DNA from: an uncultured Gemmiger sp.
GTDB lineage: Bacteria > Bacillota > Clostridia > Oscillospirales > Ruminococcaceae
Reading direction: 5' to 3'
Assembly: GCA_934502625.1 (NCBI GenBank)
Contig: CAKSUQ010000007.1
Location: 27,338-91,337, forward strand
DNA length: 64,000 bases
This document shows, piece by piece, positions 1 to 64,000 of the stretch (positions within the stretch are counted from its first letter, which is position 1; each line of letters begins with the position of its first letter). The position numbers and the translations under genes are program-made. The notes beneath the pieces were generated by a model that saw only the letters and a list, made by a program, of their open reading frames with translations, ran no database searches and was not told where the DNA came from.

Positions 1-3000
1 CCGAACATCACCCCGGAGGCCGTGCGCCTGATGATCGAGGAGCTGAAAGAGCAGGGGATGCCGGTCAACGGCTTCCTCGACAAAGCGCAGCCCGTCACCT
101 TCGGCGAGGACGGCATCACCATCCACGTCAACGCAGGCCGCCAAATCTTAGAGAGCGTCGAACTGCCCCGCACGCTGGCCGAACTCATTCAGGAGCGCAC
201 GGGTTCTTTGCCCATCGTGCGCCTTGCCGACAGCGAAAAAGCGCGCACCGAAGAGGAATTTGAGCAGTATATCCAAGAGAAAGCCCCCGTCGTTAAGTTC
301 GAGGCCAAGGAAGTCCCGCCCGACTTCACCATCGAGGGGCTTGCCCTCACAAACAAGCCGGTCAAGCTGTTCTACGGCAAAAACTTCAAGCCCGCCGACA
401 CCCGCCACCTCAACGATCTGGGCGACGGCGGCAAGGTCACGGTCTGGGGCGACGTCTTCGCCACCGAGGTCAAGGGCAGCCGCCGCAAGATCTATTTCAC
501 CTCCATCACCGACTACACCGGCTCAGTTAACCTGAAGGTGCTGGGCGACGATGAGGGCGACATGTCCAAGTGGGAAAACCTCAAGCCCGGCACGACCCTC
601 ATTGTGCGCGGCAACTATGTGTACGACAAGTACGAGCACGACTTTGTCATCCTGCCCTACGACGTTTTGCAGGTCGAGCGCGCCCAGCGGCAGGACACCG
701 CCCCCGACGGCGAAAAGCGCGTCGAGCTGCACCTGCACACCAAGTCCAGCGCGATGGACGGCTTCAACGACCCCGGCAAGATCGTGCGTCTGGCGCACCG
801 CATGGGGCACCGCGCCATAGCCATCACCGACCACGGCGTCTGCCAAGGCTACCCGGAGGCGATGCTTGCCACCGACGCCATCCACGAGACAGACCCGAAC
901 TTCAAGCTGATCTACGGGTGCGAGGCCTACTTCGTCGACGACATGATCCCCGCCGTCTACGGCGACGCGCAGATGCCGCTGTCCGGCTCGTTCGTCGTTT
1001 TCGACACCGAGACGACGGGCTTGGACTCCAACGTCGAGCGGCTGACCGAGATCGGCGCAGTCTTTGTCGAGAACGGAAAGATCAACGAGGAGAAAAAGTT
1101 TTGCACCTTCGTCAATCCCGGCAAGCCCATCCCGCAGAAGGTCGTCGACCTGACCGGCATCAACGACGCTATGGTCGCCGACGCCCCCACACCGGAGGAG
1201 GCCATCCGCGCCTTCAAGGAGTTCTGCGGCGACAATATTCTCGTCGCCCACAACGCCCACAGCTTTGATATGCTGTTCATCCGCAAAGCAGGCGAGAAGG
1301 CAGGCGTCAGCTGGGACGAGAACACCTATATCGATACGCTGCCCATGGGGCAGGCGCTTTTCCCCGGCCTGCGCAACTATAAGCTGGACACCATCAACAA
1401 GCACCTTGAAATCCCGCCGTTTAACCACCACCGCGCCGTCGACGACGCCATGGCATTGGCGCGCATCTTTGAGGTCATGCTGACCGATTTGCAGGAGAAG
1501 GACATCCACGCGGTCGAGGCCATCAACACCGGCCTTGGCGGCAACAAAGAGGTGTTGAAAAAGAAATATTATCACCTGATTATTCTGGTGCAGAATCAGG
1601 TTGGTTTAAAAAACCTCTACCGCATCGTCAGCGCCGCCCACACCCAGTATTTCTTCAAAAAACCGCGTGTGCCGCGCAGCCTTCTGAACAAGTACCGCGA
1701 GGGACTGCTGCTTTCCCCAGCCTGTGAAGCAGGTGAGCTTTACAGGGCGATCGTCGCCGGACAGCCCTATGAACAGCTGCTGCGCATCGCCGATTACTAC
1801 GATTATCTCGAAGTGCAGCCCCTTGGCAACAACGAATTTATGGTGCGCAACGGGCAGGTGGACTCGATCGAGGCCATCAAGAACTTCAACCGCACCGTGA
1901 TCAAACTCGGCGAAGACCTGCACAAGCCGGTCGTCGCCACGGGCGACTCCCACTTTCAAGAGCCGGAGGACTGGATCTACCGTGCAGTCCTGCAGGCCGG
2001 CAACGGCTTCAAGGACGCCGACAATCAGGCACCGCTCTACTTCCGCACGACGCCCGACATGCTGGAGGATTTCAGCTACCTGCCGCAGGAAAAGGCGTAT
2101 GAGATCGTCGTGACGAACCCGAATAAGATCGCCGCGACCATCGACAACAACCTGCGCGCCATCCCGAAGGGCACTTACCCGCCCAGCATCCCCGGCGCCG
2201 AGCAGGAATTGCGCGACGATACGTGGAAGCACGCGGCCCGCGACTACGGCAGCCCGCTGCCCAACGTGCTGCAAAAGCGGCTGAAAAAGGAACTCGACTC
2301 CATCTGCGGCCACGGCTACGCGGTTTTGTACGTCATTGCTGTACGTCTGGTGGCCTACTCCAACGCGGGCGGCTATCAGGTCGGCAGCCGTGGCTCCGTC
2401 GGCTCGTCTGCTGTCGCGCACTTCTCCGGCATTTCGGAGGTCAACTCGATGCCGCCGCATTACCTCTGCCCCAACTGCAAGCACAGCGAGTGGATCAACG
2501 ACGGCGTCCACTTCGACGGCTTCGACCTGCCCGACAAAAACTGCCCGGTCTGCGGCAAACCGATGATCGTCGAGGGTCACGACATCCCGTTCGAGACATT
2601 CCTCGGCTTCTACGGCGACAAGGAACCCGATATTGACCTGAACTTCTCCGGCATGTACCAGTCCCACGTCCACCGCTATACCGAGGAACTGTTCGGCAAG
2701 GAGAACGTCTTCAAGGCGGGCACGGTGTCCGGTCTGCAGGACAAAACGGCCTACGGCTACGTCAAAAAGTACCTCGAAGAACGCGGCCGCACCGTCAACC
2801 GCGCCGAGGAAAACCGCCTTGTCATGGGCTGCACCGGCGTCAAGCGCACGACCGGCCAGCACCCCGGCGGCATGGTCGTCGTTCCGGATACCTTCGATAT
2901 TTACGACTTCTGTGCCATCCAGCACCCGGCGGACGACGTCAAGGGCGGCCTGCTGACGACCCACTTTGAATTTAAGTACCTGCACGACACGCTGTTGAAA

Positions 3001-4074
3001 CTCGACGAGCTCGGCCATGATGTGCCGACCTTCTATAAATTCTTTGAGGAATACTCCGGTATCCCCATCGACTCCGTCCCGATGAATGATGAAAAGGTCT
3101 ACAGTCTGCTGACAAGCCCCGAAGCCCTCGGCGTGACCGAGGAGCAGATCGGCTCCAAAACCGGCACCTTCGGCATCCCGGAAATGGGTACAAACTTCGT
3201 GCGCCAGATGCTTTTGGATGCCCAGCCGAAGAATTTTTCTGAGCTGATCCAGATCTCCGGCCTGTCCCACGGCACCGATGTCTGGACGGGCAATGCCGAC
3301 GAGCTGATTCGTTCGGGCACCTGCACAATTGCGGAGGTTATCGGCTGCCGTGACAGTATCATGCTGTACCTGCTGCGCAAGGGGCTGGAACCGAAGATGT
3401 CCTTCGACATCATGGAGGCCGTGCGTAAAGGCAAGGTCGCCAAGGGCGGCTTCAAGCCCGGCTGGGAGGAGGCCATGCGCGAGCACGACGTGCCCGACTG
3501 GTATATCGAATCCTGCCGCAAGATCAAGTATATGTTCCCGAAAGCCCACGCCGTCGCCTACCTGATGGCGGCCATCCGCCTGATGTGGTTCAAGGTCTAC
3601 CACCCGGCCATTTTCTACGCGGTCTACTTTACGGTGCGCGGCGCGGATATTGATTATGAGGCCGCCGTCGGCGGTGTCCGCGTGGCGAAGCAGCATTTGC
3701 GTGATAACGAGAAGATCCCCAAGGACGAGCGCACGGCCAAGGACGACGACGCCCTTGTCAGTCTGCAGCTCGAAAACGAGATGCTGCAGCGCGGCTGCGA
3801 GTTTTTGCCCATCGAGCTGGGCAAGAGCTACGCCAGCAAGTACGTCGTCGAGGACGGCAAGGTACGCTTGCCGTTTACGGCCATCCGCGGCCTCGGCGAC
3901 GCGGCCGCCGTCGCACTGGAACAGGCAACGATGCACGGGCAGGAGTATATTTCCGTTGAGGAATTGCAGCAGGCCAGCGGCGTCGCGCAGTCTGTCTTCG
4001 ACAAGCTCCGCGCTGTCGGTGCCCTCGGCAACCTGCCGGAAACCAGTCAGGTGGATTTGTTCAGTATGATCTGA
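1..4074 (+). CDS. polC: DNA polymerase III subunit alpha, PolC type (5' end outside window)
   Basis: Replicative DNA polymerase of Gram-positive bacteria, with its own 3'-5' proofreading exonuclease. The frame is open from base 1, so the N-terminus is missing; 1357 codons remain. In order I see an OB fold (about residues 145-220), the start of a PHP domain (VELHLHTKSSAMDG), an inserted DEDD exonuclease beginning VVFDTETTG near residue 331, the rest of PHP, a four-cysteine zinc site (CPNC...CPVC) near residues 820-855, the palm with catalytic aspartates in PDIDLNFSG, and HPGGMVVVP. The exonuclease inserted in PHP and the zinc site separate PolC from DnaE. The stop lies 4 bases before a tRNA promoter. 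Confidence 0.97.
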   Translation, partial: PNITPEAVRLMIEELKEQGMPVNGFLDKAQPVTFGEDGITIHVNAGRQILESVELPRTLAELIQERTGSLPIVRLADSEKARTEEEFEQYIQEKAPVVKFEAKEVPPDFTIEGLALTNKPVKLFYGKNFKPADTRHLNDLGDGGKVTVWGDVFATEVKGSRRKIYFTSITDYTGSVNLKVLGDDEGDMSKWENLKPGTTLIVRGNYVYDKYEHDFVILPYDVLQVERAQRQDTAPDGEKRVELHLHTKSSAMDGFNDPGKIVRLAHRMGHRAIAITDHGVCQGYPEAMLATDAIHETDPNFKLIYGCEAYFVDDMIPAVYGDAQMPLSGSFVVFDTETTGLDSNVERLTEIGAVFVENGKINEEKKFCTFVNPGKPIPQKVVDLTGINDAMVADAPTPEEAIRAFKEFCGDNILVAHNAHSFDMLFIRKAGEKAGVSWDENTYIDTLPMGQALFPGLRNYKLDTINKHLEIPPFNHHRAVDDAMALARIFEVMLTDLQEKDIHAVEAINTGLGGNKEVLKKKYYHLIILVQNQVGLKNLYRIVSAAHTQYFFKKPRVPRSLLNKYREGLLLSPACEAGELYRAIVAGQPYEQLLRIADYYDYLEVQPLGNNEFMVRNGQVDSIEAIKNFNRTVIKLGEDLHKPVVATGDSHFQEPEDWIYRAVLQAGNGFKDADNQAPLYFRTTPDMLEDFSYLPQEKAYEIVVTNPNKIAATIDNNLRAIPKGTYPPSIPGAEQELRDDTWKHAARDYGSPLPNVLQKRLKKELDSICGHGYAVLYVIAVRLVAYSNAGGYQVGSRGSVGSSAVAHFSGISEVNSMPPHYLCPNCKHSEWINDGVHFDGFDLPDKNCPVCGKPMIVEGHDIPFETFLGFYGDKEPDIDLNFSGMYQSHVHRYTEELFGKENVFKAGTVSGLQDKTAYGYVKKYLEERGRTVNRAEENRLVMGCTGVKRTTGQHPGGMVVVPDTFDIYDFCAIQHPADDVKGGLLTTHFEFKYLHDTLLKLDELGHDVPTFYKFFEEYSGIPIDSVPMNDEKVYSLLTSPEALGVTEEQIGSKTGTFGIPEMGTNFVRQMLLDAQPKNFSELIQISGLSHGTDVWTGNADELIRSGTCTIAEVIGCRDSIMLYLLRKGLEPKMSFDIMEAVRKGKVAKGGFKPGWEEAMREHDVPDWYIESCRKIKYMFPKAHAVAYLMAAIRLMWFKVYHPAIFYAVYFTVRGADIDYEAAVGGVRVAKQHLRDNEKIPKDERTAKDDDALVSLQLENEMLQRGCEFLPIELGKSYASKYVVEDGKVRLPFTAIRGLGDAAAVALEQATMHGQEYISVEELQQASGVAQSVFDKLRAVGALGNLPETSQVDLFSMI

Positions 4075-4077
4075 CGC

Positions 4078-4106
4078 TTGACAACACATTTCTTTTATAG
4101 TATAAT
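4078..4106 (+). promoter_or_regulatory. Sigma-A promoter of tRNA-Gly
   Basis: A perfect TTGACA at 4078-4083 and a perfect TATAAT at 4101-4106 are separated by exactly 17 bases. The predicted start of transcription lies just upstream of the tRNA at 4120. It begins 4 bases after the polC stop codon. Confidence 0.92.
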
Positions 4107-4119
4107 AGCAGTCACTGAT

Positions 4120-4195
4120 GCGGGATTAGCTCATCCGGTAGAGTGACTGCTTCCCAAGCAGTAGGTGGCGAGTTCGAGACTCGTATCCCGCTCCA
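4120..4195 (+). tRNA. tRNA-Gly (anticodon CCC)
   Basis: A cloverleaf of 76 bases with encoded CCA. The acceptor GCGGGAT pairs with ATCCCGC. The anticodon stem ACTGC/GCAGT encloses the loop TTCCCAA, giving anticodon CCC. The T arm carries GTTCGAG. CCC is the wobble-restricted glycine anticodon, which fits a high-GC genome that uses GGG. Confidence 0.96.
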
Positions 4196-4196
4196 A

Positions 4197-4231
4197 AATG
4201 TCCTGATGCTCTTGCATCAGGACATTTTTAT
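4197..4231 (+). terminator. Rho-independent terminator of tRNA-Gly
   Basis: A 13-bp perfect stem (4197-4209 with 4214-4226) around the loop TCTT is followed by a T-rich tail. It ends only a few bases before the ribosome-binding site of the next small gene. Confidence 0.85.
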
Positions 4232-4249
4232 TGCAAAGAGGTGTCCGCC

Positions 4250-4582
4250 ATGCTCGACGCATTCCCGATTTACCACTGGTTCCACAACGGCAACCCCTAT
4301 TCCGGGGCGGAAGGCGGCATGCGCTATGTCATCACGCCCGGCAAAAAGCCCGCCCCCAACGACGAGAGCGGCAAGAAAAAGGTCGAGTACCTGACCGCTC
4401 AGGTCTGGCCGGGACCGTGGAGCATCGAGCACACCGCTGAGGGAAAAATCGAAACGCAGGAGTTCGACGGCAATCAGGCCGGGCTGGACGCTGCCGTCGC
4501 ATGGCTGCACGACCGCTACCAAAGCGAGGCTGCGCGGTGGGAAAACATCCCCTCCATCCTTGATTGTGAGCCGGACAGGTGA
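4250..4582 (+). CDS. Hypothetical protein, 110 aa
   Basis: I do not recognise this family. It is a soluble protein of 110 residues, rich in Trp, Tyr and acidic residues, with no signal peptide, membrane segment or metal-binding motif. The ATG at 4250 follows AAAGAGG with 8 bases between, better than the GTG at 4241, which overlaps that site. No promoter is visible between the tRNA-Gly terminator and the gene, so it may depend on read-through from the tRNA promoter. Codon composition resembles its neighbours, which supports a real gene. Function is unknown. Confidence 0.7.
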   Translation: MLDAFPIYHWFHNGNPYSGAEGGMRYVITPGKKPAPNDESGKKKVEYLTAQVWPGPWSIEHTAEGKIETQEFDGNQAGLDAAVAWLHDRYQSEAARWENIPSILDCEPDR

Positions 4583-4608
4583 TACAGTAGGGGAAAAAGG
4601 CGATTGGT

Positions 4609-5463
4609 ATGTGGTTATTGTATGCGGTTGGCTCGGCGCTTTTCGCCGGTCTGACCTCGATTTTAGCCAAGTGCGGCATCCGCAAGACGGACTCCACCGT
4701 GGCTACGGCCATCCGCACGATCGTGGTACTGATCTTCGCGTGGATCATGGTGTACGTCGTCGGCTCGCAGGGCACGCTCGGCAGTATCCCGGCGAAGAGT
4801 CTGGTCTTCCTCGTGCTGTCCGGCCTTGCCACGGGTGCCAGCTGGCTGTGCTATTTTTACGCGCTGCAGCGCGGCCCCATCGATAAGATTGTGCCCATCG
4901 ACAAAAGCAGCACCGTCATGACGATTCTGCTGGCGGCGATCCTGCTGGGCGAGGGTATCACCCTGACGAAGGGGATCGGCGTTGTGTTTATCGCAGTCGG
5001 TACATTTTTGATGATCGAGAAAAAGGGCGGCGTCCAGAACGAGGAAAGCGGCTGGATGCTCGCGGCGTTCGGCTCGGCAATCTTCGCCGCGCTGACCTCT
5101 ATCTTGGGCAAGGTCGGCATCACCGAGGTCGAGTCCAACCTCGGCACGGCGCTGCGCACCGGCGTGGTGCTCATCATGGCATGGGGCATGGTCTTCGTGC
5201 AGGGCAAACAGGCACAGGTCAAGGCCGTGCCGAAAAACGAGCTGGGCTTCATCTGCCTGTCCGGCCTTGCCACGGGTGCCAGCTGGCTGTGCTACTATAA
5301 GGCATTGCAGCTCGGCCCCGCCAGTCTTGTCGCGCCCATCGACAAGCTGAGCATCCTCGTCACGGTGCTGTTCTCTTACCTTGTCTTCCATGAAAAACTC
5401 AGCAAAAAGGCGCTGGGTGGTCTCGCCGTCCTCGTCGCCGGTACGCTGGTCATGCTGCTGTGA
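4609..5463 (+). CDS. EamA-family (DMT superfamily) membrane transporter
   Basis: An integral membrane protein of 284 residues with about ten hydrophobic segments and a clear internal duplication. The phrase LATGASWLCY occurs in both halves (near residues 76 and 222), each followed by a similar P-I-D-K segment. This is the two-EamA-repeat architecture of the drug/metabolite transporter superfamily, whose members export or import amino acids, nucleotide sugars or other small metabolites. The substrate cannot be read from sequence. A purine-rich ribosome-binding site precedes the ATG at 4609, and a strong terminator follows at 5491, so the gene is probably the last of its unit. Confidence 0.9.
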   Translation: MWLLYAVGSALFAGLTSILAKCGIRKTDSTVATAIRTIVVLIFAWIMVYVVGSQGTLGSIPAKSLVFLVLSGLATGASWLCYFYALQRGPIDKIVPIDKSSTVMTILLAAILLGEGITLTKGIGVVFIAVGTFLMIEKKGGVQNEESGWMLAAFGSAIFAALTSILGKVGITEVESNLGTALRTGVVLIMAWGMVFVQGKQAQVKAVPKNELGFICLSGLATGASWLCYYKALQLGPASLVAPIDKLSILVTVLFSYLVFHEKLSKKALGGLAVLVAGTLVMLL

Positions 5464-5490
5464 TTTTGCAGAACCGCGCAAAACCTTGTC

Positions 5491-5530
5491 AAAAGCAACA
5501 CCTTCTCTTGCAAAGGATGTTGCTTTTTTG
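5491..5530 (+). terminator. Rho-independent terminator after the EamA transporter
   Basis: The stem AAAAGCAACA-CCTT (5491-5504) pairs with AAGG-A-TGTTGCTTTT (5513-5527) with one bulged base, and runs into a T tract. Confidence 0.85.
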
Positions 5531-5548
5531 GTGAAATTTTGTCATAAT
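5520..5548 (+). promoter_or_regulatory. Possible promoter of the LytTR/histidine kinase pair
   Basis: TTGCTT (5520-5525) and CATAAT (5543-5548) are 17 bases apart, 37 bases before the regulator's start codon. The -35 box overlaps the 3' arm of the preceding terminator, which makes the assignment tentative. Confidence 0.4.
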
Positions 5549-5584
5549 ATTCTTAGGTTTCAAACAGAAAGGGGGCACTGCCGG

Positions 5585-6292
5585 ATGGCGAAAATCGCTG
5601 TCGTCGAGGATAACGATGCTGTGCGCGCGGAGCTGTGCGGCTTTATCGCACAGTACGCGCAGGAGAGCGGCAGCCAGTTGGACGTGACGCCCTTCTCGGA
5701 CGGTGCACAGGTCGTCGAGCCCTACCGCCCCGGCTTTGACATCATCTTTCTGGATATCGAGATGCCGACCCTCGGCGGCATGCCCACGGCGGAACGCATC
5801 CGTCTGCTTGACCCCGACGTTGTGCTGATCTTCGTCACGAATATGGCGCAGTACGCCGTCCGTGGGTACGAGGTCGACGCGCTGGACTTCGTACTGAAGC
5901 CGGTCAACTACTACCAGTTCAGCACAAAGCTGGCGCGGGCGCTGCAGCGCATCCAACGGCGGCGCGGCGGCCAGATCACGCTGCAAACACCGGGCGGCGC
6001 ACAGCAGCTGGACACCGACGATATTCTCTACTTGGAGACCCGCGACCGCCTGCTGCACTACCACACCGCCGACAAAGTCTGGTCGGTGCGGGGCAGTTTG
6101 CTGAAATCGGAAAAAGAGCTTGCACCCTACCATTTTGCCCGCTGCAACCAGTGCTACCTCGTCAACCTGCGCCACGTCAAGGGCGTGCAGGACGACCTTG
6201 TGCAGGTGGGGGAGGAACGGCTGGAAATCAGCCGCCGCCAGCGCGCCGCATTCCTTGCGGCGGTGGCGTCCTACGTCGGGGGTGCGCTGTAA
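5585..6292 (+). CDS. LytTR-family response regulator
   Basis: A 235-residue two-component response regulator. The N-terminal receiver domain has the acidic pair near residues 8-9 (VVEDND), the phospho-acceptor Asp57 (IIFLDIEMP) and the conserved lysine of VLKPV. The C-terminal half (about 135-235) is a LytTR DNA-binding domain, recognised by ILYLETRDRLLHYHT and FARCNQCYLVNLRHV. Proteins of this AgrA/LytR type control bacteriocin, virulence or cell-surface genes. ATG 5585 follows AAAGGGGGC. The histidine kinase gene starts on the base after the stop codon, so the two are translationally coupled. Its target genes are not identifiable here. Confidence 0.95.
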   Translation: MAKIAVVEDNDAVRAELCGFIAQYAQESGSQLDVTPFSDGAQVVEPYRPGFDIIFLDIEMPTLGGMPTAERIRLLDPDVVLIFVTNMAQYAVRGYEVDALDFVLKPVNYYQFSTKLARALQRIQRRRGGQITLQTPGGAQQLDTDDILYLETRDRLLHYHTADKVWSVRGSLLKSEKELAPYHFARCNQCYLVNLRHVKGVQDDLVQVGEERLEISRRQRAAFLAAVASYVGGAL

Positions 6293-7576
6293 GTGGAGCA
6301 TTTTTTGTCCCTGCTCGTCTGGGCGGCGGGCGTCTGCGGCACCGAGCTTGCCTATTGGCTGCCGTTGAAAAGACGTGAGAAATTTTCCATGCATACGATC
6401 CTCAATTTTATTGCGGCAGTGCCATTTGCACAAGTCATTGTTTGGGCAAACAGCGGTCATGCAGAACAGGCAATGTTACTGATGATTTATGCAGGATATT
6501 TTATCTGGGCGACCGTCTCAACACGTCTCTGCACCCCGTTGGATTGGCCGGGCAGTGCATACTGCAGCGTTTGGATTGTGCTGACGGCGGAGTCAATCTA
6601 TGAATTGTGGCGAGTTTTGATTTGGACAGCACAGGCGCTTGGGATGCGCGATCTGCCGTTACACAGTACACAGATGCTGTTAGGACAGTTAGGCTTTACC
6701 ATTATCTGCTGTATTATTATTCGGTATACGGTGGCGCGCACTATGCCGGAGGACGGCATCTATCGCATCGGCCCACGCCAATTGAGCAGTGCGGGGCTGC
6801 TGGGTGTAATGTTTGTCTTTCAGTTTTTTGCACTGCAAACCAGCCTGCGCGTTGGGCTGCATCCCACAGCAGTGGTTGTGCCGTCGCTGTTGACCCAGCT
6901 GTACTGCCTGACGCTTTTGTATCTGCAGACCGAACTTTTCAAAAAGTCCGCCATGCAAAAGGAGATGGACGCGCTGAACCTTCTGTACGACCGCCAGCGC
7001 CAGCAGTACCAGATCGCGCGGCAGAACGTGCAGATCATCAACCGCAAATGCCATGATTTAAAGGTGCAGATCGCCGATCTGCGCCGCTTGCAGCCCGATG
7101 CCGAGATGAGCCGCAGTCTGGACGAGGCCGAACAGGCCGCCCGGATGTACGACGCCAACGCCGCCACCGGCAACGAGGTGCTGGACGTCGTCCTGACCGA
7201 GAAGAGCCTGCTGTGCGAGGCACAGGACATCCGCCTGAACTGCGTGGCAGACGGCAGCTGTCTTGCCTTCATCGAGCCGGGTGATTTGTACGCACTGTTC
7301 GCGAACCTGCTCGATCAGGCCATCGACGCCGCCGTGCAGAAGCGCGAGCCGGAGCGCCGGATGATCGACCTGCTGGTCTGCCGCAGGCAGGGCTTTGCGG
7401 TCGTCAACATCATTGCGCCCGCCGTGGCCGACCCCCACGCCGAGCATGGCCGCCGCCACGGCTACGAGCTGAAAATGGCACGCCGCGTCGTGCAGAAATA
7501 CAGCGGCACCATGGCGACCGAACCCCGCGGCGAGCTTTTCGCCGTCAAAATTGTCCTGCCCCCCGCGAAGACGTAA
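6293..7576 (+). CDS. AgrC-like sensor histidine kinase with a divergent ATP-binding site
   Basis: A membrane sensor kinase of 427 residues that begins with GTG directly after the response regulator. The first 210 residues hold about six membrane segments. A coiled-coil linker leads to an H-box (CHDLK, His254), and a GHKL ATPase domain occupies the C-terminus. The N-box reads NLLDQAIDA, so the usual Asn is Gln (residue 342). I find no clear DxG motif, and the G2 box is HGYELK rather than HGIGLK. ATP binding may therefore be weakened. The stretch 6370-6800 is visibly poorer in G+C than the flanking DNA. Partner: the LytTR regulator at 5585. Confidence 0.9.
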   Translation: MEHFLSLLVWAAGVCGTELAYWLPLKRREKFSMHTILNFIAAVPFAQVIVWANSGHAEQAMLLMIYAGYFIWATVSTRLCTPLDWPGSAYCSVWIVLTAESIYELWRVLIWTAQALGMRDLPLHSTQMLLGQLGFTIICCIIIRYTVARTMPEDGIYRIGPRQLSSAGLLGVMFVFQFFALQTSLRVGLHPTAVVVPSLLTQLYCLTLLYLQTELFKKSAMQKEMDALNLLYDRQRQQYQIARQNVQIINRKCHDLKVQIADLRRLQPDAEMSRSLDEAEQAARMYDANAATGNEVLDVVLTEKSLLCEAQDIRLNCVADGSCLAFIEPGDLYALFANLLDQAIDAAVQKREPERRMIDLLVCRRQGFAVVNIIAPAVADPHAEHGRRHGYELKMARRVVQKYSGTMATEPRGELFAVKIVLPPAKT

Positions 7577-7583
7577 ATGCTGT

Positions 7584-7629
7584 AAGAAGCGCCGCCCGCG
7601 CCAACAAACCGGGGCGGCGCTTCTTTTAT
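7584..7629 (+). terminator. Rho-independent terminator of the LytTR/kinase pair
   Basis: The arms AAGAAGCGCCGCCC (from 7584) and GGGGCGGCGCTTCTT (7611-7625) pair strongly and are followed by TTTT. Confidence 0.85.
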
Positions 7630-7653
7630 GCGGCAAAATCTTTCGCAAAAGGC

Positions 7654-7683
7654 TTGACTTTTGGGCACGAAATGTGCTATTAT
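7654..7683 (+). promoter_or_regulatory. Promoter of tRNA-Leu
   Basis: TTGACT at 7654-7659 and TATTAT at 7678-7683 are 18 bases apart, and the tRNA begins 25 bases later. Confidence 0.75.
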
Positions 7684-7707
7684 ATCTCTCGCAGTCAATC
7701 ACTGTGA

Positions 7708-7791
7708 GCGGAAGTGCTGGAATCGGCAGACAGGCACGTTTGAGGTGCGTGTGTCTATGACGTGTGGGTTCAAGTCCCATCTTCCGCACCA
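7708..7791 (+). tRNA. tRNA-Leu (anticodon GAG)
   Basis: A class II tRNA of 84 bases with encoded CCA. The acceptor GCGGAAG pairs with CTTCCGC. The anticodon arm CACGT/GCGTG encloses TTGAGGT, giving GAG. The variable arm is long, as expected for leucine, and the T loop reads GGTTCAAGTCC. Confidence 0.95.
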
Positions 7792-7796
7792 AACAA

Positions 7797-7842
7797 AGAA
7801 AACCCCGTTGGCGGTCATACGCCAGCGGGGTTTCTTTTTATT
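7797..7842 (+). terminator. Rho-independent terminator of tRNA-Leu
   Basis: The 14-bp stem AAACCCCGTTGGCG (7800-7813) / CGCCAGCGGGGTTT (7820-7833) is followed by CTTTTTATTT. Confidence 0.9.
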
Positions 7843-7914
7843 TGTAAAGCCGCCCGCCTTGCCAAACCCTGTCGGGGATGGTAGAATAAATTTACAAAAA
7901 GGGGGAGACCTGCC

Positions 7915-8856
7915 ATGCAAAATCTGCTTTTCAGCCTGAACGCGACCCTGCCGGTGTTCCTTGTCATGGTGGCGGGGTATGCGCTGGGGCGCATGGGCTT
8001 TCTGCCGCCCGCGTTCTGCAAGGCGTCGGATAAGCTGACCTTCAAGATCACGCTGCCGCTCATGCTGTTTCTCGACATGGGCAGCGTGGATATTCTGCAC
8101 GACTTCCAGCCGAAGTTCGTGCTGTTCTGCTTCGCGGCCACCCTCGCGGGCATCCTTGCGCTTTGGACGGCGGCCAAGCGGCTGCTGAAGGACAAAACGC
8201 TGGTGGGGGAGTTCGTGCAGGCGGGCTACCGCAGCAGCGCCGCCGTGCTGGGCGTGGCGTTCATCCAGAATATCTACGGCAACGCCGGTATGACGCCGCT
8301 GATGATTCTGGGCAGCGTGCCGCTGTTCAACATTTTTGCGGTACTGATTCTGACGCTGGAATCGCCCCAGCGGCGCGAAAACCCCAGCCCGAAGCAGCTG
8401 CTGCGCGGCGTGGCGACGAACCCGATTCTGCTGGGCATCGTGCTGGGCACGGTGTACGCGCTGCGGCCCTTCACCCTCCCGGCGGTGATTACGAAGGCGA
8501 TGAACAGTATCGCCTCGGTCACGACGCCGCTGGCGCTGCTGTCCATCGGCGCGTCGTTCGAGGGTGCAAAGGCCATCAAGAAGCTCGGCCCCACGCTGGG
8601 GGCAGCGCTGATCAAGACGGTCGGTCTGGCGGCGGTCTTTCTGCCCTGCGCGGTGGCGCTGGGCTTCCGGGGCGAGGAGCTGATCGCCCTGCTCATCATG
8701 CTGGGCAGCCCCACGACCCCCAGCGCCTATGTCATGAGTAAAAACATGGGGCACGAGGGTGTGCTGACGTCCAGCTGCATCGCCCTGACGACCCTGCTTT
8801 CCGCCCTGACGCTGACAGGCTGGATCTTTATCCTGCGCAGCGGGGGCTACCTCTAA
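7915..8856 (+). CDS. AEC-family transporter (auxin efflux carrier type)
   Basis: An integral membrane protein of 313 residues with about ten hydrophobic segments in two similar halves, characteristic of the auxin efflux carrier/malate permease family (Mem_trans). Landmarks are the N-terminal PVFLVMVAGYALGRMGF, the early S-D-K-L-T-F-K-I-T-L-P-L segment, and the SIGASFEG and GSPTTPSAYVMS segments of the second half. Bacterial members move organic acids or other small anions. The substrate here is unknown. The ATG follows GGGGGAGACC. It converges on the Lrp gene across a 150-bp palindromic repeat. Confidence 0.92.
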   Translation: MQNLLFSLNATLPVFLVMVAGYALGRMGFLPPAFCKASDKLTFKITLPLMLFLDMGSVDILHDFQPKFVLFCFAATLAGILALWTAAKRLLKDKTLVGEFVQAGYRSSAAVLGVAFIQNIYGNAGMTPLMILGSVPLFNIFAVLILTLESPQRRENPSPKQLLRGVATNPILLGIVLGTVYALRPFTLPAVITKAMNSIASVTTPLALLSIGASFEGAKAIKKLGPTLGAALIKTVGLAAVFLPCAVALGFRGEELIALLIMLGSPTTPSAYVMSKNMGHEGVLTSSCIALTTLLSALTLTGWIFILRSGGYL

Positions 8857-8857
8857 A

Positions 8858-9012
8858 TCAAAAAGGCTTCCCCCTGGGGGGAAGCTGTCCGCGCAGCGGA
8901 CTGATGAGGGGCAGACTACCCGCCATATCCCGTTTATGGGCCATAGAGACAGCGCCGCCCCTCATCCGGAGCTTCGCGCCACCTTCCCCCTGGGGGGAAG
9001 GCTTTTTTATTC
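8858..9012. repeat. Composite palindromic repeat between convergent genes
   Basis: The element begins AAGGCTTCCCCC-TGG-GGGGAAGC, continues with a small GTCCGC-GCAG-CGGAC hairpin and TGATGAGGGGC, and closes with GCCCCTCATCC and an inverted CTTCCCCC-TGG-GGGGAAGG arm ending in a T run. It separates convergent genes, so it can terminate transcription in both directions. A related short hairpin is at 63520. I know this sequence type as a dispersed element of Faecalibacterium-like genomes; copy number cannot be judged from this window. Confidence 0.8.
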
Positions 9013-9462
9013 TTCCACTTCCTCCGCCTGCTCGGCGGGGACGCCGCGGTGCTCGACGGGGGTCGAGAAAACGATTTGGGTGCGGGTGCGGCCAAACTGC
9101 TGCAAATGGTTGATGAACTGGTCAAGCTCCTGCGTCGTGCCGAAGAGTACCTCGATCAGCATACTGTAATCGCCGGTGACGCAGTTGCACTCGACGACGT
9201 GGGGGCAGCGCTCAATATAGGGATAGAACTCCGGCTTGCGCTGGGGATCCATGTCCAGATTGATGAACGCCTTGACCCGGTAGCCCAGCTTGGGCGCGTC
9301 GATCTGCGCCTGATAGCCGGTGATCGTGCCGGAACCCTCCAGCCGCGCAATGCGGGCAGAGACAGCGGGACTGGACAAAAACACATGGTCGGCGATCTCC
9401 TTCAGCGGGGCGCGGGCATTGCCCTGCAAAATGTCGATGATCTTGCGGTCGATGTGATCCAT
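9007..9462 (-). CDS. Lrp/AsnC-family transcriptional regulator
   Basis: A 151-residue DNA-binding protein. The N-terminus (MDHIDRKIIDILQGNARAP) is a classic Lrp winged helix-turn-helix, with the recognition helix in SSPAVSARIARLEGSGTI. The C-terminal RAM ligand-binding domain contains VVECNCVTGDYSMLIEV and a terminal TRTQIVFS. Family members sense amino acids and regulate amino-acid metabolism or transport. The tail is acidic (EQAEEVEE). The gene's 3' end lies in the palindromic repeat. A promoter and a terminator-like hairpin lie upstream (9483-9569). The ATG follows a GAGG site on the minus strand. Confidence 0.95.
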   Translation of the reverse strand: MDHIDRKIIDILQGNARAPLKEIADHVFLSSPAVSARIARLEGSGTITGYQAQIDAPKLGYRVKAFINLDMDPQRKPEFYPYIERCPHVVECNCVTGDYSMLIEVLFGTTQELDQFINHLQQFGRTRTQIVFSTPVEHRGVPAEQAEEVEE

Positions 9463-9482
9463 GGTAACACCTCATTTTAGTC

Positions 9483-9528
9483 AAAAAGCTCCCGTTCGTG
9501 TGCGTCCTTGCACTTGAACGAGAGCTTT
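9483..9528 (-). promoter_or_regulatory. Long hairpin with T run in front of the Lrp gene
   Basis: Read on the minus strand, AAAGCTCTCGTTC pairs with GAACGGGAGCTTT, an inner GTGC/GCAC stem extends it, and TTTTT follows. It lies between a promoter candidate (9541-9569) and the Lrp start codon. It is either the terminator of the upstream peptidase operon or an attenuator in the Lrp leader. Confidence 0.65.
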
Positions 9529-9540
9529 ACTATGTGAAGA

Positions 9541-9569
9541 ATTTTACCACAGCCGGCGCAAAATGTAAA
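9541..9569 (-). promoter_or_regulatory. Promoter candidate of the Lrp gene
   Basis: On the minus strand TTTACA (9564-9569) and TAAAAT (9541-9546) are 17 bases apart. The start of transcription would fall directly before the hairpin at 9483-9528. Confidence 0.6.
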
Positions 9570-9600
9570 GTGTTTTGCAAAATAAATTGAATATTGCGTC

Positions 9601-10959
9601 TCACAGATCCGGGAAGACGTTCCGCGCACTGATGAGGGCGTTGTTATAATACATCTCAAAATGGCAGTGATTGCCCGTGGCAAAGCCCGTTGCGCCCACA
9701 TAGCCGATCAGCTGCCCCTTCGTCACGGTCTGCCCGGCCTGCACGACGAAGGACGACATATGCGCGTACAGCGTCTTGTACCCGTTGCCGTGGTCGATCT
9801 CGACGTAATAGCCCCAGCTGGCCGTGGGGTGGTTGTGCCACTGGGCGGCAATGACCGTGCCCGCGTCGGCGGCGTAGATCGGCGTGCCGTAGTGCGCGGT
9901 GATGTCCACACCGCGGTGCCCGCCCGGCAGGCTTGCCCACCGGCTGATGCCCGTGTAGTCCGGCACCGGCCAAATAAAACTGCCGCTGCCGAGCTTGCCG
10001 ATCATGCTGCTTTTGATCCGTGTGCCCCGGCGCACGATCTCCGGCGTGGCCGCCTGCACAAGCTGCACGTCGACGGCGCGGCGGCTGATGACCGCGCCGT
10101 CCACCGTGACGACCTCGCTCGTGACCTGCTCGGTGCCGTTCTGGCCGGTCTGCACGGTCTCGGTTTTGCCGAAATCAAGGCCGTCGTCCTCGACGGTCTG
10201 TGTTTCGAAGGGAATCTCCCGCGCTGAGGTCTCGTACCGAATGACCTCGACCTGCAAAAGCCCGTCCTCCTGCCGCAGCGCATCGGTCAGCGCGTTGTAG
10301 GGCGTTACGGCAGCGGTGGGGTAGACGCCATCCACCAGCCGCAGGTCATGGACGAAGGTTGTCCGCGCGCCGTTGGCCTGCCACGGCTCGCGCACGGCGT
10401 ACAGAAAGCGGCGCAGGTGGTCGCCCGCGTCCGTGATGTACCGTAGTGCGCCGTCGATGTAGACCGCCGTGCCCTCGGTGATTTCGCTGCCGGAGGCGCG
10501 CAGGATGGCGTCGGCCATCTCGCGCTCGGTCAGGAATGTGCCGCCGTCCGCCATGACGAGGGTGTACTCCGGCTGGACGTCCCAATCCGAAACCCCTTGC
10601 AGCCGCGCCTGCACGTCGCTGCGGGCGGCGGTAAAGACCTGCTCGCTGGCGACGCAGCCGACGGCCTGCCCGTTCACCTCGACCCGCAGCACGAACGGCC
10701 GCGCCAGCACTGCGCGGACATACACCGCCAGCGCCCCGGCGGCCAGCAGAGGCAGCAGCCAGCCAACAAGAAGCCGCGGATGGTGCAGTGCCTCCCGCAA
10801 GTCGCCCACCGCCCGCACGGCAGGGCGCAGCAGAACGACCGGCAGCCGCACCAGTGACCGGGCAAGCTCCCGCAGCCAGAACGCAGCCCCGCGCCACAGC
10901 CGCACGGCGGTGTATTCGATTTGAAAACCGATAGAATATAACAAATCACCAAAGGTCAA
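9601..10959 (-). CDS. Membrane-anchored M23 peptidase with G5 domain
   Basis: A probable cell-wall endopeptidase of 452 residues. One membrane segment at about 61-84 anchors an extracellular part: a middle region of unclear fold, a G5 domain (about 240-312) and a C-terminal M23 (LytM-type) zinc peptidase domain. The metal and catalytic residues are intact: His348 and Asp352 (HRGVD), His400 (YAHMS), and His431/His433 (NHCHFE). I chose the TTG at 10959 because GAGG stands 8 bases before it. The longer frame to an ATG at 11016 runs through a dispersed repeat with no ribosome-binding site. It is the last gene of the blaI-M56/M23-M23-M23 operon. Confidence 0.88.
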   Translation of the reverse strand: MTFGDLLYSIGFQIEYTAVRLWRGAAFWLRELARSLVRLPVVLLRPAVRAVGDLREALHHPRLLVGWLLPLLAAGALAVYVRAVLARPFVLRVEVNGQAVGCVASEQVFTAARSDVQARLQGVSDWDVQPEYTLVMADGGTFLTEREMADAILRASGSEITEGTAVYIDGALRYITDAGDHLRRFLYAVREPWQANGARTTFVHDLRLVDGVYPTAAVTPYNALTDALRQEDGLLQVEVIRYETSAREIPFETQTVEDDGLDFGKTETVQTGQNGTEQVTSEVVTVDGAVISRRAVDVQLVQAATPEIVRRGTRIKSSMIGKLGSGSFIWPVPDYTGISRWASLPGGHRGVDITAHYGTPIYAADAGTVIAAQWHNHPTASWGYYVEIDHGNGYKTLYAHMSSFVVQAGQTVTKGQLIGYVGATGFATGNHCHFEMYYNNALISARNVFPDL

Positions 10960-10990
10960 AACAATATCCTCGTTTTTGCTGCAAACGGAT

Positions 10991-11045
10991 GCCCGCCATA
11001 CATAGCATGGCGGCACGGCTGTAGGGGCGACATCCTCGACGCCCC
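10991..11045. repeat. Double palindrome, TAGGGGCG family
   Basis: Two adjacent hairpins: GCCCGCCAT/ATGGCGGC at about 10991-11014 and GGGGCG/CGCCCC at 11024-11045. The TAGGGGCG start matches the elements at 14870-14922 and 16561-16613. It sits in the gap between two M23 genes of one operon. Confidence 0.6.
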
Positions 11046-11046
11046 A

Positions 11047-12276
11047 TTACTGCGTCGGCACATATCCCAAGGGGTCAGCCCTCGCCCCATCCAGGCGCAA
11101 TTCCAAATGCAGGTGATACCCGCCGCCTGCGCCGTAGACATTGCCGGTGTTGCCCACGTACCCAATCACATCGCCCCGGCGCACGGTATCACCCTGCGCC
11201 ACGGTCAGGCGGCTCATGTGGGCATACAGGCTGTCATAGCGGTGGCCGTCGTCGGCTGTGCCGTGGCTGATCTGCACACAGTTGCCGTAGCTGTTCATCG
11301 TGCGTGCCGCGCTGACGACGCCGTCCGCAATGGCATAAATGGGCGTGCCGCCCGGCGCAGCAAAGTCTGTGCCCCGGTGGGGGATGCCCCAGGGGTCAGC
11401 CTCGCCAAATTGCGTTGTGATGCGTCCATAGCTGTCCAGCGGGCAGCGAAAATCCAAGCTCGTCAGCCGCAGGTCGGCGGTCGTGTAGCGCTGGCTCTGT
11501 GCCCGCACATAGGCGTCCAGAGCGGCGGTGGCATCCTCGTAGGCCTGTTTGGCGGCATCGGTCACAGCGGCCTGCGCCAGAGCGGCAGCCTGCTGCTGGG
11601 TCAGTGCATCGTTTGCGGCCAGCAGGGCGTTTTCCAGCTGTGCCTGTGTGGTTTGCAGGGCGGCTTGTTGGGCATCCAGCGCCGCTTTCGCGTTGGCAGC
11701 CTGCTGCGCGGAAAATTCTGCTACAGCGCGGGCATCGTTCAGGGCGGCGGTTTCGGCATCCAGCTCGGCCAGTACAGCGCTGTTTTTGGCGCTCATCTGC
11801 TGCAGCACGGCATCAAACGTCAAAAGCTGATACAGGCTTTTCGCCTGCGTCAGCATCCAGACTGCCCCGCCGCCGTCCAACCGCTGCATGGCGCGCAGCT
11901 GCTCCTTGCAAAGGGCAAGCCGGGCGTCGTACTCGGCCTGCTTGGTGTCCAGCGCCGCCCGCGCGGCTTCGGCTGCGGTCTGGCGGGTATCCAGCTCGGT
12001 CTGGGCGGCCTGCATGGCGGCGGTAACGTCGGCGATTTGTCCGGCCAGCCTTGCCGCCTGCACGGTCAGGGCGGCAACCTCGCCTTCGGTCTGTGCCAGC
12101 TCGTTTTGCAGGGTGTTCAGCGTGTTCTGCGCATTTTCGTAGGCCTGACGTGTCTCGACTTGATTTTGCGTTAATTCGCTTCTTTGGTCATCCGCGCAAG
12201 CGGCTGTCCCCGAAAAAAGGGTACAAAAAAACAGCCCCGCCGCCAAAACAGCGGCGGGGAAGTGCCTGTATTTCAT
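11047..12276 (-). CDS. Secreted M23 peptidase with N-terminal coiled coil (EnvC-like)
   Basis: A 409-residue exported protein. A signal peptide (MKYRHFPAAVLAAG... with cleavage near ACA-DD at 28-29) is followed by a long Gln/Ala-rich coiled coil (about 30-260). A C-terminal M23 domain has His300 and Asp304 (HRGTD), His353 (YAHMS), and His388/His390 (YHLHLEL), all intact. This is the layout of EnvC and of PcsB-like wall hydrolases or their regulators. The start lies 5 bases after the M56/M23 gene stop, so translation is coupled. A role in opening peptidoglycan cross-links is inferred from family. Confidence 0.9.
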   Translation of the reverse strand: MKYRHFPAAVLAAGLFFCTLFSGTAACADDQRSELTQNQVETRQAYENAQNTLNTLQNELAQTEGEVAALTVQAARLAGQIADVTAAMQAAQTELDTRQTAAEAARAALDTKQAEYDARLALCKEQLRAMQRLDGGGAVWMLTQAKSLYQLLTFDAVLQQMSAKNSAVLAELDAETAALNDARAVAEFSAQQAANAKAALDAQQAALQTTQAQLENALLAANDALTQQQAAALAQAAVTDAAKQAYEDATAALDAYVRAQSQRYTTADLRLTSLDFRCPLDSYGRITTQFGEADPWGIPHRGTDFAAPGGTPIYAIADGVVSAARTMNSYGNCVQISHGTADDGHRYDSLYAHMSRLTVAQGDTVRRGDVIGYVGNTGNVYGAGGGYHLHLELRLDGARADPLGYVPTQ

Positions 12277-12280
12277 GGTG

Positions 12281-14389
12281 TTACTCCGTCAACAGTGCCG
12301 TGCCGGTCAAATCGACGGGCGCGCCGTTCAGCCGCAGCTCAAAGTGCAGGTGTGGCCCCGTGGCGCTGCCGGTACTGCCCACCGTGCCGATGGCCTGTCC
12401 CATCGTGACGGTGTCACCCGCGCTCACCAGCAGCTCGCGCATATGGCGGTACTCACTTTCCAGCCCGTCGCCGTGGTCGAGGACGATGTACCAGCCCTTG
12501 TCGGCGTCGTAGTCGGCGGCAATCACGATGCCGTCGTACAGGGCGCTGACCTGCGCGCCCGCGTCGGCGGCAATGTCCACGCCGGGATGGTCGGCGCTGT
12601 AGCCGGTGCTGATGCCGGTGGCGTTCAGGACGAGGGTGCTGGCGGGCGGGTACTCCCGCAGGGCGGCGCTCATCGCAGCGGCAGCGCGGTCGATGGCGGC
12701 GTTGGCCTCGGCGTCAGCCTGCGCCGTCTCGCTTTGCAGCAAGGCAAGCTGGTTGTCGATGGCGTCCAGCTGCGCTTGTAACAGCGCGCGGGTGTCGTCG
12801 TCCATGTTGAACATCATCCGCGCTTCCAGCTCGTCGCGCTGGCTTTGCAGGTCGTCGAGGACGGCCGTGTCGTCCATCGGGACGGAATCGGCGGCAGCGG
12901 CCTTGACAGCTGCATCGAGTATCTCGTCGGCCTTTTCCTGCGTCAGCTCGGCGGCGTCCCCGTCGTGGTAGGCGGTGAAATAGCGCGGTGGGACGAGTTG
13001 GCCGTTCAGCTGAATTTCAAAGTGGCACTGGTTGCCGGTGGTGTTGCCCGTCGCGCCGACATAGCCGATCAACTGCCCGGCGACGACCCGCTGCCCCGGC
13101 TGGACGATGCTGGATTTCATGTGGGCGTACAGCGTGACCCAACGCAGACCGTCCGCGTCGGTGCCGTGGTCGATCTCGACAAAATTGCCCCAGCTGTAAT
13201 GCTCCTGCGCGGCCAGCACAACACCGTCCGCGGCGGCGTAAATCTCGGTGCCCTCGGCAGCGCACAGGTCGTCGCCCCGGTGGCTGACATATGCGGATGC
13301 GTCCTCGGTCATGAAGCGGGAAATGTATTTGTAGTCCACCGGGCAGACAAAGCGCGGGCTGCTCGCGGCGTCGCGCAGCGTCGGCAGTGCGGCGGCGGGC
13401 ACGGCCGCGGGGGTCTCGGTTGGGGCGGGTGTTGCCTCGGCGGTTTCGGCGGTGGCCGGGGTCGAGGGCGCATCCTCCACGCGCGGGCGCACCATGCAGG
13501 CCGTCATGGCGGTGGCTACCAGCGCGGCGCAGAGTACCAGCGCCCCCGCGCCAAGGCGGCGGTAGTGCAGCAGATGCACGATGCGCGTCTTCACGCTGCC
13601 CTGCCCGAAGGCCAGACTGCCCGGCACGCCGCGCCCCTGCATCGCAAAATGCAGCAGGCTCTCGCAGTAGGCGTTGCGCTCCGGCAGGGGACGCCCACGC
13701 ACGGCAACCTCGTCGCAGGCGGCCTCCATGTCGCGCTCAAACTCGCGGAAGGCCAGCCACGCCAGCGGGTCGAACCAGTGCAGGCAGGCGACGGCGTAAA
13801 ACAGCGGCTTCATCAGCGGGTCGCGGCGGTGGATGTGGGTCTGCTCGTGGAGAAGAACGGCCTGCCGCGCCGTGCCCTGCAAGTTGTCGGGCAGGTAGAT
13901 GCGCGGGCGCAGGATGCCCAGCGTGAACGGCGCGGTCACACACGCGCCGCCGTAACAGCCATCCGGCGTTTTGCAGGCCAGCGCCACACTGCGCTTCAGC
14001 CGCAGATACCCGACGATGCCGCGCACCGCCAGCACGGCCACGCCAACCGCCCAGACGGCGGCCAGTGCGTGCCATACGGTTAGCCGGGCGTACCACGGCA
14101 GCGGCGCGGCGGCAATCGGCGCGGCGGGCGCAGGGGAGAGCAGCGGCAGCTCGCCCAGCTCCTGCACGGTGTCGGCGGCGGTGGCGAGCTGTTCATTCTG
14201 CGGGCGGGGCAGCCGCAGCGGGATGCCCCATGGCAGCATGAACCGCAGTCCCACGGCCAGCCACAGCCAGCACAAAAACCGGCTGGGCGCATGGGCGCGG
14301 CGCAGCAGCTTGCAGACGCACCATGCGGCCAGCGTGGCCGCCGCGCCGCGTGCGCTGAGCAGCAAAAAGGCGAGTACGATACTGCGCAT
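12281..14389 (-). CDS. BlaR1-type M56 peptidase fused to two M23 domains
   Basis: A 702-residue membrane protein. Residues 1-300 form the M56 peptidase unit of BlaR1/MecR1, with membrane segments near 1-28, 38-58, 103-128 and 280-299, the zinc motif HEQTH at 181-185 and the acidic ACDE motif near 224-227. BlaR1 carries a penicillin-binding sensor outside the last segment. Here there are instead an Ala/Thr/Pro linker, an M23 domain (about 345-470), a coiled coil (about 485-575) and a second M23 domain (about 580-690). In the first M23 the catalytic His of HxH is Gln (NQCHF, Gln454), though His370, Asp374, His423 and His456 remain. The second is intact (His601, Asp605, His649, His680, His682). 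It starts 2 bases after blaI ends. Confidence 0.92.
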   Translation of the reverse strand: MRSIVLAFLLLSARGAAATLAAWCVCKLLRRAHAPSRFLCWLWLAVGLRFMLPWGIPLRLPRPQNEQLATAADTVQELGELPLLSPAPAAPIAAAPLPWYARLTVWHALAAVWAVGVAVLAVRGIVGYLRLKRSVALACKTPDGCYGGACVTAPFTLGILRPRIYLPDNLQGTARQAVLLHEQTHIHRRDPLMKPLFYAVACLHWFDPLAWLAFREFERDMEAACDEVAVRGRPLPERNAYCESLLHFAMQGRGVPGSLAFGQGSVKTRIVHLLHYRRLGAGALVLCAALVATAMTACMVRPRVEDAPSTPATAETAEATPAPTETPAAVPAAALPTLRDAASSPRFVCPVDYKYISRFMTEDASAYVSHRGDDLCAAEGTEIYAAADGVVLAAQEHYSWGNFVEIDHGTDADGLRWVTLYAHMKSSIVQPGQRVVAGQLIGYVGATGNTTGNQCHFEIQLNGQLVPPRYFTAYHDGDAAELTQEKADEILDAAVKAAAADSVPMDDTAVLDDLQSQRDELEARMMFNMDDDTRALLQAQLDAIDNQLALLQSETAQADAEANAAIDRAAAAMSAALREYPPASTLVLNATGISTGYSADHPGVDIAADAGAQVSALYDGIVIAADYDADKGWYIVLDHGDGLESEYRHMRELLVSAGDTVTMGQAIGTVGSTGSATGPHLHFELRLNGAPVDLTGTALLTE

Positions 14390-14391
14390 AA

Positions 14392-14769
14392 CTATTCCTC
14401 CTCACGGTGGGCGGCGTCGAGCAGCGTGCGGATCTCGGCGGCCTCGGCGTCGCTGATGGGCTTCGAGTTCAAAAACGCTGCCACGAAGCGCGGCAGGCTG
14501 CCGCCGAAGGTTTTGTCCACCACGGCGGCGCTCTCGGCCTGCTGGACGTCTTCCTTTTTAATAAGGCTCGTCACGTGGCCGTCGGCATTTTTCAGGATGC
14601 CGCGCTCGCAGAGCTTTTTCAGCACGGTGTAGGTCGTGCTTTTCTTCCAGCCCAGCGCGTCGGCGGCCAGCGCCACCAGCTGCCCGCTGGGCAGCGGTTC
14701 ATTGTCCCACACAAGGCAGGCAAAGCGATATTCGCCATCGGCAAGGCGGGGCGGTTCATGGTTTGACAT
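14392..14769 (-). CDS. BlaI/MecI/CopY-family repressor
   Basis: A 125-residue winged-helix repressor. The diagnostic recognition helix reads WKKSTTYTVLKKLCERG, and a C-terminal dimerisation helix follows. In the BlaR1-BlaI paradigm the partner M56 peptidase triggers cleavage of the repressor and so derepression of the operon. The gene immediately precedes the M56/M23 gene (2-base gap). An AGAAGGAG site precedes the ATG. Dyad sites overlap its promoter at 14790-14831, consistent with autoregulation. Confidence 0.93.
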   Translation of the reverse strand: MSNHEPPRLADGEYRFACLVWDNEPLPSGQLVALAADALGWKKSTTYTVLKKLCERGILKNADGHVTSLIKKEDVQQAESAAVVDKTFGGSLPRFVAAFLNSKPISDAEAAEIRTLLDAAHREEE

Positions 14770-14789
14770 AGGGCGTTCTCCTTCTGGTT

Positions 14790-14831
14790 TATTGCAATAG
14801 ACCTCTTCCTACCTGTAGTCTATCACAGTAG
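14790..14831. promoter_or_regulatory. Operator-like dyads of the BlaI operon
   Basis: Three related palindromes occur: TATTGCAATA (14790-14799), CTACCTGTAG (14809-14818) and CTATCACAGTAG (14820-14831). The second and third cover the -10 box of the blaI promoter; the first lies between the promoter and the start codon. Spacing and position fit BlaI repression, but the motif is read by eye. Confidence 0.6.
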
Positions 14832-14845
14832 ACCAAAAATGTCAA
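14817..14845 (-). promoter_or_regulatory. Promoter of the blaI-M56/M23-M23-M23 operon
   Basis: On the minus strand TTGACA (14840-14845) is followed after 17 bases by TAGACT (14817-14822). No other convincing promoter lies within the four-gene run to 9601. Confidence 0.75.
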
Positions 14846-14869
14846 CAAAAACCCGCCGCATTTTCCCGG

Positions 14870-14922
14870 TGGGGTAAGGGCGCCCCGCCCTACACGTAGG
14901 GGCGGATTCCATATCCGCCCGG
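14870..14922. repeat. Palindromic repeat, TAGGGGCGGAT family
   Basis: CCGCCCTAC-AC-GTAGGGGCGG is followed by a second, overlapping hairpin GGGCGGAT-TCCAT-ATCCGCCC. The core GGCGGATTCCATATCCGCC is nearly repeated at 46382-46407. Confidence 0.65.
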
Positions 14923-14952
14923 AAACATAGCGGAAGCTGCATTTATAAAATG

Positions 14953-14984
14953 AAAAGTCCCCGTGAAAACTCACGAGGACTTGT
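14953..14984 (-). terminator. Rho-independent terminator of tRNA-Ser
   Basis: On the minus strand AAGTCCTCGTGA pairs with TCACGGGGACTT (one mismatch) around TTTT, followed by TTCATTTTAT. Confidence 0.8.
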
Positions 14985-14987
14985 TCA

Positions 14988-15079
14988 TGGCGGAAAGAAA
15001 GGGATTCGAACCCTTGAGGGCTTTAGGGGCCCTACACGATTTCCAGTCGTGCGCCTTAGACCAGCTCAGCCATCTTTCC
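14988..15079 (-). tRNA. tRNA-Ser (anticodon GGA)
   Basis: A class II tRNA of 92 bases with encoded CCA. The acceptor GGAAAGA pairs with TCTTTCC. The anticodon stem CACGA/TCGTG encloses CTGGAAA, giving GGA. A long variable arm (AGGGCCCC...CCCT) identifies serine, and the T arm carries GGTTCGAATCC. Confidence 0.95.
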
Positions 15080-15115
15080 ACATATTCAGTTGCGCAGCGC
15101 CTGACTGCATGAGCT

Positions 15116-15144
15116 ATTATAGCAATACCAACTTCAAATGTCAA
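15116..15144 (-). promoter_or_regulatory. Sigma-A promoter of tRNA-Ser
   Basis: On the minus strand a perfect TTGACA (15139-15144) and a perfect TATAAT (15116-15121) are 17 bases apart. Confidence 0.9.
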
Positions 15145-15238
15145 GCCTTATTCTGCATTTTTTTGCAAAAAAATCTGCGATGGGCAAGGTGTATGCAAAA
15201 CGTGCGTGCAAACTGCATATTTTGCACGTTTTATCCTC

Positions 15239-15267
15239 TTGCAAACGGCGGCGCAAGGTGCTAAAAC
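15239..15267 (+). promoter_or_regulatory. Possible promoter of the antiporter gene
   Basis: TTGCAA (15239-15244) and TAAAAC (15262-15267) are 17 bases apart, 46 bases before the antiporter start codon. A 9-bp inverted repeat, AAAACGTGC/GCACGTTTT (15197-15205 and 15224-15232), lies just upstream. The boxes are imperfect. Confidence 0.4.
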
Positions 15268-15313
15268 TATAGAGATGTGAAACATCTAACAAGAGGTAAG
15301 GAGAGGATATTTC

Positions 15314-16510
15314 ATGTATTCCGTGTTCCGTGATCTGGCGATCATCATTTTGAGCGCAAAGTTCTTTGCGCTGGTCGCCCGCAAATGCAAGGCCCCGCAG
15401 GTCGTGGGCGAAATCATTGCCGGCCTGCTCATCGGACCGTGCCTGTTGAACCTGGTGCAGACCAGCGATGCCATCTCGATTTTTGCGGAAATCGGCGTGG
15501 TGCTGCTGATGTTCTCCACCGGCCTTGGCACGAACCTGAAGGAGCTGATGCGCGCAGGCCCCATTGCGACGCTGATCGCCTGCGTCGGCGTCTTTGTGCC
15601 GCTGGTAGGCGGCACGCTGCTGTACGGCGCATTCTACGGCTTTGCGGCGGTGGGCAGCCCGGAGTTCTACCGCGCACTGTTCATCGGCACCATCATGACG
15701 GCGACGAGTGTCTCCATCACGGTGGCGACGCTGCAGGAGCTGGGCCACTTAAAGAGCTTCCTTGGTACGACCATCGTCAGTGCGGCAGTCATTGATGACG
15801 TCATCGGCATCATCGTGCTGACCTGCGTGCTGGGTGCCAGCTCGGGTGAGGGCACCGGCATCGGCGGCGTGCTCATCCAGACCGTGCTGTTCTTCCTCGT
15901 CGCCATCGGCGTCGGCGTCGTCATCCACTTTGCCATGAAATGGCTTGACAAGCGCAACCCCCACACCCAGCGCATCACCATCGTCAGCATTGCGTTCTGC
16001 TTTGCCATGGCCTACATTGCCGAGCAGTACTTCGGCATTGCCGACATCACCGGCGCGTACATTGCGGGCATCGTGCTCTGTGCGATGGACGACGCCCCCT
16101 ACGTGGAGCGCCGCGTTGACATCAGCAACTACGTCATCTTTGCGCCGGTGTTCTTCGCCTCCATCGGCTTAAAGACCGACATCAGCGGCCTGACGCCGGA
16201 AATTTTGCTGTTCTGCATCTGCTTCGTCATTGTTGCGCTGCTGACCAAGATCATCGGCTGCGGTCTGGCCGCGAAAATCTGCCGCTTCAACTGGGGCGAT
16301 TCCCTCAAGGTCGGCGTCGGCATGATGACCCGCGGCGAGGTCGCGCTGATCGTTGCCCAGAAGGGTCTGGACGTCGGCGTTGTGGACCCCGTGTATTTCA
16401 CGGCGGTCATCCTGCTCATCGTTGTCTCGTCCGTTGCGACGCCGCTGGTGCTGAAGGCCCTGTTCACGAAAATGCCGCCCGTGCCGCACCCGAGCCAGGT
16501 ACAGGCGTAA
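15314..16510 (+). CDS. Cation:proton antiporter, CPA2 (KefB/NapA-like) type
   Basis: An integral membrane protein of 398 residues with about 12 hydrophobic segments, matching the Na+/H+ exchanger fold of the CPA2 family. Recognisable segments are PQVVGEIIAGLLIGP near residue 27, IGVVLLMFSTGLG near 60, ITGAYIAGIVL near 243, and GVGMMTRGEVALIVA near 335. No C-terminal TrkA nucleotide-binding domain is present, so it is a stand-alone exchanger rather than a full Kef channel. The likely role is K+ or Na+ export in exchange for protons. AAGGAGAGG precedes the ATG. A terminator follows at 16518. Confidence 0.93.
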   Translation: MYSVFRDLAIIILSAKFFALVARKCKAPQVVGEIIAGLLIGPCLLNLVQTSDAISIFAEIGVVLLMFSTGLGTNLKELMRAGPIATLIACVGVFVPLVGGTLLYGAFYGFAAVGSPEFYRALFIGTIMTATSVSITVATLQELGHLKSFLGTTIVSAAVIDDVIGIIVLTCVLGASSGEGTGIGGVLIQTVLFFLVAIGVGVVIHFAMKWLDKRNPHTQRITIVSIAFCFAMAYIAEQYFGIADITGAYIAGIVLCAMDDAPYVERRVDISNYVIFAPVFFASIGLKTDISGLTPEILLFCICFVIVALLTKIIGCGLAAKICRFNWGDSLKVGVGMMTRGEVALIVAQKGLDVGVVDPVYFTAVILLIVVSSVATPLVLKALFTKMPPVPHPSQVQA

Positions 16511-16517
16511 AACAAAT

Positions 16518-16556
16518 AAAACCGGCAGACGTCTTGAAAACGCCTGTCGGTTTTTG
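16518..16556 (+). terminator. Rho-independent terminator of the antiporter gene
   Basis: AAAACCGGCAG near 16519 pairs with CTGTCGGTTTT around 16543-16554, and the stem ends in a T run. Confidence 0.8.
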
Positions 16557-16560
16557 TTTG

Positions 16561-16613
16561 GTGTAGGGGCGGATGTTCGCATCCGCCCGCGGGTCGATGC
16601 AAGCATCGACCCC
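16561..16613. repeat. Double palindrome, TAGGGGCGGAT family
   Basis: Two perfect hairpins in tandem: GGGCGGATG-TTCG-CATCCGCCC (16567-16588) and GGGTCGATGC-AA-GCATCGACCC (16591-16612). It lies between the convergent antiporter and udk genes. Confidence 0.75.
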
Positions 16614-16625
16614 TGCAAAACAGGA

Positions 16626-17255
16626 TTATTCCGCCTCTACGGCGTGCAGATGATTATCCACCCACTTGATCAGCAGCTCCAGCGCCACCAGGTTGTGCCC
16701 GCCCTCGGGGACGATCAGGTCGGCCTTGCGCTTGCTCGGCTCGACGAACTGCTCGTGCATCGGCTTGACGGTGGTCAGGTACTGGTTGACAACGCTGTCC
16801 AGCGTGCGCCCGCGCTCCTTGACGTCGCGGACGATGCGGCGCAGGATGCGCACATCGGCGTCGGTGTCCACAAAGACCTTCATGTCCATTAAGTCGCACA
16901 GCTCGGGAGAGTCAAAGATCAGGATCCCCTCCACGATAATGACCGGCGCGGGCTGCACGGTCACGGTCTTGTCGCTGCGGTTGTGGATGGTGTAGTCGTA
17001 GACCGGCACCTGTACGGGGTGACCCGCGCGCAGCTCCCGCAGGTGGGCGACCATCAGCGGCGTGTCAAAGCTGTCCGGGTGGTCGTAGTTCAGCTTGCAG
17101 CGCTCCTCATAAGGCAGCTCGTCGTGGCGCTTGTAGTAGCTGTCGTGGTTGATGACGCTGACCTCGTTTGCGCCGAAATGGTCGCGCAGCTTCTCAGTCA
17201 GGGTGGTTTTGCCGCTGCCCGTGCCTCCTGCAATGCCGATGATGATAGTCTTCAT
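16626..17255 (-). CDS. udk: Uridine kinase
   Basis: Phosphorylates uridine and cytidine to UMP and CMP in pyrimidine salvage. The protein has 209 residues, the usual length. The Walker A motif GGTGSGKTT is at 10-18. NHDSYYK follows near 37, and VPVYDYTIHNR and VIIVEGIL are the substrate-site and Walker-B-like segments. The second ATG (17255) is preferred to the one at 17261 because AAGGAG stands 8 bases before it. The dCMP deaminase gene ends 12 bases upstream, so the two pyrimidine genes form one unit. Confidence 0.95.
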   Translation of the reverse strand: MKTIIIGIAGGTGSGKTTLTEKLRDHFGANEVSVINHDSYYKRHDELPYEERCKLNYDHPDSFDTPLMVAHLRELRAGHPVQVPVYDYTIHNRSDKTVTVQPAPVIIVEGILIFDSPELCDLMDMKVFVDTDADVRILRRIVRDVKERGRTLDSVVNQYLTTVKPMHEQFVEPSKRKADLIVPEGGHNLVALELLIKWVDNHLHAVEAE

Positions 17256-17267
17256 GTCCATAGCTCC

Positions 17268-17747
17268 TTATACATCCAATTTGATCTCACGCCCGGTGGG
17301 CTTGTATGCGCGGTATTTGACGCCGGTCATGGTGAACATCCGGCGGCTGGCGATGCTGGCGTGGGTGTCGTGGTATTTGTCAGAGAGATAGATCAGCTCC
17401 TTGATGCCGCTCTGGATGATGGCCTTGGCGCACTCGTTGCAGGGGAACAGCGTCACATACATCCGCGAACCGCGCAGATCGTGGTTCGGGCTGTTCAAAA
17501 TGGCATTCAGCTCCGAGTGGCAGACGTACATATATTTTGTGTCAAGGTCGTCACCCTCGCGCTCCCATGGCATCGCATCATCGTCACAGCCGATGGGCAT
17601 GCCGTTGTAGCCCAGCGACAAAATTTTATTCTCCGGGCTGACGATACACGCGCCGACCTGACTGTTGTTGTCCTTCGACCGCATGGCCGAAAGCAGGGCA
17701 ATGCCCATAAAATATTCATCCCAGCTGATGTAATCTTGCCGTTTCAT
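17268..17747 (-). CDS. dCMP deaminase family protein (ComEB-like)
   Basis: A zinc-dependent cytidine/deoxycytidylate deaminase of 159 residues. The active site is visible as His77-Ser-Glu79 and Pro-Cys103-x-x-Cys106, with an early R-S-K-D-x-x-x-Q-V-G-A segment and the GYNGMP substrate loop typical of dCMP deaminases. The reaction is dCMP to dUMP, feeding thymidylate synthesis. It lies 12 bases upstream of udk on the same strand. Confidence 0.93.
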   Translation of the reverse strand: MKRQDYISWDEYFMGIALLSAMRSKDNNSQVGACIVSPENKILSLGYNGMPIGCDDDAMPWEREGDDLDTKYMYVCHSELNAILNSPNHDLRGSRMYVTLFPCNECAKAIIQSGIKELIYLSDKYHDTHASIASRRMFTMTGVKYRAYKPTGREIKLDV

Positions 17748-17776
17748 AGGTACACCGTCCTTTATTTTTTATTCTA

Positions 17777-18052
17777 TTATACTGTGCTGTGGTGCGCCGC
17801 GCAAGATGCTGTCTGCAAATATTTGCGCCGTGTGGCCTCACCGCCGCGCAGGTGTCGCTCGGCCTTGTTTTTCTGTACAACGGCCTGCACCTCCGCCCAA
17901 AGGCCGGGGTTCTGGCGGCGCAGCCGGTGCTGATCCTTCCAGATCGTCGATTTGCTCACGCCGAACACGGCTGCCGCCGCCCGCACGGTCGCGCCGCTCT
18001 CGACGATGTACCGTCCCACCGCTGCGGCGCGCTCCTCAGGGTCGCCCTTCAT
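17777..18052 (-). CDS. spoIIID: Sporulation transcriptional regulator SpoIIID
   Basis: A small DNA-binding regulator that in Bacillus and Clostridium reshapes mother-cell gene expression after sigma-E. The 91-residue product has the helix-turn-helix FGVSKSTIWKD (about 30-40) and the signature ERHLRGGEATRRKY (about 65-78), very close to known SpoIIID. The ATG at 18052 has GGAGG 7 bases before it; an upstream ATG at 18085 has none and overlaps a 26-bp dyad. The C-terminus runs to TASCAAHHSTV and is not conserved. Its presence implies sporulation capacity or a recent sporulating ancestor. Confidence 0.93.
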   Translation of the reverse strand: MKGDPEERAAAVGRYIVESGATVRAAAAVFGVSKSTIWKDQHRLRRQNPGLWAEVQAVVQKNKAERHLRGGEATRRKYLQTASCAAHHSTV

Positions 18053-18067
18053 AGCCTGACCTCCTCG

Positions 18068-18093
18068 CATAGAATTTTCTGTCAAATCCTATG
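18068..18093. promoter_or_regulatory. 26-bp dyad upstream of spoIIID
   Basis: CATAG and CTATG flank two further pairing arms (AATTT/AAAT-type), giving near-perfect dyad symmetry directly before the spoIIID ribosome-binding site. It may be an operator or an mRNA hairpin that occludes the site. Confidence 0.4.
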
Positions 18094-18113
18094 TGAAGAG
18101 GCGGCGGAGTATG

Positions 18114-19991
18114 CTACTTTACTTTATACACCCTGCACCCATTATTCTCATACCAAACCGGGTACCGCTCGGCATACCATTCCTCGTCCGCGTCGCTGAA
18201 TTTGCCGTAGACCGAGGAATCAAACAAAACATACGCAACGCCCCAGCCGGTCAGCACGCTCTCGTCGGGGCGCTCGTACAGGGTGACCATGGCGTTGTAC
18301 TCGGCCGAATAGTCCATGCCGTGATAGTAGACAAAGCTGCCCGACCCGCACAGAATGCGCCGCCCGGCCAGCGCAAAGACCGGCGTAAGATGGCTGTCGC
18401 TCGTCAAAAACAGCGCACCGCTCTCGGCGTTTTCATCAATATACGCCGCCAGCGCAATATCGTCGGCGCTCCACTGCCAGTAATCACTGAAGATCTCCCG
18501 CCCGACGGTCAGCACACTGCCAAACATGGCGGCAAAGCAGCACGCCGCCAGCCCCAGCGCCCGCCACGGCAGCGCGCGAATCTTCGCAAACAGGTCGACC
18601 AGCAGCTGTGCCACCAGAATGCAGCCCAGCATATGCCAGACGTAGAGCAATTTGTTGTTATCGTAGTTGTTCGGCTGAAAGACGACGAACTCTGCCAGCG
18701 CCAGTATCGCCAGCCCGCCGCCGTACAGCCACCGCTGCTTGCGGCTTGCGTGGACAAACGCCGGGATCAGCAAGAGATACACAAGGCCGATGTTTTTGAT
18801 ATAGAACCAGAAATAGTTGTCCTTCAGCGTGCCGTCGTCCTGCCCGTTGATCCAGTTGAAGTGCAGCCGCAGCATATGCTGGCCGTCGAGGCTCTGCGCC
18901 AGCACGGTGGGCAGCATCTGGAAAAGCCACGCCGCACCGCAGACTGCCGCCAGCCCCAGCCACGGCAGCAGCGTTTCGCGCCGCACACCCTGTGCCAGCG
19001 TGTAGACGCCGCCCACCAAGCAGAGCAGTGCCAGCGCCAGCGCACTGTGGGTATGCAGCAGCGGCAGGGGCAGCACGAGCGCTGCCAGCCACGGCCAAAG
19101 GCGGCGCTCGCCCTCATAACAGAACCGCCACAAGAGATAGAGGGCGGGCAGCAGTACGCACCAGCCGAACAGCGTCGCCCGCTGGGGGAGCATCAGATCG
19201 ACGATGGGGTTGACCCACTCGATATTCTCGGTCACGTAGTTCGTCGGCGTCGTGTAAAAGCCGGTAAAAATGCCGCCGAACGCCTCCGCCGAGCCGAGAA
19301 AATACACAAATCCGAACCCGCTGCCCATAAAGAACAGATAAAACGCCAGACACGCCTTGCCGATGCTGCCCGCCACGCGGCGCGCCAGCTGCCAGAACAT
19401 ACCGTACACCGCCAAAAATGCGGGCAGCATCGGCAGAATGTACGCCGTGCGCAGGTTGGCCCCCAGAACAACGAAAACGCTGGAAACCGTCTCGCACAAA
19501 AACGGATACCCGAACCGATGCGCACCGCCCAGCAGGGGATAGCTGGGCAGAAATTCACCGCTCTGCGCGATATATTTGATGAAGCCGAGGTGCATCGCCA
19601 TGTCACCGTAGCAGCTTTGCCCCGTGTGGTACGCGCCGTCCACCATGTGCAGCACATGGGTGTGCAAAAGATAGAGCGTCACGGCGGCGACGGGCAGCAC
19701 GCACGCCCAGAGCGCCCCGCTGTCGGTGTCCTTCGCCATGCCGCGCAGCCGCGTACCGTGGCACAAAAGCGCCCCGCCGATCGCTGCTGCCCCCGCCGCG
19801 CCCAGCAGCACGGCGGGCATCGTGAAGCCGAGCACCAGCGCGAACGCCGCAGGCAGCACGGCCAATAGCGAGACGCCGAACCCGCAGCCCAGCGGTACAA
19901 TGACCGCCGCTGAGCCGTCCGACACCGCCCGCCGCGCCAGCAGCAGGCCAACATATAAAAATAGGGCTAGATAGAGAATAGAAACGAACAT
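18114..19991 (-). CDS. Putative GT-C-fold membrane glycosyltransferase
   Basis: A 625-residue polytopic membrane protein with about 12-13 hydrophobic segments and a soluble C-terminal part (from about 515). An acidic CYGDMAMHLGFIKY segment after the third to fourth hydrophobic stretch resembles the catalytic extracytoplasmic loop of GT-C enzymes. LPQRATLFGW near residue 260 is also typical of such families. These enzymes transfer sugars from polyprenyl carriers on the outer face of the membrane. The exact family and substrate are unknown to me. It ends 61 bases before the spoIIID start, on the same strand, so the two could be co-transcribed. Confidence 0.7.
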   Translation of the reverse strand: MFVSILYLALFLYVGLLLARRAVSDGSAAVIVPLGCGFGVSLLAVLPAAFALVLGFTMPAVLLGAAGAAAIGGALLCHGTRLRGMAKDTDSGALWACVLPVAAVTLYLLHTHVLHMVDGAYHTGQSCYGDMAMHLGFIKYIAQSGEFLPSYPLLGGAHRFGYPFLCETVSSVFVVLGANLRTAYILPMLPAFLAVYGMFWQLARRVAGSIGKACLAFYLFFMGSGFGFVYFLGSAEAFGGIFTGFYTTPTNYVTENIEWVNPIVDLMLPQRATLFGWCVLLPALYLLWRFCYEGERRLWPWLAALVLPLPLLHTHSALALALLCLVGGVYTLAQGVRRETLLPWLGLAAVCGAAWLFQMLPTVLAQSLDGQHMLRLHFNWINGQDDGTLKDNYFWFYIKNIGLVYLLLIPAFVHASRKQRWLYGGGLAILALAEFVVFQPNNYDNNKLLYVWHMLGCILVAQLLVDLFAKIRALPWRALGLAACCFAAMFGSVLTVGREIFSDYWQWSADDIALAAYIDENAESGALFLTSDSHLTPVFALAGRRILCGSGSFVYYHGMDYSAEYNAMVTLYERPDESVLTGWGVAYVLFDSSVYGKFSDADEEWYAERYPVWYENNGCRVYKVK

Positions 19992-20030
19992 AAATACCTC
20001 ACTCCGATAAAATTGCGCTGGAAAAGCCGG

Positions 20031-20945
20031 TTACACACCTTCCAAATCAAACGGCGGGGTGTATTCCTCCCGCGCACTGCTCTTTTCCTGCATGTAGCCG
20101 TCGGTCAGCCCCAGCCGCACGGCCTCGTCGATGACCTGCCGATATTCGTAGGTCGTGATGCGCCGCCCCAGCCCATGTTCCGCCGCCTTATAAAAAGGTG
20201 TGAACTGGCTCATCAGGCTGGGAATAAATGCAACACCCGTCTGCGCCCGCAGCTCCGCCAGCCGCCGCAGCACGGCCTTGCTGTCCGCCACATGGCCGGG
20301 CAGCGCCAGATGCCGCACGATGACGCCCCTTTGCAGATAGCCGTCCGCATCGTACACCGGCGCGCCGGTCTGCAACAGCATCTGCCGCAGCGCAGCGTCG
20401 GCCACGGCGGGGTAGTCCCGCGCCGCCGAAAGCGCTGCCGCCAGCGCCCCGTCGGCATACTTGTAGTCGGTCAGCCAGACGTCCACATACCCGGCCAGCG
20501 CCTGCACGGCGTCCACCGTCTCGTACCCGCCGGTGTTGTAGACGACGGGAAGGGCGAACCCCTGCGCCCGCGCAGCGTCCAGCGCCTCGACGATCCACGG
20601 CAGGTAGTGTGACGCCGTGACGAGGTTCAGATTTTTTGCGCCGCCGCTTTGCAGGTTCATGAAAATTTCCGCCAGCCGCGCGGCCGTGACAGCCTTGCCG
20701 ACGCTGCCCTGACTGATCGGATAATTTTGACAGTAGCAGCATTTCAGCGTGCAGCCGCTGAAAAACACCGTGCCGCTGCCCGTGGCGGCGCTGGGGTCTC
20801 CGCTCAAACACGGCTCCTCCCAGTGGTGCAGGGCGGCACGGGCGATGCGCAGGGTGTCGTCCGCCCCACAGAAGCCACGCTGCCCGGCGGCGCGGTCAGC
20901 CCTGCAGGCGCGGGGGCACAGGGTACAAGAATGCGGCAGCTGCAT
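20031..20945 (-). CDS. Radical SAM protein, PflA-like (COG1313 type)
   Basis: A 304-residue radical SAM enzyme. The iron-sulfur cluster motif CxxxCxxC is Cys65, Cys69 and Cys72 (GCTLKCCYCQN). An additional N-terminal cysteine set (CTLCPRAC...GFCG) resembles that of PflX/YgiQ-type pyruvate formate-lyase activating enzyme homologues. The family is widespread in anaerobes; its substrate is uncertain. It is divergent from deoD, with about 107 bases between. Confidence 0.9.
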   Translation of the reverse strand: MQLPHSCTLCPRACRADRAAGQRGFCGADDTLRIARAALHHWEEPCLSGDPSAATGSGTVFFSGCTLKCCYCQNYPISQGSVGKAVTAARLAEIFMNLQSGGAKNLNLVTASHYLPWIVEALDAARAQGFALPVVYNTGGYETVDAVQALAGYVDVWLTDYKYADGALAAALSAARDYPAVADAALRQMLLQTGAPVYDADGYLQRGVIVRHLALPGHVADSKAVLRRLAELRAQTGVAFIPSLMSQFTPFYKAAEHGLGRRITTYEYRQVIDEAVRLGLTDGYMQEKSSAREEYTPPFDLEGV

Positions 20946-20983
20946 ACAGCAAAAACCTCTTTCACAAAATTTCTTATTTTAAT

Positions 20984-21014
20984 TTTACCACAAACGGCGA
21001 AAATGTGGTATACT
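20984..21014 (+). promoter_or_regulatory. Promoter of the deoD-cdd unit
   Basis: TATACT (21009-21014) is preceded at 18-19 bases by TTTACC/TTACCA (20984-20990). The deoD start codon is 38 bases further on. Confidence 0.6.
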
Positions 21015-21052
21015 GTACCTACGATTATCTTAAAATAAAGGAGTGTGCTCTT

Positions 21053-21784
21053 ATGTCTACCCCTCATAACCGCGCCGAAAACGGCGCTTTCGCCAAGACC
21101 GTCCTGATGCCTGGCGACCCGCTGCGCGCAAAATTCATCGCCGAGACCTTCCTCGAAAATCCGCAGCTCGTCACCGACGTGCGCGGCATGTACGGCTACA
21201 CCGGCACCTACCAAGGCCGCCCCATCAGCGTCATGGGCAGCGGCATGGGCATGCCGTCCATCGGCATCTATTCCTACGAGCTGTACACCCAGTACGGCGT
21301 CGAGAACATTATCCGCATCGGCTCGGCCGGCTCCTACACCGACAAGGCCAAGCTGTTCGACGTCGTGCTGGCGACCGGCGCGTACTCCGAGAGCAACTAC
21401 GCCGTGACCCAAAGCGGCGACACCGACGACATCCAGACCCCCAGCGCCGAGTTGAACGACGCCCTGCGCGCCAGCGCTAAGGCAGCGGACATCCCGCTGA
21501 TCGAGGGCAATATCCATTCCTCCGACGTCTTCTACCGCCAGCCCAGTGACGCCAAGCCGACCTATTGGGAGAAGCTGCGCGACGAAAAGGGCTGCCTTGC
21601 CGTCGAGATGGAGAGCTTCGCGCTGTTCCACAACGCGAAGGTGCTGGGTAAGCGCGCCGCCTGCCTGCTGACGATCTCGGACAGCTTCGTCTCGCCGGAG
21701 ATCACCACTGCTGAGCAGCGCCAGACCAGTTTCACCGCCATGATGAAGGTGGCGCTGGGCGTCGACGCCTTTTTGGAGAAGTAA
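21053..21784 (+). CDS. deoD: Purine-nucleoside phosphorylase, DeoD type
   Basis: Splits purine nucleosides with phosphate into base and (deoxy)ribose 1-phosphate. The 243-residue length is that of the hexameric trimer-of-dimers class. Motifs: MPGDPLRAKFIAE (phosphate site), GSGMGMPSIGIYSYEL, IIRIGSAGS, and CLAVEMESFALF (ribose site). The catalytic Asp is in TISDSF, where E. coli has SDH. The ATG at 21053 follows AAAGGAG. It is the first gene of the nucleoside salvage locus, and cdd begins one base after its stop codon. Confidence 0.96.
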   Translation: MSTPHNRAENGAFAKTVLMPGDPLRAKFIAETFLENPQLVTDVRGMYGYTGTYQGRPISVMGSGMGMPSIGIYSYELYTQYGVENIIRIGSAGSYTDKAKLFDVVLATGAYSESNYAVTQSGDTDDIQTPSAELNDALRASAKAADIPLIEGNIHSSDVFYRQPSDAKPTYWEKLRDEKGCLAVEMESFALFHNAKVLGKRAACLLTISDSFVSPEITTAEQRQTSFTAMMKVALGVDAFLEK

Positions 21785-21785
21785 C

Positions 21786-22205
21786 ATGGAAAAAGCAGAG
21801 ATTCAAGCCCTGATCCGCGCTGCGTTTGCGGGGCAGAAGTTCGCCTATGTGCCCTACTCCCGCTTTCACGTGGGCGCGGCGCTGCGCGGCAAAAACGGGC
21901 AGGTGTTCAAGGGCTGCAACATCGAGAACGCGGGCTACACCCCCACGAACTGCGCCGAGCGCACCGCCCTGTTCAAGGCGGTCAGCGAGGGCGTGCGCGA
22001 GTTTGACGCCATTGCCATCGTCGGCAGCAAGGTGGGGGAGAAGAACACCCTCGTCACCGGCCCCTGCGGCGTCTGCCGTCAGGCGCTGTATGAGTTTGGC
22101 GGTCCCAAGCTGACCGTCATCATGGCGAAGAGCGAGGACGACTACATCGTCACGACCCTCGGCGACCTGCTGCCCTACGGCTTCGGCCCGGCGAATTTGG
22201 AGTAA
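21786..22205 (+). CDS. cdd: Cytidine deaminase
   Basis: Deaminates cytidine and deoxycytidine to uridine and deoxyuridine. The 139-residue protein is the tetrameric small class. Zinc ligands are Cys56 (in NCAER, with proton shuttle Glu58), Cys94 and Cys97 (PCGVCRQ). GCNIENAGY forms the nucleoside site. It is coupled to deoD, and a BMP-type lipoprotein gene follows after 19 bases. Confidence 0.96.
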   Translation: MEKAEIQALIRAAFAGQKFAYVPYSRFHVGAALRGKNGQVFKGCNIENAGYTPTNCAERTALFKAVSEGVREFDAIAIVGSKVGEKNTLVTGPCGVCRQALYEFGGPKLTVIMAKSEDDYIVTTLGDLLPYGFGPANLE

Positions 22206-22224
22206 CAAGGAGTTCCCTTAACCC

Positions 22225-23385
22225 ATGAAGAAATTCTTATCATTGTTCCTGTCCCTGACGCTGCTGTTGGCGCTGACGGCCTGCAAGACCGCCGAGGCAG
22301 CCAGCGGCGCACAGCAGGAGCAGCGGACTGTGACCGCCCCCACCGACGACGCAACCTTCGTCTACCAGCCGGAGGATCCCACCGTGACCCCGGCGGGCGG
22401 CGAGACCATTGCGCTTGTGACCGGCGCGTCCGGCACTGAGTCGGGCGCGGACGCGATGCTGTGGCAGGGTGTGCAGACCTTCGCCAGCGCCTACGGCTAC
22501 ACGGCCACGACCCAGACGGCGGAGGGCGATTCCTCGGCGGACGCCGAAACCGCCCTGCGCACGGCGGCGGAAAGCGGCGCAAAGCTCGTCATCTGCCGCG
22601 GCGACGCGGCGGCGACGGCGCTGTACCGCATTCAGGAAAACTACCCCGATGTCCACTACCTTTTGTTCGACGACGAGCCGCACAACGACGACTACAGTGC
22701 TTACAAGACGGCGAACCTCGTCCACTGCGTGCTGTTTCAGGAGGAGCAGGCCGGGTATCTGGCAGGCTACGCCGCCGTGATCGACGGCTATACCTCGCTG
22801 GGCTTTGTCGGCGCACGGGAGATCCCCGGCATCGTGCGGTACGGCACGGGCTTTTTGCAGGGCGCGGAGGCCGCCGCCGAGCAGCAGGGCGAGACTGTCA
22901 ACCTGAAATTCTGGTTCGCGGATACCTACGATGAGAACGACGCTGTCACGCAGCGGATGGCCGACTGGTATAACGGCGGCGTGTCGCTGATCTTTGTCAG
23001 CGGCGGCACACTGTACAAGGGCGCTGCGCAGGCGGCCGAGCAGACCGGCGGCAAGGTCATGGCCGGCGACACCAACGTCACAGCGCTGAGCGACAGTATC
23101 CTTGCCAGCGCCGTAAAGTGCTACAACGCCGCCGTACAGCGCCAGCTGTACGAGTTCTTCACGGCAGGCAGCTGGAGCACCCAGAACGCCGGGCAGACCG
23201 AGCGCGTCGGCATCACGAACGCCGAGGTCGCGCTGGAAGGTGATACCTCGTGGCGGCTGGACAGCTTCACCCTCGACGATTACCGCAGCCTGTACGAAGA
23301 CCTGCGCACCAGTGTGAAGCGGGTGGACGCCTACGCCGACATGGAGACCCTGCCCGACACACCCAACGTCACGGTCAGCCGTTGA
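22225..23385 (+). CDS. BMP-family substrate-binding lipoprotein (first copy)
   Basis: An exported nucleoside-binding lipoprotein candidate of 386 residues. The signal sequence MKKFLSLFLSLTLLLALTAC gives lipidated Cys20. The BMP (PnrA-like) fold is indicated by LLFDDEPHNDDYSAYKT, VLFQEEQAGYLAGYAAVIDGY and IVRYGTGFLQGAEAAAEQQG. It is paralogous to the gene at 23530 but lacks the canonical DVGNIDDQSFN start and uses ordinary GC-rich codons. It follows cdd in the same transcript. It may widen substrate range or act as a sensor. Confidence 0.9.
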   Translation: MKKFLSLFLSLTLLLALTACKTAEAASGAQQEQRTVTAPTDDATFVYQPEDPTVTPAGGETIALVTGASGTESGADAMLWQGVQTFASAYGYTATTQTAEGDSSADAETALRTAAESGAKLVICRGDAAATALYRIQENYPDVHYLLFDDEPHNDDYSAYKTANLVHCVLFQEEQAGYLAGYAAVIDGYTSLGFVGAREIPGIVRYGTGFLQGAEAAAEQQGETVNLKFWFADTYDENDAVTQRMADWYNGGVSLIFVSGGTLYKGAAQAAEQTGGKVMAGDTNVTALSDSILASAVKCYNAAVQRQLYEFFTAGSWSTQNAGQTERVGITNAEVALEGDTSWRLDSFTLDDYRSLYEDLRTSVKRVDAYADMETLPDTPNVTVSR

Positions 23386-23435
23386 ACGTAAAGCCTTTGT
23401 TATGCTTTTGTAATGTTTTTTGTGCTGTTTTTTCA

Positions 23436-23464
23436 TTGAACTGGCACGGAAAATGCGGTATACT
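23436..23464 (+). promoter_or_regulatory. Promoter of the second BMP gene
   Basis: TTGAAC (23436-23441) and TATACT (23459-23464) are 17 bases apart. Transcription would start near 23471, directly before a stable hairpin. Confidence 0.8.
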
Positions 23465-23473
23465 GAACGTACT

Positions 23474-23497
23474 ACAGCGGGGAACTCGCCCCGCTGT
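23474..23497 (+). promoter_or_regulatory. 5' leader hairpin of the second BMP mRNA
   Basis: ACAGCGGGG (23474-23482) pairs perfectly with CCCCGCTGT (23489-23497) around AACTCG. It would sit within a few bases of the mRNA 5' end, has no T run, and so is more likely a stabilising cap than a terminator. Confidence 0.65.
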
Positions 23498-23529
23498 GCA
23501 ACTGAAAACAACCTAAGGAGATCAAAACC

Positions 23530-24663
23530 ATGAAAAAGTTTCTCGCTTTTGTAATGGCTGCCAGCATGGCACTCTCTCTGGCTGCTTGCGGCGGTTCTGC
23601 CGCTTCCAGCGCTGCGGAGAGCACCACGACGGAGGCTACCTCTGAGGCCGCTGCTTCCACTTCTGGCAGCAAGACCGATGTCGCTTTCGTCACCGACGTT
23701 GGCAACATCGACGACCAGTCCTTCAACCAGTACACTTGGCAGGGCGTGCAGGATTTCTGCGCTGCCAACAGCCTGAATGCCAACTACTATCGTCCCACTG
23801 AGGACTCCGACGCTGCTCGTCTGGAGCAGATGGACAACGCTGTCAACGATGGCGCTAAGTCCATCGTCGTCGCCGGCTACCTGTTCGGTTCTGCCATCGC
23901 CGAGGCACAGGAGAAGTACCCCGACGTTCAGTTCCTCGCGCTGGATGTTTCCACCGGCGATCTGGGCGACAAGACGCCTGCCTCCAACACCGCGCTGATC
24001 ACCTATAAGGAAGAGCAGGCCGGTTATCTGGCTGGCTACGCCGCTGTTTACGACGGCTACAAGGAGCTGGGCTTCCTGGGCGGCATGGCCGTTCCCGCTG
24101 TTATCCGTTACGGCTACGGCTTCGTGCAGGGCGCTGATGCTGCTGCTAAGGAGCTGGGCGTTGACGATGTCAACATCAAGTACTGGTACTCCGGCGGCTT
24201 CGCTGCTACCGATGAGGTCAAGAACAAGATGGACGGCTGGTACTCTGAGGGTACCGAGGCCGTCTTCGCCTGCGGCGGCCCCGTCTGCCAGAGCTGCGAC
24301 GCTGCTGCGCAGGCCAACGGCGGCAAGATGATTGGCGTTGACGTTGACCAGTCCGGCCAGTTTGACACGGTCATCACCTCCGCTACGAAGGGTCTGGCCG
24401 AGTCCGTCAACGAGGCTCTGACCGACGCTTTGAACAACGGCTGGAAGTTCAGCGAGACCTACTCCGGCAAGGAGACCAAGCTCGGCGCTGCCGAGAACTG
24501 CGTTGGTCTGCCGATGGAGACCTCCAAGTTCGCCAAGTTCACGCAGGAGCAGTATGACTCCATGTACGCTGCCATCGTTGACGGCTCTCTGGCCATCGAC
24601 GACAGCTACGATGCTGACGTGCATCCCGCTACCACCAACGTGAACGTGGATTACCAGAGCTGA
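23530..24663 (+). CDS. BMP-family nucleoside-binding lipoprotein (main copy)
   Basis: The solute receptor of a nucleoside ABC importer, 377 residues. The lipoprotein signal MKKFLAFVMAASMALSLAAC gives Cys20, followed by a Ser/Ala/Thr-rich linker. The mature protein begins with the BMP signature VAFVTDVGNIDDQSFNQ and contains EEQAGYLAGYAAVYDGY and VIRYGYGFVQGADAAAKELG. Codon use (GCT, GTT, TCC rich) is unlike its neighbours and like rpsP and HU here, pointing to high expression. It has its own promoter, leader hairpin and terminator, so it is made in excess over the membrane components. Confidence 0.94.
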   Translation: MKKFLAFVMAASMALSLAACGGSAASSAAESTTTEATSEAAASTSGSKTDVAFVTDVGNIDDQSFNQYTWQGVQDFCAANSLNANYYRPTEDSDAARLEQMDNAVNDGAKSIVVAGYLFGSAIAEAQEKYPDVQFLALDVSTGDLGDKTPASNTALITYKEEQAGYLAGYAAVYDGYKELGFLGGMAVPAVIRYGYGFVQGADAAAKELGVDDVNIKYWYSGGFAATDEVKNKMDGWYSEGTEAVFACGGPVCQSCDAAAQANGGKMIGVDVDQSGQFDTVITSATKGLAESVNEALTDALNNGWKFSETYSGKETKLGAAENCVGLPMETSKFAKFTQEQYDSMYAAIVDGSLAIDDSYDADVHPATTNVNVDYQS

Positions 24664-24688
24664 TTTTAGCTTAAAAGTGCAACTTTTG

Positions 24689-24724
24689 ACCGCCCTGTGC
24701 AGACCGCGCAGGGCGGTTTTTGTG
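24689..24724 (+). terminator. Terminator after the main BMP gene
   Basis: CCGCCCTGTGC from 24690 pairs with GCGCAGGGCGG (ending about 24717), followed by TTTTTGTGG. Confidence 0.85.
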
Positions 24725-24753
24725 GTTTTCGCCGACTTTTTGCGCAGATTCAC

Positions 24754-24782
24754 TTGTACATGGGCGAAATTTTCTGTATAAT
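24754..24782 (+). promoter_or_regulatory. Promoter of the transporter ATPase/permease unit
   Basis: TTGTAC (24754-24759) and a perfect TATAAT (24777-24782) are 17 bases apart, 54 bases before the TTG start. Confidence 0.8.
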
Positions 24783-24836
24783 ATAGAGCAAGAATCTGTG
24801 TACAAGTCTGTACACATCGAAAGGGGCGTGCAACGA

Positions 24837-26378
24837 TTGGCAGATAATAATTATGTCATCGAAATGCTGCACATCACCAAGGAGTTCCCCGGTATCAAGG
24901 CAAACGACGATATTACCCTGCAGCTGCGCAAGGGTGAGATCCACGCCCTGCTGGGCGAAAACGGTGCCGGTAAATCCACCTTGATGAGCGTGCTGTTCGG
25001 TCTGTACCAGCCGGAACAGGGTACAATCCGGAAAAACGGACAGGAAGTCAAGATCAATAACCCGAACGATGCCAACGCATTGGGCATCGGTATGGTGCAT
25101 CAGCACTTCAAGCTCGTCGAATGCTTCACTGTGCTCGACAACATTATCCTCGGCGTCGAGGACACGAAGCACGGCTTCCTCCAGAAGGACGAAGCCCGCA
25201 AAAAGGTCGTGGCACTGAGCGAGAAGTATGGCCTGAAGGTCGACCCGGATGCGCTTGTCAGCGACATTTCTGTCGGTATGCAGCAGCGTGTCGAAATCCT
25301 GAAGATGCTCTACCGCGATAATGAGATTTTGATTTTCGACGAGCCTACGGCCGTTCTGACCCCGCAGGAGATCGACGAGCTCATGGACATCATGCGCGGC
25401 TTCAAGGCCGAGGGCAAGAGCATCCTCTTCATCACCCATAAGCTGAACGAGATCATGGCCGTTTCCGACCGATGCAGCGTCCTGCGCAAGGGCAAGTACA
25501 TCGGCACGGTGGACATCAAGGACACCACGAAAGAGGAACTGTCCAAGATGATGGTCGGCCGCGACGTGCAGTTTGCCGTCGAGAAGAAGCCCAGCGAGCC
25601 GGGAAAGCCGATTCTGGAGGTCGAAAACCTCGTTGTGCCTAGCAAGGTGCACAAGAACAACGCCGTGCGCGGCGTCAGCTTCAACGTCCGTGCGGGCGAG
25701 ATCGTCTGCGTCGCCGGTATCGACGGCAACGGCCAGAGTGAGCTGATCTACGGCATCACGGGTCTGGAAAAGCCCACCGGCGGCACCATCAAGCTGGAGG
25801 GCAAGGACATCACGAACGCCCCGATCCGCGAGCGCAGCAAGGCGGGCATGAGCCACATCCCCGAAGACCGCCACAAGCACGGCCTTGTGCTGGACTACAC
25901 GCTGGCAGACAATATGGTCTTGCAGCGCTACTGGCAGCCGGAGTTCCAGAACCATGGCTTCATCAAGAAGGGCGCCGTGCTCGACTATGCCGAGCGCCTG
26001 ATCAAACAGTACGACGTGCGCAGCGGTCAGGGTGCTGCGACGATTGCGCGCAGCATGTCCGGCGGCAACCAGCAGAAGGCCATCATCGCCCGCGAGGTCG
26101 ATAAGGAGCCGGAGCTGCTCGTCGCTGTGCAGCCGACCCGCGGTCTGGACGTCGGCGCGATCGAGTATATCCACAAGCAGATCGTGGCCGAGCGCGACAA
26201 AGGCCGCGCCGTCCTGCTCGTCAGTCTCGAACTGGACGAGGTCATGAACCTGTCCGACCGCATCCTTGTGATTTATGAGGGCGAGATCGTCGGCGAATTT
26301 GACCCGCGCAAGACAACCGTCGAGGAGTTGGGTCTGTATATGGCCGGCGCGAAGAAGCAAGGGGAGGCGAAAGCATGA
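24837..26378 (+). CDS. Nucleoside ABC transporter ATP-binding protein (NupA/YufO-like)
   Basis: A 513-residue protein with two ABC ATPase domains in tandem, as in sugar and BMP-type importers. The first domain has Walker A GENGAGKST, signature SVGMQQRVEIL and Walker B ILIFDEPTAVL. The second has a degenerate Walker A (GIDGNGQSEL), signature MSGGNQQKAIIARE and QPTRGLDVGA, the usual asymmetry of this class. I take TTG 24837 as start because AAGGGG precedes it and the length then matches the family. It overlaps the first permease by 4 bases (ATGA). Confidence 0.95.
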   Translation: MADNNYVIEMLHITKEFPGIKANDDITLQLRKGEIHALLGENGAGKSTLMSVLFGLYQPEQGTIRKNGQEVKINNPNDANALGIGMVHQHFKLVECFTVLDNIILGVEDTKHGFLQKDEARKKVVALSEKYGLKVDPDALVSDISVGMQQRVEILKMLYRDNEILIFDEPTAVLTPQEIDELMDIMRGFKAEGKSILFITHKLNEIMAVSDRCSVLRKGKYIGTVDIKDTTKEELSKMMVGRDVQFAVEKKPSEPGKPILEVENLVVPSKVHKNNAVRGVSFNVRAGEIVCVAGIDGNGQSELIYGITGLEKPTGGTIKLEGKDITNAPIRERSKAGMSHIPEDRHKHGLVLDYTLADNMVLQRYWQPEFQNHGFIKKGAVLDYAERLIKQYDVRSGQGAATIARSMSGGNQQKAIIAREVDKEPELLVAVQPTRGLDVGAIEYIHKQIVAERDKGRAVLLVSLELDEVMNLSDRILVIYEGEIVGEFDPRKTTVEELGLYMAGAKKQGEAKA

Positions 26379-27490
26379 GTAAACAGAATAAACAGCCGCT
26401 TTTGCAGCACCCCGCTGTAGTAGGCGTGCTGGCAAGCCTTTTGTCCATCGTCATCGGTCTGGTGCTGGGCTTTGTGCTGCTGGTGGTGCTGAACCCCGGC
26501 GCTTCGCTGGGCGGCATGAAAGCCATGATGACGACCGGCTTTTCCAGCATGGACAAGCTGGGCAAGGTGCTGTATCAGGCAGCGCCCCTGATGATGTGCG
26601 GCCTGTCCGTCGGCTTTGCCTTCAAGACCGGCCTTTTCAACATCGGCGCGTCCGGCCAGTACACGATGGGCGCGTTTTTCTCGCTGCTGTGCGCGATCCA
26701 GTTCCAGATGCCGTGGTACGTCTGCCTGCTGGCGGGCGCGGTCGGCGGCGCGATCTGGGGCATCTTCCCCGGTCTGTTCAAGGCCTACTTCAACGTCAAC
26801 GAGGTCATCACCGCCATCATGTTCAACTGGATCGGCATGTACCTCGTCAACCTGCTGCTGGCGAACATGCCCACTATGCTGGCCTCCGGCTGGGGTGCAT
26901 CCAACTCTGACCGTACGGCGGCGCTGAGCGCGGCCAACCCCGGCGCGATTCTGCCCAAAGGCCCCTTTGCGGCGCTGTTTGGCAATTCCAGCTGGATCAA
27001 CATTTCCATCATCATCACGATTCTGTTCGCCATCCTTGTCTGGGTCATTTTGCAGAAGACGACCTTCGGCTATGAGCTGAAGGCCTGCGGCCTCAGCCGT
27101 GACGCTGCCCAGTACGCGGGCATCAACTCCAAGCGAAACATTGTGCTGTCCATGGTGATCTCCGGCGCGCTGTCCGGCATCGGCGGCGGCATCTACTATC
27201 TGGCCGGTACCGGCCAGTACGTGCTGGAAAAATCCATCCTCGGCATGGGCTTCAACGGCATTCCCGTCGCCCTGCTGGCAAGCTCGAACCCCATCGGCAC
27301 GATCTTCTCGGCGCTGTTCATCAGCTATATTCAGGTCGGCGGCGCGGCCATGCAGCCCGCTTACTCCTCCGAGACCATCGACATCGTGATCGCCGTCATC
27401 ATCTATCTGGCTGCTTTCGCCCTGCTGATGCGCGGCGTCATTGCCAAGGCGGTCTCCGGCCGCAAAGAGAAGGGAGGTGCTGCGAAATGA
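26375..27490 (+). CDS. Nucleoside ABC transporter permease 1
   Basis: A 371-residue inner-membrane permease of the BPD_transp_2 (LivH/RbsC-like) family with about ten hydrophobic segments. MICROTOPOLOGY markers are GLSVGFAFKTGLFNIGASGQYTMG (split across the second and third segments), NEVITAIMFNWI, and the coupling-helix region FGYELKACGLSRDAAQYAGI. It overlaps the ATPase gene by 4 bases and the second permease by 4 bases. Together they form the heterodimeric channel. Confidence 0.94.
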   Translation: MSKQNKQPLLQHPAVVGVLASLLSIVIGLVLGFVLLVVLNPGASLGGMKAMMTTGFSSMDKLGKVLYQAAPLMMCGLSVGFAFKTGLFNIGASGQYTMGAFFSLLCAIQFQMPWYVCLLAGAVGGAIWGIFPGLFKAYFNVNEVITAIMFNWIGMYLVNLLLANMPTMLASGWGASNSDRTAALSAANPGAILPKGPFAALFGNSSWINISIIITILFAILVWVILQKTTFGYELKACGLSRDAAQYAGINSKRNIVLSMVISGALSGIGGGIYYLAGTGQYVLEKSILGMGFNGIPVALLASSNPIGTIFSALFISYIQVGGAAMQPAYSSETIDIVIAVIIYLAAFALLMRGVIAKAVSGRKEKGGAAK

Positions 27491-28479
27491 TGATCGCTGC
27501 CAACATTATCAGTCTGACGATCCTGTTCGCAGTGCCGCTGCTGCTCGTCGCGCTGGGCGGCATGTTCAGCGAGCATTCCGGCGTCATCAACATCGCGCTG
27601 GAAGGCATGATGATCATTGGTGCGCTGTTCGCCTGCTTCACGCTGCAGGGTCTTGACCAGAGCGGCTTCGGTTCCGCGCACCCGCAGATTTCCATGCTCA
27701 TCGCCATCCTTGTGGCGGGCGTCACGGGCATGATCTTCTCACTGCTGCTGGGCTTCGCGGCCATCAACCTGAAGGCCGACCAGACCATCGGCGGCACGGC
27801 TCTGAACCAGTTCGCGCCCGCCTTCGCCGTCGTTATGACTTGGGCGATTCAGGGTCAGGGTCTGACGACCATCTCGATCCCCAGTTGGGTGCGCATCACC
27901 CGCGAGACCTTCGGCCTCGCCCCGGTGGACGGCCCTAGCTTCTGGAACAACCTGATCTTCAAGTACTTCTACCTGACGACCCCCGTCGCTATCATCCTGT
28001 TCATCGCAGCCTACATTGTGATGTACAAGACCCGCTTCGGTCTGCGCCTGCGCGCCTGCGGCGAACACCCGCAGGCGGCGGACTCCGTCGGCATCAACGT
28101 CTACAAGATGCGCTATGCCGGCGTGCTGATCTCCGGCTTCCTTGGCGGCGTCGGCGGTCTGGCCTACACGGTGGCGGCCGGTTCCGGCTTCAACTCTGAC
28201 GTCGGCGGCTACGGCTTCCTTGCGCTGGCCGTCATGATCTTCGGCAACTGGAAACCATTCCCGATTCTGGCCTCGTCGCTCTTCTTCGCACTGTTCAAGG
28301 TCATTGCGGCGTACTCTTCGTCGCTGTCCTTCCTGCCGAAGTTCGAGGGCGTCAAGGAGGTCTCGAACTTTTACCAGATGCTGCCGTATATCGTCACGAT
28401 GATCGTGCTGATCTTCACCTCCAAGAACTCTCAGGCACCTAAGGCCGAGGGTATCCCGTACGATAAGGGCAGCCGCTAA
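27487..28479 (+). CDS. Nucleoside ABC transporter permease 2
   Basis: The partner permease, 330 residues, same family. Typical segments are GGMFSEHSGVINIALEGMM, NLKADQTIGGTALNQFAP and the coupling helix FGLRLRACGEHPQAADSVGI. About eight to nine membrane spans are visible. It is coupled to permease 1 by ATGA overlap and followed by a short hairpin and the phosphorylase gene. Confidence 0.94.
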   Translation: MMIAANIISLTILFAVPLLLVALGGMFSEHSGVINIALEGMMIIGALFACFTLQGLDQSGFGSAHPQISMLIAILVAGVTGMIFSLLLGFAAINLKADQTIGGTALNQFAPAFAVVMTWAIQGQGLTTISIPSWVRITRETFGLAPVDGPSFWNNLIFKYFYLTTPVAIILFIAAYIVMYKTRFGLRLRACGEHPQAADSVGINVYKMRYAGVLISGFLGGVGGLAYTVAAGSGFNSDVGGYGFLALAVMIFGNWKPFPILASSLFFALFKVIAAYSSSLSFLPKFEGVKEVSNFYQMLPYIVTMIVLIFTSKNSQAPKAEGIPYDKGSR

Positions 28480-28492
28480 CCCGAAATATGCA

Positions 28493-28535
28493 GAGCCGCC
28501 CAGCTTCCTGCGGGGCGGCTTTGCTGTTTTTTAAA
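28493..28535 (+). terminator. Partial terminator between permease 2 and phosphorylase
   Basis: AGCCGCCC (from 28495) pairs with GGGCGGCT (ending about 28520), followed by TTGCTGTTTTTT. The phosphorylase ribosome-binding site follows at once, so some read-through is probable. Confidence 0.65.
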
Positions 28536-28547
28536 AGGAGAAAAATT

Positions 28548-29870
28548 ATGCGAATGTACGATATTATCGCGAAGAAGCGCGACGGCGGCACGCTGAACCA
28601 CGCCGAGATTTCCTTCGCTGTCAACGGCTATGTGGCGGGCGACGTGCCCGACTACCAGATGTCGGCACTGCTCATGGCCATCTACCTGCGCGGCATGACC
28701 GACGAGGAGACCGCCATGCTGACCGACGTCATGGCGCATTCCGGCGATATGGTTGATCTGTCGGCCATCGCGGGCGTCAAGGCGGACAAGCACTCCACCG
28801 GCGGCGTCGGCGACAAGACGACCCTCGTCATTGCGCCTATCGTCGCGGCCTGCGGCGTGAAGATCGCCAAGATGAGCGGCCGCGGCCTCGGCCACACCGG
28901 CGGCACCATCGACAAGATGGAGGCTGTGCCCGGCACCCGCACGAGCCTGACGCAGGAAGAATTCTTCAAGCAGGTCAATGAGATCGGCATCTCGGTCATC
29001 GGCCAGAGCGGCAAGATCGCTGTCGCCGACAAAAAAATGTACGCTCTGCGCGACGTGACCGCGACGGTCGGCTGCATCCCGCTGATTGCGTCCTCCATCA
29101 TGTCGAAGAAGTTGGCCGCCGGTTCGGACGCGATCCTGCTCGACGTCACGATGGGCGACGGCGCGTTCATGAAGGATCTGGACGGCGCGTTGGAGCTGGC
29201 ACGCCAGATGGTCGCCATCGGCACGGCGCACGGCCGCAAGGTCGCGGCGCTCATTACCGATATGGATAAGCCCTTGGGCAAAAACATCGGCAATTCGCTG
29301 GAAGTGGCCGAGAGCATGGCCGTGCTGCAGGGCAAAGGCCCCGCCGACCTGACCGAGGTCTGCCTGCAATTGGCAAGCAACATGCTGGTGCTGGCGGGCA
29401 AGGGCGATATGCCGACCTGCCGCAAGCTGGCCGAGGGCGTCATCGCCGACGGCTCCGCCTTTGAAAAGTGCTGCCAGATGTTTGCCGCGCAGGGCGGCGA
29501 CATCAGCGTGCTGAAGGACGCCAGCAAATTCCGAAAGGCAAAGTACAGCTACGAGCTGACCGCCCCGGCGGATGGCTATATCTATAAGAACGATGTCGAG
29601 AAGATCGGCAACGCCAGTGTGCTGCTGGGTGCAGGCCGCATCAAGAAAGAGGACAGCATCGACTTCGCCGCCGGTATCACGATGCACAAAAAGCTCGGCG
29701 ACGCCGTCAAGGCGGGGGAGAGCATCTGCACCTTCTACGCCGACGACGAAAGCCTGTTTGCCGCAGCCGAGGAGATGTATCGCGGCGGCCTTGTCATCTG
29801 TGACGAAAAGCCCACCGTCCCGCCGCTGATCTACGCCCGCGTTACCAGTGAAGGGGTAGAGAAATTCTAA
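28548..29870 (+). CDS. pdp: Pyrimidine-nucleoside phosphorylase
   Basis: Splits thymidine, deoxyuridine and uridine with phosphate, completing the import-and-split pathway. The 440-residue protein has the family signature SGRGLGHTGGTIDK near residue 110, KHSTGGVGDKTTL in the phosphate site, and a C-terminal PYNP domain (about 345 on). ATG 28548 follows AAAGGAG. The choice between pyrimidine-nucleoside (Pdp) and thymidine (DeoA) phosphorylase rests on family habit in Firmicutes. A strong bidirectional terminator follows. Confidence 0.94.
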   Translation: MRMYDIIAKKRDGGTLNHAEISFAVNGYVAGDVPDYQMSALLMAIYLRGMTDEETAMLTDVMAHSGDMVDLSAIAGVKADKHSTGGVGDKTTLVIAPIVAACGVKIAKMSGRGLGHTGGTIDKMEAVPGTRTSLTQEEFFKQVNEIGISVIGQSGKIAVADKKMYALRDVTATVGCIPLIASSIMSKKLAAGSDAILLDVTMGDGAFMKDLDGALELARQMVAIGTAHGRKVAALITDMDKPLGKNIGNSLEVAESMAVLQGKGPADLTEVCLQLASNMLVLAGKGDMPTCRKLAEGVIADGSAFEKCCQMFAAQGGDISVLKDASKFRKAKYSYELTAPADGYIYKNDVEKIGNASVLLGAGRIKKEDSIDFAAGITMHKKLGDAVKAGESICTFYADDESLFAAAEEMYRGGLVICDEKPTVPPLIYARVTSEGVEKF

Positions 29871-29897
29871 ATTAAAAATCCCTTCCTCACAAACAAC

Positions 29898-29938
29898 AAA
29901 AAATTCCTGCAACGTTTTCTGCGTTGCAGGAATTTTTT
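29898..29938. terminator. Bidirectional terminator between convergent genes
   Basis: A long perfect stem, AAAAATTCCTGCAACG / CGTTGCAGGAATTTTT, with A and T runs on its two flanks serves both pdp (+) and the unknown gene at 29937 (-). Confidence 0.92.
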
Positions 29939-30329
29939 ATTTCCTCTTTCTCTTCAGCCAGAATACCTTCCACTTGCCATACCCATTCGCCTTGTCCTCG
30001 GCAAATTCCTCGGTCTGGACGTAATGCTTAAATGCACCGTCAAACTGCAAGCCACCGTCCTCGGCGCGGATGTCGGTCAACACGCGGGGGATCGCTTTTT
30101 GCTGGCTTTCAAACTCTGGCTCGCGATCCCACAAAATTTTCCCATCGGCGTCAAAGCCGTGCGCCCATACGCTGAAGACAAGGCAGGCCGCCTCACCGTA
30201 GCAGTACCGCTCAAACCGGATGCGGCCATCCAGATAAAACAACATACAATCGCGGAAATGCGTCTCCAGCTCTTTCTCGTATCGGCGTCCGCACCCGGCA
30301 CCGGCAAAATCGGCAGCGTTGGCAGTCAT
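29937..30329 (-). CDS. Hypothetical protein, 130 aa
   Basis: I do not recognise this protein. It is soluble, rich in aromatic and charged residues (FDADGKILWDREPEFE), with a basic C-terminus (WLKRKRK) and Cys residues at 13, 28, 43 and 49. No signal peptide or transmembrane segment is visible. CAAGGAGG precedes the ATG, and a good promoter lies at 30359-30387 on the same strand, so the gene is likely expressed. It is a single-gene unit. Confidence 0.7.
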   Translation of the reverse strand: MTANAADFAGAGCGRRYEKELETHFRDCMLFYLDGRIRFERYCYGEAACLVFSVWAHGFDADGKILWDREPEFESQQKAIPRVLTDIRAEDGGLQFDGAFKHYVQTEEFAEDKANGYGKWKVFWLKRKRK

Positions 30330-30358
30330 GGCGTGCCCTCCTTGTTTGTGTTGGCTTT

Positions 30359-30387
30359 ATTATACCGTTTCGTTGCGCGGTTGGCAA
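30359..30387 (-). promoter_or_regulatory. Promoter of the 130-aa unknown gene
   Basis: On the minus strand TTGCCA (30382-30387) and TATAAT (30359-30364) are 17 bases apart. Confidence 0.75.
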
Positions 30388-30518
30388 CAAAAATCGCAGT
30401 TTTCCCACCCGGCGGGATTTTTTCGTTCTACACAAAAAATCCTCCTGATTTTAGTGGATTTTTTTGGCATGAACCTGTATAATGTTCTACATAGGATATA
30501 AAAGGGGGTAGTGTGCCC

Positions 30519-31655
30519 ATGGCACAACCAAACATGCCCGCCGTGACGGCGGTAATCGTGGCGGCGGGGGCATCCCGTCGAATGGGGTTTGACAAACTCA
30601 GCTTCCGCCTGCAGGATGGCCGCACCGTGCTGGAAACCAGCTGCGCCGCGCTGGCCGCCCACCCGGCTGTCACCCAGCTCGTGTTGGTTTGCGGCGGCAA
30701 CCGCGCCGCCTGCGAGGCCATCGCCGCGCATTGCCCCAAGCCCTGCACCGTCGTACATGGCGGCGCGACCCGCGCCGACAGCGTGCGCAACGGTCTGGCC
30801 GCCGCGACGGGGGAGTTGGTCGCCATCCACGACGCCGCCCGCCCCTTCGTCAGCGAGGCCGTCATCACCGCCGCGCTGACCGGTGCGGCCGCCACCGGTG
30901 CCGCTGCGCCCGCTGTACCCGTGAAGGACACGATCAAGGTTGCGGACGATGCCTGCCGCGTTATCGACACCCCCGACCGTGCGACGCTCTACGCCGTGCA
31001 GACGCCGCAGTGCTTCCGGCGCGCGCTGTATGTAAAGGCACTCGACGCCGTCACCGGCGAAAAAGCCAGCCTTGTCACCGACGACTGCAGCCTGTTTGAG
31101 CTGGCCGGTCTGCCGGTCACGCTGACGGAGGGCGACTACGCGAATTACAAAATCACCACAAAAGAGGATCTGCAAAAGGAGAAGACTATGCGCATCGGTC
31201 ATGGATATGATGTTCACCGCCTCGTGGAGGATCGCAAGCTGATTTTGGGCGGCGTCGAGGTGCCCTATGAAAAGGGGCTGCTCGGCCACTCGGACGCTGA
31301 CGTGCTGCTGCATGCCGTCATGGACGCCGTGCTGGGCGCGGCGGCGTTGGGGGACATCGGCCAGCATTTCCCGGACAACGACCCCGCCTACAAGGGCGCG
31401 GACTCGCTGGCGCTGACCCGCGAAGTGGCTAAGATCATCGCCGCCCACGGCTATAAGGTCGGCAACATCGACGCGACGATTTTGTGCCAGCGCCCGAAGC
31501 TGGCGCCGCACATCCCGGCCATGCGCCAGAATATCGCCGATGCCTTCGGCCTGCCGGTCGACGCCGTCAGCGTCAAGGCTACGACCGAGGAGCACCTCGG
31601 CTTCACCGGCGAGGGTCTCGGCATCGCCGCCCACGCCGTCGCGCTGATTGAGTGA
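30519..31655 (+). CDS. ispDF: Bifunctional IspD/IspF (MEP isoprenoid pathway)
   Basis: A 378-residue fusion. Residues 1 to about 220 are IspD, which joins MEP to [27 protein letters not shown] and VQTPQCF. Residues 224-378 are IspF, which forms the cyclic diphosphate: [33 protein letters not shown] and [10 protein letters not shown]. The two are in one frame with no stop. Within the fusion, AAAAGGAG stands 6 bases before the in-frame ATG at 31188, where stand-alone IspF would begin, so a separate IspF could also be made. ATG 30519 follows AAAGGGGG. TATAAT at 30478 may be its -10 box. Confidence 0.94.
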
Positions 31656-31696
31656 AGATAATTTAACTTTGACCCAGAAAGGGGGACGCAGGACAC

Positions 31697-32593
31697 ATGC
31701 TGCCCAACCAGACATTCAACGCCATTATCAGCAGCCTGCGCACATTTGACCCGTTGTCCGACACGCTGGACATCCTTATCATCTCCTTCGCGTTCTACCA
31801 GCTCTTGCAGTTCGCGCGCAAATCCCGCGCGGGGCAGCTGGTCAAGGGCATCATCCTGATCCTTGTGTTCTACGGTCTGGCCGTTATGCTGAACCTGAAA
31901 ACCGTTACATGGGTCCTGAACAACGTCATCACCATCGGCTTTATGGCCGCTGTCGTCATCTTCCAGCCGGAGCTGCGCCGCACCCTCGAACGCATGGGGC
32001 AGAGCACCCATTGGGCGAACCTGCTGCTGGGCAGCCGCCGCAGTGACCCGTCGCTGCGCGGCGTGTGGCAGAACGCCGTCGTCGCCATCTGCGACGCAGC
32101 CGAGCAATTGTCCGATACCCGCACCGGTGCGCTGATGGTGCTGGAGCGCAACAATAACCTTGACGAGATCATCCGCACCGGCACGCCGATGCACGCCGAC
32201 GTTATCCGCGAGATGCTGGGTACGATCTTCTACGAGGGCACGCCGCTGCACGACGGCGCGGTCGTTATCCGCGACGGTGTTATTGTGGCCGCAGGCTGCG
32301 TGCTGCCGCTGTCCAACAACTTGGAAATGGGCAAGGACATGGGCACCCGCCACCGCGCCGGCCTTGGCATGAGCGAAAACTCCGACGCCATCGTCATCAT
32401 CGTCAGCGAGGAGACCGGCATTATTTCGATGGCGAAAAACGGCGTGCTCATCCGCCGCCTTGACCGCCAGAATCTATTCAACCTTTTGCAGGAGGAAATC
32501 GTCCCGCCGGAGCAAAGCGAGGACGAAAGCACCTCGCCGCTGCAAAAGCTGCTGCGCAAGGGAGGCGCGCTGAACCATGCCAAACCCGAATAA
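31697..32593 (+). CDS. cdaA: Diadenylate cyclase CdaA
   Basis: Makes the second messenger c-di-AMP from two ATP. The 298-residue protein has three N-terminal membrane helices (about 24-90) and a cytoplasmic DAC domain with Asp-Gly-Ala at 186-188 (LHDGAVVI) and Arg-His-Arg at 218-220 (GTRHRAGLG), the two catalytic motifs. c-di-AMP controls potassium uptake and wall homeostasis in Gram-positives. cdaR overlaps the end by 17 bases. The gene glmM, which often follows cdaAR, is absent here. Confidence 0.96.
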   Translation: MLPNQTFNAIISSLRTFDPLSDTLDILIISFAFYQLLQFARKSRAGQLVKGIILILVFYGLAVMLNLKTVTWVLNNVITIGFMAAVVIFQPELRRTLERMGQSTHWANLLLGSRRSDPSLRGVWQNAVVAICDAAEQLSDTRTGALMVLERNNNLDEIIRTGTPMHADVIREMLGTIFYEGTPLHDGAVVIRDGVIVAAGCVLPLSNNLEMGKDMGTRHRAGLGMSENSDAIVIIVSEETGIISMAKNGVLIRRLDRQNLFNLLQEEIVPPEQSEDESTSPLQKLLRKGGALNHAKPE

Positions 32594-33887
32594 ACCCACA
32601 GCGCCGACCCCGAAGGCCGCGCCCAAAGGCCCCCGCACGATCTGGGACAACCCGGTATTCACAATGGTGATGGCGCTCATCATGGGCTTTGCCACTTGGA
32701 CGATCGTGACCGTCTTCATCGACCCGCAGGGCACGAAGATCGTGACGAACGTACCCATCAACTACACCAGCGGCGCGTCGACCTACACGGCGCAGGGGCT
32801 GGACATCGTCGAAAAGCCGGATATCGAGGGTGTTACCGTCAAGGTCGAGGGCAACAGCACGATCATCGGCAACATCCAGAACTCCGACATTATGGTCTAC
32901 CCCAGCTACGCGGGTGTCAGCGGCGCGGGCAAGGTCACGCTGCGCCTGCAGGCGCGTGTGACGAACACCACCGATTTCCCCGGTGATATTGACTGCACGG
33001 TCGAGTCGCCGGATACCGTCGACGTCGTCTTTGACGAGGTCAGCGAGAAGACCGTGCCCGTCACGGTGGACGCTTCCGCCGTGCCGATCTCGTCGGGCTA
33101 TATGCTGAACAAGACCTCGGCTGTTCCGGCGGAGATCACGCTGCGCGGCCCCACGAGCGAGCTTGACCAGATCAGCAGCGTCGTTGCGCCGGTGCAGACC
33201 GACGGTGAGTTGGCCGATACGACGACCGTGCCCGCTGCGCTGGAGCTGCGCGACGAGGAGGGCAATGTCTTTACGCCGCAGTATGTCACGCTGGAAAGCG
33301 ATTCCGCCAACGTCACGCTGACGGTCTATCAGGTGCGGGAGCTGCCGCTGAAGGTGGACTTCATCGGCACGCCGAACGGCTTTGACGTCGAGAGTCTGCA
33401 CTACTCCCTCAGCCAGCAGACACTGCGGGTCGCGGGGCCCGCCCGCACGATCGGCGCGCTGGAATCGCTGACCGTGACCGATTTTGACCTCGCGCGCGAG
33501 TTCGAGCCGGGGCGCGATTATCAGCGCTTGGTCGAGCTGCCCGCCGGTATCGTCTCGCTGGACGGCGTGACGAACGTGACGCTGGACTTCGACACATCCG
33601 ATATGGAGTCGACGAAGCTGAACATCTCGAACATCCGCGCCATCAACGTGCCCAGCAACTACGAGCTGCAAATTTTGTCCAGCCTCGTCAGCAACGTGAC
33701 GCTGTACGGGCCAAAAGATGAGATCGAGGCACTGTCCGCCGACAGCATCGTAGCGCAGATCGATTGCCAGAGTTTGAACCTGACCGTCGGCCAGCAGACG
33801 ATCGCCGTCAGCATCCAGATCCCATCCTCGACCCGCATCTTTGCCACCGGCAGCTACACCGTCCAGTGCGAGGTCACATCGAAATAA
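32577..33887 (+). CDS. cdaR: CdaR, YbbR-domain regulator of CdaA
   Basis: A 436-residue protein with one N-terminal membrane helix (about 23-45) and a long extracytoplasmic part of repeated YbbR domains. Repeats are seen as recurring V-x-G-P segments such as TLRGPTSELDQI, RVAGPARTIGAL and TLYGPKDEIEAL. It binds CdaA and modulates c-di-AMP production. GGGAGG lies 11 bases before the ATG at 32577, inside cdaA, which supports coupled translation. Confidence 0.92.
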   Translation: MPNPNKPTAPTPKAAPKGPRTIWDNPVFTMVMALIMGFATWTIVTVFIDPQGTKIVTNVPINYTSGASTYTAQGLDIVEKPDIEGVTVKVEGNSTIIGNIQNSDIMVYPSYAGVSGAGKVTLRLQARVTNTTDFPGDIDCTVESPDTVDVVFDEVSEKTVPVTVDASAVPISSGYMLNKTSAVPAEITLRGPTSELDQISSVVAPVQTDGELADTTTVPAALELRDEEGNVFTPQYVTLESDSANVTLTVYQVRELPLKVDFIGTPNGFDVESLHYSLSQQTLRVAGPARTIGALESLTVTDFDLAREFEPGRDYQRLVELPAGIVSLDGVTNVTLDFDTSDMESTKLNISNIRAINVPSNYELQILSSLVSNVTLYGPKDEIEALSADSIVAQIDCQSLNLTVGQQTIAVSIQIPSSTRIFATGSYTVQCEVTSK

Positions 33888-33902
33888 AGGAAACACAAAC
33901 CT

Positions 33903-35501
33903 ATGCTTCTAGTCCGCAACATCCGCCTGCCGCTGACCTGCCCCGACCCTGACGCCGAGGCAGCGGCGAAGGCACTGGCTATCCTGCGCGTGCCCGCCCG
34001 CAAGGCGGCGCACTGCGGCGTGGCAAAACTCAGCGTGGACGCTCGGCACGGTACGCCGGTGCTCGTCTATACCATCGCAGTCACACTCCACGACGAGGGT
34101 GAGGAATCGGCGCTGGCCGGGGCCTCGCCCTGTGTCTGTCATACACAGCCGCCGAAATTCGACTTCCCAACGGGGAAAACGCCGCTGGCGCACCGTCCCG
34201 TCGTCGTGGGGCTGGGGCCTGCGGGACTGTTTGCGGCGCTGCTGCTGGCGCGTAAGGGCTACCGCCCCCTTGTGCTGGAACGCGGTGCGGCATTGGACGA
34301 ACGCATCCGCGCGGTCGAGCATTTTGAGCAGACCGGCGAATTGAACCGGAACGCCAACATCCAGTTTGGTGAGGGCGGCGCGGGCACTTTCTCGGACGGC
34401 AAGCTGACGACCCGCGTCGGTGACCCGCTCTGCGCGTTTGTGACCGGGGCGTTCCTCGATCACGGCGCGCCAGCCGACATTGCGTGGCGGCAGAAGCCCC
34501 ACGTCGGCACTGACCTGTTGCGCGGCGTCATCCGCAGCATCCGCGGCGAGATCGAAGCGCTGGGCGGCGAGGTGCGGTTTAACACCGCGCTGACCGGGCT
34601 GCAAATCAAAAACAGTGCGCTCGTCGGCATCGACACGACGGCGGGCAGCGTGCCCTGCGAGCAGCTGATTCTGGCCGTCGGCCACAGCGCGCGGGACACG
34701 TTCGGGATGCTGCACGCGCTGGGGCTGCCGCTGGAATGTAAGCCGTTCTCGGTGGGCTTCCGCGCCGAGCACCTGCAAACGGAGATCGACAAAAGCCTCT
34801 ACCACGCCGCCGCCGGGCACACGGCGCTGCCGAAGGGTGAGTACCAGCTCAGCCAGCATGTCAGCGGCGGGCGGTGCGTTTACACCTTCTGCATGTGCCC
34901 CGGCGGGCAGGTCTGCGCCGCCGCCAGCGAGGAGGGCGGCGTAGTCACCAATGGCATGAGCCTGCACGCCCGCGACGGCCGCAACGCCAACGCGGCGGTC
35001 GTCGTCAGCGTGGATGGCCGCGATTTCGACGATGATCCGGCGAAGGCCGTCGCGTTCCAGCGCGGGCTGGAGCAGGCCGCCTACCGCGCGGGCGGCGGGG
35101 GATACCTCGCCCCGGCCGAGACGGTGGGCAGCTTTTTGGCCGGGCGCGGCACGCTGGAATTGGGCGCGGTGCAGCCGACCTATCCGCGCGGCGTGACGCC
35201 CTGCGATTTGGGCAGCCTGCTGCCCGGCGCACTCAGCGGTGCGCTGCGGGAGGGTCTGACCGCCTTTGGCCGCAAGCTGGCCGCCTACCGCGCACCCGAC
35301 GCCGTGCTGACCGGGTTGGAGACCCGCACCAGCAGCCCGGTGCGCCTGCTGCGCGGCAAGGAAGATTTGCAGTGCACCGGCCTTTCCGGCCTGTACCCCT
35401 GCGGCGAGGGCGCGGGCTACGCGGGCGGCATCATGACCGCCGCCGTCGACGGCGTGCGCTGCGCCGCCGAATTGATGAAAAATTGGGCACCGAACGAATA
35501 A
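33903..35501 (+). CDS. NAD(P)/FAD-dependent oxidoreductase (COG2509 type)
   Basis: A 532-residue flavoprotein. After an N-terminal domain of about 95 residues (LLVRNIRLPL... with alpha/beta pattern) comes the dinucleotide-binding motif VVVGLGPAGLFAALLLARKGYRPLVLERG, here seen as GxGxxG with a closing Glu. NIQFGEGGAGTFSDGKLTTR and the C-terminal YPCGEGAGYAGGIMTAAVDG close the FAD site. The family is common in anaerobes but has no firm assigned substrate. It lies 15 bases after cdaR. Confidence 0.9.
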   Translation: MLLVRNIRLPLTCPDPDAEAAAKALAILRVPARKAAHCGVAKLSVDARHGTPVLVYTIAVTLHDEGEESALAGASPCVCHTQPPKFDFPTGKTPLAHRPVVVGLGPAGLFAALLLARKGYRPLVLERGAALDERIRAVEHFEQTGELNRNANIQFGEGGAGTFSDGKLTTRVGDPLCAFVTGAFLDHGAPADIAWRQKPHVGTDLLRGVIRSIRGEIEALGGEVRFNTALTGLQIKNSALVGIDTTAGSVPCEQLILAVGHSARDTFGMLHALGLPLECKPFSVGFRAEHLQTEIDKSLYHAAAGHTALPKGEYQLSQHVSGGRCVYTFCMCPGGQVCAAASEEGGVVTNGMSLHARDGRNANAAVVVSVDGRDFDDDPAKAVAFQRGLEQAAYRAGGGGYLAPAETVGSFLAGRGTLELGAVQPTYPRGVTPCDLGSLLPGALSGALREGLTAFGRKLAAYRAPDAVLTGLETRTSSPVRLLRGKEDLQCTGLSGLYPCGEGAGYAGGIMTAAVDGVRCAAELMKNWAPNE

Positions 35502-35516
35502 CAGATTGGACAAACC

Positions 35517-36629
35517 ATGCCAGATAACAGAAACGACAATTGCAACTACGACCTCGGTGATGTGATCGACAACGCCGTCGAGATGGGCAGCAAGATCGGC
35601 TCGACGGTGCTGGGCAGCATTGCCGACGCACTGGAACAGGCGGGCGACGCCATGGGCATGCGCCAGCCGGACAGCTTCTCCGCATGGAAGCGCCGGCTGG
35701 AGCGCAAGTGGAAAAACGGCGGGCAGGCAGCGGCCATCGTCTTTACGGCGGTGGGCTGGTCGCTGGCCGGGTGCTTCGGCATCACAGCGCTGGTGATGGG
35801 GATTCTTACCGCCGTCGGCGCTGCGCCGCTGGGGCTGACCCATGATGAATTTATGGCGATCCCCATCCTGTTCGTCTGCTTTACGCCGGTTACGGTCGGC
35901 TGCGCGATCATGGGCTGGTTCGGCACGAAAAAGCTCTTCTATTTTGGCCGCCTGCGCAAGCTGCTGCGCGCCGCAAACGACTGGACGTGCGATTTGCCCA
36001 CCCTTGCCCGCAAGGCGCAGATCAAGCAGGAGAAGGCCTACGACACGGTTGCCAAGGCCGTCGGCAGCGGCGATCTGCCCAACGCCGCCATCAGCGACGA
36101 TTACAGCACACTCTATCTGGATGATTCGCTCCTGCCGTCCGCGCCGCAGCCCGCTGCCGCACCGCAGCCCGCATCTGCTGCGCCGCTGACCGAGACCGAG
36201 CAGTTCCAGCGCGAGGGCGTGGATTTTCTGAACTATTTAAAGGCTTGCTGCGGCAGACTGGGCAGCGATGCCGATGAAGAATTGGTGCAGATGCGCAAGA
36301 TCTGCGCGTCCATTCTTGGCTTTGTGCATAACCACCCGGAGCAGCTGAACCGGGTGCGCCGCTTCCGCGAATATTACCTGCCCACGACCCGCAAGCTGCT
36401 GGATACGGCGCAGGGCTTGGGCGAGTCAGACACGGCCAACGCGTCGGAGATCCGCCGCGACATCACCGGCATTTTGCACACGCTGAACGCTGCCTATGAA
36501 AAGCTGTACGACACGCTTTTGCAGGACGTCAGCATGGACGTTTCGACCGAGATCGACACGCTGGAAGCCATGCTGCGGCAGGACGGCCTGACCCACGATT
36601 TTGAAGCTGATTTTAACACAAGGAGCTAA
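35517..36629 (+). CDS. XpaC-like membrane protein (5-bromo-4-chloroindolyl phosphate hydrolysis family)
   Basis: A 370-residue protein with two adjacent membrane helices (about 75-100 and 112-137), a proline/alanine linker near 205-220 and a helical C-terminal domain. The segment FREYYLPTTRKLLDTAQGLGE is typical of the XpaC family, often found beside TelA-type anion resistance genes. TelA is not present here. Biochemical function is not established. It sits 15 bases after the oxidoreductase and just before recJ. Confidence 0.75.
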   Translation: MPDNRNDNCNYDLGDVIDNAVEMGSKIGSTVLGSIADALEQAGDAMGMRQPDSFSAWKRRLERKWKNGGQAAAIVFTAVGWSLAGCFGITALVMGILTAVGAAPLGLTHDEFMAIPILFVCFTPVTVGCAIMGWFGTKKLFYFGRLRKLLRAANDWTCDLPTLARKAQIKQEKAYDTVAKAVGSGDLPNAAISDDYSTLYLDDSLLPSAPQPAAAPQPASAAPLTETEQFQREGVDFLNYLKACCGRLGSDADEELVQMRKICASILGFVHNHPEQLNRVRRFREYYLPTTRKLLDTAQGLGESDTANASEIRRDITGILHTLNAAYEKLYDTLLQDVSMDVSTEIDTLEAMLRQDGLTHDFEADFNTRS

Positions 36630-36634
36630 ACTGT

Positions 36635-38668
36635 ATGAATTATCCTGCGTGGCAACTGAAAAAGGGCGATCCGGCGGCGGAAACCGTGCTGGCCGGTGCC
36701 GGGTGCGGCGTACTGCTGCGCCGGGTGCTGGCGGCGCGCGGCTGCGCCGACCCCGCCGCCGCGCAGGCTATGCTGGGGCAGGGCACGCCGCTGAGCGACC
36801 CGTTTCTGCTCAAGGATATGGACAAAGCGGTCGCCCGCATCGAACAGGCCATCGAGGACGAAGAACTCATGGTGATCTACGGCGACTACGACGTCGACGG
36901 TATTTCGGCCACCGCAATTTTGTACGAATGTCTCACCAGTCAGGGCGCGCACGTCCGCTGCAAGCTGCCGACGCGCGGCTCCGGCTACGGCCTGACGAAG
37001 ACCGCGCTGCAATCGCTGGCGGACAAGGGCTTCAAGCTCGTTGTTACGGTGGACAACGGCATCTCCGCCGTTGAGGAAGCCGCCTGTGCGAAGGAGCTGG
37101 GGCTTGACCTCATCGTGACCGACCACCACCTGCCGGGCGACACGCTGCCCGACGCCATCGCAGTCGTTGATCCAAAGCGCGCCGACGACGAAAGCCCGTT
37201 CAAGGATCTGTGCGGCGCGGGCGTCGCGTTCAAGCTCTGCGCTGCGCTGGAGGGCTGCGACCCCGCCGAGCTGCTGGAAATGTACGGCGAGCTGGCTGCG
37301 CTGGGCACTGTGGCCGACGTCATGCCGTTGGTGGGGGAGAACCGCACCATCGTCCGCGAGGGGCTTGCCCTTTTGCAGGACACGATGCGCCCCGGCCTGC
37401 ACGCCCTGCTGGAAAGTGCGGGCTGCGCAGGCAAGCCCGTCACGGCGGACACGGTCAGCTACGGCCTTGCGCCCCGGCTGAACGCCGCCGGGCGGATGGA
37501 CAACGCCGCCGTGGCGCTGAAGCTGCTGCTCTGCGGTGATGAGGATCAGGCCGTCGGCATCGCCGAGCGTCTGGCCGAGATCAACACCGAGCGCCAGCAG
37601 ACCGAGCAGCAGGTCTTTGCGGCGGCGCTGCAGACGCTGGAGGCTGATCCCGCCCGCACCCGCGACCGGGTGCTCGTCGTCAGCGGCGAGGACTGGCACC
37701 CCGGCGTCATCGGCATCGTGGCGGCGCGCCTTATGGAGCGGTTTGGCCGCCCGGCCATTGTGATCTCGATGCACGAGGGCGAGGGACGCGGCAGCGGACG
37801 TGCGCCCGATCCGTTCGATCTGCACGGCGCACTGGCGGGCTGCGCGCAGTATCTGACCCGCTTCGGCGGGCATGCGGCAGCGGCGGGCGTTGAAATTGAA
37901 GAAGAAAACCTCGCTGGGTTCCGGCAGGCCATCAACGTTTGGGCAGCCGAGCACGCCGCCCAGCCGGAGGCAGTCAGCCTGCAGCTGGACGCTGCCGCCA
38001 CGCTGGGCGAGCTGAACCTTGCCAATGTGCAGGAGCTTGGCCGCCTTGCCCCGTTCGGCCGCGAAAACCCGACACCCGTTCTGCTGGTGCAGCACACCTT
38101 TGTGGACGGGCTGTTCCCGATGGGTGCAGAAGGCCGCCACACCCGCGTGCGGCTGCGGCAGGGGAACGACACGCTGTTTGCATCCATCTTCGGCGTATCA
38201 CCGAAGGATTTTGCCTATCCTGTAGGCTGTGAGGTTGAGGCCGCGCTGGAGGTTTCGATTTTCAGCGGCCGCAGCGGGCCGATGGTGTCCGCCCACCTCA
38301 AGGCCATCCGCCCGGCGGGGCTGGGTAACACCCCCAGCGAACAGGCCGCGTGGTTCGAGGCGTTCCGCACCGGCGGCGAGCTGCCCGCCGAACGCGCCGC
38401 CGTCCTGCTGCCGCAGCGCGCGGACACGGTGGCGCTCTACCGCCGTATCCGCACCGGACAGGTCGTGGCCGGGGACTTGCAGCCGGTCTTTGCCGCCGAG
38501 GGTGCGCGGAACACCGGCAAAATGCTGGCAAGCCTTACTGCTTTACAGGAACTCGGCCTTGTGGAGGAGCGCGACGGCCGCTGGCTGCCGGTCGCCGTGA
38601 CCGCCAAGCAGGACTTGGCCAGCGCGCCGGTGCTGCAAAAGCTGGCCGGGATGGCAAAACAGGAATAA
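36635..38668 (+). CDS. recJ: Single-strand-DNA exonuclease RecJ
   Basis: A 5'-3' single-strand exonuclease for recombination and mismatch repair. The 677-residue protein has the DHH-family motifs VIYGDYDVDGISATAIL near residue 78, VTVDNGISA, and the DHH motif in VTDHHLPGD near residue 165. The DHHA1 segment RFGGHAAAAG is near 410, then an OB-fold region. A C-terminal extension of about 100 residues is longer than in E. coli RecJ, as usual in Firmicutes. GGAGCTA precedes the ATG, 6 bases after the XpaC-like stop. Confidence 0.95.
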   Translation: MNYPAWQLKKGDPAAETVLAGAGCGVLLRRVLAARGCADPAAAQAMLGQGTPLSDPFLLKDMDKAVARIEQAIEDEELMVIYGDYDVDGISATAILYECLTSQGAHVRCKLPTRGSGYGLTKTALQSLADKGFKLVVTVDNGISAVEEAACAKELGLDLIVTDHHLPGDTLPDAIAVVDPKRADDESPFKDLCGAGVAFKLCAALEGCDPAELLEMYGELAALGTVADVMPLVGENRTIVREGLALLQDTMRPGLHALLESAGCAGKPVTADTVSYGLAPRLNAAGRMDNAAVALKLLLCGDEDQAVGIAERLAEINTERQQTEQQVFAAALQTLEADPARTRDRVLVVSGEDWHPGVIGIVAARLMERFGRPAIVISMHEGEGRGSGRAPDPFDLHGALAGCAQYLTRFGGHAAAAGVEIEEENLAGFRQAINVWAAEHAAQPEAVSLQLDAAATLGELNLANVQELGRLAPFGRENPTPVLLVQHTFVDGLFPMGAEGRHTRVRLRQGNDTLFASIFGVSPKDFAYPVGCEVEAALEVSIFSGRSGPMVSAHLKAIRPAGLGNTPSEQAAWFEAFRTGGELPAERAAVLLPQRADTVALYRRIRTGQVVAGDLQPVFAAEGARNTGKMLASLTALQELGLVEERDGRWLPVAVTAKQDLASAPVLQKLAGMAKQE

Positions 38669-38725
38669 AGCGCGATTTTATCCGGGGCTGCCCAAGATAC
38701 TGGAATCCGGAGAGGGGAACGGACT

Positions 38726-40915
38726 ATGGAAAACATGGAAAACAAAACTGTGCAGGAAGTACCGATGCCAATTACCTACGACGACCTCAAGCAGAGTCTC
38801 GTCGACAGTGGACGTCCGTATGACTTCGATATGATCGACCGCGCCTATGCACTGGCCGAAAAAGCCCACGGCGAACAGCGCCGCCGCAGCGGCGAGCCGT
38901 ATATCTGCCATCCGCTTTCGGTGGCGCGGATTCTCGTCGAGCTGGGCATGGACAGCGAGAGCATCGCCGCCGCCCTCATGCACGATGTGGCCGAGGACAC
39001 CCCCGTCACGGTGGCCGAGATCAAGCAGAAATTCGGCCCCGAAGTCGCGCTGCTCGTCGACGGCGTTACCAAACTGACCCAGATCAAATTCTCGAACGTC
39101 GAGGATCGTCAGGCCGAAAACCTGCGCAAGATGCTGCTGGCGATGAGTCAGGACGTCCGTGTCATGATTATCAAGCTATGCGACCGGCTGCACAATATGC
39201 GCACCGGCGACGCCTGGCCGGAGCAGAAGCGCCGTGATAAAGCCTTGGAAACGATGGAGGTCTACGCGCCCATCGCCCACCGCCTCGGCATCTCCAATAT
39301 TAAAGAGGAACTCGAAGACCGCAGCCTGCATTACCTTGACCCCGTGGGCTATGAGACGATCCGCGACCTTTTGAATAAGCACGGCGACGAGTTCCTGCAT
39401 CAGGTCTGCCACACGATCGCCAAGCATTTGGCGGAAAACGGCATCCAGAAGGCCACCATCCGCCACCGCGTCAAGAGCATCTACGGCATCTACCGCAAGA
39501 TGTATATGCAGAACAAGGACTTCGAGGAAATCTACGATATCTACGCGGTGCGCATCATCCTTGACAACGTCCCTGAATGCTACACGGCGCTCGGCCTCAT
39601 CCATGATATGTACCACCCGTTGCCGAACCGCTTTAAAGATTATATCTCGACGCCGAAGCCCAACGGCTACCAGAGTCTGCACACGACGGTCATCGGCCGT
39701 GAGGCCATCCCGTTCGAGGTGCAGATTCGCACGTGGGACATGGATCGCATGGCGGAGTACGGCATCGCCGCCCACTGGAAGTACAAGGCCGGCATCACGG
39801 GCAGCAACGACAAGCTGGACGAGCGCCTTGCGTGGGTGCGCCAACTGCTCGAAAGCCAGCGCTCCAGCGCCGACGCTACCGATCTGCTCAGCGACATCAA
39901 GAGCGACCTGCTGCCGGAGGAAGTCTTCGCCTTCACGCCGCGCGGCGACGTTATCAACCTGCCCGCAGGTGCGACGGTCATCGACTTCGCCTATGCCATC
40001 CACTCCGCCGTCGGCAACCGGATGATCGGCGCGAAGGTCAACAACCGCATCGTGCCCATCGACCATAAAGTCCAGACGGGCGAGATCATCGAGATCATCA
40101 CCGGCCCCGAAAACCGCGGACCCAGCCGCGATTGGCTCAACATCGTCAAGACAAGCGAGGCCAAGAACAAAATCCGCAACTGGTTCAAAAAAGAACGCAG
40201 GGAAGAAAATATTGAGGAAGGCCGCGACGCGCTGGAGCGCGAGATGCGCCGAAACCTCATGACGCTGACCGACGAGCAGCACGACGTCTTTATGGAGGCG
40301 CTGGCGCGCCGCAACCGCTGCAACAGCGTCGAGGAAATGTACGCGGCCATCGGCTACGGCGGTTTGCAGATTTCCCGTATGCTGCCCAAGCTGAAGGAGG
40401 AGTACACCAAGCTGCAGGCCGTCGAGCCAAGGCCGGTCACGGTCGAACTGAAGCGGATGCACTCCTCCGAGGGTGTCGTGGTCGAGGGCATCGACAACTG
40501 CCCCATCAAGTTTGCGAAGTGCTGCTCGCCGCTGCCGGGCGACGACATCATCGGCTTTGTCACCCGTGGCTTCGGCGTGTCCATCCACAAGAAGGACTGC
40601 GCCAACGCCCGCGAGAGCATGCGCCACCCGGAGAACACCGACCGCTGGGTCAAGGCCTATTGGGACGACGACGCCCGCGAGAACTACAAGGCGACGGTGG
40701 ACATCGTCTGCATGGATCGCCCGAACCTTGTCTCCGACGTGGCGCTGGCGCTGGGTGACATGCGGGTGCCCATCTACTCACTGACCGCTCGCGCCGCCGA
40801 GCAGGGGCGCGCCCGCATGAGCGTGACCGTCGGCATCACGAACACCGAGCACCTGAACAGCGTCGTCGCCCGCCTGAAGAAGATCAAGGACGTTGTCAGC
40901 GTGACGAGAAACTAA
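38726..40915 (+). CDS. relA: Bifunctional (p)ppGpp synthetase/hydrolase
   Basis: The stringent-response enzyme Rel. The 729-residue protein has, in order, an HD hydrolase domain (HPLSVARIL and LMHDVAEDT, about 55-95), a synthetase domain (about 240-350, with YDIYAVRII and GYQSLHTTV), a TGS domain (VFAFTPRGDVINLPAGAT, about 395-455), a zinc-finger-like CCSPLPGD segment and a C-terminal ACT domain. The intact HD motif suggests a two-way enzyme. It is followed by dtd after 11 bases, as in Bacillus. Confidence 0.96.
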   Translation: MENMENKTVQEVPMPITYDDLKQSLVDSGRPYDFDMIDRAYALAEKAHGEQRRRSGEPYICHPLSVARILVELGMDSESIAAALMHDVAEDTPVTVAEIKQKFGPEVALLVDGVTKLTQIKFSNVEDRQAENLRKMLLAMSQDVRVMIIKLCDRLHNMRTGDAWPEQKRRDKALETMEVYAPIAHRLGISNIKEELEDRSLHYLDPVGYETIRDLLNKHGDEFLHQVCHTIAKHLAENGIQKATIRHRVKSIYGIYRKMYMQNKDFEEIYDIYAVRIILDNVPECYTALGLIHDMYHPLPNRFKDYISTPKPNGYQSLHTTVIGREAIPFEVQIRTWDMDRMAEYGIAAHWKYKAGITGSNDKLDERLAWVRQLLESQRSSADATDLLSDIKSDLLPEEVFAFTPRGDVINLPAGATVIDFAYAIHSAVGNRMIGAKVNNRIVPIDHKVQTGEIIEIITGPENRGPSRDWLNIVKTSEAKNKIRNWFKKERREENIEEGRDALEREMRRNLMTLTDEQHDVFMEALARRNRCNSVEEMYAAIGYGGLQISRMLPKLKEEYTKLQAVEPRPVTVELKRMHSSEGVVVEGIDNCPIKFAKCCSPLPGDDIIGFVTRGFGVSIHKKDCANARESMRHPENTDRWVKAYWDDDARENYKATVDIVCMDRPNLVSDVALALGDMRVPIYSLTARAAEQGRARMSVTVGITNTEHLNSVVARLKKIKDVVSVTRN

Positions 40916-40926
40916 AGGAGAACCCT

Positions 40927-41382
40927 ATGCGAGCCATCATCCAGCGCGTGACCGGCGCGAATGTCACGGTCAACGGCGGGAAACCCCGCGCCATCGGCCC
41001 CGGCCTTGTCATTCTGCTGGGCGTGCGCGATACCGACGACATTGCCATCGTGCCCAAGCTGGCCGAAAAATGTGCCCACCTGCGCATTTTTGAGGACGAA
41101 AACGGCAAGCTGAACCGCAGCGCGGTCGAGTTGGGCTACTCGGCGCTCGTCGTCTCCAACTTCACGCTCTACGGCGAAACGGCCAAGGGCAAGCGCCCCA
41201 GCTTCATCCACGCTGCCAAGGGCGAGCTGGCCGCGCCCTGCTACGACAAATTCATCGAGGAGATGAACCGTCAGGGGCTCAGGGACGTCCAGCACGGCGA
41301 GTTCGGCGCGGACATGCAGATCAGCCTTGTCAACGACGGTCCCGTCACCATCGTCATCGATACCGACGAGTGGAAAAAGTAA
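40927..41382 (+). CDS. dtd: D-aminoacyl-tRNA deacylase
   Basis: Removes D-amino acids and glycine mischarged on tRNA. The 151-residue protein has the start MRAIIQRVTGANVTV, LGVRDTDD, the catalytic threonine loop (here VSNFTLYGE, where most have SQFTLYG) and the cross-subunit VNDGPVTIVID near the end. The Gln-to-Asn change in the loop is conservative. The order relA-dtd is conserved in Firmicutes. Confidence 0.95.
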   Translation: MRAIIQRVTGANVTVNGGKPRAIGPGLVILLGVRDTDDIAIVPKLAEKCAHLRIFEDENGKLNRSAVELGYSALVVSNFTLYGETAKGKRPSFIHAAKGELAAPCYDKFIEEMNRQGLRDVQHGEFGADMQISLVNDGPVTIVIDTDEWKK

Positions 41383-41394
41383 AGGGAGGACGCA

Positions 41395-42000
41395 ATGAAC
41401 ATCCAGCATATCCACGGCGTTCCGCCGCTGTACACGAATACATTTTTAATTGTCACCAACGCAAAGCACGGCATCCTCATTGATGCCGCCGCCGAGCCCG
41501 GCGTCTACCTAAAAGCGCTGGATGAGGCGGGCGCGACGCTGACCCATATCTTGCTGACCCACGGCCACTACGACCATGTGGGCGCGGTGGCCGCGCTGAA
41601 AAAAGCGACAGGCTGCAAGGTGTATATGGACAAGGCCGACGCGCAGGGCAGCCAGCTGCTGCCTCTGACACCCGATGTCGTCACCGACGAATGGCCTGCG
41701 GACGGCAAGTTGCAAATCGACGAGCTGCCCCTCACGGTCTGCCACACGCCCGGCCACACGCCCGGCGGCGTCTGTATTGCTTGCTACGGCCTGCTGTTCA
41801 GCGGCGATACGCTGTTTGCAGGCTCCTGTGGGCGGACGGATTTCCCCGGCGGCAGTATGCAGGAGATGGGGAAAAGCCTGTCGCTGCTGGCAGAATTGCC
41901 GCTGCCCGATGCAACAAAAGTCCTGCCCGGCCATGGCGAGTTCTCGACGCTGGGGCAGGAGCGGCGTTCCAATCCTTATATGAATGGGGCATGGTATTGA
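41395..42000 (+). CDS. MBL-fold metallo-hydrolase (glyoxalase II-like)
   Basis: A 201-residue metallo-beta-lactamase-fold hydrolase. The dinuclear metal motif is HGHYDHVG near residue 57, with later metal ligands His in PGHTPGG, Asp in FSGDTLF, and His in LPGHGEFST. Family members hydrolyse thioesters such as S-lactoylglutathione or other small esters. The start of hemZ overlaps its stop codon (TGATG). Confidence 0.92.
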   Translation: MNIQHIHGVPPLYTNTFLIVTNAKHGILIDAAAEPGVYLKALDEAGATLTHILLTHGHYDHVGAVAALKKATGCKVYMDKADAQGSQLLPLTPDVVTDEWPADGKLQIDELPLTVCHTPGHTPGGVCIACYGLLFSGDTLFAGSCGRTDFPGGSMQEMGKSLSLLAELPLPDATKVLPGHGEFSTLGQERRSNPYMNGAWY

Positions 42001-43460
42001 TGCAGATCATTTTACGCGGCACAGCGGCGGGGTACGAGGCCGAGCACACGGCGCGGCTGTTTTTCCCCGGCGCAGAAAAAACTGAAAATCTGCCGCAGAA
42101 CAGTGATTTTGTGCTGGTGCAGAGCCACCTCTGCACCGACACGATCCTGCTGCGCCTAAACGGAAAACTGCAGTGGAAGATTGCCCTGCGCCCGAAGGAC
42201 GCCGACCCGGAATATGCGCTTTGCCGCCTGTTGTACGGGCTGCTCTGTCAGGCCACCGGCATGACGCCGCCTTGGGGCATGATGACCGGCGTGCGCCCGG
42301 TGCGCATCATTCACGACATGCGCGCCAGCGGCGCGACCGAGGAGGAAGTCCGCGTACGGTTCCTCGACCATTTCGCCTGCACGCCGGAAAAATTCGCACT
42401 CGCCCTCGGCATCGCCGACCTGCAAAAGCCGGTGCTGGACGCCGCCGATCCAATGGACTGCAGCGTCTACGCGGGTATTCCGTTCTGCCCGACGCGGTGC
42501 AGCTATTGCAGCTTTGTGTCCCGCACGGTGGGGGACAAGGCGACCCGCGCACTGGTGCAGCCCTACGTCGACAAGCTCTGCGAGGAGCTGACTGCCATCC
42601 GCGAGACCGCCGACCGCTGCGGGCTGCGCATCCGCACGTTTTATATCGGCGGCGGCACGCCCACGAGCCTGAACGCGCCGCAGCTGGAACAGCTGATGTC
42701 CCACATTGCCAGAACATTCGATTTAGCGAAACTGGACGAGTACACCGTCGAGGCCGGCCGCCCTGACTGCACCGACGCCGAGAAGCTGCGCATCATCAAA
42801 AAATACGGCGCGACGCGTATTTCCATCAACCCGCAGACCTTCTCGGACACGGTCTTACAGAACATCGGCCGCCGCCACACCGCGCAGGACATCGTCGATT
42901 GTTTCGCCGCTGCCCGCGCGGCAGGGCATACGAATATCAATATGGATCTGATCGCCGGGCTGCCGGGGGACACGGTCGAGGGCTTTGAGGCCAGTCTGCG
43001 GCAGGCCATCGCCCTTGCCCCGGAAAATATCACCGTCCACACGCTGACCCTAAAGCGCGCGTCCAATATCGTGGTCGAACACCGCGCCGCCGAATACGAC
43101 GACGTGGCTGCTATGCTGGACAAGTGCAGCCTGCTGTCCAATGCGGGCTACCGTCCCTACTATATGTACCGCCAGAAGGGGACGCTGCAAAATCTTGAAA
43201 ATATCGGCTGGGCCAAGCCCGGCTATGAGTGTCTGTATAATATCTATATTATGGAGGAGGTGCACACGATCCTGTCGGCCGGCGCGGGAGGCTCGACGAA
43301 ACTTGTCATACCGGGGCAGCGCCGCGGCAAGATCGAGCGCATCTTCAACTTCAAATATCCCACCGAATATATTGACCGTTTTGACGAGATTCTCGCCCGC
43401 AAACAGGGCGTGGAGGATTTTTATGCACGTTACACAGCGCAAGCGCTTCGTCAGCCGTGA
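42000..43460 (+). CDS. hemZ: Oxygen-independent coproporphyrinogen III oxidase-like HemZ
   Basis: A radical SAM enzyme of 486 residues in the HemN/HemZ family. The cluster motif CPTRCSYCSF (CxxxCxxC) is near residue 165, preceded by VYAGIPF. TFYIGGGTPT, NLDLIAGLPGD-type (here NMDLIAGLPGD) and a long N-terminal extension match HemZ rather than HemN (B. subtilis HemZ is about 500 residues). ATG 42000 overlaps the upstream stop. An open frame continues upstream to 41691 but lies inside the MBL gene. The 3' end overlaps the kinase gene by 38 bases. Confidence 0.92.
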   Translation: MQIILRGTAAGYEAEHTARLFFPGAEKTENLPQNSDFVLVQSHLCTDTILLRLNGKLQWKIALRPKDADPEYALCRLLYGLLCQATGMTPPWGMMTGVRPVRIIHDMRASGATEEEVRVRFLDHFACTPEKFALALGIADLQKPVLDAADPMDCSVYAGIPFCPTRCSYCSFVSRTVGDKATRALVQPYVDKLCEELTAIRETADRCGLRIRTFYIGGGTPTSLNAPQLEQLMSHIARTFDLAKLDEYTVEAGRPDCTDAEKLRIIKKYGATRISINPQTFSDTVLQNIGRRHTAQDIVDCFAAARAAGHTNINMDLIAGLPGDTVEGFEASLRQAIALAPENITVHTLTLKRASNIVVEHRAAEYDDVAAMLDKCSLLSNAGYRPYYMYRQKGTLQNLENIGWAKPGYECLYNIYIMEEVHTILSAGAGGSTKLVIPGQRRGKIERIFNFKYPTEYIDRFDEILARKQGVEDFYARYTAQALRQP

Positions 43461-44349
43461 TCTGATCGCGCTGGCGGCGCGCTACCCAGAAGAACTGGCC
43501 GCCCTGAGCGAGCGCCACTATCACGACCAGATCGAGAGCATTGCCGACGAGGTGCTGGCCGCCGGACAGCGCATCGTCATGCTGACGGGGCCGTCGGCGG
43601 CTGGCAAGACGACGTCCGCCCACAAAATTGCCGACGCTATCGCGGCACGCGGCCGCCACAGTCAGGTCGTCAGTCTCGACGATTTCTACATCGGCGAGGG
43701 CAAATACCCGAAAAACCCCGACGGCAGCGACGATTACGAGAGTTTGCAGTCCCTCGACCTTGTGCGGCTGCACGCCTGCCTGAGCGATTTGTACCGCACC
43801 GGCGTCTGCGACGCGCCGATCTTCGACTTCACGCGGCAGCAGCCTAGCGGCACGCGGCGCATCGACGCGCGCGGCGGCGTTGTCATCATCGAGGGGCTGC
43901 ACGCGTTGAACCCCGCTCTGACCGAGCGGCTGCCTGACGACGCGGCGCTCTGCCTGTACGCCGGTCTGCGTGAGGAGTACGCCGACAGCGACGACACCCG
44001 CTGCCTTGCCACGCGGGATGTGCGTCTGGCGCGGCGCATCGTGCGGGATTATCTCTTCCGCGGCCACGGCGCGGCGTTCACGCTGGGGCTGTGGGGGCAT
44101 GTCTGCGCGGGCGAGAATCAGTATATCAAGCCCTACAAGCCTCGCGCACATTTTATGTTGGACACGACCCACACTTATGAAGTTTGCCTGTGGCGCGGCG
44201 TGCTGGATACGATGCCCGCAGACCCGGACTTGACCCCGACGCAGGCGCGCCAGCTGAAAGCGCTGCAGGGCAAATTTGCAAAATTCCCGGCGCTGGGCAC
44301 CGAACTCGTGCCGCAAAACAGCCTTTTGCGGGAATTTATCGGCCAATAA
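43423..44349 (+). CDS. P-loop nucleoside (uridine-like) kinase
   Basis: A 308-residue kinase of the uridine kinase/phosphoribulokinase family. The Walker A motif is GPSAAGKTTS near residue 52, then SLDDFYIGEGKYPKNPDG, IFDFTRQQ and VVIIEGLHALNP. In other Clostridia, related proteins are longer and carry an N-terminal TGS domain. Here the N-terminal part is only about 45 residues. GGAGG stands 6 bases before ATG 43423, inside hemZ. The substrate is a nucleoside by family, not proven. Confidence 0.88.
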   Translation: MHVTQRKRFVSRDLIALAARYPEELAALSERHYHDQIESIADEVLAAGQRIVMLTGPSAAGKTTSAHKIADAIAARGRHSQVVSLDDFYIGEGKYPKNPDGSDDYESLQSLDLVRLHACLSDLYRTGVCDAPIFDFTRQQPSGTRRIDARGGVVIIEGLHALNPALTERLPDDAALCLYAGLREEYADSDDTRCLATRDVRLARRIVRDYLFRGHGAAFTLGLWGHVCAGENQYIKPYKPRAHFMLDTTHTYEVCLWRGVLDTMPADPDLTPTQARQLKALQGKFAKFPALGTELVPQNSLLREFIGQ

Positions 44350-44384
44350 TGCCGTACAATTCACGGAAAATATACATTTGCGCG

Positions 44385-44413
44385 TTGCAAACCGCGCCGC
44401 AATAGGCTATAAT
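44385..44413 (+). promoter_or_regulatory. Promoter of the zinc-ribbon gene
   Basis: TTGCAA (44385-44390) and TATAAT (44408-44413) are 17 bases apart. Confidence 0.75.
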
Positions 44414-44471
44414 AGACCTAAATCGCACGGCAGAGCGCCGCGCAGAAGGCTAGTGAAAGAGGTGTATAACC

Positions 44472-44927
44472 ATGTTTGAATTGGATATTGAGATGCTGAA
44501 GGAGCAGGGGCTGCAGCTGGTGGATTCCGCAAAGAAGACCGCACAGGATCTGGCAGATAAGGGCAAAAACAAACTGGATCTGCTGAACCAGCAGGCGCGG
44601 CTGTCCAAGGCACAGCGTCAGCTTGGTGCGCTTGTCTACAGCCTGCACAAGGCCGGCGAGGAGAACCCCGCGCTGGTCGAGAAGTATATCGACGCCGTCG
44701 CCGAGGTCGAGAAGGCCATCGAAGAGATCAAGGCTAATATGACCGAGGACGAGCGTGCCGAGGTCGAGGCTGCCGAGGACGCTGCCGAAGCTCCCGCCGA
44801 GGAGGAAGAGGAGATCATCGAGGAGGAGCCTGTCCACCTGCGCGGCGAGACGAAGATCTGCCCCGTCTGCAAGTCTGAGGTGGACGGCGACGCGCTGTTC
44901 TGCAACCACTGCGGCGCGCAGCTGTAA
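44472..44927 (+). CDS. Acidic coiled-coil protein with C-terminal zinc ribbon
   Basis: A 151-residue protein. The N-terminal 80 residues are helical and charged, a very acidic linker follows (about 90-118, rich in Glu), and the C-terminus is a zinc ribbon CPVC...CNHCGAQL. Such proteins are widespread in Clostridia without a known role; zinc ribbons of this kind often mediate protein or nucleic-acid contacts. It has its own sigma-A promoter and GAAAGAGGTG before the ATG. Confidence 0.85.
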   Translation: MFELDIEMLKEQGLQLVDSAKKTAQDLADKGKNKLDLLNQQARLSKAQRQLGALVYSLHKAGEENPALVEKYIDAVAEVEKAIEEIKANMTEDERAEVEAAEDAAEAPAEEEEEIIEEEPVHLRGETKICPVCKSEVDGDALFCNHCGAQL

Positions 44928-44979
44928 AACCAAAACTGCGCAGACACGCGCGAGATTTGCACATGCGGCGGCACAAGCC

Positions 44980-45007
44980 TTGACAAATCCCGCAATATGT
45001 GTAAAAT
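44980..45007 (+). promoter_or_regulatory. Promoter of mazG
   Basis: TTGACA (44980-44985) and TAAAAT (45002-45007) are 16 bases apart, 29 bases before the mazG start. Confidence 0.75.
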
Positions 45008-45036
45008 GAAGCGTAATGCGCCGACGGTGAGAGTGA

Positions 45037-45711
45037 ATGAACGCATACCCGGAAAAACAGCAGTATACGGCAGAAGACTTGGCCGCCATCATCGCGATCC
45101 TGCGCGACCCCGAAAACGGGTGCCCGTGGGATAAGGTGCAGACCCATGTGTCCATCCGGATGAATTTTCTGGAGGAAGCCTACGAGGCGGTCGACGCCAT
45201 CGACCTCGATGACCCGGAGTTGCTTCGCGAGGAGCTGGGCGACGTGCTGATGCAGGTCGTCTTTCACGCGCAGATCGAGCGCGAGGCCGGGCGCTTCACC
45301 TTTGACGAGGTCTGCGACGGTGTCTGCCGCAAGCTGATCGACCGGCATCCGCATATTTTTGGCGGCGATGACAGCATAAAAGACTGGGATTCGCTCAAGA
45401 ATAAGGAAAAGGGACGTCTTACCTTGCAGGACGACTTGGACAGCGTGCCGAAAGCGCTGCCCGCCCTGATGCGCGCCGCCAAGCTGCAAAAACGCGCGGC
45501 GCGCTACGGCGTCACGACCGCCGCCACGACAGAGCAGATCGCCGCTGCCGCCAAGGCCGCCGAGACCGCGCCCGACAAGGACGTGGCCATGCAGGCGATG
45601 GGTGAGCTGCTGTTTGCCGCCGCTGCGCTGGCGCGCCAAGCGGACATCGACCCGGAGCAGGCGCTGCAGCAGCGCAATGCCGCTTTCACCGCAGAAAACC
45701 ACGATAGCTAA
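45037..45711 (+). CDS. mazG: Nucleoside triphosphate pyrophosphohydrolase MazG
   Basis: Hydrolyses aberrant (d)NTPs to monophosphates. The 224-residue protein starts with the MazG hallmark [16 protein letters not shown], then [10 protein letters not shown] and [17 protein letters not shown], whose Glu and Asp residues bind magnesium. A second, partial MazG-like segment lies near 130-190. It is short compared with two-domain MazG (about 260). It opens the mazG-hup-rqcP-yabP-yabQ-divIC-yabR cluster. Confidence 0.94.
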
Positions 45712-45782
45712 GAAGTGTGCCGAGCGGACGGAAATTTCCGCAGCCGCTTTTTGCTGATATAACACTTTGGAGGTATAATACC

Positions 45783-46055
45783 ATGACGAAAGTTGAACTG
45801 ATCGCCGCTGTTGCGAACGAAGCTAACCTGACCAAGAAGGACGCCGAGGCTGCTGTCAACAGCACCCTGAACGCCATCACCAACGCCCTGAAGGAGGGCG
45901 ACAAGGTCACGCTGGTCGGCTTCGGCACCTTCGAGGTTCGCGAGCGCCCCGCCCGCAAGGGTCGCAACCCCCAGACCGGCGAGGAGATCACCATCGAGGC
46001 TTCCAAGCTGCCCGCTTTCAAGGCCGGCAAGGCTCTGAAGGACTCCGTTCAGTAA
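45783..46055 (+). CDS. hup: HU-family DNA-binding protein
   Basis: The nucleoid protein HU, 90 residues. It starts [20 protein letters not shown] and contains [25 protein letters not shown], the DNA-binding arm. TTTGGAGG precedes ATG 45783. Codons are those of a highly expressed gene (GCT, AAC, GGT). A terminator follows. The perfect palindrome CGGAAATTTCCG lies upstream at 45729-45740 and TATAAC at 45757 may be the -10 box. Confidence 0.96.
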
Positions 46056-46065
46056 GTAAGAAACC

Positions 46066-46105
46066 GGTTCGCCCCACCGCGTCATTGCGGCGGGGCGATT
46101 TTATA
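46066..46105 (+). terminator. Terminator after the HU gene
   Basis: TCGCCCCACCGC (from 46068) pairs with GCGGCGGGGCGA around GTCATT, then TTTTAT. Confidence 0.82.
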
Positions 46106-46130
46106 TCACAGCGAAAGGAAAAGAACCCTT

Positions 46131-46376
46131 ATGCGTTTGGATAAATACCTGAAGGTCAGCCGCGTCATCAAGCGCCGCACCCTCGCCAACGAGGTCGCCG
46201 ACGCGGGGCGTGTGCTCGTCAACGGTAAGCCCGCCAAGGCCAGCTACACAGTCAAGGTCGGCGACATCATCGAGGTCACCTTCGGCAACCGCCCCGTAAA
46301 GATCCGCGTCCTCTCCGACGTCGAGCAGAAGGGCAAGGATGTCGCGCGGGAGATGTTTGAAGTGATCGAGGGGTAA
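46131..46376 (+). CDS. rqcP: S4-domain RNA-binding protein RqcP (YabO)
   Basis: An 81-residue S4 protein: MRLDKYLKVSRVIKRRTLANEVADAG begins the RNA-binding fold, and VLVNGKPAKASYTVKVGDII completes it. RqcP works with RqcH in adding alanine tails on stalled 50S subunits in B. subtilis. It follows HU across a terminator, as in other Clostridia. AAAGGAAAAG lies before the ATG. Confidence 0.92.
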   Translation: MRLDKYLKVSRVIKRRTLANEVADAGRVLVNGKPAKASYTVKVGDIIEVTFGNRPVKIRVLSDVEQKGKDVAREMFEVIEG

Positions 46377-46381
46377 GCGGT

Positions 46382-46407
46382 GCGGGCGCATTCCATATCT
46401 GCCCGCA
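46382..46407. repeat. Short palindrome related to the TAGGGGCGGAT family
   Basis: GCGGGCGCAT-TCCAT-ATCTGCCCGC forms a hairpin whose core ATTCCATAT matches the element at 14870-14922. Confidence 0.55.
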
Positions 46408-46448
46408 GACAGCGGCAGGCGTCCCGGTTCTAAAGCATCCTACCTGTG

Positions 46449-46456
46449 CATACACT
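46449..46456 (+). promoter_or_regulatory. Sigma-E-like -10 element of yabP-yabQ
   Basis: CATACACT matches the sigma-E -10 consensus CATACAnT at every defined base and lies 32 bases before the yabP start codon. A weak -35 (TTCTAAA near 46429-46436) is at about 14 bases. In B. subtilis yabP and yabQ are sigma-E genes, which supports the assignment. Confidence 0.55.
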
Positions 46457-46488
46457 ACCATTGTACACACGCAGTGGGAGGAACCGCC

Positions 46489-46797
46489 ATGCCGGAAACC
46501 AAGATCGAGCCGCGCGCGCCCCGCGCCGCTGAATCCATCCAGCCCAAAAGCCACAGCCTTGCGCTGAAGGATCGCCGCCATCTGGCCGTGACCGGCGTCA
46601 GCCGGGTCATCAGCTGCGACGAGAACGCCGCCGTGCTTGAAACGCCGCTGGGCAACCTGACCGTCGGAGGGCAGGAATTGCAGATCGGCGAACTTTCGAC
46701 CCAGAGCGGGCAGGTGCAGCTTTCCGGCAAAATTGAATACCTGCAATACGCCGAAAACCACCAGTCCGGCGGCCTGCTGGCGCGGCTCTTCCGCTGA
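46489..46797 (+). CDS. yabP: Sporulation protein YabP
   Basis: A 102-residue protein of the YabP/YqfC family. The core SLALKDRRHLAVTGVSRVIS-type segment, ETPLGNLTVGGQELQIGEL and the C-terminal GLLARLFR match YabP, which is needed for spore cortex or coat assembly in the mother cell. GGGAGG stands 7 bases before ATG 46489. yabQ starts at its stop codon (TGATG). A sigma-E-like element is upstream. Confidence 0.9.
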   Translation: MPETKIEPRAPRAAESIQPKSHSLALKDRRHLAVTGVSRVISCDENAAVLETPLGNLTVGGQELQIGELSTQSGQVQLSGKIEYLQYAENHQSGGLLARLFR

Positions 46798-47276
46798 TGG
46801 CGCCGACGCCCGCCCCGTGGGCGGTAGCGGGGGACGTGCTGTGGTGTCTGGGGCTGGGCTGCCTGCTGGCCGCACTGCGCGACGGCGTGCGGCTGCTTTT
46901 CGGAGAGGGCGCGGTGCGCTGCTTTTTCCGGGACATAGTGTTTTTTGCGGCGGCGTCGGTGCTGGTCTGCGGCTTTGCGGCCGGGGTCAGCGCGGGCGGC
47001 CTTGCCCGCTGGTACATGAGCGCGGCGGCGCTGGCCGGGGCGCTGTGCTGGCATTGGGCGGTGCAGCCCGCCGTCCACGCGGCGGCAAAATGCGCGGCCA
47101 ACGCCCTGCTGTGGCCGCTGCATGCGGTGCACAGACGCCTTGTACGCCCTGTACAAAACCGCCTTGCGGCATGCCGAAAGGCGCGCAAACCCCACCGTGC
47201 GGCAAAAAAATCCAAGAAAACTCCAAATTCCGCCGGAAAACAGTTGCAAAAGGCGTCGACAATATTATATAATTAG
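46797..47276 (+). CDS. yabQ: Spore cortex protein YabQ
   Basis: A 159-residue membrane protein with three or four hydrophobic helices (about 10-30, 45-65, 70-90) and a basic cytoplasmic tail rich in Lys and Arg. The N-terminal DVLWCLGLGCLLAALRDGVR pattern and position between yabP and divIC identify YabQ, required for cortex formation in B. subtilis. It overlaps the yabP stop by one base. A divIC promoter lies inside its 3' end. Confidence 0.85.
   Translation: MAPTPAPWAVAGDVLWCLGLGCLLAALRDGVRLLFGEGAVRCFFRDIVFFAAASVLVCGFAAGVSAGGLARWYMSAAALAGALCWHWAVQPAVHAAAKCAANALLWPLHAVHRRLVRPVQNRLAACRKARKPHRAAKKSKKTPNSAGKQLQKASTILYN
47244..47273 (+). promoter_or_regulatory. Sigma-A promoter of divIC
   Basis: TTGCAA (47244-47249) and TATAAT (47268-47273) are 18 bases apart, inside the end of yabQ. 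It would allow vegetative expression of divIC apart from the sporulation genes upstream. Confidence 0.7.
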
Positions 47277-47322
47277 CTATGTCTAGTGGCATGTGCATTT
47301 TTATGGAAAGGGGGCATCCCAA

Positions 47323-47622
47323 TTGAACAAACGCAAAGGGCTGCTCTCGCAAGGATTCCTTCCGTGGTGGATCACCGTACCGGTGTTCCTTATCGTCTGC
47401 GGCTCGCTGTTCGTCAACCTCGTGCAGTATCAGGTATCCATTGCGTCCAAACAGCAGGAACTGCAATCGGTGCAGAACCAGCTCAGCGCACAGCTTACCG
47501 AAAATGCCGAGCTGTCCGGCACGCTGGAGCAGGGCGAGGACGCTATCATCGAGCGCTACGCCCGCGAGCAGGGCTACGCCAAGCCCAACGAGCGCGTGTT
47601 TGTGGACATCAGCGGCAAATAA
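47323..47622 (+). CDS. divIC: Cell division protein DivIC (FtsB-like)
   Basis: A 99-residue bitopic protein: a short basic N-terminus, one membrane helix (about 14-36) and a periplasmic-side coiled coil (SKQQELQSVQNQLSAQLTEN) ending in EQGYAKPNERVFVDI, the septum formation initiator signature. It acts with FtsL and DivIB at the septum. The TTG at 47323 is chosen because AAAGGGGG stands about 8 bases before it. An upstream GTG at 47293 lacks such a site. Confidence 0.9.
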   Translation: MNKRKGLLSQGFLPWWITVPVFLIVCGSLFVNLVQYQVSIASKQQELQSVQNQLSAQLTENAELSGTLEQGEDAIIERYAREQGYAKPNERVFVDISGK

Positions 47623-47691
47623 ATCGTTTTCAGCGGGGACGCTTTGCGGCAGCCCTCTGTAATAAAATTACTTTTAAAGGGGTATCTTAGT

Positions 47692-48183
47692 TTGGCATTA
47701 CAAGTTGGGGATATTGTCGAGGGCAAGGTCACTGGGATCAAGCCGTTCGGCGCGTTCGTTTCTCTGCCGGAGGGCAAGACCGGTCTTGTCCATATTTCGG
47801 AGGTTTCCTACGAGTTCGTGCAGGATCTTTCCGCAGTGCTCAGCGAGGGGCAGACCGTCTCCGTCAAGGTGATCTCGGTTGCACCGGACGGCAAGATTGC
47901 GCTGTCCATCAAGCGCACCCAGCCCGCGCCGGAGCGCGGCGCACGTCCGCAGCGCGGTGAGCACAGCGGCAACGGCAGCAATAACGGCGAACGCCGCGGT
48001 GCCCCGCGCCCCAAGCGCGAGGAAAAGCCCCGCGTCTGGCAGCCCAAGCCCGCCGCCCCGCAGGGCGAGATGAGCTTCGAGGACATGATGGCGCGCTACA
48101 AGACCCGCAGCGAGGAAAAGATCGCTGACCTCAAGCGCGTGACCGAGAACCATCGCGGCGGCTATTCCCGCCGCCGCGGCTGA
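47692..48183 (+). CDS. yabR: S1-domain RNA-binding protein YabR
   Basis: A 163-residue protein. Residues 1-75 are an S1 domain (LQVGDIVEGKVTGIKPFGAFVSL-type start, then GLVHISEVS and VKVISVAPDGKIALSIK). The rest is a low-complexity basic tail rich in Arg, Pro and Gly, ending GGYSRRRG. It corresponds to B. subtilis YabR, last of this cluster. TTG 47692 has AAAGGGG 8-9 bases before it, another TTG start in this cluster. Confidence 0.9.
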   Translation: MALQVGDIVEGKVTGIKPFGAFVSLPEGKTGLVHISEVSYEFVQDLSAVLSEGQTVSVKVISVAPDGKIALSIKRTQPAPERGARPQRGEHSGNGSNNGERRGAPRPKREEKPRVWQPKPAAPQGEMSFEDMMARYKTRSEEKIADLKRVTENHRGGYSRRRG

Positions 48184-48200
48184 TCCCACCACCAGAACGA

Positions 48201-48246
48201 ACGGCCCTAACCTGACGGCTGTCAGCCGCCGGGCTGGGGTCTTTTT
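48201..48246 (+). terminator. Probable terminator after yabR
   Basis: GGCCC near 48203 and GGGCT near 48230 can pair around an inner CGGCTG/CAGCCG stem, and CTTTTT follows. The stem is irregular. Confidence 0.45.
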
Positions 48247-48305
48247 GCAATTTTTAGAACCTCCCTCGCAGAGGAAGGCAAGAAAATCAACAAGAAAGGA
48301 CACCT

Positions 48306-49445
48306 ATGTCTACACTTTACACCATGGTCGCGCCCTGCTTTTTCGGCACGGAGTCGACGCTGAACTTCGAGGTCAAGCGCCTCGGCGCGCAGAACATTCA
48401 GGTCACGGATGGTCGCGTGGCGTTTCAGGGTGGGGCGGACGTGATTGCCGCCGCCAACCTGAACCTGCGCACGGCCGAGCGCGTGCTGCTTCTGCTGGCG
48501 ACCTACAAGGCCACGACCTTCGACGAGCTGTTCGACGGCTGCTATAACATCGCGTGGGAGGAGCTGCTGCCCGCCAACGCGGCGTTCCCGGTCAAGGGCT
48601 CCAGCCTGTCCAGCCAGCTGTCCAGCGTGCCCGCCTGCCAGAGCATCGTCAAAAAAGCCATTGTCAAGCGGCTGATGCACGGCCATAAGGTCGGCACGCT
48701 GCCGGAGGACGGCGCACTGTACAAAGTCCGCTTTGCCCTGCGCAAGGACAACGTAGAAATTTACCTCGACACCTCCGGCGACGGCCTGCACAAGCGCGGC
48801 TACCGCAAAAACGCGACCCTCGCGCCCATCAAGGAGACGCTGGCCGCTGCCATCGCCGACCTTGGCCGCGTGCGCCGCGACTCCCTCGTACAGGATCCGT
48901 TCTGCGGCTCCGGCACGCTGGTCATCGAGGCCGCGCAGAAGGCGCTGAACCTCGCGCCCGGCCTGCGCCGCCGCTTTGCCGCCGAGCACTTCGACTTTGT
49001 GCCCGCCGAAATCTGGGCGGAGCAGCGCCAGAAAGCACTGGACGAAGTCCGCAAGGACGCTGCGTTCGAAGGCATTGGCTACGACATCGACCCCGCTGCC
49101 GTCGCGCTGGCGAACGCGAACGCCAAGCTCGCGGGCGTGGGCGACCGCTGCCGCTTTGAGGTCGCCGACGTCAAGGACTTCCGCGCGCTGGATAACGCCA
49201 CCGTCCTGACGAACCCGCCCTACGGCGAGCGCCTCGGCGACGCATCCGAGGCTGCGAGCCTTGCGAAAACCCTCGGTCAGGTCTGGCAGGCGCATCCCGC
49301 GCAGGGGCTGTATGCCATCACCGCCGATGCCGAGTTTGAACAGCACTTTGGCAAAAAAGCCGCGCGCCGCCGCAAAATTTACAACGGCATGATCCCGTGC
49401 CAGCTCTATATGTACTTTGAGCAGCCCAAGCGCGAGAGGAAGTAA
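48306..49445 (+). CDS. THUMP-domain class I RNA methyltransferase (RlmL/YpsC type)
   Basis: Methylates guanosine in rRNA by family. The 379-residue protein has a ferredoxin-like/THUMP N-terminal half (about 1-160) and a Rossmann methyltransferase with motif I DPFCGSGTLVIEAA near 197 and motif IV TNPPYGERLGD near 300. KDNVEIYLDTSGDGLHKRGYR is the linker typical of the YpsC/RlmK-L group. It begins 122 bases after yabR and is followed by the NYN gene after 3 bases. Confidence 0.92.
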   Translation: MSTLYTMVAPCFFGTESTLNFEVKRLGAQNIQVTDGRVAFQGGADVIAAANLNLRTAERVLLLLATYKATTFDELFDGCYNIAWEELLPANAAFPVKGSSLSSQLSSVPACQSIVKKAIVKRLMHGHKVGTLPEDGALYKVRFALRKDNVEIYLDTSGDGLHKRGYRKNATLAPIKETLAAAIADLGRVRRDSLVQDPFCGSGTLVIEAAQKALNLAPGLRRRFAAEHFDFVPAEIWAEQRQKALDEVRKDAAFEGIGYDIDPAAVALANANAKLAGVGDRCRFEVADVKDFRALDNATVLTNPPYGERLGDASEAASLAKTLGQVWQAHPAQGLYAITADAEFEQHFGKKAARRRKIYNGMIPCQLYMYFEQPKRERK

Positions 49446-49448
49446 GCC

Positions 49449-50273
49449 ATGGAAGATTTAAAACTGGCGATCCTTATCGACGCAGACAATATCTCGCCGA
49501 AATACGTCAAGGTCATTCTGGACGAGGCCGCGACCTTCGGCGTTGCCGCCTGCAAGCGCATCTACGGCGACTGGTCGGATGTGCGGCTGAAAAGCTGGAA
49601 GGATGCGCTGCTGAATAACTCCATCATCCCCATCCAGCAGTACAGCTACACGACGGGCAAAAATGCCACCGACTCGGCCATGATCATCGACGCGATGGAC
49701 TTGCTGTACGGCGGCAATCTGGACGGCTTCTGCATCGTCTCGTCGGACAGTGACTTCACGCGGCTGGCCGCCCGCCTGCGGGAAGCGGGCAAGCTCGTCA
49801 TCGGCATGGGCGAGAGCAAAGCCCTCGGCCCCTTCGTCAAGGCGTGTGACCAGTTCAAATATCTCGATTTGATCCTCGACCACGGCGAGACCGACGACAC
49901 CGCCCCCGCCGAGCCTGCCGCCGAGGCCGCCGCCCGCGCCACGGCAGGGGACGATGCGGCCATCAACCGCGATTCCATCGGCCGCATCATCCACGGCCTG
50001 ATCGACGAAATGGACGACGGCACGGGCTGGGTGCGCACCTCCCGCGTGGGCGACCAGCTTATCAAGCGGTATCCCGACTTTGACGTGCGAAACTTTGGCT
50101 CTAAGAGCCTGAACAAATTTTTGGCGTCGCTGCCGGAGCTGGAAGTCGAGGAGCGCATCCTCGCCAACGGCAACCCCATCCAGTTTGTCCACGTCAAGCC
50201 CACCCCGAAACCCGCCAAAAAGCCGCCCCAGCGGCGCACCGTAAAGCGCACAACGCGGAAGAAAAAACAGTAA
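49449..50273 (+). CDS. NYN-domain protein with OST-HTH/LOTUS domain
   Basis: A 274-residue protein. Residues 1-145 are a NYN/PIN-like nuclease fold, with acidic residues in LIDADNIS, ATDSAMIIDAMDLL and VSSDSDFT that would bind metal. Residues about 175-250 are an OST-HTH (LOTUS) RNA-binding domain, and the tail is basic (RRTVKRTTRKKKQ). The family suggests RNA cleavage or binding. Substrate is unknown. It is coupled to the methyltransferase gene. Confidence 0.88.
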   Translation: MEDLKLAILIDADNISPKYVKVILDEAATFGVAACKRIYGDWSDVRLKSWKDALLNNSIIPIQQYSYTTGKNATDSAMIIDAMDLLYGGNLDGFCIVSSDSDFTRLAARLREAGKLVIGMGESKALGPFVKACDQFKYLDLILDHGETDDTAPAEPAAEAAARATAGDDAAINRDSIGRIIHGLIDEMDDGTGWVRTSRVGDQLIKRYPDFDVRNFGSKSLNKFLASLPELEVEERILANGNPIQFVHVKPTPKPAKKPPQRRTVKRTTRKKKQ

Positions 50274-50281
50274 AAGAAGTA

Positions 50282-50316
50282 GCCCCCTGAACGCATCGCG
50301 TTCAGGGGGCATTTTT
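50282..50316. terminator. Bidirectional terminator between convergent genes
   Basis: GCCCCCTGAACGC (50282-50294) pairs perfectly with GCGTTCAGGGGGC (50298-50310), followed by ATTTTT. Confidence 0.9.
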
Positions 50317-51684
50317 CTATTCCGCAGGCAGCAAATACGACGTGTTCACCCAGCCGAAATGGGGCATCCCATACAGCGGATCATACCGCACCAGTGCCCA
50401 GCCGGGGGCGGCGCTGGCGTACCCATACACCCGCAGCGTGCTGAAAGATATCCGGTCGATGATATCATATTCCGTCCCTGGCCCGGTGCGCAGATTCAAA
50501 CGGTTGCTGCTATCGGCGTCCGCCCGAAAATACACGGTATCCGTCCGCGTGGGCCGCGTATCCGGGGCGACGATATCCCCGGACAGCGTATCCAGCGGGT
50601 CGGGCTTTGCCACACCGGGAATTGTGTACTCGTGCCAGCCGTCGTTCTGCTTGACCCAGGCTGTGCCGCCGTCCCACACAAGACCGTCATAGGTGCAGGG
50701 AACAAACTCAGCCCCGCTGCCATCCAACAGGCCAAACTGACCATCCCGGCACACGACCGCATAGCCGTTCAACAGCGGTGCGGCGCGGGCGGCAGTCAGC
50801 GGTGTGTCGGAGTAAATGTCAAAATTGTACACGGCATCATAGCATAAGCCTGTCGCCTCGCGGCCCGTTGTGTCGAGATATACCCAGAGGCCATCCCGTT
50901 GGGCAGGGGCCAGCGGTGCGTCAAAGAAGAAATCAGCCGCGCTGTATGTGCAGCCATTAGCCGCTGTGCCGTTCCTGTCCCGATACACATAGACCCCGTC
51001 GCTGACGAAATTGTACCAATCGTCGCTCTCGTGGGTGGTCGTGCCGCTGACCGTGGGTACGATGCCGTCGGCGCGGCCACTGTACAGGCATAGGGCCTCG
51101 TCGGTAGGGGCGGCGAACTCGCCGGGACCGATGCTGCCTGCGTAGACGTACACGCTGGCATCCTGCAAATAGACAAACATCCGATAGCCGCCGCCGTCGT
51201 GGGCGTCGCAGAGCACGCCGTCGCCGGTCTCCTTCAGCTGGGCGTTCAACTGCTCTTGCAGCGGCTCGATTTCCTCCCATGTCATGCCGTCTGTGTAACC
51301 GTGCCAGCGGTGGGCGTTCCAGCCGCATTCAAACAGCGGGTACGGTGCACGGCAGGGAAGAACCTCGGTGCCATCGCTGCGCATCAAGCCCCATTTGCCG
51401 TCCCTGCACATGGTATAGTAGTCGGTATCAGGATAGGTCTGGAACTCCCGCGCATAGGCAATGAGCCGGATGTTGTCGTAGTCCAGCACGGGCGCAGCGG
51501 TCGGGATAAGACCCTGGGGCGCTGCCGCGACCCCGGCGGTTTCCGCAGTTTCCGAGGACTGTGCCGTGTCGGGCGTTTCGGGCGCGGCGGTGGGCTGCAC
51601 GGTTGGCACATCTGTCCCGGCGGCACAGCCTGTCAGCAGCAAAGCGGATAACAGGGGAGACAAAACTTTTTTCACGACATTCAC
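50317..51684 (-). CDS. Lipoprotein with WG repeats and C-terminal SH3 domain
   Basis: A 455-residue surface lipoprotein. The signal MNVVKKVLSPLLSALLLTGC gives lipidated Cys20, followed by a Thr/Ala/Pro/Glu linker. WG-type repeats are seen (CRDGKWGLMRSDGTEVLPC, and CRDGQFGLLDGSGAEFVPC). The C-terminus is a bacterial SH3 (SH3b) domain (NLRTGPGTEYDIIDRI), usually a wall-binding module. A probable wall-facing scaffold or sensor; no catalytic motif is visible. Its promoter candidate is overlapped by a 45-bp dyad at 51705-51749. Confidence 0.85.
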   Translation of the reverse strand: MNVVKKVLSPLLSALLLTGCAAGTDVPTVQPTAAPETPDTAQSSETAETAGVAAAPQGLIPTAAPVLDYDNIRLIAYAREFQTYPDTDYYTMCRDGKWGLMRSDGTEVLPCRAPYPLFECGWNAHRWHGYTDGMTWEEIEPLQEQLNAQLKETGDGVLCDAHDGGGYRMFVYLQDASVYVYAGSIGPGEFAAPTDEALCLYSGRADGIVPTVSGTTTHESDDWYNFVSDGVYVYRDRNGTAANGCTYSAADFFFDAPLAPAQRDGLWVYLDTTGREATGLCYDAVYNFDIYSDTPLTAARAAPLLNGYAVVCRDGQFGLLDGSGAEFVPCTYDGLVWDGGTAWVKQNDGWHEYTIPGVAKPDPLDTLSGDIVAPDTRPTRTDTVYFRADADSSNRLNLRTGPGTEYDIIDRISFSTLRVYGYASAAPGWALVRYDPLYGMPHFGWVNTSYLLPAE

Positions 51685-51698
51685 CGCCTTTTTTCTTT

Positions 51699-51749
51699 AG
51701 TATAGCACAAGCGCCCCGCACCGGGAAATACAGTGCAGGGCGCTTGTGC
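51699..51749 (-). promoter_or_regulatory. Promoter with 45-bp dyad before the WG-repeat lipoprotein
   Basis: On the minus strand TATACT (51699-51704) is preceded after 17 bases by TTCCCG. The dyad GCACAAGCGCCC ... GGGCGCTTGTGC (51705-51749), with inner GCAC/GTGC, covers the spacer and -35. It has no clear T run on either side, so an operator is more likely than a terminator. Confidence 0.5.
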
Positions 51750-51762
51750 AAATTTTACAAAA

Positions 51763-52665
51763 TTATTCGTAGGTACGCCGCCCGGCGAACACGCACAAGG
51801 GGCGCTTGGCCTTGCCCATGTTCATCAGCTGGACGGCAGCGGCCAGCGTCGCCCCGGCGCTGGTGCAGGCGGGTACACCATCGAAGAACAGCACTTCCCG
51901 CGCGGCGCGCTCGGCGTCGGCGGTCGTGACGGTCAGGACGGTGTCCACGACGTAGGGGTTGTAGTTCTCCGGCACAAAACCGGGGCCGATGCCCGCAATG
52001 CCGTGCTGCCCGATGAACCCGCCGGAGATGGCCGCGCACTCGGCGGGCTCGACCGCCACGATGCGCACCATGCTGTTCCACGCCTTGATGTACTCGGCCA
52101 CGCCGGTGATCGTGCCGCCGCTGCCCACGCCGATGACGATGGCGTCGATAGCGTCGCCTGCGTGCTTGAGAATCTGCGGCCCCGTCACACGGCGGTGGTA
52201 TTCGGGATTGTCATCGTTGGAAAAATAGTGGGTGTAGTACCCGCCGTAGCGCTTGGCCGTGTCGGCGGCAATGCGATCCATCGCCCGGCGGCTGGCGTTG
52301 CTGCTGGCAATGATGCGCGCGCCGAGATCCTGCAAATGCTTGCGCCGTGCGATGGGCAGGCTGCTGGGCACAACGAGGATGCAGGGGTGGCCGGTCGTGG
52401 CACAGCTGACGGCCAGCGCCGCGCCGAAGCTGCCGGAGCTGGCTTCGACGACCGGCATACCGGGCTGCAATGCGCCGCGCTCGGTGGCGAAGGCGAGCAT
52501 CGTCTCGGCCAGACCGTCCTTCGAGGTGCCCGTCGCCCCGCCGAAATCGAGATAGGCGAGGATGCCTGCCTCCAGCCCGTGACGGCCGGAGTAGCCGTCC
52601 AGCCGCACGACGGGGGAGCGGTAGACCTCCTGATAATAGCTGTTCAGAATCGCCACGCCGGGCAT
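51763..52665 (-). CDS. PLP-dependent cysteine-synthase-like enzyme
   Basis: A 300-residue fold-type II PLP enzyme, like O-acetylserine sulfhydrylase. The pyridoxal lysine is probably Lys49 in GTSKDGLAE, where CysK has a GSVKDR-type motif. The substrate loop is ASSGSFG (about 75-81) where CysK has TSGNTG. GVGSGGTITG binds the cofactor phosphate, and PACTSAGATLAAA is the usual C-terminal serine segment. The altered loop means the substrate may not be O-acetylserine; a beta-replacing relative is possible. It is a single-gene unit with a promoter near 52696. Confidence 0.82.
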   Translation of the reverse strand: MPGVAILNSYYQEVYRSPVVRLDGYSGRHGLEAGILAYLDFGGATGTSKDGLAETMLAFATERGALQPGMPVVEASSGSFGAALAVSCATTGHPCILVVPSSLPIARRKHLQDLGARIIASSNASRRAMDRIAADTAKRYGGYYTHYFSNDDNPEYHRRVTGPQILKHAGDAIDAIVIGVGSGGTITGVAEYIKAWNSMVRIVAVEPAECAAISGGFIGQHGIAGIGPGFVPENYNPYVVDTVLTVTTADAERAAREVLFFDGVPACTSAGATLAAAVQLMNMGKAKRPLCVFAGRRTYE

Positions 52666-52695
52666 ACCTCGCTTTCCTTATATAAAAGTATTTCT

Positions 52696-52724
52696 ATTAT
52701 AGCATGTTTCGACACGGTTTGCCA
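52696..52724 (-). promoter_or_regulatory. Promoter candidate of the cysteine-synthase-like gene
   Basis: TATAAT on the minus strand (52696-52701) has only a weak -35 (GGCAAA/TGGCAA about 17-18 bases upstream). Confidence 0.45.
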
Positions 52725-52778
52725 CGTCTGCCGGGGAAAAAATATGGCAAAAAACAGAACAAAATCTGTCGCACCCTC

Positions 52779-52807
52779 TTGACTTTTCCGCCCCCGCCTG
52801 TTATAAT
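52779..52807 (+). promoter_or_regulatory. Promoter of ylxM-ffh
   Basis: TTGACT (52779-52784) and TATAAT (52802-52807) are 17 bases apart, 64 bases before ylxM. Confidence 0.82.
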
Positions 52808-52870
52808 TCATAGGCTGATGTAAAGAAAATTACTTTACACAGCATCACAGGCAGCAAAGGGGGCGCGGGC

Positions 52871-53269
52871 ATGGCTGGCAAGCCGCAGAAAAACCTTGCC
52901 TACTCCGTCCTGCTGGACTTCTACGGTCCGGTGCTGACGGAAAAGCAGCGCGTCATCCTGACAGAATATTATGACGAGGATCTGTCCCTCGCCGAGATTG
53001 CCGAAAACCTCGGCATTACGCGGCAGGGCGTGCGCGACGCCATCAAGCATGGCGAGGCCTCGCTGGACGAGCTGGAAGCAAAGCTCGGCAACGCCCGCCG
53101 CCACGCGCAGATGCAGGCCGACTTAGACCGCCTGCACGAGCTTGTTACCGAGGTGCGCTGCCTGAACTCCGGCCTGTACACACCGGAGCCCCGCATCGCC
53201 AACGACACGGCGGAGATGCTCACGATCTTACAACGCTTGGACACGCAGGAGGATGCCGATGGCCTTTGA
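52871..53269 (+). CDS. ylxM: YlxM, helix-turn-helix protein of the SRP operon
   Basis: A 132-residue protein with the sigma-70-region-4-like helix-turn-helix LTEKQRVILTEYYDEDLSLAEIAENL-type sequence, then ITRQGVRDAIKHGE. YlxM stimulates the Ffh GTPase and binds SRP RNA in streptococci. Its end overlaps the ffh start, the usual arrangement. GGGGGCGCGGGC precedes ATG 52871; the start is supported by family alignment (YSVLLDFYGPVLTEKQ). Confidence 0.92.
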   Translation: MAGKPQKNLAYSVLLDFYGPVLTEKQRVILTEYYDEDLSLAEIAENLGITRQGVRDAIKHGEASLDELEAKLGNARRHAQMQADLDRLHELVTEVRCLNSGLYTPEPRIANDTAEMLTILQRLDTQEDADGL

Positions 53270-54620
53270 GTCTTTAACAGAGCGCTTGAATGGTGTTTTC
53301 AAAAAGCTGCGCGGCAAGGGCAAACTGAACGAGGCCGACATCAAGGCCGCAATGCGCGAGGTGCGCATGGCGCTGCTGGAAGCCGACGTCAATTACAAGG
53401 TCGCGAAGGACTTCTGCGCTCAGGTCTCCGAGCGCGCCATGGGGCAGGAGGTCATGGAAAGCCTGACCCCCGCCCAGCAGGTCGTCAAGATCGTCAACGA
53501 GGAACTGACGAACCTCATGGGCGGCAACGAGCCGAAATACCTGCGCCTGAAAAACAAAGGCCAGACTGTGCTGATGATGTGCGGCCTGCAAGGTAACGGT
53601 AAAACCACCCACGCCGCAAAGCTCGGCAAGTATTACCGCAGTCAGGGTCGCCGCCCGCTGCTGGTCGCCTGCGACATCTACCGCCCCGCCGCCATTGAGC
53701 AGTTGAAGGTGGTGGGCGAGCAGGCCGGTGTGCCGGTCTTCACCCTCGGCACCGAAAAGCCGGAGATCATCGCCCAGAAGGCGATGGCTTATGCGAAGGA
53801 TCACGGCAACGACATTGTCATTCTCGATACGGCAGGCCGTTTGCAGATTGACGATCAGCTCATGGATGAGTTGGTGCGCATCAAGCAGGCTGTCGAGGTC
53901 GATGAAACGCTTCTGGTCGTCGACGCCATGGCCGGTCAGGAGGCCGTCAACGTCGCCAAGACCTTCAACGAGAAGGTTGGCATCAGCGGCGTCATCCTGA
54001 CAAAGACCGACGGCGATACCCGCGGCGGCGCGGCGCTTTCCGTACTGGCCGTCACCGGTATGCCGATCTACTTCCAAGGCACGGGCGAAAAGCTCGACGA
54101 TCTGGAACCGTTCTATCCCGCCCGCATGGCGAACCGCATCCTTGGCATGGGCGATGTGCTTTCCTTGATCGAGAAGGCGCAGACGCTGCAGGACGACAAG
54201 GAAGCCGAGGCCGCCGCCAAGCGGCTGATGGAGAACAAGTTCGACATGAACGACCTGCTCGCCCAGTTCCAGCAGGTGAAAAAGATGGGCGGTGCGTCGG
54301 CGCTGCTGGCTATGATGCCCGGCGGCAATCAGATCGACGCGGACTCTCTCGACGAGAAGGCGCTGCCCCGTATCGAGGTGATCATCTACTCGATGACCCC
54401 GGCGGAACGCGCCAAGCCCGACATTATCAACCCCAAGCGTAAGCGCCGCATCGCAGCGGGTTCCGGTACCTCGGTCGAGGACGTGAACAAGCTGCTGCGT
54501 CAGTTTGAAATGATGCAGAAGATGATGAAAAAGGTCAAGCGCAACCCCAAAGGCTTCATGCGCAGCCTAGGCAATATGGGCGGCATGGGCGGCGGCTTCA
54601 GAGGCTTTGGCCGCAGATGA
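53259..54620 (+). CDS. ffh: Signal recognition particle protein Ffh
   Basis: The SRP54 GTPase, 453 residues. An N domain (about 1-90), a G domain with GLQGNGKTTHAAKLG, DTAGRLQID and TKTDGDTRGG, and a methionine-rich M domain ending in GNMGGMGGGFRGFGRR are all present. The ATG at 53259 has GGAGG 6 bases before it. The ATG at 53253 abuts that site and is unlikely. It overlaps ylxM by 11 bases. Confidence 0.96.
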   Translation: MAFESLTERLNGVFKKLRGKGKLNEADIKAAMREVRMALLEADVNYKVAKDFCAQVSERAMGQEVMESLTPAQQVVKIVNEELTNLMGGNEPKYLRLKNKGQTVLMMCGLQGNGKTTHAAKLGKYYRSQGRRPLLVACDIYRPAAIEQLKVVGEQAGVPVFTLGTEKPEIIAQKAMAYAKDHGNDIVILDTAGRLQIDDQLMDELVRIKQAVEVDETLLVVDAMAGQEAVNVAKTFNEKVGISGVILTKTDGDTRGGAALSVLAVTGMPIYFQGTGEKLDDLEPFYPARMANRILGMGDVLSLIEKAQTLQDDKEAEAAAKRLMENKFDMNDLLAQFQQVKKMGGASALLAMMPGGNQIDADSLDEKALPRIEVIIYSMTPAERAKPDIINPKRKRRIAAGSGTSVEDVNKLLRQFEMMQKMMKKVKRNPKGFMRSLGNMGGMGGGFRGFGRR

Positions 54621-54719
54621 TTTCAGGTATGACCCGCACGGCTATACGGCCCACGGGATGTACAATATATTTAAAGATGCCCCGCAAGGGCCGTAAACAA
54701 TTTTTGGAGGAATATTACC

Positions 54720-54959
54720 ATGGTTAAGATTCGTCTGCGCCGCATGGGCGCCAAGAAGGCTCCTTTCTACCGCGTTGTCGTTGCTGACAGCCGCTTCGCC
54801 CGTGATGGCCGCTTCATTGAGGAAATCGGCTACTACGATCCGACCAAGGAGCCGACCGTTGTCAAGATCGACGCCGACAAGGCTAAGCAGTGGCTGGCCA
54901 ACGGCGCTCAGCCCACCGATACCGTTCGTGAGCTGCTGAAGAAGGCTTCCGTTCTGTAA
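54720..54959 (+). CDS. rpsP: 30S ribosomal protein S16
   Basis: 79 residues, start [29 protein letters not shown] signature with [25 protein letters not shown] precedes the ATG. Codons are those of highly expressed genes. The operon ffh-rpsP-khpA-rimM-trmD is conserved. Confidence 0.97.
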
Positions 54960-54989
54960 TCTGTTCGCTTTTCAGGGAGGGAACGCACA

Positions 54990-55223
54990 ATGCAGGAACT
55001 CTTAGTAGCCGTCGCCCGCGGCCTTGTCGAGGACAAGGATGCCGTGCAGGTGACTGTTGATCCCATGCGTGAGGATGGCACCGTCGTGTACCACCTCAAG
55101 GTGGCTGAGGCCGATATGGGCCGCGTCATCGGCAAGCAGGGTCGTATCGCCAAGGCGATCCGCGTTGTCATGCGTGCCGCTGCCGTCCGTCAGGGCGAAA
55201 AAGTCATCGTTGAGATCGACTAA
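54990..55223 (+). CDS. khpA: KH-domain RNA-binding protein KhpA (YlqC)
   Basis: A 77-residue KH protein with the RNA-binding GxxG loop in MGRVIGKQGRIAKAIRVV. With KhpB it binds small RNAs and affects division in other Firmicutes. GGGAGGGAA precedes the ATG, 30 bases after rpsP. Confidence 0.94.
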   Translation: MQELLVAVARGLVEDKDAVQVTVDPMREDGTVVYHLKVAEADMGRVIGKQGRIAKAIRVVMRAAAVRQGEKVIVEID

Positions 55224-55234
55224 GACCCGTTACG

Positions 55235-55268
55235 AAGCACTTTGCCGCAGGGTAAAGTGCTTTTTTTG
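55235..55268 (+). terminator. Terminator between khpA and rimM
   Basis: AAGCACTTTGCC pairs with GGTAAAGTGCTT (from about 55249) and a run of seven T follows. rimM begins 29 bases later with its own GGAGG, so it may be an attenuating site within the operon. Confidence 0.82.
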
Positions 55269-55296
55269 TACCGCTGTATCATATCAGGAGGAACCC

Positions 55297-55827
55297 ATGC
55301 AAAACTATCTTCCCGCCTGCAAGATCGTGTCCACCCATGGCGTGCGCGGCGAAATGAAAGCCCTGCCCCTTTGCGACGGCGCGGCATTTCTGGCAAAGTT
55401 CAAGCGCCTGTTCACCACCGCCGACGGCACGGGGGAGACCCGCGTGCTGGGCGTGCGCGCGCAGGGCAACGTGATCTTGCTGCGGCTGGACGGCGTCACC
55501 GATATGGACGCCGCCCGCGCGCAGGTCGGCCGCACCTACTACCTTGCCAAGGCCGACGCCCGCCTGCCGAAGGGACGCTATTTCATCGACGATCTGCTGA
55601 GCTGCGATGTCGTCGATGCCGAAACGGGCAAAGTCTACGGCACGCTGACCGACGTCGACCACCCCGCCGCGCAGGACATCTACACCGTGACAGACGCCGC
55701 AGGCGAGGAACATATGCTGCCCGCTGTGCCGGAGTTTGTCAAGAAAATCGACATCGACGCGCGTAAAATTCTGGTGACACCTATCGAGGGTATGTTCACT
55801 GACGCCGTGAACGGCGACGAGGACTGA
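55297..55827 (+). CDS. rimM: 16S rRNA processing protein RimM
   Basis: A 176-residue ribosome maturation factor binding S19. The N-terminal RimM barrel includes ACKIVSTHGVRGEMKA, and the PRC-like C-terminus has GRYFIDDLLSCDVVDAETG and LPAVPEFVKKIDIDARKI. AGGAGG precedes ATG 55297. trmD starts 4 bases after the stop. Confidence 0.94.
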   Translation: MQNYLPACKIVSTHGVRGEMKALPLCDGAAFLAKFKRLFTTADGTGETRVLGVRAQGNVILLRLDGVTDMDAARAQVGRTYYLAKADARLPKGRYFIDDLLSCDVVDAETGKVYGTLTDVDHPAAQDIYTVTDAAGEEHMLPAVPEFVKKIDIDARKILVTPIEGMFTDAVNGDED

Positions 55828-55831
55828 GCCG

Positions 55832-57064
55832 ATGCGCATTGATATTGTAACGCTTTTCCCGGAGCTGTGCGACAGCTTCCTCTCGGCCAGCATCCTTGGC
55901 CGCGCCCGCGCGAAGAATTTGTTCGAAGCGCACTGCCACCAGATCCGCGATTACACGAAAAATAAGCAGAAACAGACCGACGACTACCCATACGGCGGCG
56001 GCTGTGGCATGGTGCTGTACGCCCAGCCCATCGCCGACTGCCTGCGCGCCGTGCAGGCGCAGTGCGCCGAGCAGGGACGCGCCAAGCCCCATGTCGTCTT
56101 CCTTACCGCCGCAGGGCACCCCTACAACGAGGAAAAAGCCCGCGAGCTGGCCGCCTACGACGCCGTGACGCTGGTCTGCGGCCACTATGAGGGCATCGAC
56201 CAGCGCGTCATCGACGCCTTTGGTGACGAGGAAATTTCCATCGGCGACTATGTGCTGACCGGCGGTGAGCTGGCAAGCCTTGTCGTGGCTGACAGCGTGC
56301 TGCGCCTGCAGCCCGGCGTGCTGGCCGAGGAAAAGGGCTATCAGGACGAGAGCTACTGGGACGGCCTGCTGGAATATCCGCAGTTTACCCGCCCCGAAGT
56401 CTGGGAAGGACGCGCTGTACCGCCCGTGCTGCTGACCGGCGATCACAAAAAAATCGACGAATGGCGCGGTGCGCAAAGCCGCGAGCGCACGCGGGCGCGC
56501 CGCCCTGACCTCTACGGCGCGTGGTGCGAGAGCCACCCGCTGACCGAGCTGCCGAAGTGGAAGCGCGGCGAAAATATGCGCCTTGTGAAAAATGACGAAC
56601 AGCTTGCCATCTGCGCCGCGCTGATGGCAGAAGGCCGCCGCACCGTCTGTGCGCCGGTCTGCGACGAAGCGTACCTTGCCAAGATGACGCCCGACTTCTG
56701 GCTGCCGGATCTGCAAGACAAGAAAAAGGACGGCTGGGCGTTCTATCTTCATTATACGAGGGATGTGCCCGACGCGATGGTCGGTGTCTGCCACAAAACG
56801 GGGGAGTTGGGACATCTGTTTGTCACTGAGGCTGCCCGCAGCAGGGGGATTGGGGCAAAAGTGCTCGATTTTGCACGCAAAAAGCTGCGGGAGCACCCCC
56901 ATCCGACGCTGGGTGTCTTGTCTACCAACACCCGCGCTATCGCGTTGTACAAGCGGATGGGTTGGCGATTGACCGGCACGGTGCTGCACCGCTACGACCC
57001 CGACGCAGAGGGAGCTTTCACGCAGGTTTTGTGCGAAGAATGGCAGATGCGGTACGAGGATTGA
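55832..57064 (+). CDS. trmD: tRNA (guanine-37 N1)-methyltransferase TrmD fused to a GNAT domain
   Basis: A 410-residue fusion. Residues 1-246 are full TrmD: MRIDIVTLFPELC start, the deep-trefoil knot motif CGHYEGIDQRV (117-127), SIGDYVLTGGELASL and RPEVWEG. Residues about 250-410 are a GNAT acetyltransferase with acetyl-CoA motif A at RSRGIGAKV (336-344) and motif B at NTRAIALYKRMGW. No ribosome-binding site precedes Met249, so it is a single polypeptide. Stand-alone TrmD is about 240-250 residues. The acetyl acceptor is unknown. It could act on tRNA, on a protein or be unrelated to methylation. Confidence 0.93.
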   Translation: MRIDIVTLFPELCDSFLSASILGRARAKNLFEAHCHQIRDYTKNKQKQTDDYPYGGGCGMVLYAQPIADCLRAVQAQCAEQGRAKPHVVFLTAAGHPYNEEKARELAAYDAVTLVCGHYEGIDQRVIDAFGDEEISIGDYVLTGGELASLVVADSVLRLQPGVLAEEKGYQDESYWDGLLEYPQFTRPEVWEGRAVPPVLLTGDHKKIDEWRGAQSRERTRARRPDLYGAWCESHPLTELPKWKRGENMRLVKNDEQLAICAALMAEGRRTVCAPVCDEAYLAKMTPDFWLPDLQDKKKDGWAFYLHYTRDVPDAMVGVCHKTGELGHLFVTEAARSRGIGAKVLDFARKKLREHPHPTLGVLSTNTRAIALYKRMGWRLTGTVLHRYDPDAEGAFTQVLCEEWQMRYED

Positions 57065-57137
57065 CCGTTGTTTTTGTCGTCAATCCACAACGTTGTTGAA
57101 AATAAACTGGTTAAAATGCACAAACGGGGACACGCAG

Positions 57138-57176
57138 ATTTGGCGGAATTACAGAATCCTGCCAAATTTGCAATTT
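57138..57176 (+). terminator. Probable terminator of the ffh-trmD operon
   Basis: ATTTGGC (57138-57144) pairs with GCCAAAT (57161-57167), extended by GGA/TCC across a bulge, then TTGCAATTTT. Little else is visible in 57065-57181. Confidence 0.55.
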
Positions 57177-57181
57177 TCCAC

Positions 57182-57210
57182 TGTACAAAATCGACGAAAT
57201 AGGATAAAAT
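57182..57210 (+). promoter_or_regulatory. Promoter of the HPr gene
   Basis: TGTACA (57182-57187) and TAAAAT (57205-57210) are 17 bases apart. About 100 bases of leader follow, with a GGCGG/CCGCC hairpin near 57222-57251. Confidence 0.6.
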
Positions 57211-57311
57211 AGAAGCAATCAAGGCGGCGTATTACACGCAATAGACCGCCTGGAAGTCGCCCACGGTAGATACGCAAGGGCATATTATTTTCAAAATAGG
57301 AGAGAATAACT

Positions 57312-57575
57312 ATGTACGTCAAAGAAGTTACCGTTGAGAATCAGGTTGGTCTGCACGCACGTCCGGCTACCTTCTTCATCCAGAAGGCCAACGAGTATAA
57401 GTCCTCCATCTGGGTCGAGAAAGAGGAGCGCCGCGTCAACGCGAAGTCTCTGCTCGGCGTTCTGAGCCTCGGCATTGTCGGTGGTACTACCATCCGCATC
57501 ATTGCGGACGGTGCCGATGAGCAGGCCGCAGTCGATGGCCTCGTCAAGCTGGTCAGCTCCGGCTTTGCCGAGTAA
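57312..57575 (+). CDS. ptsH: HPr phosphocarrier protein
   Basis: The PTS phosphocarrier, 87 residues. His15 lies in VGLHARPAT and Ser46 in NAKSLLGVLSLGI, so both the PEP-dependent and the HPr-kinase sites are present; a Crh-like protein would lack His15. Ser46-phospho-HPr is the CcpA corepressor, and a near-match cre site is at 63624. AGGAGAG precedes the ATG. Codons indicate high expression. Confidence 0.95.
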   Translation: MYVKEVTVENQVGLHARPATFFIQKANEYKSSIWVEKEERRVNAKSLLGVLSLGIVGGTTIRIIADGADEQAAVDGLVKLVSSGFAE

Positions 57576-57589
57576 TTTATTCCAGAACA

Positions 57590-57620
57590 ATCAGCGGTGG
57601 GGCGACCCGCCGCTTTTTTT
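57590..57620 (+). terminator. Terminator after the HPr gene
   Basis: GCGGTGGG pairs with CCCGCCGC (one G-T) around GCGA and is followed by seven T. Confidence 0.85.
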
Positions 57621-57642
57621 GTATAGGAAAGGCAACACCCCC

Positions 57643-59493
57643 ATGACAAAAGCTGAACTTTATAAAAAAGCCTGTATGCTGCCGCTGCTGCCCGGCGTCT
57701 ACATCATCCGGGACAAGTCGGACACAATCATCTATATCGGCAAAGCCAAGCGCCTCAAAACCCGCGTGTCGCAGTATTTCCGGGAGGGGGTGCCCCACGA
57801 CGCCAAGGTCAGCCAGATGATCGCCCATGCATTCACGTTTGACGTTATCGTCTGCCAGAGTGAGTTCGAGGCGCTCGTCCTCGAAGCCAGCCAGATCAAG
57901 GCGCACACGCCGAAATATAACATCCTGCTCAAGGACGACAAGGGCTACAGCTATGTCAAGATCACCCGCGGCGCGTGGCCGCGCATCTCGGCGGCACTGC
58001 AAAAGGACGACGACGGTGCGGACTACATCGGCCCCTTCACCTCGTCGTTTGCAGTGCGGGAGATGGTCGAGACCGCGCAGGACTGCTTCCTGCTGCCGCG
58101 CTGCAACAAGAATTTTCCGCAGGATTTCGGCAAAGGCCGCCCGTGTCTCAACGCTCACATCGGCAAGTGCATGGCCGTGTGCAGCGGCAAAATCACCTGC
58201 GAAGCCTACAACGACGCCGTGCAGGGCGCACTGCGGATGATCCGCTACGGCAAAAAGGACATCGTCAAGCAATTGCGTGAGAAGATGGAGGCCGCGTCGG
58301 AACGCCTTGACTTTGAGACGGCGGCGCTGCTGCGCGATCAGATCATGGCCATCGACCGCGTCGCGGCAGGGCAGAAGGTCGTCATGGACAGCGATACCGA
58401 GATGGACGTCATCGCGCTGGCGGGCACGACCCGCGCTGTCTGTGCCGCCGTCCTGCGCTACCGCGACGGCCGCCTGACCGACAAGCGGGAGTTTGTATTC
58501 CACGACACGACAGACATCAACGCCGTGCGGGAGGAATTTCTGCCGCAGTATTACCTCGACGGCGAGACCGTGCCCAAAACCATCGCAGTCGACGCACTGC
58601 CGCCCGACGCCGAGGCGCTGAACAAGGCGCTTGAGCAGGTGCGCGGCACAAAAGTGGAGCTGTATGTGCCGCAGCGCGGCGACGTGGCGAAGCTCGTCAC
58701 GATGGCCTACACCAACGCCGTCGAGCGTCTGGGGCGCGAGAGCGGCCGCTACACCCGCGAGGAAAAGCTGTTGGAGGAGGCCGCGCAGGTGCTGGGGCTG
58801 AAAAAGCCGCCCCGCGTCATCGAGAGCTACGATATTTCCAACTGGGGCGACGGGTCGAGCGTCTGCGGCATGGTCGTGTTTCAGGACGGAAAGCCGCACC
58901 GTTCGGGCTACCGCCGCTTTAAGATGAAGACCGTCGCCGGCACCGACGACTACGCCTCGCTTGCCGAGACGCTGTCCCGCCGCGCGGCGGAGTACGAGGC
59001 CGCCCGGCGCGGCGAAAAGCCCGACAACGCCCAGAACCAGTTTGCAACATTGCCCGACCTGCTGCTGATCGACGGCGGCAGGGGGCAGGTGGGCGCGGTC
59101 AAGCAGGCGTTAAAGGGCACGGCGCTCGAACACGTGCCGACCTTCGGCATGGTGAAGGACGACCACCACCGCACCCGCGCCATCGTCGACGACGCAGGCG
59201 GCGAGATCGCCATCAACCGCCACCGCAATATCTTCACGTTTGTGACGAACATTCAGGACGAGACCCACCGTTACGCCAACGACTATCGCAAGCGCGCCAT
59301 GAAGAAAAAGTCCTACGCCGCTACGCTGACGGCCATCCCCGGCGTCGGTGAAAAGACAAGCGCCGCCCTGCTGGCGCACTTCAAGACCGTCGCCGCCGTC
59401 AAGACCGCCTCGATTTCCGACCTAGAGGAAGTCAAGGGCATCAGCCACGCCAAAGCGGAAATGCTGTACAATGCGCTGCGGAATGGTATATAA
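57643..59493 (+). CDS. uvrC: Excinuclease ABC subunit C
   Basis: The incision subunit of nucleotide excision repair, 616 residues. A GIY-YIG domain starts PGVYIIRDKSDTIIYIGKAK (about 16-35), a UVR domain lies near 205-240 (REKMEAASERLDFETAALLRDQI-type), the RNase H-like domain has VIESYDISNWGDGSSVCG, and the C-terminus ends in a helix-hairpin-helix (IPGVGEKTSAALLAHF). GGAAAGG precedes ATG 57643. Confidence 0.96.
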   Translation: MTKAELYKKACMLPLLPGVYIIRDKSDTIIYIGKAKRLKTRVSQYFREGVPHDAKVSQMIAHAFTFDVIVCQSEFEALVLEASQIKAHTPKYNILLKDDKGYSYVKITRGAWPRISAALQKDDDGADYIGPFTSSFAVREMVETAQDCFLLPRCNKNFPQDFGKGRPCLNAHIGKCMAVCSGKITCEAYNDAVQGALRMIRYGKKDIVKQLREKMEAASERLDFETAALLRDQIMAIDRVAAGQKVVMDSDTEMDVIALAGTTRAVCAAVLRYRDGRLTDKREFVFHDTTDINAVREEFLPQYYLDGETVPKTIAVDALPPDAEALNKALEQVRGTKVELYVPQRGDVAKLVTMAYTNAVERLGRESGRYTREEKLLEEAAQVLGLKKPPRVIESYDISNWGDGSSVCGMVVFQDGKPHRSGYRRFKMKTVAGTDDYASLAETLSRRAAEYEAARRGEKPDNAQNQFATLPDLLLIDGGRGQVGAVKQALKGTALEHVPTFGMVKDDHHRTRAIVDDAGGEIAINRHRNIFTFVTNIQDETHRYANDYRKRAMKKKSYAATLTAIPGVGEKTSAALLAHFKTVAAVKTASISDLEEVKGISHAKAEMLYNALRNGI

Positions 59494-59568
59494 TAAAGCA
59501 ACCCCTGCTCCGTAGGGTACAGCTATGTGTGTGCCCGCTACCCTCTACAACAAAAGGACAATCAATCT

Positions 59569-60822
59569 ATGGCTGATAAAAACATCTACACCGTCGTCGT
59601 GGCCGACGACGAGGACGAGCTGCGCGAGGCCGTCTGCACGATGATCCCGTGGGAGGCGCTGGGCTTTCACCTCGTAGGCAATGCCAGCAACGGCCTCGAC
59701 GCGCTGGAACTGGTCGAGCAGCTGGAACCAGACCTGCTGCTGACCGACATCCGTATGCCGTTCATCTCCGGCATTGAGCTGGCGCGGCAGGTGCGCGAGA
59801 TCCGCCCCGCCATGCACATCGCGTTCCTCAGCGGCTTCGACGATTTCGAATATGCGAAGCAGGCTATCCAGTACAACATCATCAGCTACATGCTCAAGCC
59901 GCTGACGATGGACGGCCTTGCGGCAGAGCTGAAAGCCATCCACGAGAAGATCGACGCCCGCTATGCGGGGCTGCGCCGCGCCGACGCCGCTCACGCCGAC
60001 CGCGCGGCCTTCCTCATCCCGCTGGTGTTGGAGCGCTACGACAGCGCCCCCGCCAACCTTGAAGATCGGCTGCGCCAGTCTGCCGCCAACTGCGGCCTGC
60101 TGCGCGGCACAGACGACCGCAGTACCCTTGTAGTGCTGGCCGCCGCGCTGGAAGGCAGCGCCGACTACGAGGCGGGCTTTACCCAGCTGGTAGAGCAGAG
60201 CGCCAACAAATATCTGCGCCATTTCGTGTTTTATTGCTGCGGTCGCGCCGTGGCCGTGCTGCTGGGCAATCCCTCGGACTTCGAGGAATACCTCCACATC
60301 CTCGCGGATGAAATCTGCCAGCTGGCTGACCGCGCGCTGGGGCGCACGGCCAACGTCGGCGTCAGCCGCGAGTTTGCCAAATTCAGCGATCTCAACGACG
60401 CCTACCGGCAGGCCGTTGAGGCGCTGCGCGCTGCTGCCGAGGGCGAGGGCGGCGTCAGCTTTACGGCGGATGTCCGCAAGACGGGCAGCCTGTGCGACCG
60501 CGCGCTGGAGATCATCGAGCAGCACTACATGGACGAGGACTTGTCCCTCGCGTCGCTGTCGGCCATGCTGGACGTCAGCCCGAACCACCTGAGCGCCTGC
60601 ATCAAGAAATCCGAGGGCGAGACCTTCATCAACATCCTTGTGCGCCGCCGCATGGAGACCGCGCAGGAGCTGCTGCTGACGACGGATTTGCAGATTCAGG
60701 AGATCGCCCGCCGCTGCGGCTACACCGATCAGCACTATTTCAGCTATTGCTTCAAAAAATACAGCGGTACGTCGCCGGTGGCGCTGCGCCGCGCCCGCGC
60801 AGCGGGGGAGGTACACCCGTGA
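59569..60822 (+). CDS. Response regulator with AraC-type DNA-binding domain (YesN-like)
   Basis: A 417-residue regulator. The receiver domain has the acidic pair DDED (13-16) and phospho-acceptor Asp60 (LLTDIRMPF), with Lys in MLKPL. A middle region (about 130-310) of unclear fold precedes the C-terminal HTH_18 AraC domain (about 318-412), which has SVSPNHLSACIKK-type (here DVSPNHLSACIKK) and IARRCGYTDQHYFSYCFKKYSGTSP. YesN-type regulators activate neighbouring sugar-transport genes. ATG 59569 follows AAAAGGA. The kinase gene overlaps its stop (GTGA). Confidence 0.94.
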   Translation: MADKNIYTVVVADDEDELREAVCTMIPWEALGFHLVGNASNGLDALELVEQLEPDLLLTDIRMPFISGIELARQVREIRPAMHIAFLSGFDDFEYAKQAIQYNIISYMLKPLTMDGLAAELKAIHEKIDARYAGLRRADAAHADRAAFLIPLVLERYDSAPANLEDRLRQSAANCGLLRGTDDRSTLVVLAAALEGSADYEAGFTQLVEQSANKYLRHFVFYCCGRAVAVLLGNPSDFEEYLHILADEICQLADRALGRTANVGVSREFAKFSDLNDAYRQAVEALRAAAEGEGGVSFTADVRKTGSLCDRALEIIEQHYMDEDLSLASLSAMLDVSPNHLSACIKKSEGETFINILVRRRMETAQELLLTTDLQIQEIARRCGYTDQHYFSYCFKKYSGTSPVALRRARAAGEVHP

Positions 60823-62543
60823 AAAAGCCCCGCGTGCCGCGCACCGCGCACCTGACGGTATTTTTGATCACCGCTGTGGCGGCGCTGGTGCTGACGCTCT
60901 GCACTGTGCTGTTTCTGCGCAGCTACCGCACCGCCGTCGTCGAAGCCGCCCGCACCAACAGCGCGCAGGCAGTCAGTCAGGTCGTCGGCTCGGTCGGCAA
61001 CTATGTCAAGACGCTGGACAGCGCCGTGGCTGTCGTCATGGAGCAGCTGGACGGTGCGGACGAGGAGCATGACGCCTTTCTGCGCGCGTTTCTGACTGCC
61101 CGGCCGGAGGTCGCAGCCATCACGGCCTACGACGAAAACGGCACGCTGCTGGACTGCTGGGCGCAGGACGGCCGCACGCCGAAGGGAAGCATTCTGCGCA
61201 ACCTTTCTTTTGATCTGAACACCGCCAACCGTCTGGGACGCGGCTATATCAGCACACCCCACGTCGAGTCGATTTTCGAGGGCTACTACCCGTGGGTCGT
61301 CTCGGTCGTGCGCCAGATGCCCGAAGACGCCGCCAAGCGCTGGCTGTCGGTCGACCTGCGCTTTGACGAGCTGGCCGCCACCATCAGCAACGTCGGCATC
61401 GGCCAGCACGGCTACTGCTACCTGATGGACGAGCGCGGCAACATGGTCTACCACCCGCAGCAGCAGCTTTTGTACGCGGGACTGAAAAAGGAGGAGGCCG
61501 GGCGTCTGGCCTGCCTCGGCGACGGAACCTATGTCGAGGACACCGTCATCTACAGTGTGCAGAAGGTGCCGGGCAGCCCGTGGCGCGTCGTCGGCGTCAG
61601 CTACATCGACGAGACGGTCAACGAGAGCTTCTGGCAGATGGCGCGCATCGCGGTGGCGACGGCCATCCTGATTCTGCTGGCCGCGCTGGCCGCCGGGTGG
61701 GTGCTGTCCCGTTCGCTGTCGCGTCCACTGCAGCAGCTGGAAAACGCGATGGAACAGTTCGAGCAGGACGCCGACCGCTTCGCCTTCCACGCCGTGCGCG
61801 GCACCCGCGAGGTGCAGAACCTGTCCGACTCCTTCGGCCACATGGTCGGGCGCATCCAGCAGCTGATGACGACGGTACGCGAGGAAGAGATCGTGCTGCG
61901 CAAGACTGAGCTGAAAGCCCTGCAGGCGCAGATCAACCCGCATTTCCTCTATAACACGCTGGATTCGATCGCGTGGATGTGCGAGCGCGGCAAAAACGCC
62001 GACGCCGTCCAGATGGTGCACGCGCTGGCGCGGCTGTTCCGCATCAGCATCAGCCGCGGGCACGAGCTGATCCCCATTGAAAAAGAACTGCAGCACGCCG
62101 AAGCGTATTTGCAGATTCAAAAATACCGCTACAAAAATCAGTTTACCTATCATTTCACGGTGGACGAGAGCTGCCTGCACTGCCTGTGCAACAAAATCAC
62201 CCTGCAGCCCATCATCGAGAACGCCATCGTCCACGGCCTTGATCTAATGGTCGATTCCGGCCATATCGAGATCACCGTCAAACCCGACGGTGACGACATC
62301 CTGCTCATCGTCGCGGACGACGGCATCGGCATGGAGCCGGAGCAGGTCGCCGCGCTTTTGCAGAACGAGCCCAGCGACCGCACCGGCATCGGCGTCAAGA
62401 ACGTCAACGACCGCCTGCGCATCTATTTCGGCGCGGCCTACGGCATTTCCATCGTCAGCGCCCCCTATGAGGGCACGACCGTTACCATCCGCACCCCGCG
62501 CGTGCCGGAGGACAGGGAGGCAGACTATGACAAAACACGGTAA
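60819..62543 (+). CDS. Sensor histidine kinase (YesM-like)
   Basis: A 574-residue kinase of the LytS/YesM type. Membrane segments near 10-34 and 270-292 enclose an extracellular sensor domain of about 235 residues. A HAMP domain follows, then a His_kinase domain with His375 in LQAQINPHFLYNTLDSI and a HATPase with N-box IIENAIVHGLD and DDGIGMEPEQV. GTG 60819 follows GGGGGAGG, inside the regulator's stop codon. The lipoprotein gene overlaps its end by 17 bases. The pair probably senses a sugar through the lipoprotein. Confidence 0.93.
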   Translation: MKKPRVPRTAHLTVFLITAVAALVLTLCTVLFLRSYRTAVVEAARTNSAQAVSQVVGSVGNYVKTLDSAVAVVMEQLDGADEEHDAFLRAFLTARPEVAAITAYDENGTLLDCWAQDGRTPKGSILRNLSFDLNTANRLGRGYISTPHVESIFEGYYPWVVSVVRQMPEDAAKRWLSVDLRFDELAATISNVGIGQHGYCYLMDERGNMVYHPQQQLLYAGLKKEEAGRLACLGDGTYVEDTVIYSVQKVPGSPWRVVGVSYIDETVNESFWQMARIAVATAILILLAALAAGWVLSRSLSRPLQQLENAMEQFEQDADRFAFHAVRGTREVQNLSDSFGHMVGRIQQLMTTVREEEIVLRKTELKALQAQINPHFLYNTLDSIAWMCERGKNADAVQMVHALARLFRISISRGHELIPIEKELQHAEAYLQIQKYRYKNQFTYHFTVDESCLHCLCNKITLQPIIENAIVHGLDLMVDSGHIEITVKPDGDDILLIVADDGIGMEPEQVAALLQNEPSDRTGIGVKNVNDRLRIYFGAAYGISIVSAPYEGTTVTIRTPRVPEDREADYDKTR

Positions 62544-63501
62544 ACGCTTGCTGCCCGCCGCCCTTGCTGCGCTGGTGCTGACGGGCTGCGCCATGCCCGC
62601 ACCGGACAGCACGACGACCCGCTACAAGGTCGCCATCGTAGCCAAAAACGACCGGGAGTCGGAGTTCTGGGACGCCGTCTTTACGGGTGCCGAGGCCGCC
62701 GCGACCGAGTACAATATGCAGCTGACGGTATCCGCCCCCAACAACGAGGAAAACTACGAGGTGCAGAACCGCCTGATCGCAAAGGCCGTCGAGGACGGCG
62801 CGCAGGCCATTGTATTTTCGGCCATCGACTACGAGGAAAACGCCGCCGCCATCGACGCCGCCGCTGCGGCGGGCGTGACGATCGTCGGCATCGACTCGGC
62901 GGTCGACTCTGACCATGTGGAGGCCTATATCGGCGTCGACAACTACGGCGCGGGGCAGATGGCCGCCCAGAGCGCGCTGGACGGCATGGAAGGGGAGCTG
63001 CACGTCGGGCTGATCAACTACGAGGTCAACGGCGCAAACGGGCAGGAGCGCGAACAGGGCGCACGGGATACCTTTGCGGCCAGCGGCCGTGCGGACATTA
63101 TAGCCGCCGTATCGACCCACCCCAACGCGAAAAGCGCCCGCACCGACGCGCTGGCGATGCTGCGCGACCACCCGGAGCTGAACGTCCTGATCGCCTTCAA
63201 CGAAATGACCGCCGTCGGTGTGGCGCAGGCTGTGCAGCAGATGCAGCGCACGGACGACCTCTGGCTGGTGGCGTTTGACTCAAACGTCACGACGGTGGAC
63301 GCCTTGCAGATCGGCGCGGTGGACGCGCTGGTGGTTCAGAATACCTACGCCATGGGCTATTTCGGGGTCGAGAGCGCCTACAAGCTGCTGGCCGGGCAGG
63401 GGAGCAGCGTCGAAAAGGAAAACATCACTGCCGCCCGCGTCATCACCCGTGACAATCTCTTCGCCATGGATAAGCAGAAGATGCTGTTCCCGTTTGGGTA
63501 A
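62527..63501 (+). CDS. Sugar-binding lipoprotein (periplasmic binding protein, PF13407-like)
   Basis: A 324-residue solute receptor. The signal MTKHGKRLLPAALAALVLTG precedes lipidated Cys21. The fold begins YKVAIVAKNDRESEFWDAVFTGAEAA-type sequence, has VDNYGAGQMAAQSAL and GANGQEREQGARDTF, and LIAFNEMTAVGVAQAVQ. It belongs to the ribose/galactose-binding group. It has no transporter subunits of its own in view and is coupled to the kinase gene, so it more likely feeds the kinase (as an extracellular sensor) than an importer. A strong terminator follows. Confidence 0.88.
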   Translation: MTKHGKRLLPAALAALVLTGCAMPAPDSTTTRYKVAIVAKNDRESEFWDAVFTGAEAAATEYNMQLTVSAPNNEENYEVQNRLIAKAVEDGAQAIVFSAIDYEENAAAIDAAAAAGVTIVGIDSAVDSDHVEAYIGVDNYGAGQMAAQSALDGMEGELHVGLINYEVNGANGQEREQGARDTFAASGRADIIAAVSTHPNAKSARTDALAMLRDHPELNVLIAFNEMTAVGVAQAVQQMQRTDDLWLVAFDSNVTTVDALQIGAVDALVVQNTYAMGYFGVESAYKLLAGQGSSVEKENITAARVITRDNLFAMDKQKMLFPFG

Positions 63502-63519
63502 AACGCATCGACCCAGCAG

Positions 63520-63554
63520 AGCCTTCCCCCTAAAGGGAAGGCTGTTTTTTTTTT
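63520..63554 (+). terminator. Terminator of the two-component/lipoprotein unit
   Basis: AGCCTTCCC (63520-63528) pairs with GGGAAGGCT (63535-63543) and a run of ten T follows. The CCTTCCCCC core resembles the repeat at 8858-9012. Confidence 0.9.
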
Positions 63555-63623
63555 GCCGACATTTCTTACAAATTTAAAACAGCCATAACCATTTTGTCAC
63601 TTTTTGCAAGCATTTTGCACAAA

Positions 63624-63638
63624 ATGGAAACGATTCGT
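63624..63638 (+). promoter_or_regulatory. Near-match cre (CcpA) site
   Basis: The 15 bases starting ATGGAAACGATTC match the consensus WTGNAANCGNWNNCW at every defined position but one. It lies about 90 bases before the -10 box of the following sugar-binding protein gene. Confidence 0.4.
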
Positions 63639-63658
63639 ATGTGGATAATGCTCAGGAT

Positions 63659-63695
63659 GGTGAAAAATCACCCCTTTCATCGGTGAAATTTCACC
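63659..63695. promoter_or_regulatory. Tandem GGTGAAA palindromes, activator-site candidates
   Basis: GGTGAAAAATCACC (63659-63672) and GGTGAAATTTCACC (63682-63695) are palindromes 23 bases apart start to start. Relative to a start near 63734 they centre at about -68 and -45, usual for activators of the AraC family. The -10 box is TATAAT (63722-63727), and no good -35 exists. Confidence 0.6.
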
Positions 63696-63721
63696 TTGTT
63701 TTTTTACCCGCCGCCGAGTAA

Positions 63722-63727
63722 TATAAT
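63722..63727 (+). promoter_or_regulatory. -10 box of the galactose-binding protein gene
   Basis: A perfect TATAAT stands without a matching -35 (only TTTTTT/TTTTTA at 16-17 bases), which fits an activator-dependent promoter. Confidence 0.6.
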
Positions 63728-63800
63728 AACTGTCAACCGGGTTCGCTCCTCTACAAGCGACCCAAATAAAATCCACTGCAAAAAGAAGGAGAACATTATT

Positions 63801-64000
63801 ATGAAAAAGTTCGCTGCTCTGGCCGTTGCTGGCTGCATGGCTGTATCCCTCGCCGCTTGCGGCAGCTCCGCTTCCACCCCCGCTTCCAGCGAGGCTGCCT
63901 CTACTGAGTCCGCCGCCACCTCCGCTGCCGAGAGCGCAGCTGAGAGCGTTACCGAGGCCACTCAGGGCGGTAAGGTCGGCGTCTGCATCTACAAGTTCGA
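63801..64000 (+). CDS. Galactose ABC transporter substrate-binding protein (MglB-like), 3' end outside window
   Basis: The first 66 residues of an exported lipoprotein. The signal MKKFAALAVAGCMAVSLAAC gives lipidated Cys20, followed by a Ser/Thr/Ala/Glu linker, and the mature part begins GGKVGVCIYKF, the usual start of clostridial MglB proteins. AGAAGGAGAA precedes the ATG. Codon use (GCT, GCC, TCC) indicates high expression. The permease and ATPase genes are expected downstream of the window. Confidence 0.82.
   Translation, partial: MKKFAALAVAGCMAVSLAACGSSASTPASSEAASTESAATSAAESAAESVTEATQGGKVGVCIYKF

Follow-up and report, generated by a model that had tools for sequence, protein, structure and literature searches.

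The locus

The window, that is, the whole stretch of 64,000 nucleotides analysed here, comes from Gemmiger, a gut genus, and carries on its minus strand four genes in the order blaI, M56-M23-M23, M23b and G5-M23, with one promoter ahead of all four. The blaI gene (14392-14769) encodes a winged-helix repressor of the BlaI/MecI type with 125 aa (PF03965, 63.6 bits in Pfam), and the second gene (12281-14389) encodes a membrane peptidase of 702 aa with an M56 match (PF05569, 134.1 bits) and two stretches of M23 (PF01551). M23b (11047-12276, 409 aa, PF01551 with 101.2 bits) has a signal-like N-terminus with a hydrophobic stretch at residues 6-28, a part that by eye looks long and helical, and a complete M23 domain with the motif HLH. 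The G5-M23 gene (9601-11016, 471 aa as listed) has a hydrophobic segment at residues 80-105, which probably spans the membrane, a G5 domain (67.0 bits) and a complete M23 domain (108.4 bits) with the motif HCH. For this gene, a TTG near 10959 with GAGG ahead of it is likely a better start than the listed one.

The gaps between the four genes are, in order, 2 nt, 4 nt and 30 nt, the last one becoming about 87 nt with the later G5-M23 start. The sequence-only reading had claimed that these genes form one operon headed by a BlaI/M56 pair; the open reading frames, the Pfam matches, the short gaps and the single promoter bear out the operon, and the PF03965 and PF05569 scores bear out the pair. The four-gene arrangement in the window is real.

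The promoter-like site, TTGACA-17-TAGACT, is located at 14817-14845 (minus strand), and its arrangement recurs upstream of many related blaI genes. In this promoter and just behind it there are two 16-bp dyads with the pattern GTCTA-N6-TARAC, both on the minus strand. The first one, O1 (GTCTACTGTGATAGAC, 14818-14833), overlaps the -10 region, and the second one, O2 (GTCTATTGCAATAAAC, 14787-14802), lies 31 bp downstream of O1, which is about three helical turns. These dyads, the G5 domain, the QCH motif of the first M23 domain and a hairpin at the start of M23b were absent from the earlier reading.

Operators and operator-linked genes in relatives

Allowing up to two mismatches, the 16-bp pattern matched the window at two positions, each of them at this promoter (3 matches over both strands against 0.06 expected from shuffles), and besides the two dyads at blaI no further operator was found in the 64,000 nt. 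The exact double operator was present in 29 of the 396 genomes of the family, against 0/396 for the reversed-pattern control, and the next gene was blaI at 27 of the sites and M23b at the other 2. Within the nearest genus, 15 of 35 genomes had an exact double site, before blaI in 6, before M23b in 8 and before G5-M23 in 1. For one of the eight with the site before M23b (G398), the search for M56-M23 found no match at 1e-55. Degenerate sites, such as that of G278, escape the exact double pattern, whose absence elsewhere therefore says little. At least one dyad preceded blaI in 23 of the 24 genus genomes with an M56-M23 gene, the contig of the 24th (G404) ending there, so that it has no sequence upstream of blaI. 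In three genomes (G400, G322 and G411) the blaI frame begins too early as listed, and the dyad is present upstream.

The gene order recurs in several related genomes, and is thus conserved beyond this strain, a point on which the sequence-only reading had made its proposal depend. Relatives show breaks in the operon at two different gene borders, with the operator present at the hydrolase genes that have become detached. Regarding G5-M23, all 12 system-type genes examined in relatives are under the operator, 9 with their own site, 2 behind an M23b with the site and 1 inside a blaI operon; three of these twelve (G224, G278 and G405) were first noticed via operator searches and the other nine via protein search. 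Among the housekeeping G5-M23 paralogues the count was 0/22, the upstream sequence being scannable for 19 of them.

The operator-linked genes that we found beyond the blaI operons were M23b and G5-M23, and Pfam gave no beta-lactamase or PBP among the four operon genes. The operators of the relocated genes agree with the earlier suggestion that the output consists of wall hydrolases, and the M23b and G5-M23 hydrolases are very probably the regulon of this BlaI, the predicted link between operator and BlaI being drawn from position and conservation. The same operator layout is also common to BlaI/M56 pairs whose sensors are not M23, so the motif marks the BlaI type and not the M23 sensor.

We also scanned three Gemmiger genomes for a single dyad. 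Without mismatches there were two blaI sites in each genome plus one site in G002 (C49:98691), which we took for chance, and with one mismatch there were scattered sites, fewer in all than for the reversed control (15 vs 70 in G001). When the promoter was added to the pattern, the blaI site was the only one in these genomes with no mismatch, and the rest, including paralogous M56 loci, had three mismatches. Another zero-mismatch site (G193, C19:10747) was rejected, with no gene of the BlaI/M56-M23 system nearby.

The repressor and the M56 protease

In a PDB sequence search the repressor matched BlaI (1sd4) and MecI (1okr). A CopY-type copper repressor, which belongs to this repressor superfamily too, was considered and rejected, as TIGR02698 reached 28.5 bits against a cut-off of 121.95 and there was no copper transporter match among the four operon genes. 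The A98-F99 bond of BlaI aligns with N101-F102, the cut site of BlaR1 in S. aureus BlaI. According to work on that system, BlaR1 directly cuts BlaI at N101-F102 and itself at S283-F284, and in vitro BlaR1 alone suffices for the cleavage of BlaI (PMC9834060).

The M56 gluzincin part of the membrane protein (residues 1-300; 13490-14389, minus strand) contains H181, E182 and H185, E222, D226 and R269, as well as the loop phenylalanine F261, and the HEQTH site that had been pointed out before is indeed present at residues 181-185. When we compared 104 BlaI/M56 pairs, the six M56 catalytic residues were conserved in 103, the remaining row being a gap. A phenylalanine was found at the cleavage position in 94 of the 104 BlaI proteins, and in the self-cleavage loop (F261 here) in 89 of the 104 M56 proteins. 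The conserved protease residues and the cleavage-site phenylalanines support a proteolysis of the BlaR1 type.

In the M56 protein, Pfam gave matches above its cut-offs for M56 and M23 only and none for a penicillin-binding domain; as the earlier reading had it, M23 domains stand in the place of the penicillin-binding sensor. The M56 part alone weakly matched BlaR1 (8exs/8exp, E 0.05) in the PDB sequence search, and the PDB chains listed in the alignment-profile search of M56-M23-M23 were of M23 type, with BlaR1 not among them. Foldseek with the whole model, whose pTM of 0.42 makes the relative placement of its domains unreliable, gave M23-fold proteins among the matches listed (the best 50 of 159), including the LytM domains of EnvC and DipM, and did not confirm the M56 fold.

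Two unequal M23 domains

M23 domain 1 (residues 346-471; 12977-13354, minus strand) keeps the zinc ligands H370, D374 and H456, and also H423, but its HxH motif reads QCH, with Q454 instead of the water-activating histidine. The model confidence of this domain was 87-95 per ten-residue block, except for 61 in the block 361-370. M23 domain 2 (residues 571-700; 12290-12679, minus strand) has all five active-site residues (H601, D605, H649, H680 and H682). The complete HxxxD, second histidine and HxH are present in domain 2, M23b and G5-M23, so that these three are by their motifs predicted to be active M23 endopeptidases; domain 1 does not, and one of the fused wall-cutting folds is probably inactive. 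The earlier description of two fused M23 domains can be refined accordingly: the two differ, domain 1 being without the catalytic histidine and domain 2 being complete.

Among 277 two-domain relatives, many of which are near-copies, domain 1 was without the water-activating histidine but with its zinc ligands in 217 and intact in 57, domain 2 had all five residues in 262, and both domains were intact in 48. As a control, we took 57 M23 domains outside M56 proteins and set aside 4 incomplete ones, and 52 of the remaining 53 had all five residues. In the relatives with a single domain, 11 of 15 proteins had an intact M23 domain, and so did 8 of the 11 representatives from the genus. We can thus rule out that domain 1 is always dead, also because G424 and G422 have an intact domain 1 and a crippled domain 2; with domain 1 intact in 57 of the 277, and most of the single-domain relatives also having an intact domain, a loss of catalysis is common and not universal. 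Five relatives (G399, G400, G421, L086 and L090) have one lone M23 domain which is crippled, and therefore no complete hydrolase is left on their M56 protein.

Of 37 two-domain representatives, 33 had exactly one crippled M23 domain and a further one had two; the 37 are the 39 two-domain representatives minus G410, whose gene is cut at the locus end, and P0148, whose domain 1 is partly unaligned. This association is uncorrected for kinship, and its Fisher p of 0.0006, which counted the partly aligned domain of P0148 as intact, is given no weight here. On a tree of 53 representatives, which omits P0148 and G421b and has four rows added, the state of domain 1 changes at least 7 times on well-supported branches and 11 times at fewest overall. 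The repeated loss of the catalytic histidine from the first fused M23 domain, with the zinc ligands kept, is a new observation.

A proposed switch and its alternatives

To our knowledge, few worked examples exist of how bacteria gauge the amount of wall cutting that they need, and the question is open. From the operon, the operators, the operator-linked genes, the crippled domain and the conserved protease and cleavage residues, all obtained by sequence comparison, we infer how repression and proteolysis would work in this organism, and we consider it probable that the whole is a derepression switch of the BlaR1/BlaI type turned to wall turnover. BlaI would sit on O1, over the -10 region, and on O2, repressing its own operon, and in relatives it would also repress the detached M23b and G5-M23 genes. 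A wall-related signal would act on the M23 module that the M56 protein carries outside, the likely receptor being the first M23 domain, catalytically crippled and zinc-binding. This signal would activate the cytoplasmic M56 gluzincin, which would cleave BlaI at A98-F99 and its own chain at A260-F261; upon the loss of BlaI, M23b and G5-M23 would be made. Judging from the domain type and the regulon, the inducer may be a peptidoglycan state or fragment, as had been supposed.

The sensor of BlaR1 is similar to a class-D beta-lactamase in which the release step is very slow, and by analogy M23 domain 1 may be a non-cutting receptor. A more specific version, to which we give slightly less than an even chance, is that the membrane-proximal M23 domain is a former endopeptidase turned receptor, which would hold its old substrate (a cross-link or its cleavage product) uncut at the intact zinc site and prompt M56 to free the genes for active enzymes that share this fold. 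If this is true, the cell would measure the very substrate on which the newly induced enzymes then act.

The signal might instead be cytoplasmic. A peptidoglycan dipeptide of the gamma-D-Glu-mDAP type, coming from wall recycling, would release BlaI, M56 would make a coactivator or clear BlaI, and the M23 domains would not be the receptor. Such a dipeptide is reported to bind BlaI of B. licheniformis and MecI of S. aureus at the C-terminal domain and to detach the repressor from its operator, with a weak affinity of about 2-8 mM (PMC3305447), and wall fragments would fit as a signal, the output genes being wall hydrolases. Nevertheless, this mechanism needs neither an M23 module at the place of the BlaR1 sensor nor zinc ligands that outlast a repeated loss of catalysis, and the in vitro cleavage of BlaI by BlaR1 alone (PMC9834060) does not favour it either, which makes it rather unlikely.

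The fused M23 domains could also simply serve as wall hydrolases tethered to the membrane and belong to the output, with M56 triggered otherwise, by the membrane state or an interacting protein. That domain 2 is complete in 262 of the 277 relatives, that both domains are intact in 48 and that the lone domain is intact in 11 of 15 would agree with such a role, but against it, 33 of the 37 representatives have exactly one crippled domain, a further one has two, and the five relatives named above have a single, crippled domain; we regard this explanation as unlikely too.

A disguised ordinary beta-lactam sensor, with beta-lactams as inducer, is very improbable: proteins of the BlaI and M56 families do have a known part in beta-lactam sensing, but here the M56 protein has no penicillin-binding domain, the four genes include no beta-lactamase or PBP, and the operator marks hydrolase genes. 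Beta-lactams may induce the system indirectly, by damaging the wall, and this would agree with the wall-turnover switch. Finally, a chance neighbourhood of unrelated genes, for which we found no point in favour, is hardly credible, as the order is conserved in several genomes and the operators are kept at two different break points.

Relation to known systems

Like BlaR1/BlaI and MecR1/MecI of S. aureus and B. licheniformis, this system has a BlaI-type repressor, an adjacent M56 gluzincin and predicted operators at the blaI promoter, with a phenylalanine in P1' at the presumed repressor and self-cleavage sites. However, M23 domains occupy the place where BlaR1 and MecR1 have a C-terminal penicillin-binding sensor, and the operator-linked genes are M23 hydrolases instead of a beta-lactamase or PBP2a. 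The staphylococcal BlaI operator has TACA/TGTA boxes, unlike the GTCTA-N6-TARAC pattern found here. By this comparison, the penicillin-sensing BlaR1 may belong to a broader modular family in which the outer domain is exchanged, and a penicillin-detecting switch appears to have been rebuilt here to control the cell's own wall-cutting enzymes.

A dedicated regulation of wall endopeptidase genes upon wall hydrolysis is also described for WalRK of B. subtilis, although WalRK is a two-component kinase and response regulator which senses the cleavage products of D,L-endopeptidases (PMC7299342). Catalytically incomplete M23 folds with a regulatory role are described in EnvC, NlpD and DipM; these degenerate LytM proteins are without catalytic residues and/or zinc, and EnvC and NlpD switch on amidases through protein contacts (PMC9662197). 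Unlike in EnvC and NlpD, the M23 fold here is fused to a signalling protease and its zinc ligands are kept. NCBI has a family named 'M23/M56 family metallopeptidase'. A survey lists the pair of M56 and M23 among the M23 architectures with a second catalytic domain, which together make up less than 1% of the M23 hits, and says that a role of M56 in peptidoglycan cleavage is not shown, and the survey passages on M56-M23 give it no operon, regulon or function (PMC9662197). Going by abstract openings among the matches listed, we found no description in the open-access papers searched of an operon design combining blaI, M56-M23-M23 and M23 hydrolases. The operon is a compact and genetically self-contained candidate for a gauge of wall cutting, with defined operators, operator-linked genes and a candidate receptor domain, and it is directly testable.

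A hairpin at the start of M23b

A terminator-like hairpin with a T run is located within the 5' end of M23b (12235-12259, minus strand). A hairpin-like element was found in 10 of 14 in-operon M23b genes, versus 2 of 9 stand-alone ones, and this hairpin is possibly an attenuator between the sensor and the output genes.

Operon and operator

The four minus-strand genes which the sequence-only reading had placed here are real, and open reading frames and Pfam matches confirmed their order and coordinates. These are blaI, coding for BlaI (14392-14769); 2 nt after it, the M56-M23-M23 gene (12281-14389), whose 702-aa product joins two M23 domains to an M56 part; 4 nt further on, M23b (11047-12276), coding for an M23 protein of 409 aa that has a signal-like N-terminus and a long helical region; and, 30 nt after M23b, the G5-M23 gene (9601-11016), whose product has a single hydrophobic segment besides its G5 and M23 domains. 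If a later start of the G5-M23 gene is correct, this last gap is around 87 nt instead of 30 nt. The source is probably a Gemmiger-like bacterium, since the closest named loci come from Gemmiger formicilis, and the protein cluster P0001 (95% identical) has 72 member sequences in public data.

A promoter-like TTGACA-17-TAGACT ends 47 bp upstream of the blaI start. A 16-bp dyad, O1 (GTCTACTGTGATAGAC), overlies its -10 region, and a second dyad, O2 (GTCTATTGCAATAAAC), lies 31 bp downstream of O1. Allowing up to two mismatches, the operator pattern matched just these two places within the 64 kb, where shuffles expect 0.06 matches. Many BlaI/M56 operons of the family have TTGACA, GGTCTA-N6-TAGACT, a second dyad and then the blaI start codon, although this layout was not seen in all the loci compared, e.g. 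not in L009, L036, L064, L091 and L092.

Operator-linked genes in relatives

The strongest new evidence is the set of genes linked to the operator in relatives. The exact double site, that is both dyads together, occurred in 29 of 396 family genomes and the reversed control pattern in none of the 396. We read the gene following every one of the 29 sites: it was blaI in 27 cases (17-62 bp from the first matched blaI residue in 26, 284 bp in one) and M23b in two, in both of which the G5-M23 gene came next. In the nearest genus, searched with the pattern written slightly differently, 15 of 35 genomes carried a double site, which preceded blaI in six (G001, G002, G003, G410, G418, G424), M23b followed by G5-M23 in eight (G224, G322, G398, G400, G401, G404, G416, G417) and G5-M23 alone in one (G405), with no other position. 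The M56-M23 gene was present in 24 of the 35 genomes (E 1e-55 or better), among them seven of the eight with a site at M23b; it was not found at this threshold in G398. At least one dyad lay upstream of blaI in 23 of these 24, the remaining one being G404, whose contig ends before blaI.

All four genes stand together in the window, G001, G002 and G418. The break lies behind the M56 gene in G224 and its relatives, and behind M23b in G278, G405 and others; the operator was found at the detached pieces that we read. G003 keeps the order blaI-M56-M23b and lacks the G5-M23 gene there, its best genomic match being a housekeeping copy. In two loci, L279 (G414) and L276 (G399), the M56 gene is in tandem duplicate behind a single blaI, and the second copy in G399 is short and has no recognised M23 domain. 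At L173:1095-2292 a 236-aa M23 gene is divergent from a blaI-M56 operon, with a double operator between them; the M56 protein was seen partly.

All 12 system-type G5-M23 genes examined in relatives were under the operator. Eight had a dyad close upstream; in G411 it falls within an over-long reading frame, in G399 and G224 it precedes the adjoining M23b, and in G418 the gene is part of the blaI operon. Three of the 12 (G224, G278, G405) had been first spotted via operator searches, and the other nine, which came from a protein search, were also all under it. The comparison group was 22 housekeeping paralogues of G5-M23, drawn from the same genome set and near kin; none had a dyad, and three of them offered no upstream sequence to scan. 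For background, all the loci collected were divided into tiles of 390 nt: 131 of 3990, true sites counted, hold a dyad with at least 11 of 12 matches. Taken as a whole, the evidence makes it very probable that the operon is a regulon in which BlaI controls wall hydrolases. In L088 and L089 the blaI-M56-M23 pair has a housekeeping G5-M23 gene one gene downstream, which carries no dyad of its own.

A probable proteolytic switch

In 103 of the 104 BlaI/M56 pairs read from fetched loci the M56 catalytic residues H, E, H, E, D and R are conserved (181, 182, 185, 222, 226 and 269 in the window's protein); the remaining row is a gap. According to PMC9834060, S. aureus BlaR1 cleaves BlaI at Asn101-Phe102 and itself at Ser283-Phe284. 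Ala98-Phe99 of the window's BlaI aligns with the former; for the latter, Ala260-Phe261 is found in the M56 loop that joins the equivalent helices. Of the 104 pairs, 94 have this Phe in BlaI and 89 have it in the M56 loop; the exceptions include distant loci as well as some divergent M56-M23 relatives inside the family (L077 and L080 in both BlaI and loop, L059 and L063 in the loop). Because the M56 residues and the cleavage-place Phe are conserved, proteolysis is likely in this switch.

Fused M23 domains as a possible receptor

The two M23 domains of the M56 protein had been treated jointly in the sequence-only reading; both are present, but they are not equivalent. The review PMC9662197 describes the first histidine of the M23 HxH motif as no zinc ligand but a proposed water activator. 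In the first domain of the window's protein Gln454 stands at this place, and the site retains its second histidine and every zinc ligand, whereas the second domain, like M23b and the G5-M23 protein, has complete active-site residues. Among 277 two-domain proteins, the window's counted, domain 1 has lost the water-activating residue and kept the zinc ligands in 217, is intact in 57 and is incomplete or changed otherwise in three; domain 2 has all five residues in 262. As a control, 57 M23 domains outside M56 proteins were taken from the fetched loci, and all five residues were present in 52 of the 53 left after removing four incomplete ones.

Clustering at 85% identity gave 39 two-domain representatives, of which 37 were counted after a truncated gene and a representative with an incompletely aligned domain had been set aside. 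Domain 1 alone is crippled in 29 of them, domain 2 alone in four, neither in three and both in one. A tree of 53 representatives was made from the protein part preceding the M23 domains; on it, domain 1 requires at least seven changes of state on well-supported branches and 11 at fewest overall. Judging from these sequences, catalysis in domain 1 has changed repeatedly while the zinc site was retained, as expected of a binder and not of a cutter. However, the M23 domain of single-domain relatives is mostly intact (11 of 15 proteins, 8 of 11 genus representatives), which runs counter to a binding role.

An AlphaFold model from 46 sequences had a mean pLDDT of 75.5 and a pTM of 0.42; its domain arrangement is not confident. 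Domain 1 is confident (87-95 per ten-residue block) except for residues 361-370 (61), the site of the first zinc ligand. Among the best 50 of 159 Foldseek matches are M23-fold proteins, including EnvC and DipM with their LytM domains. Domain 1 can be likened to the BlaR1 sensor, since the review PMC7593790 describes the latter as class-D beta-lactamase-like with slow release. That the crippled M23 domain acts as the receptor is a good and testable inference.

The main rival is that the signal is a gamma-D-Glu-mDAP-type wall fragment acting on BlaI itself. In its favour, gamma-D-Glu-mDAP has been reported to bind BlaI and MecI, loosening them from DNA (PMC3305447), and the idea of wall fragments signalling to BlaI is thus already known.

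Known systems

In its presumed way of working the system is like BlaR1/BlaI, but it lacks two features that define that family: a penicillin-binding sensor and beta-lactam-resistance targets. The closest known logic is that of WalRK, in which hydrolysis products are sensed and hydrolase levels set (PMC7299342). In the accessible part of PMC9662197 the M56-M23 fusion is named as a rare arrangement of domains, with no function given there. No description of this operon design was apparent among the matches listed in our literature searches, nor in the available portions of PMC9662197, PMC7593790 and PMC8348566.

Hairpin, possible insulation and neighbouring features

A terminator-like hairpin with a T run lies at 12235-12259 on the minus strand, inside the very start of the M23b coding sequence. 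Of 14 M23b genes behind an M56 gene, 10 have a comparable element at roughly this position, versus two of nine with their own operator. It may be an attenuator of the output genes or a by-product of signal-peptide codons.

Paralogous M56 genes in three Gemmiger genomes (L143, L144, L145) have promoter dyads of the type TTCTACA-NN-TGTAGAA instead, exact in L143 and L144 and closely matched in L145. In L143 and L144 the M56 gene comes first and then its blaI. This suggests that BlaI systems within one cell would be insulated by their operators.

The outer regions of M56 proteins are apparently a modular sensor platform. Eight M56 proteins (L065, L066, L069, L070, L079, L082, L011, L013) have an outer region with no Pfam family above the cut-off, and several blaI genes of these loci have a similar operator layout.

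Palindromes starting GTAGGGGCG are repeated between genes at 11021, 14896 and 16563 of the window, one of them between M23b and G5-M23 and another before the blaI promoter. On the plus strand, at 5381-7576, a LytTR response regulator is followed by a GHKL-type histidine kinase, a make-up resembling that of a peptide quorum-sensing pair.
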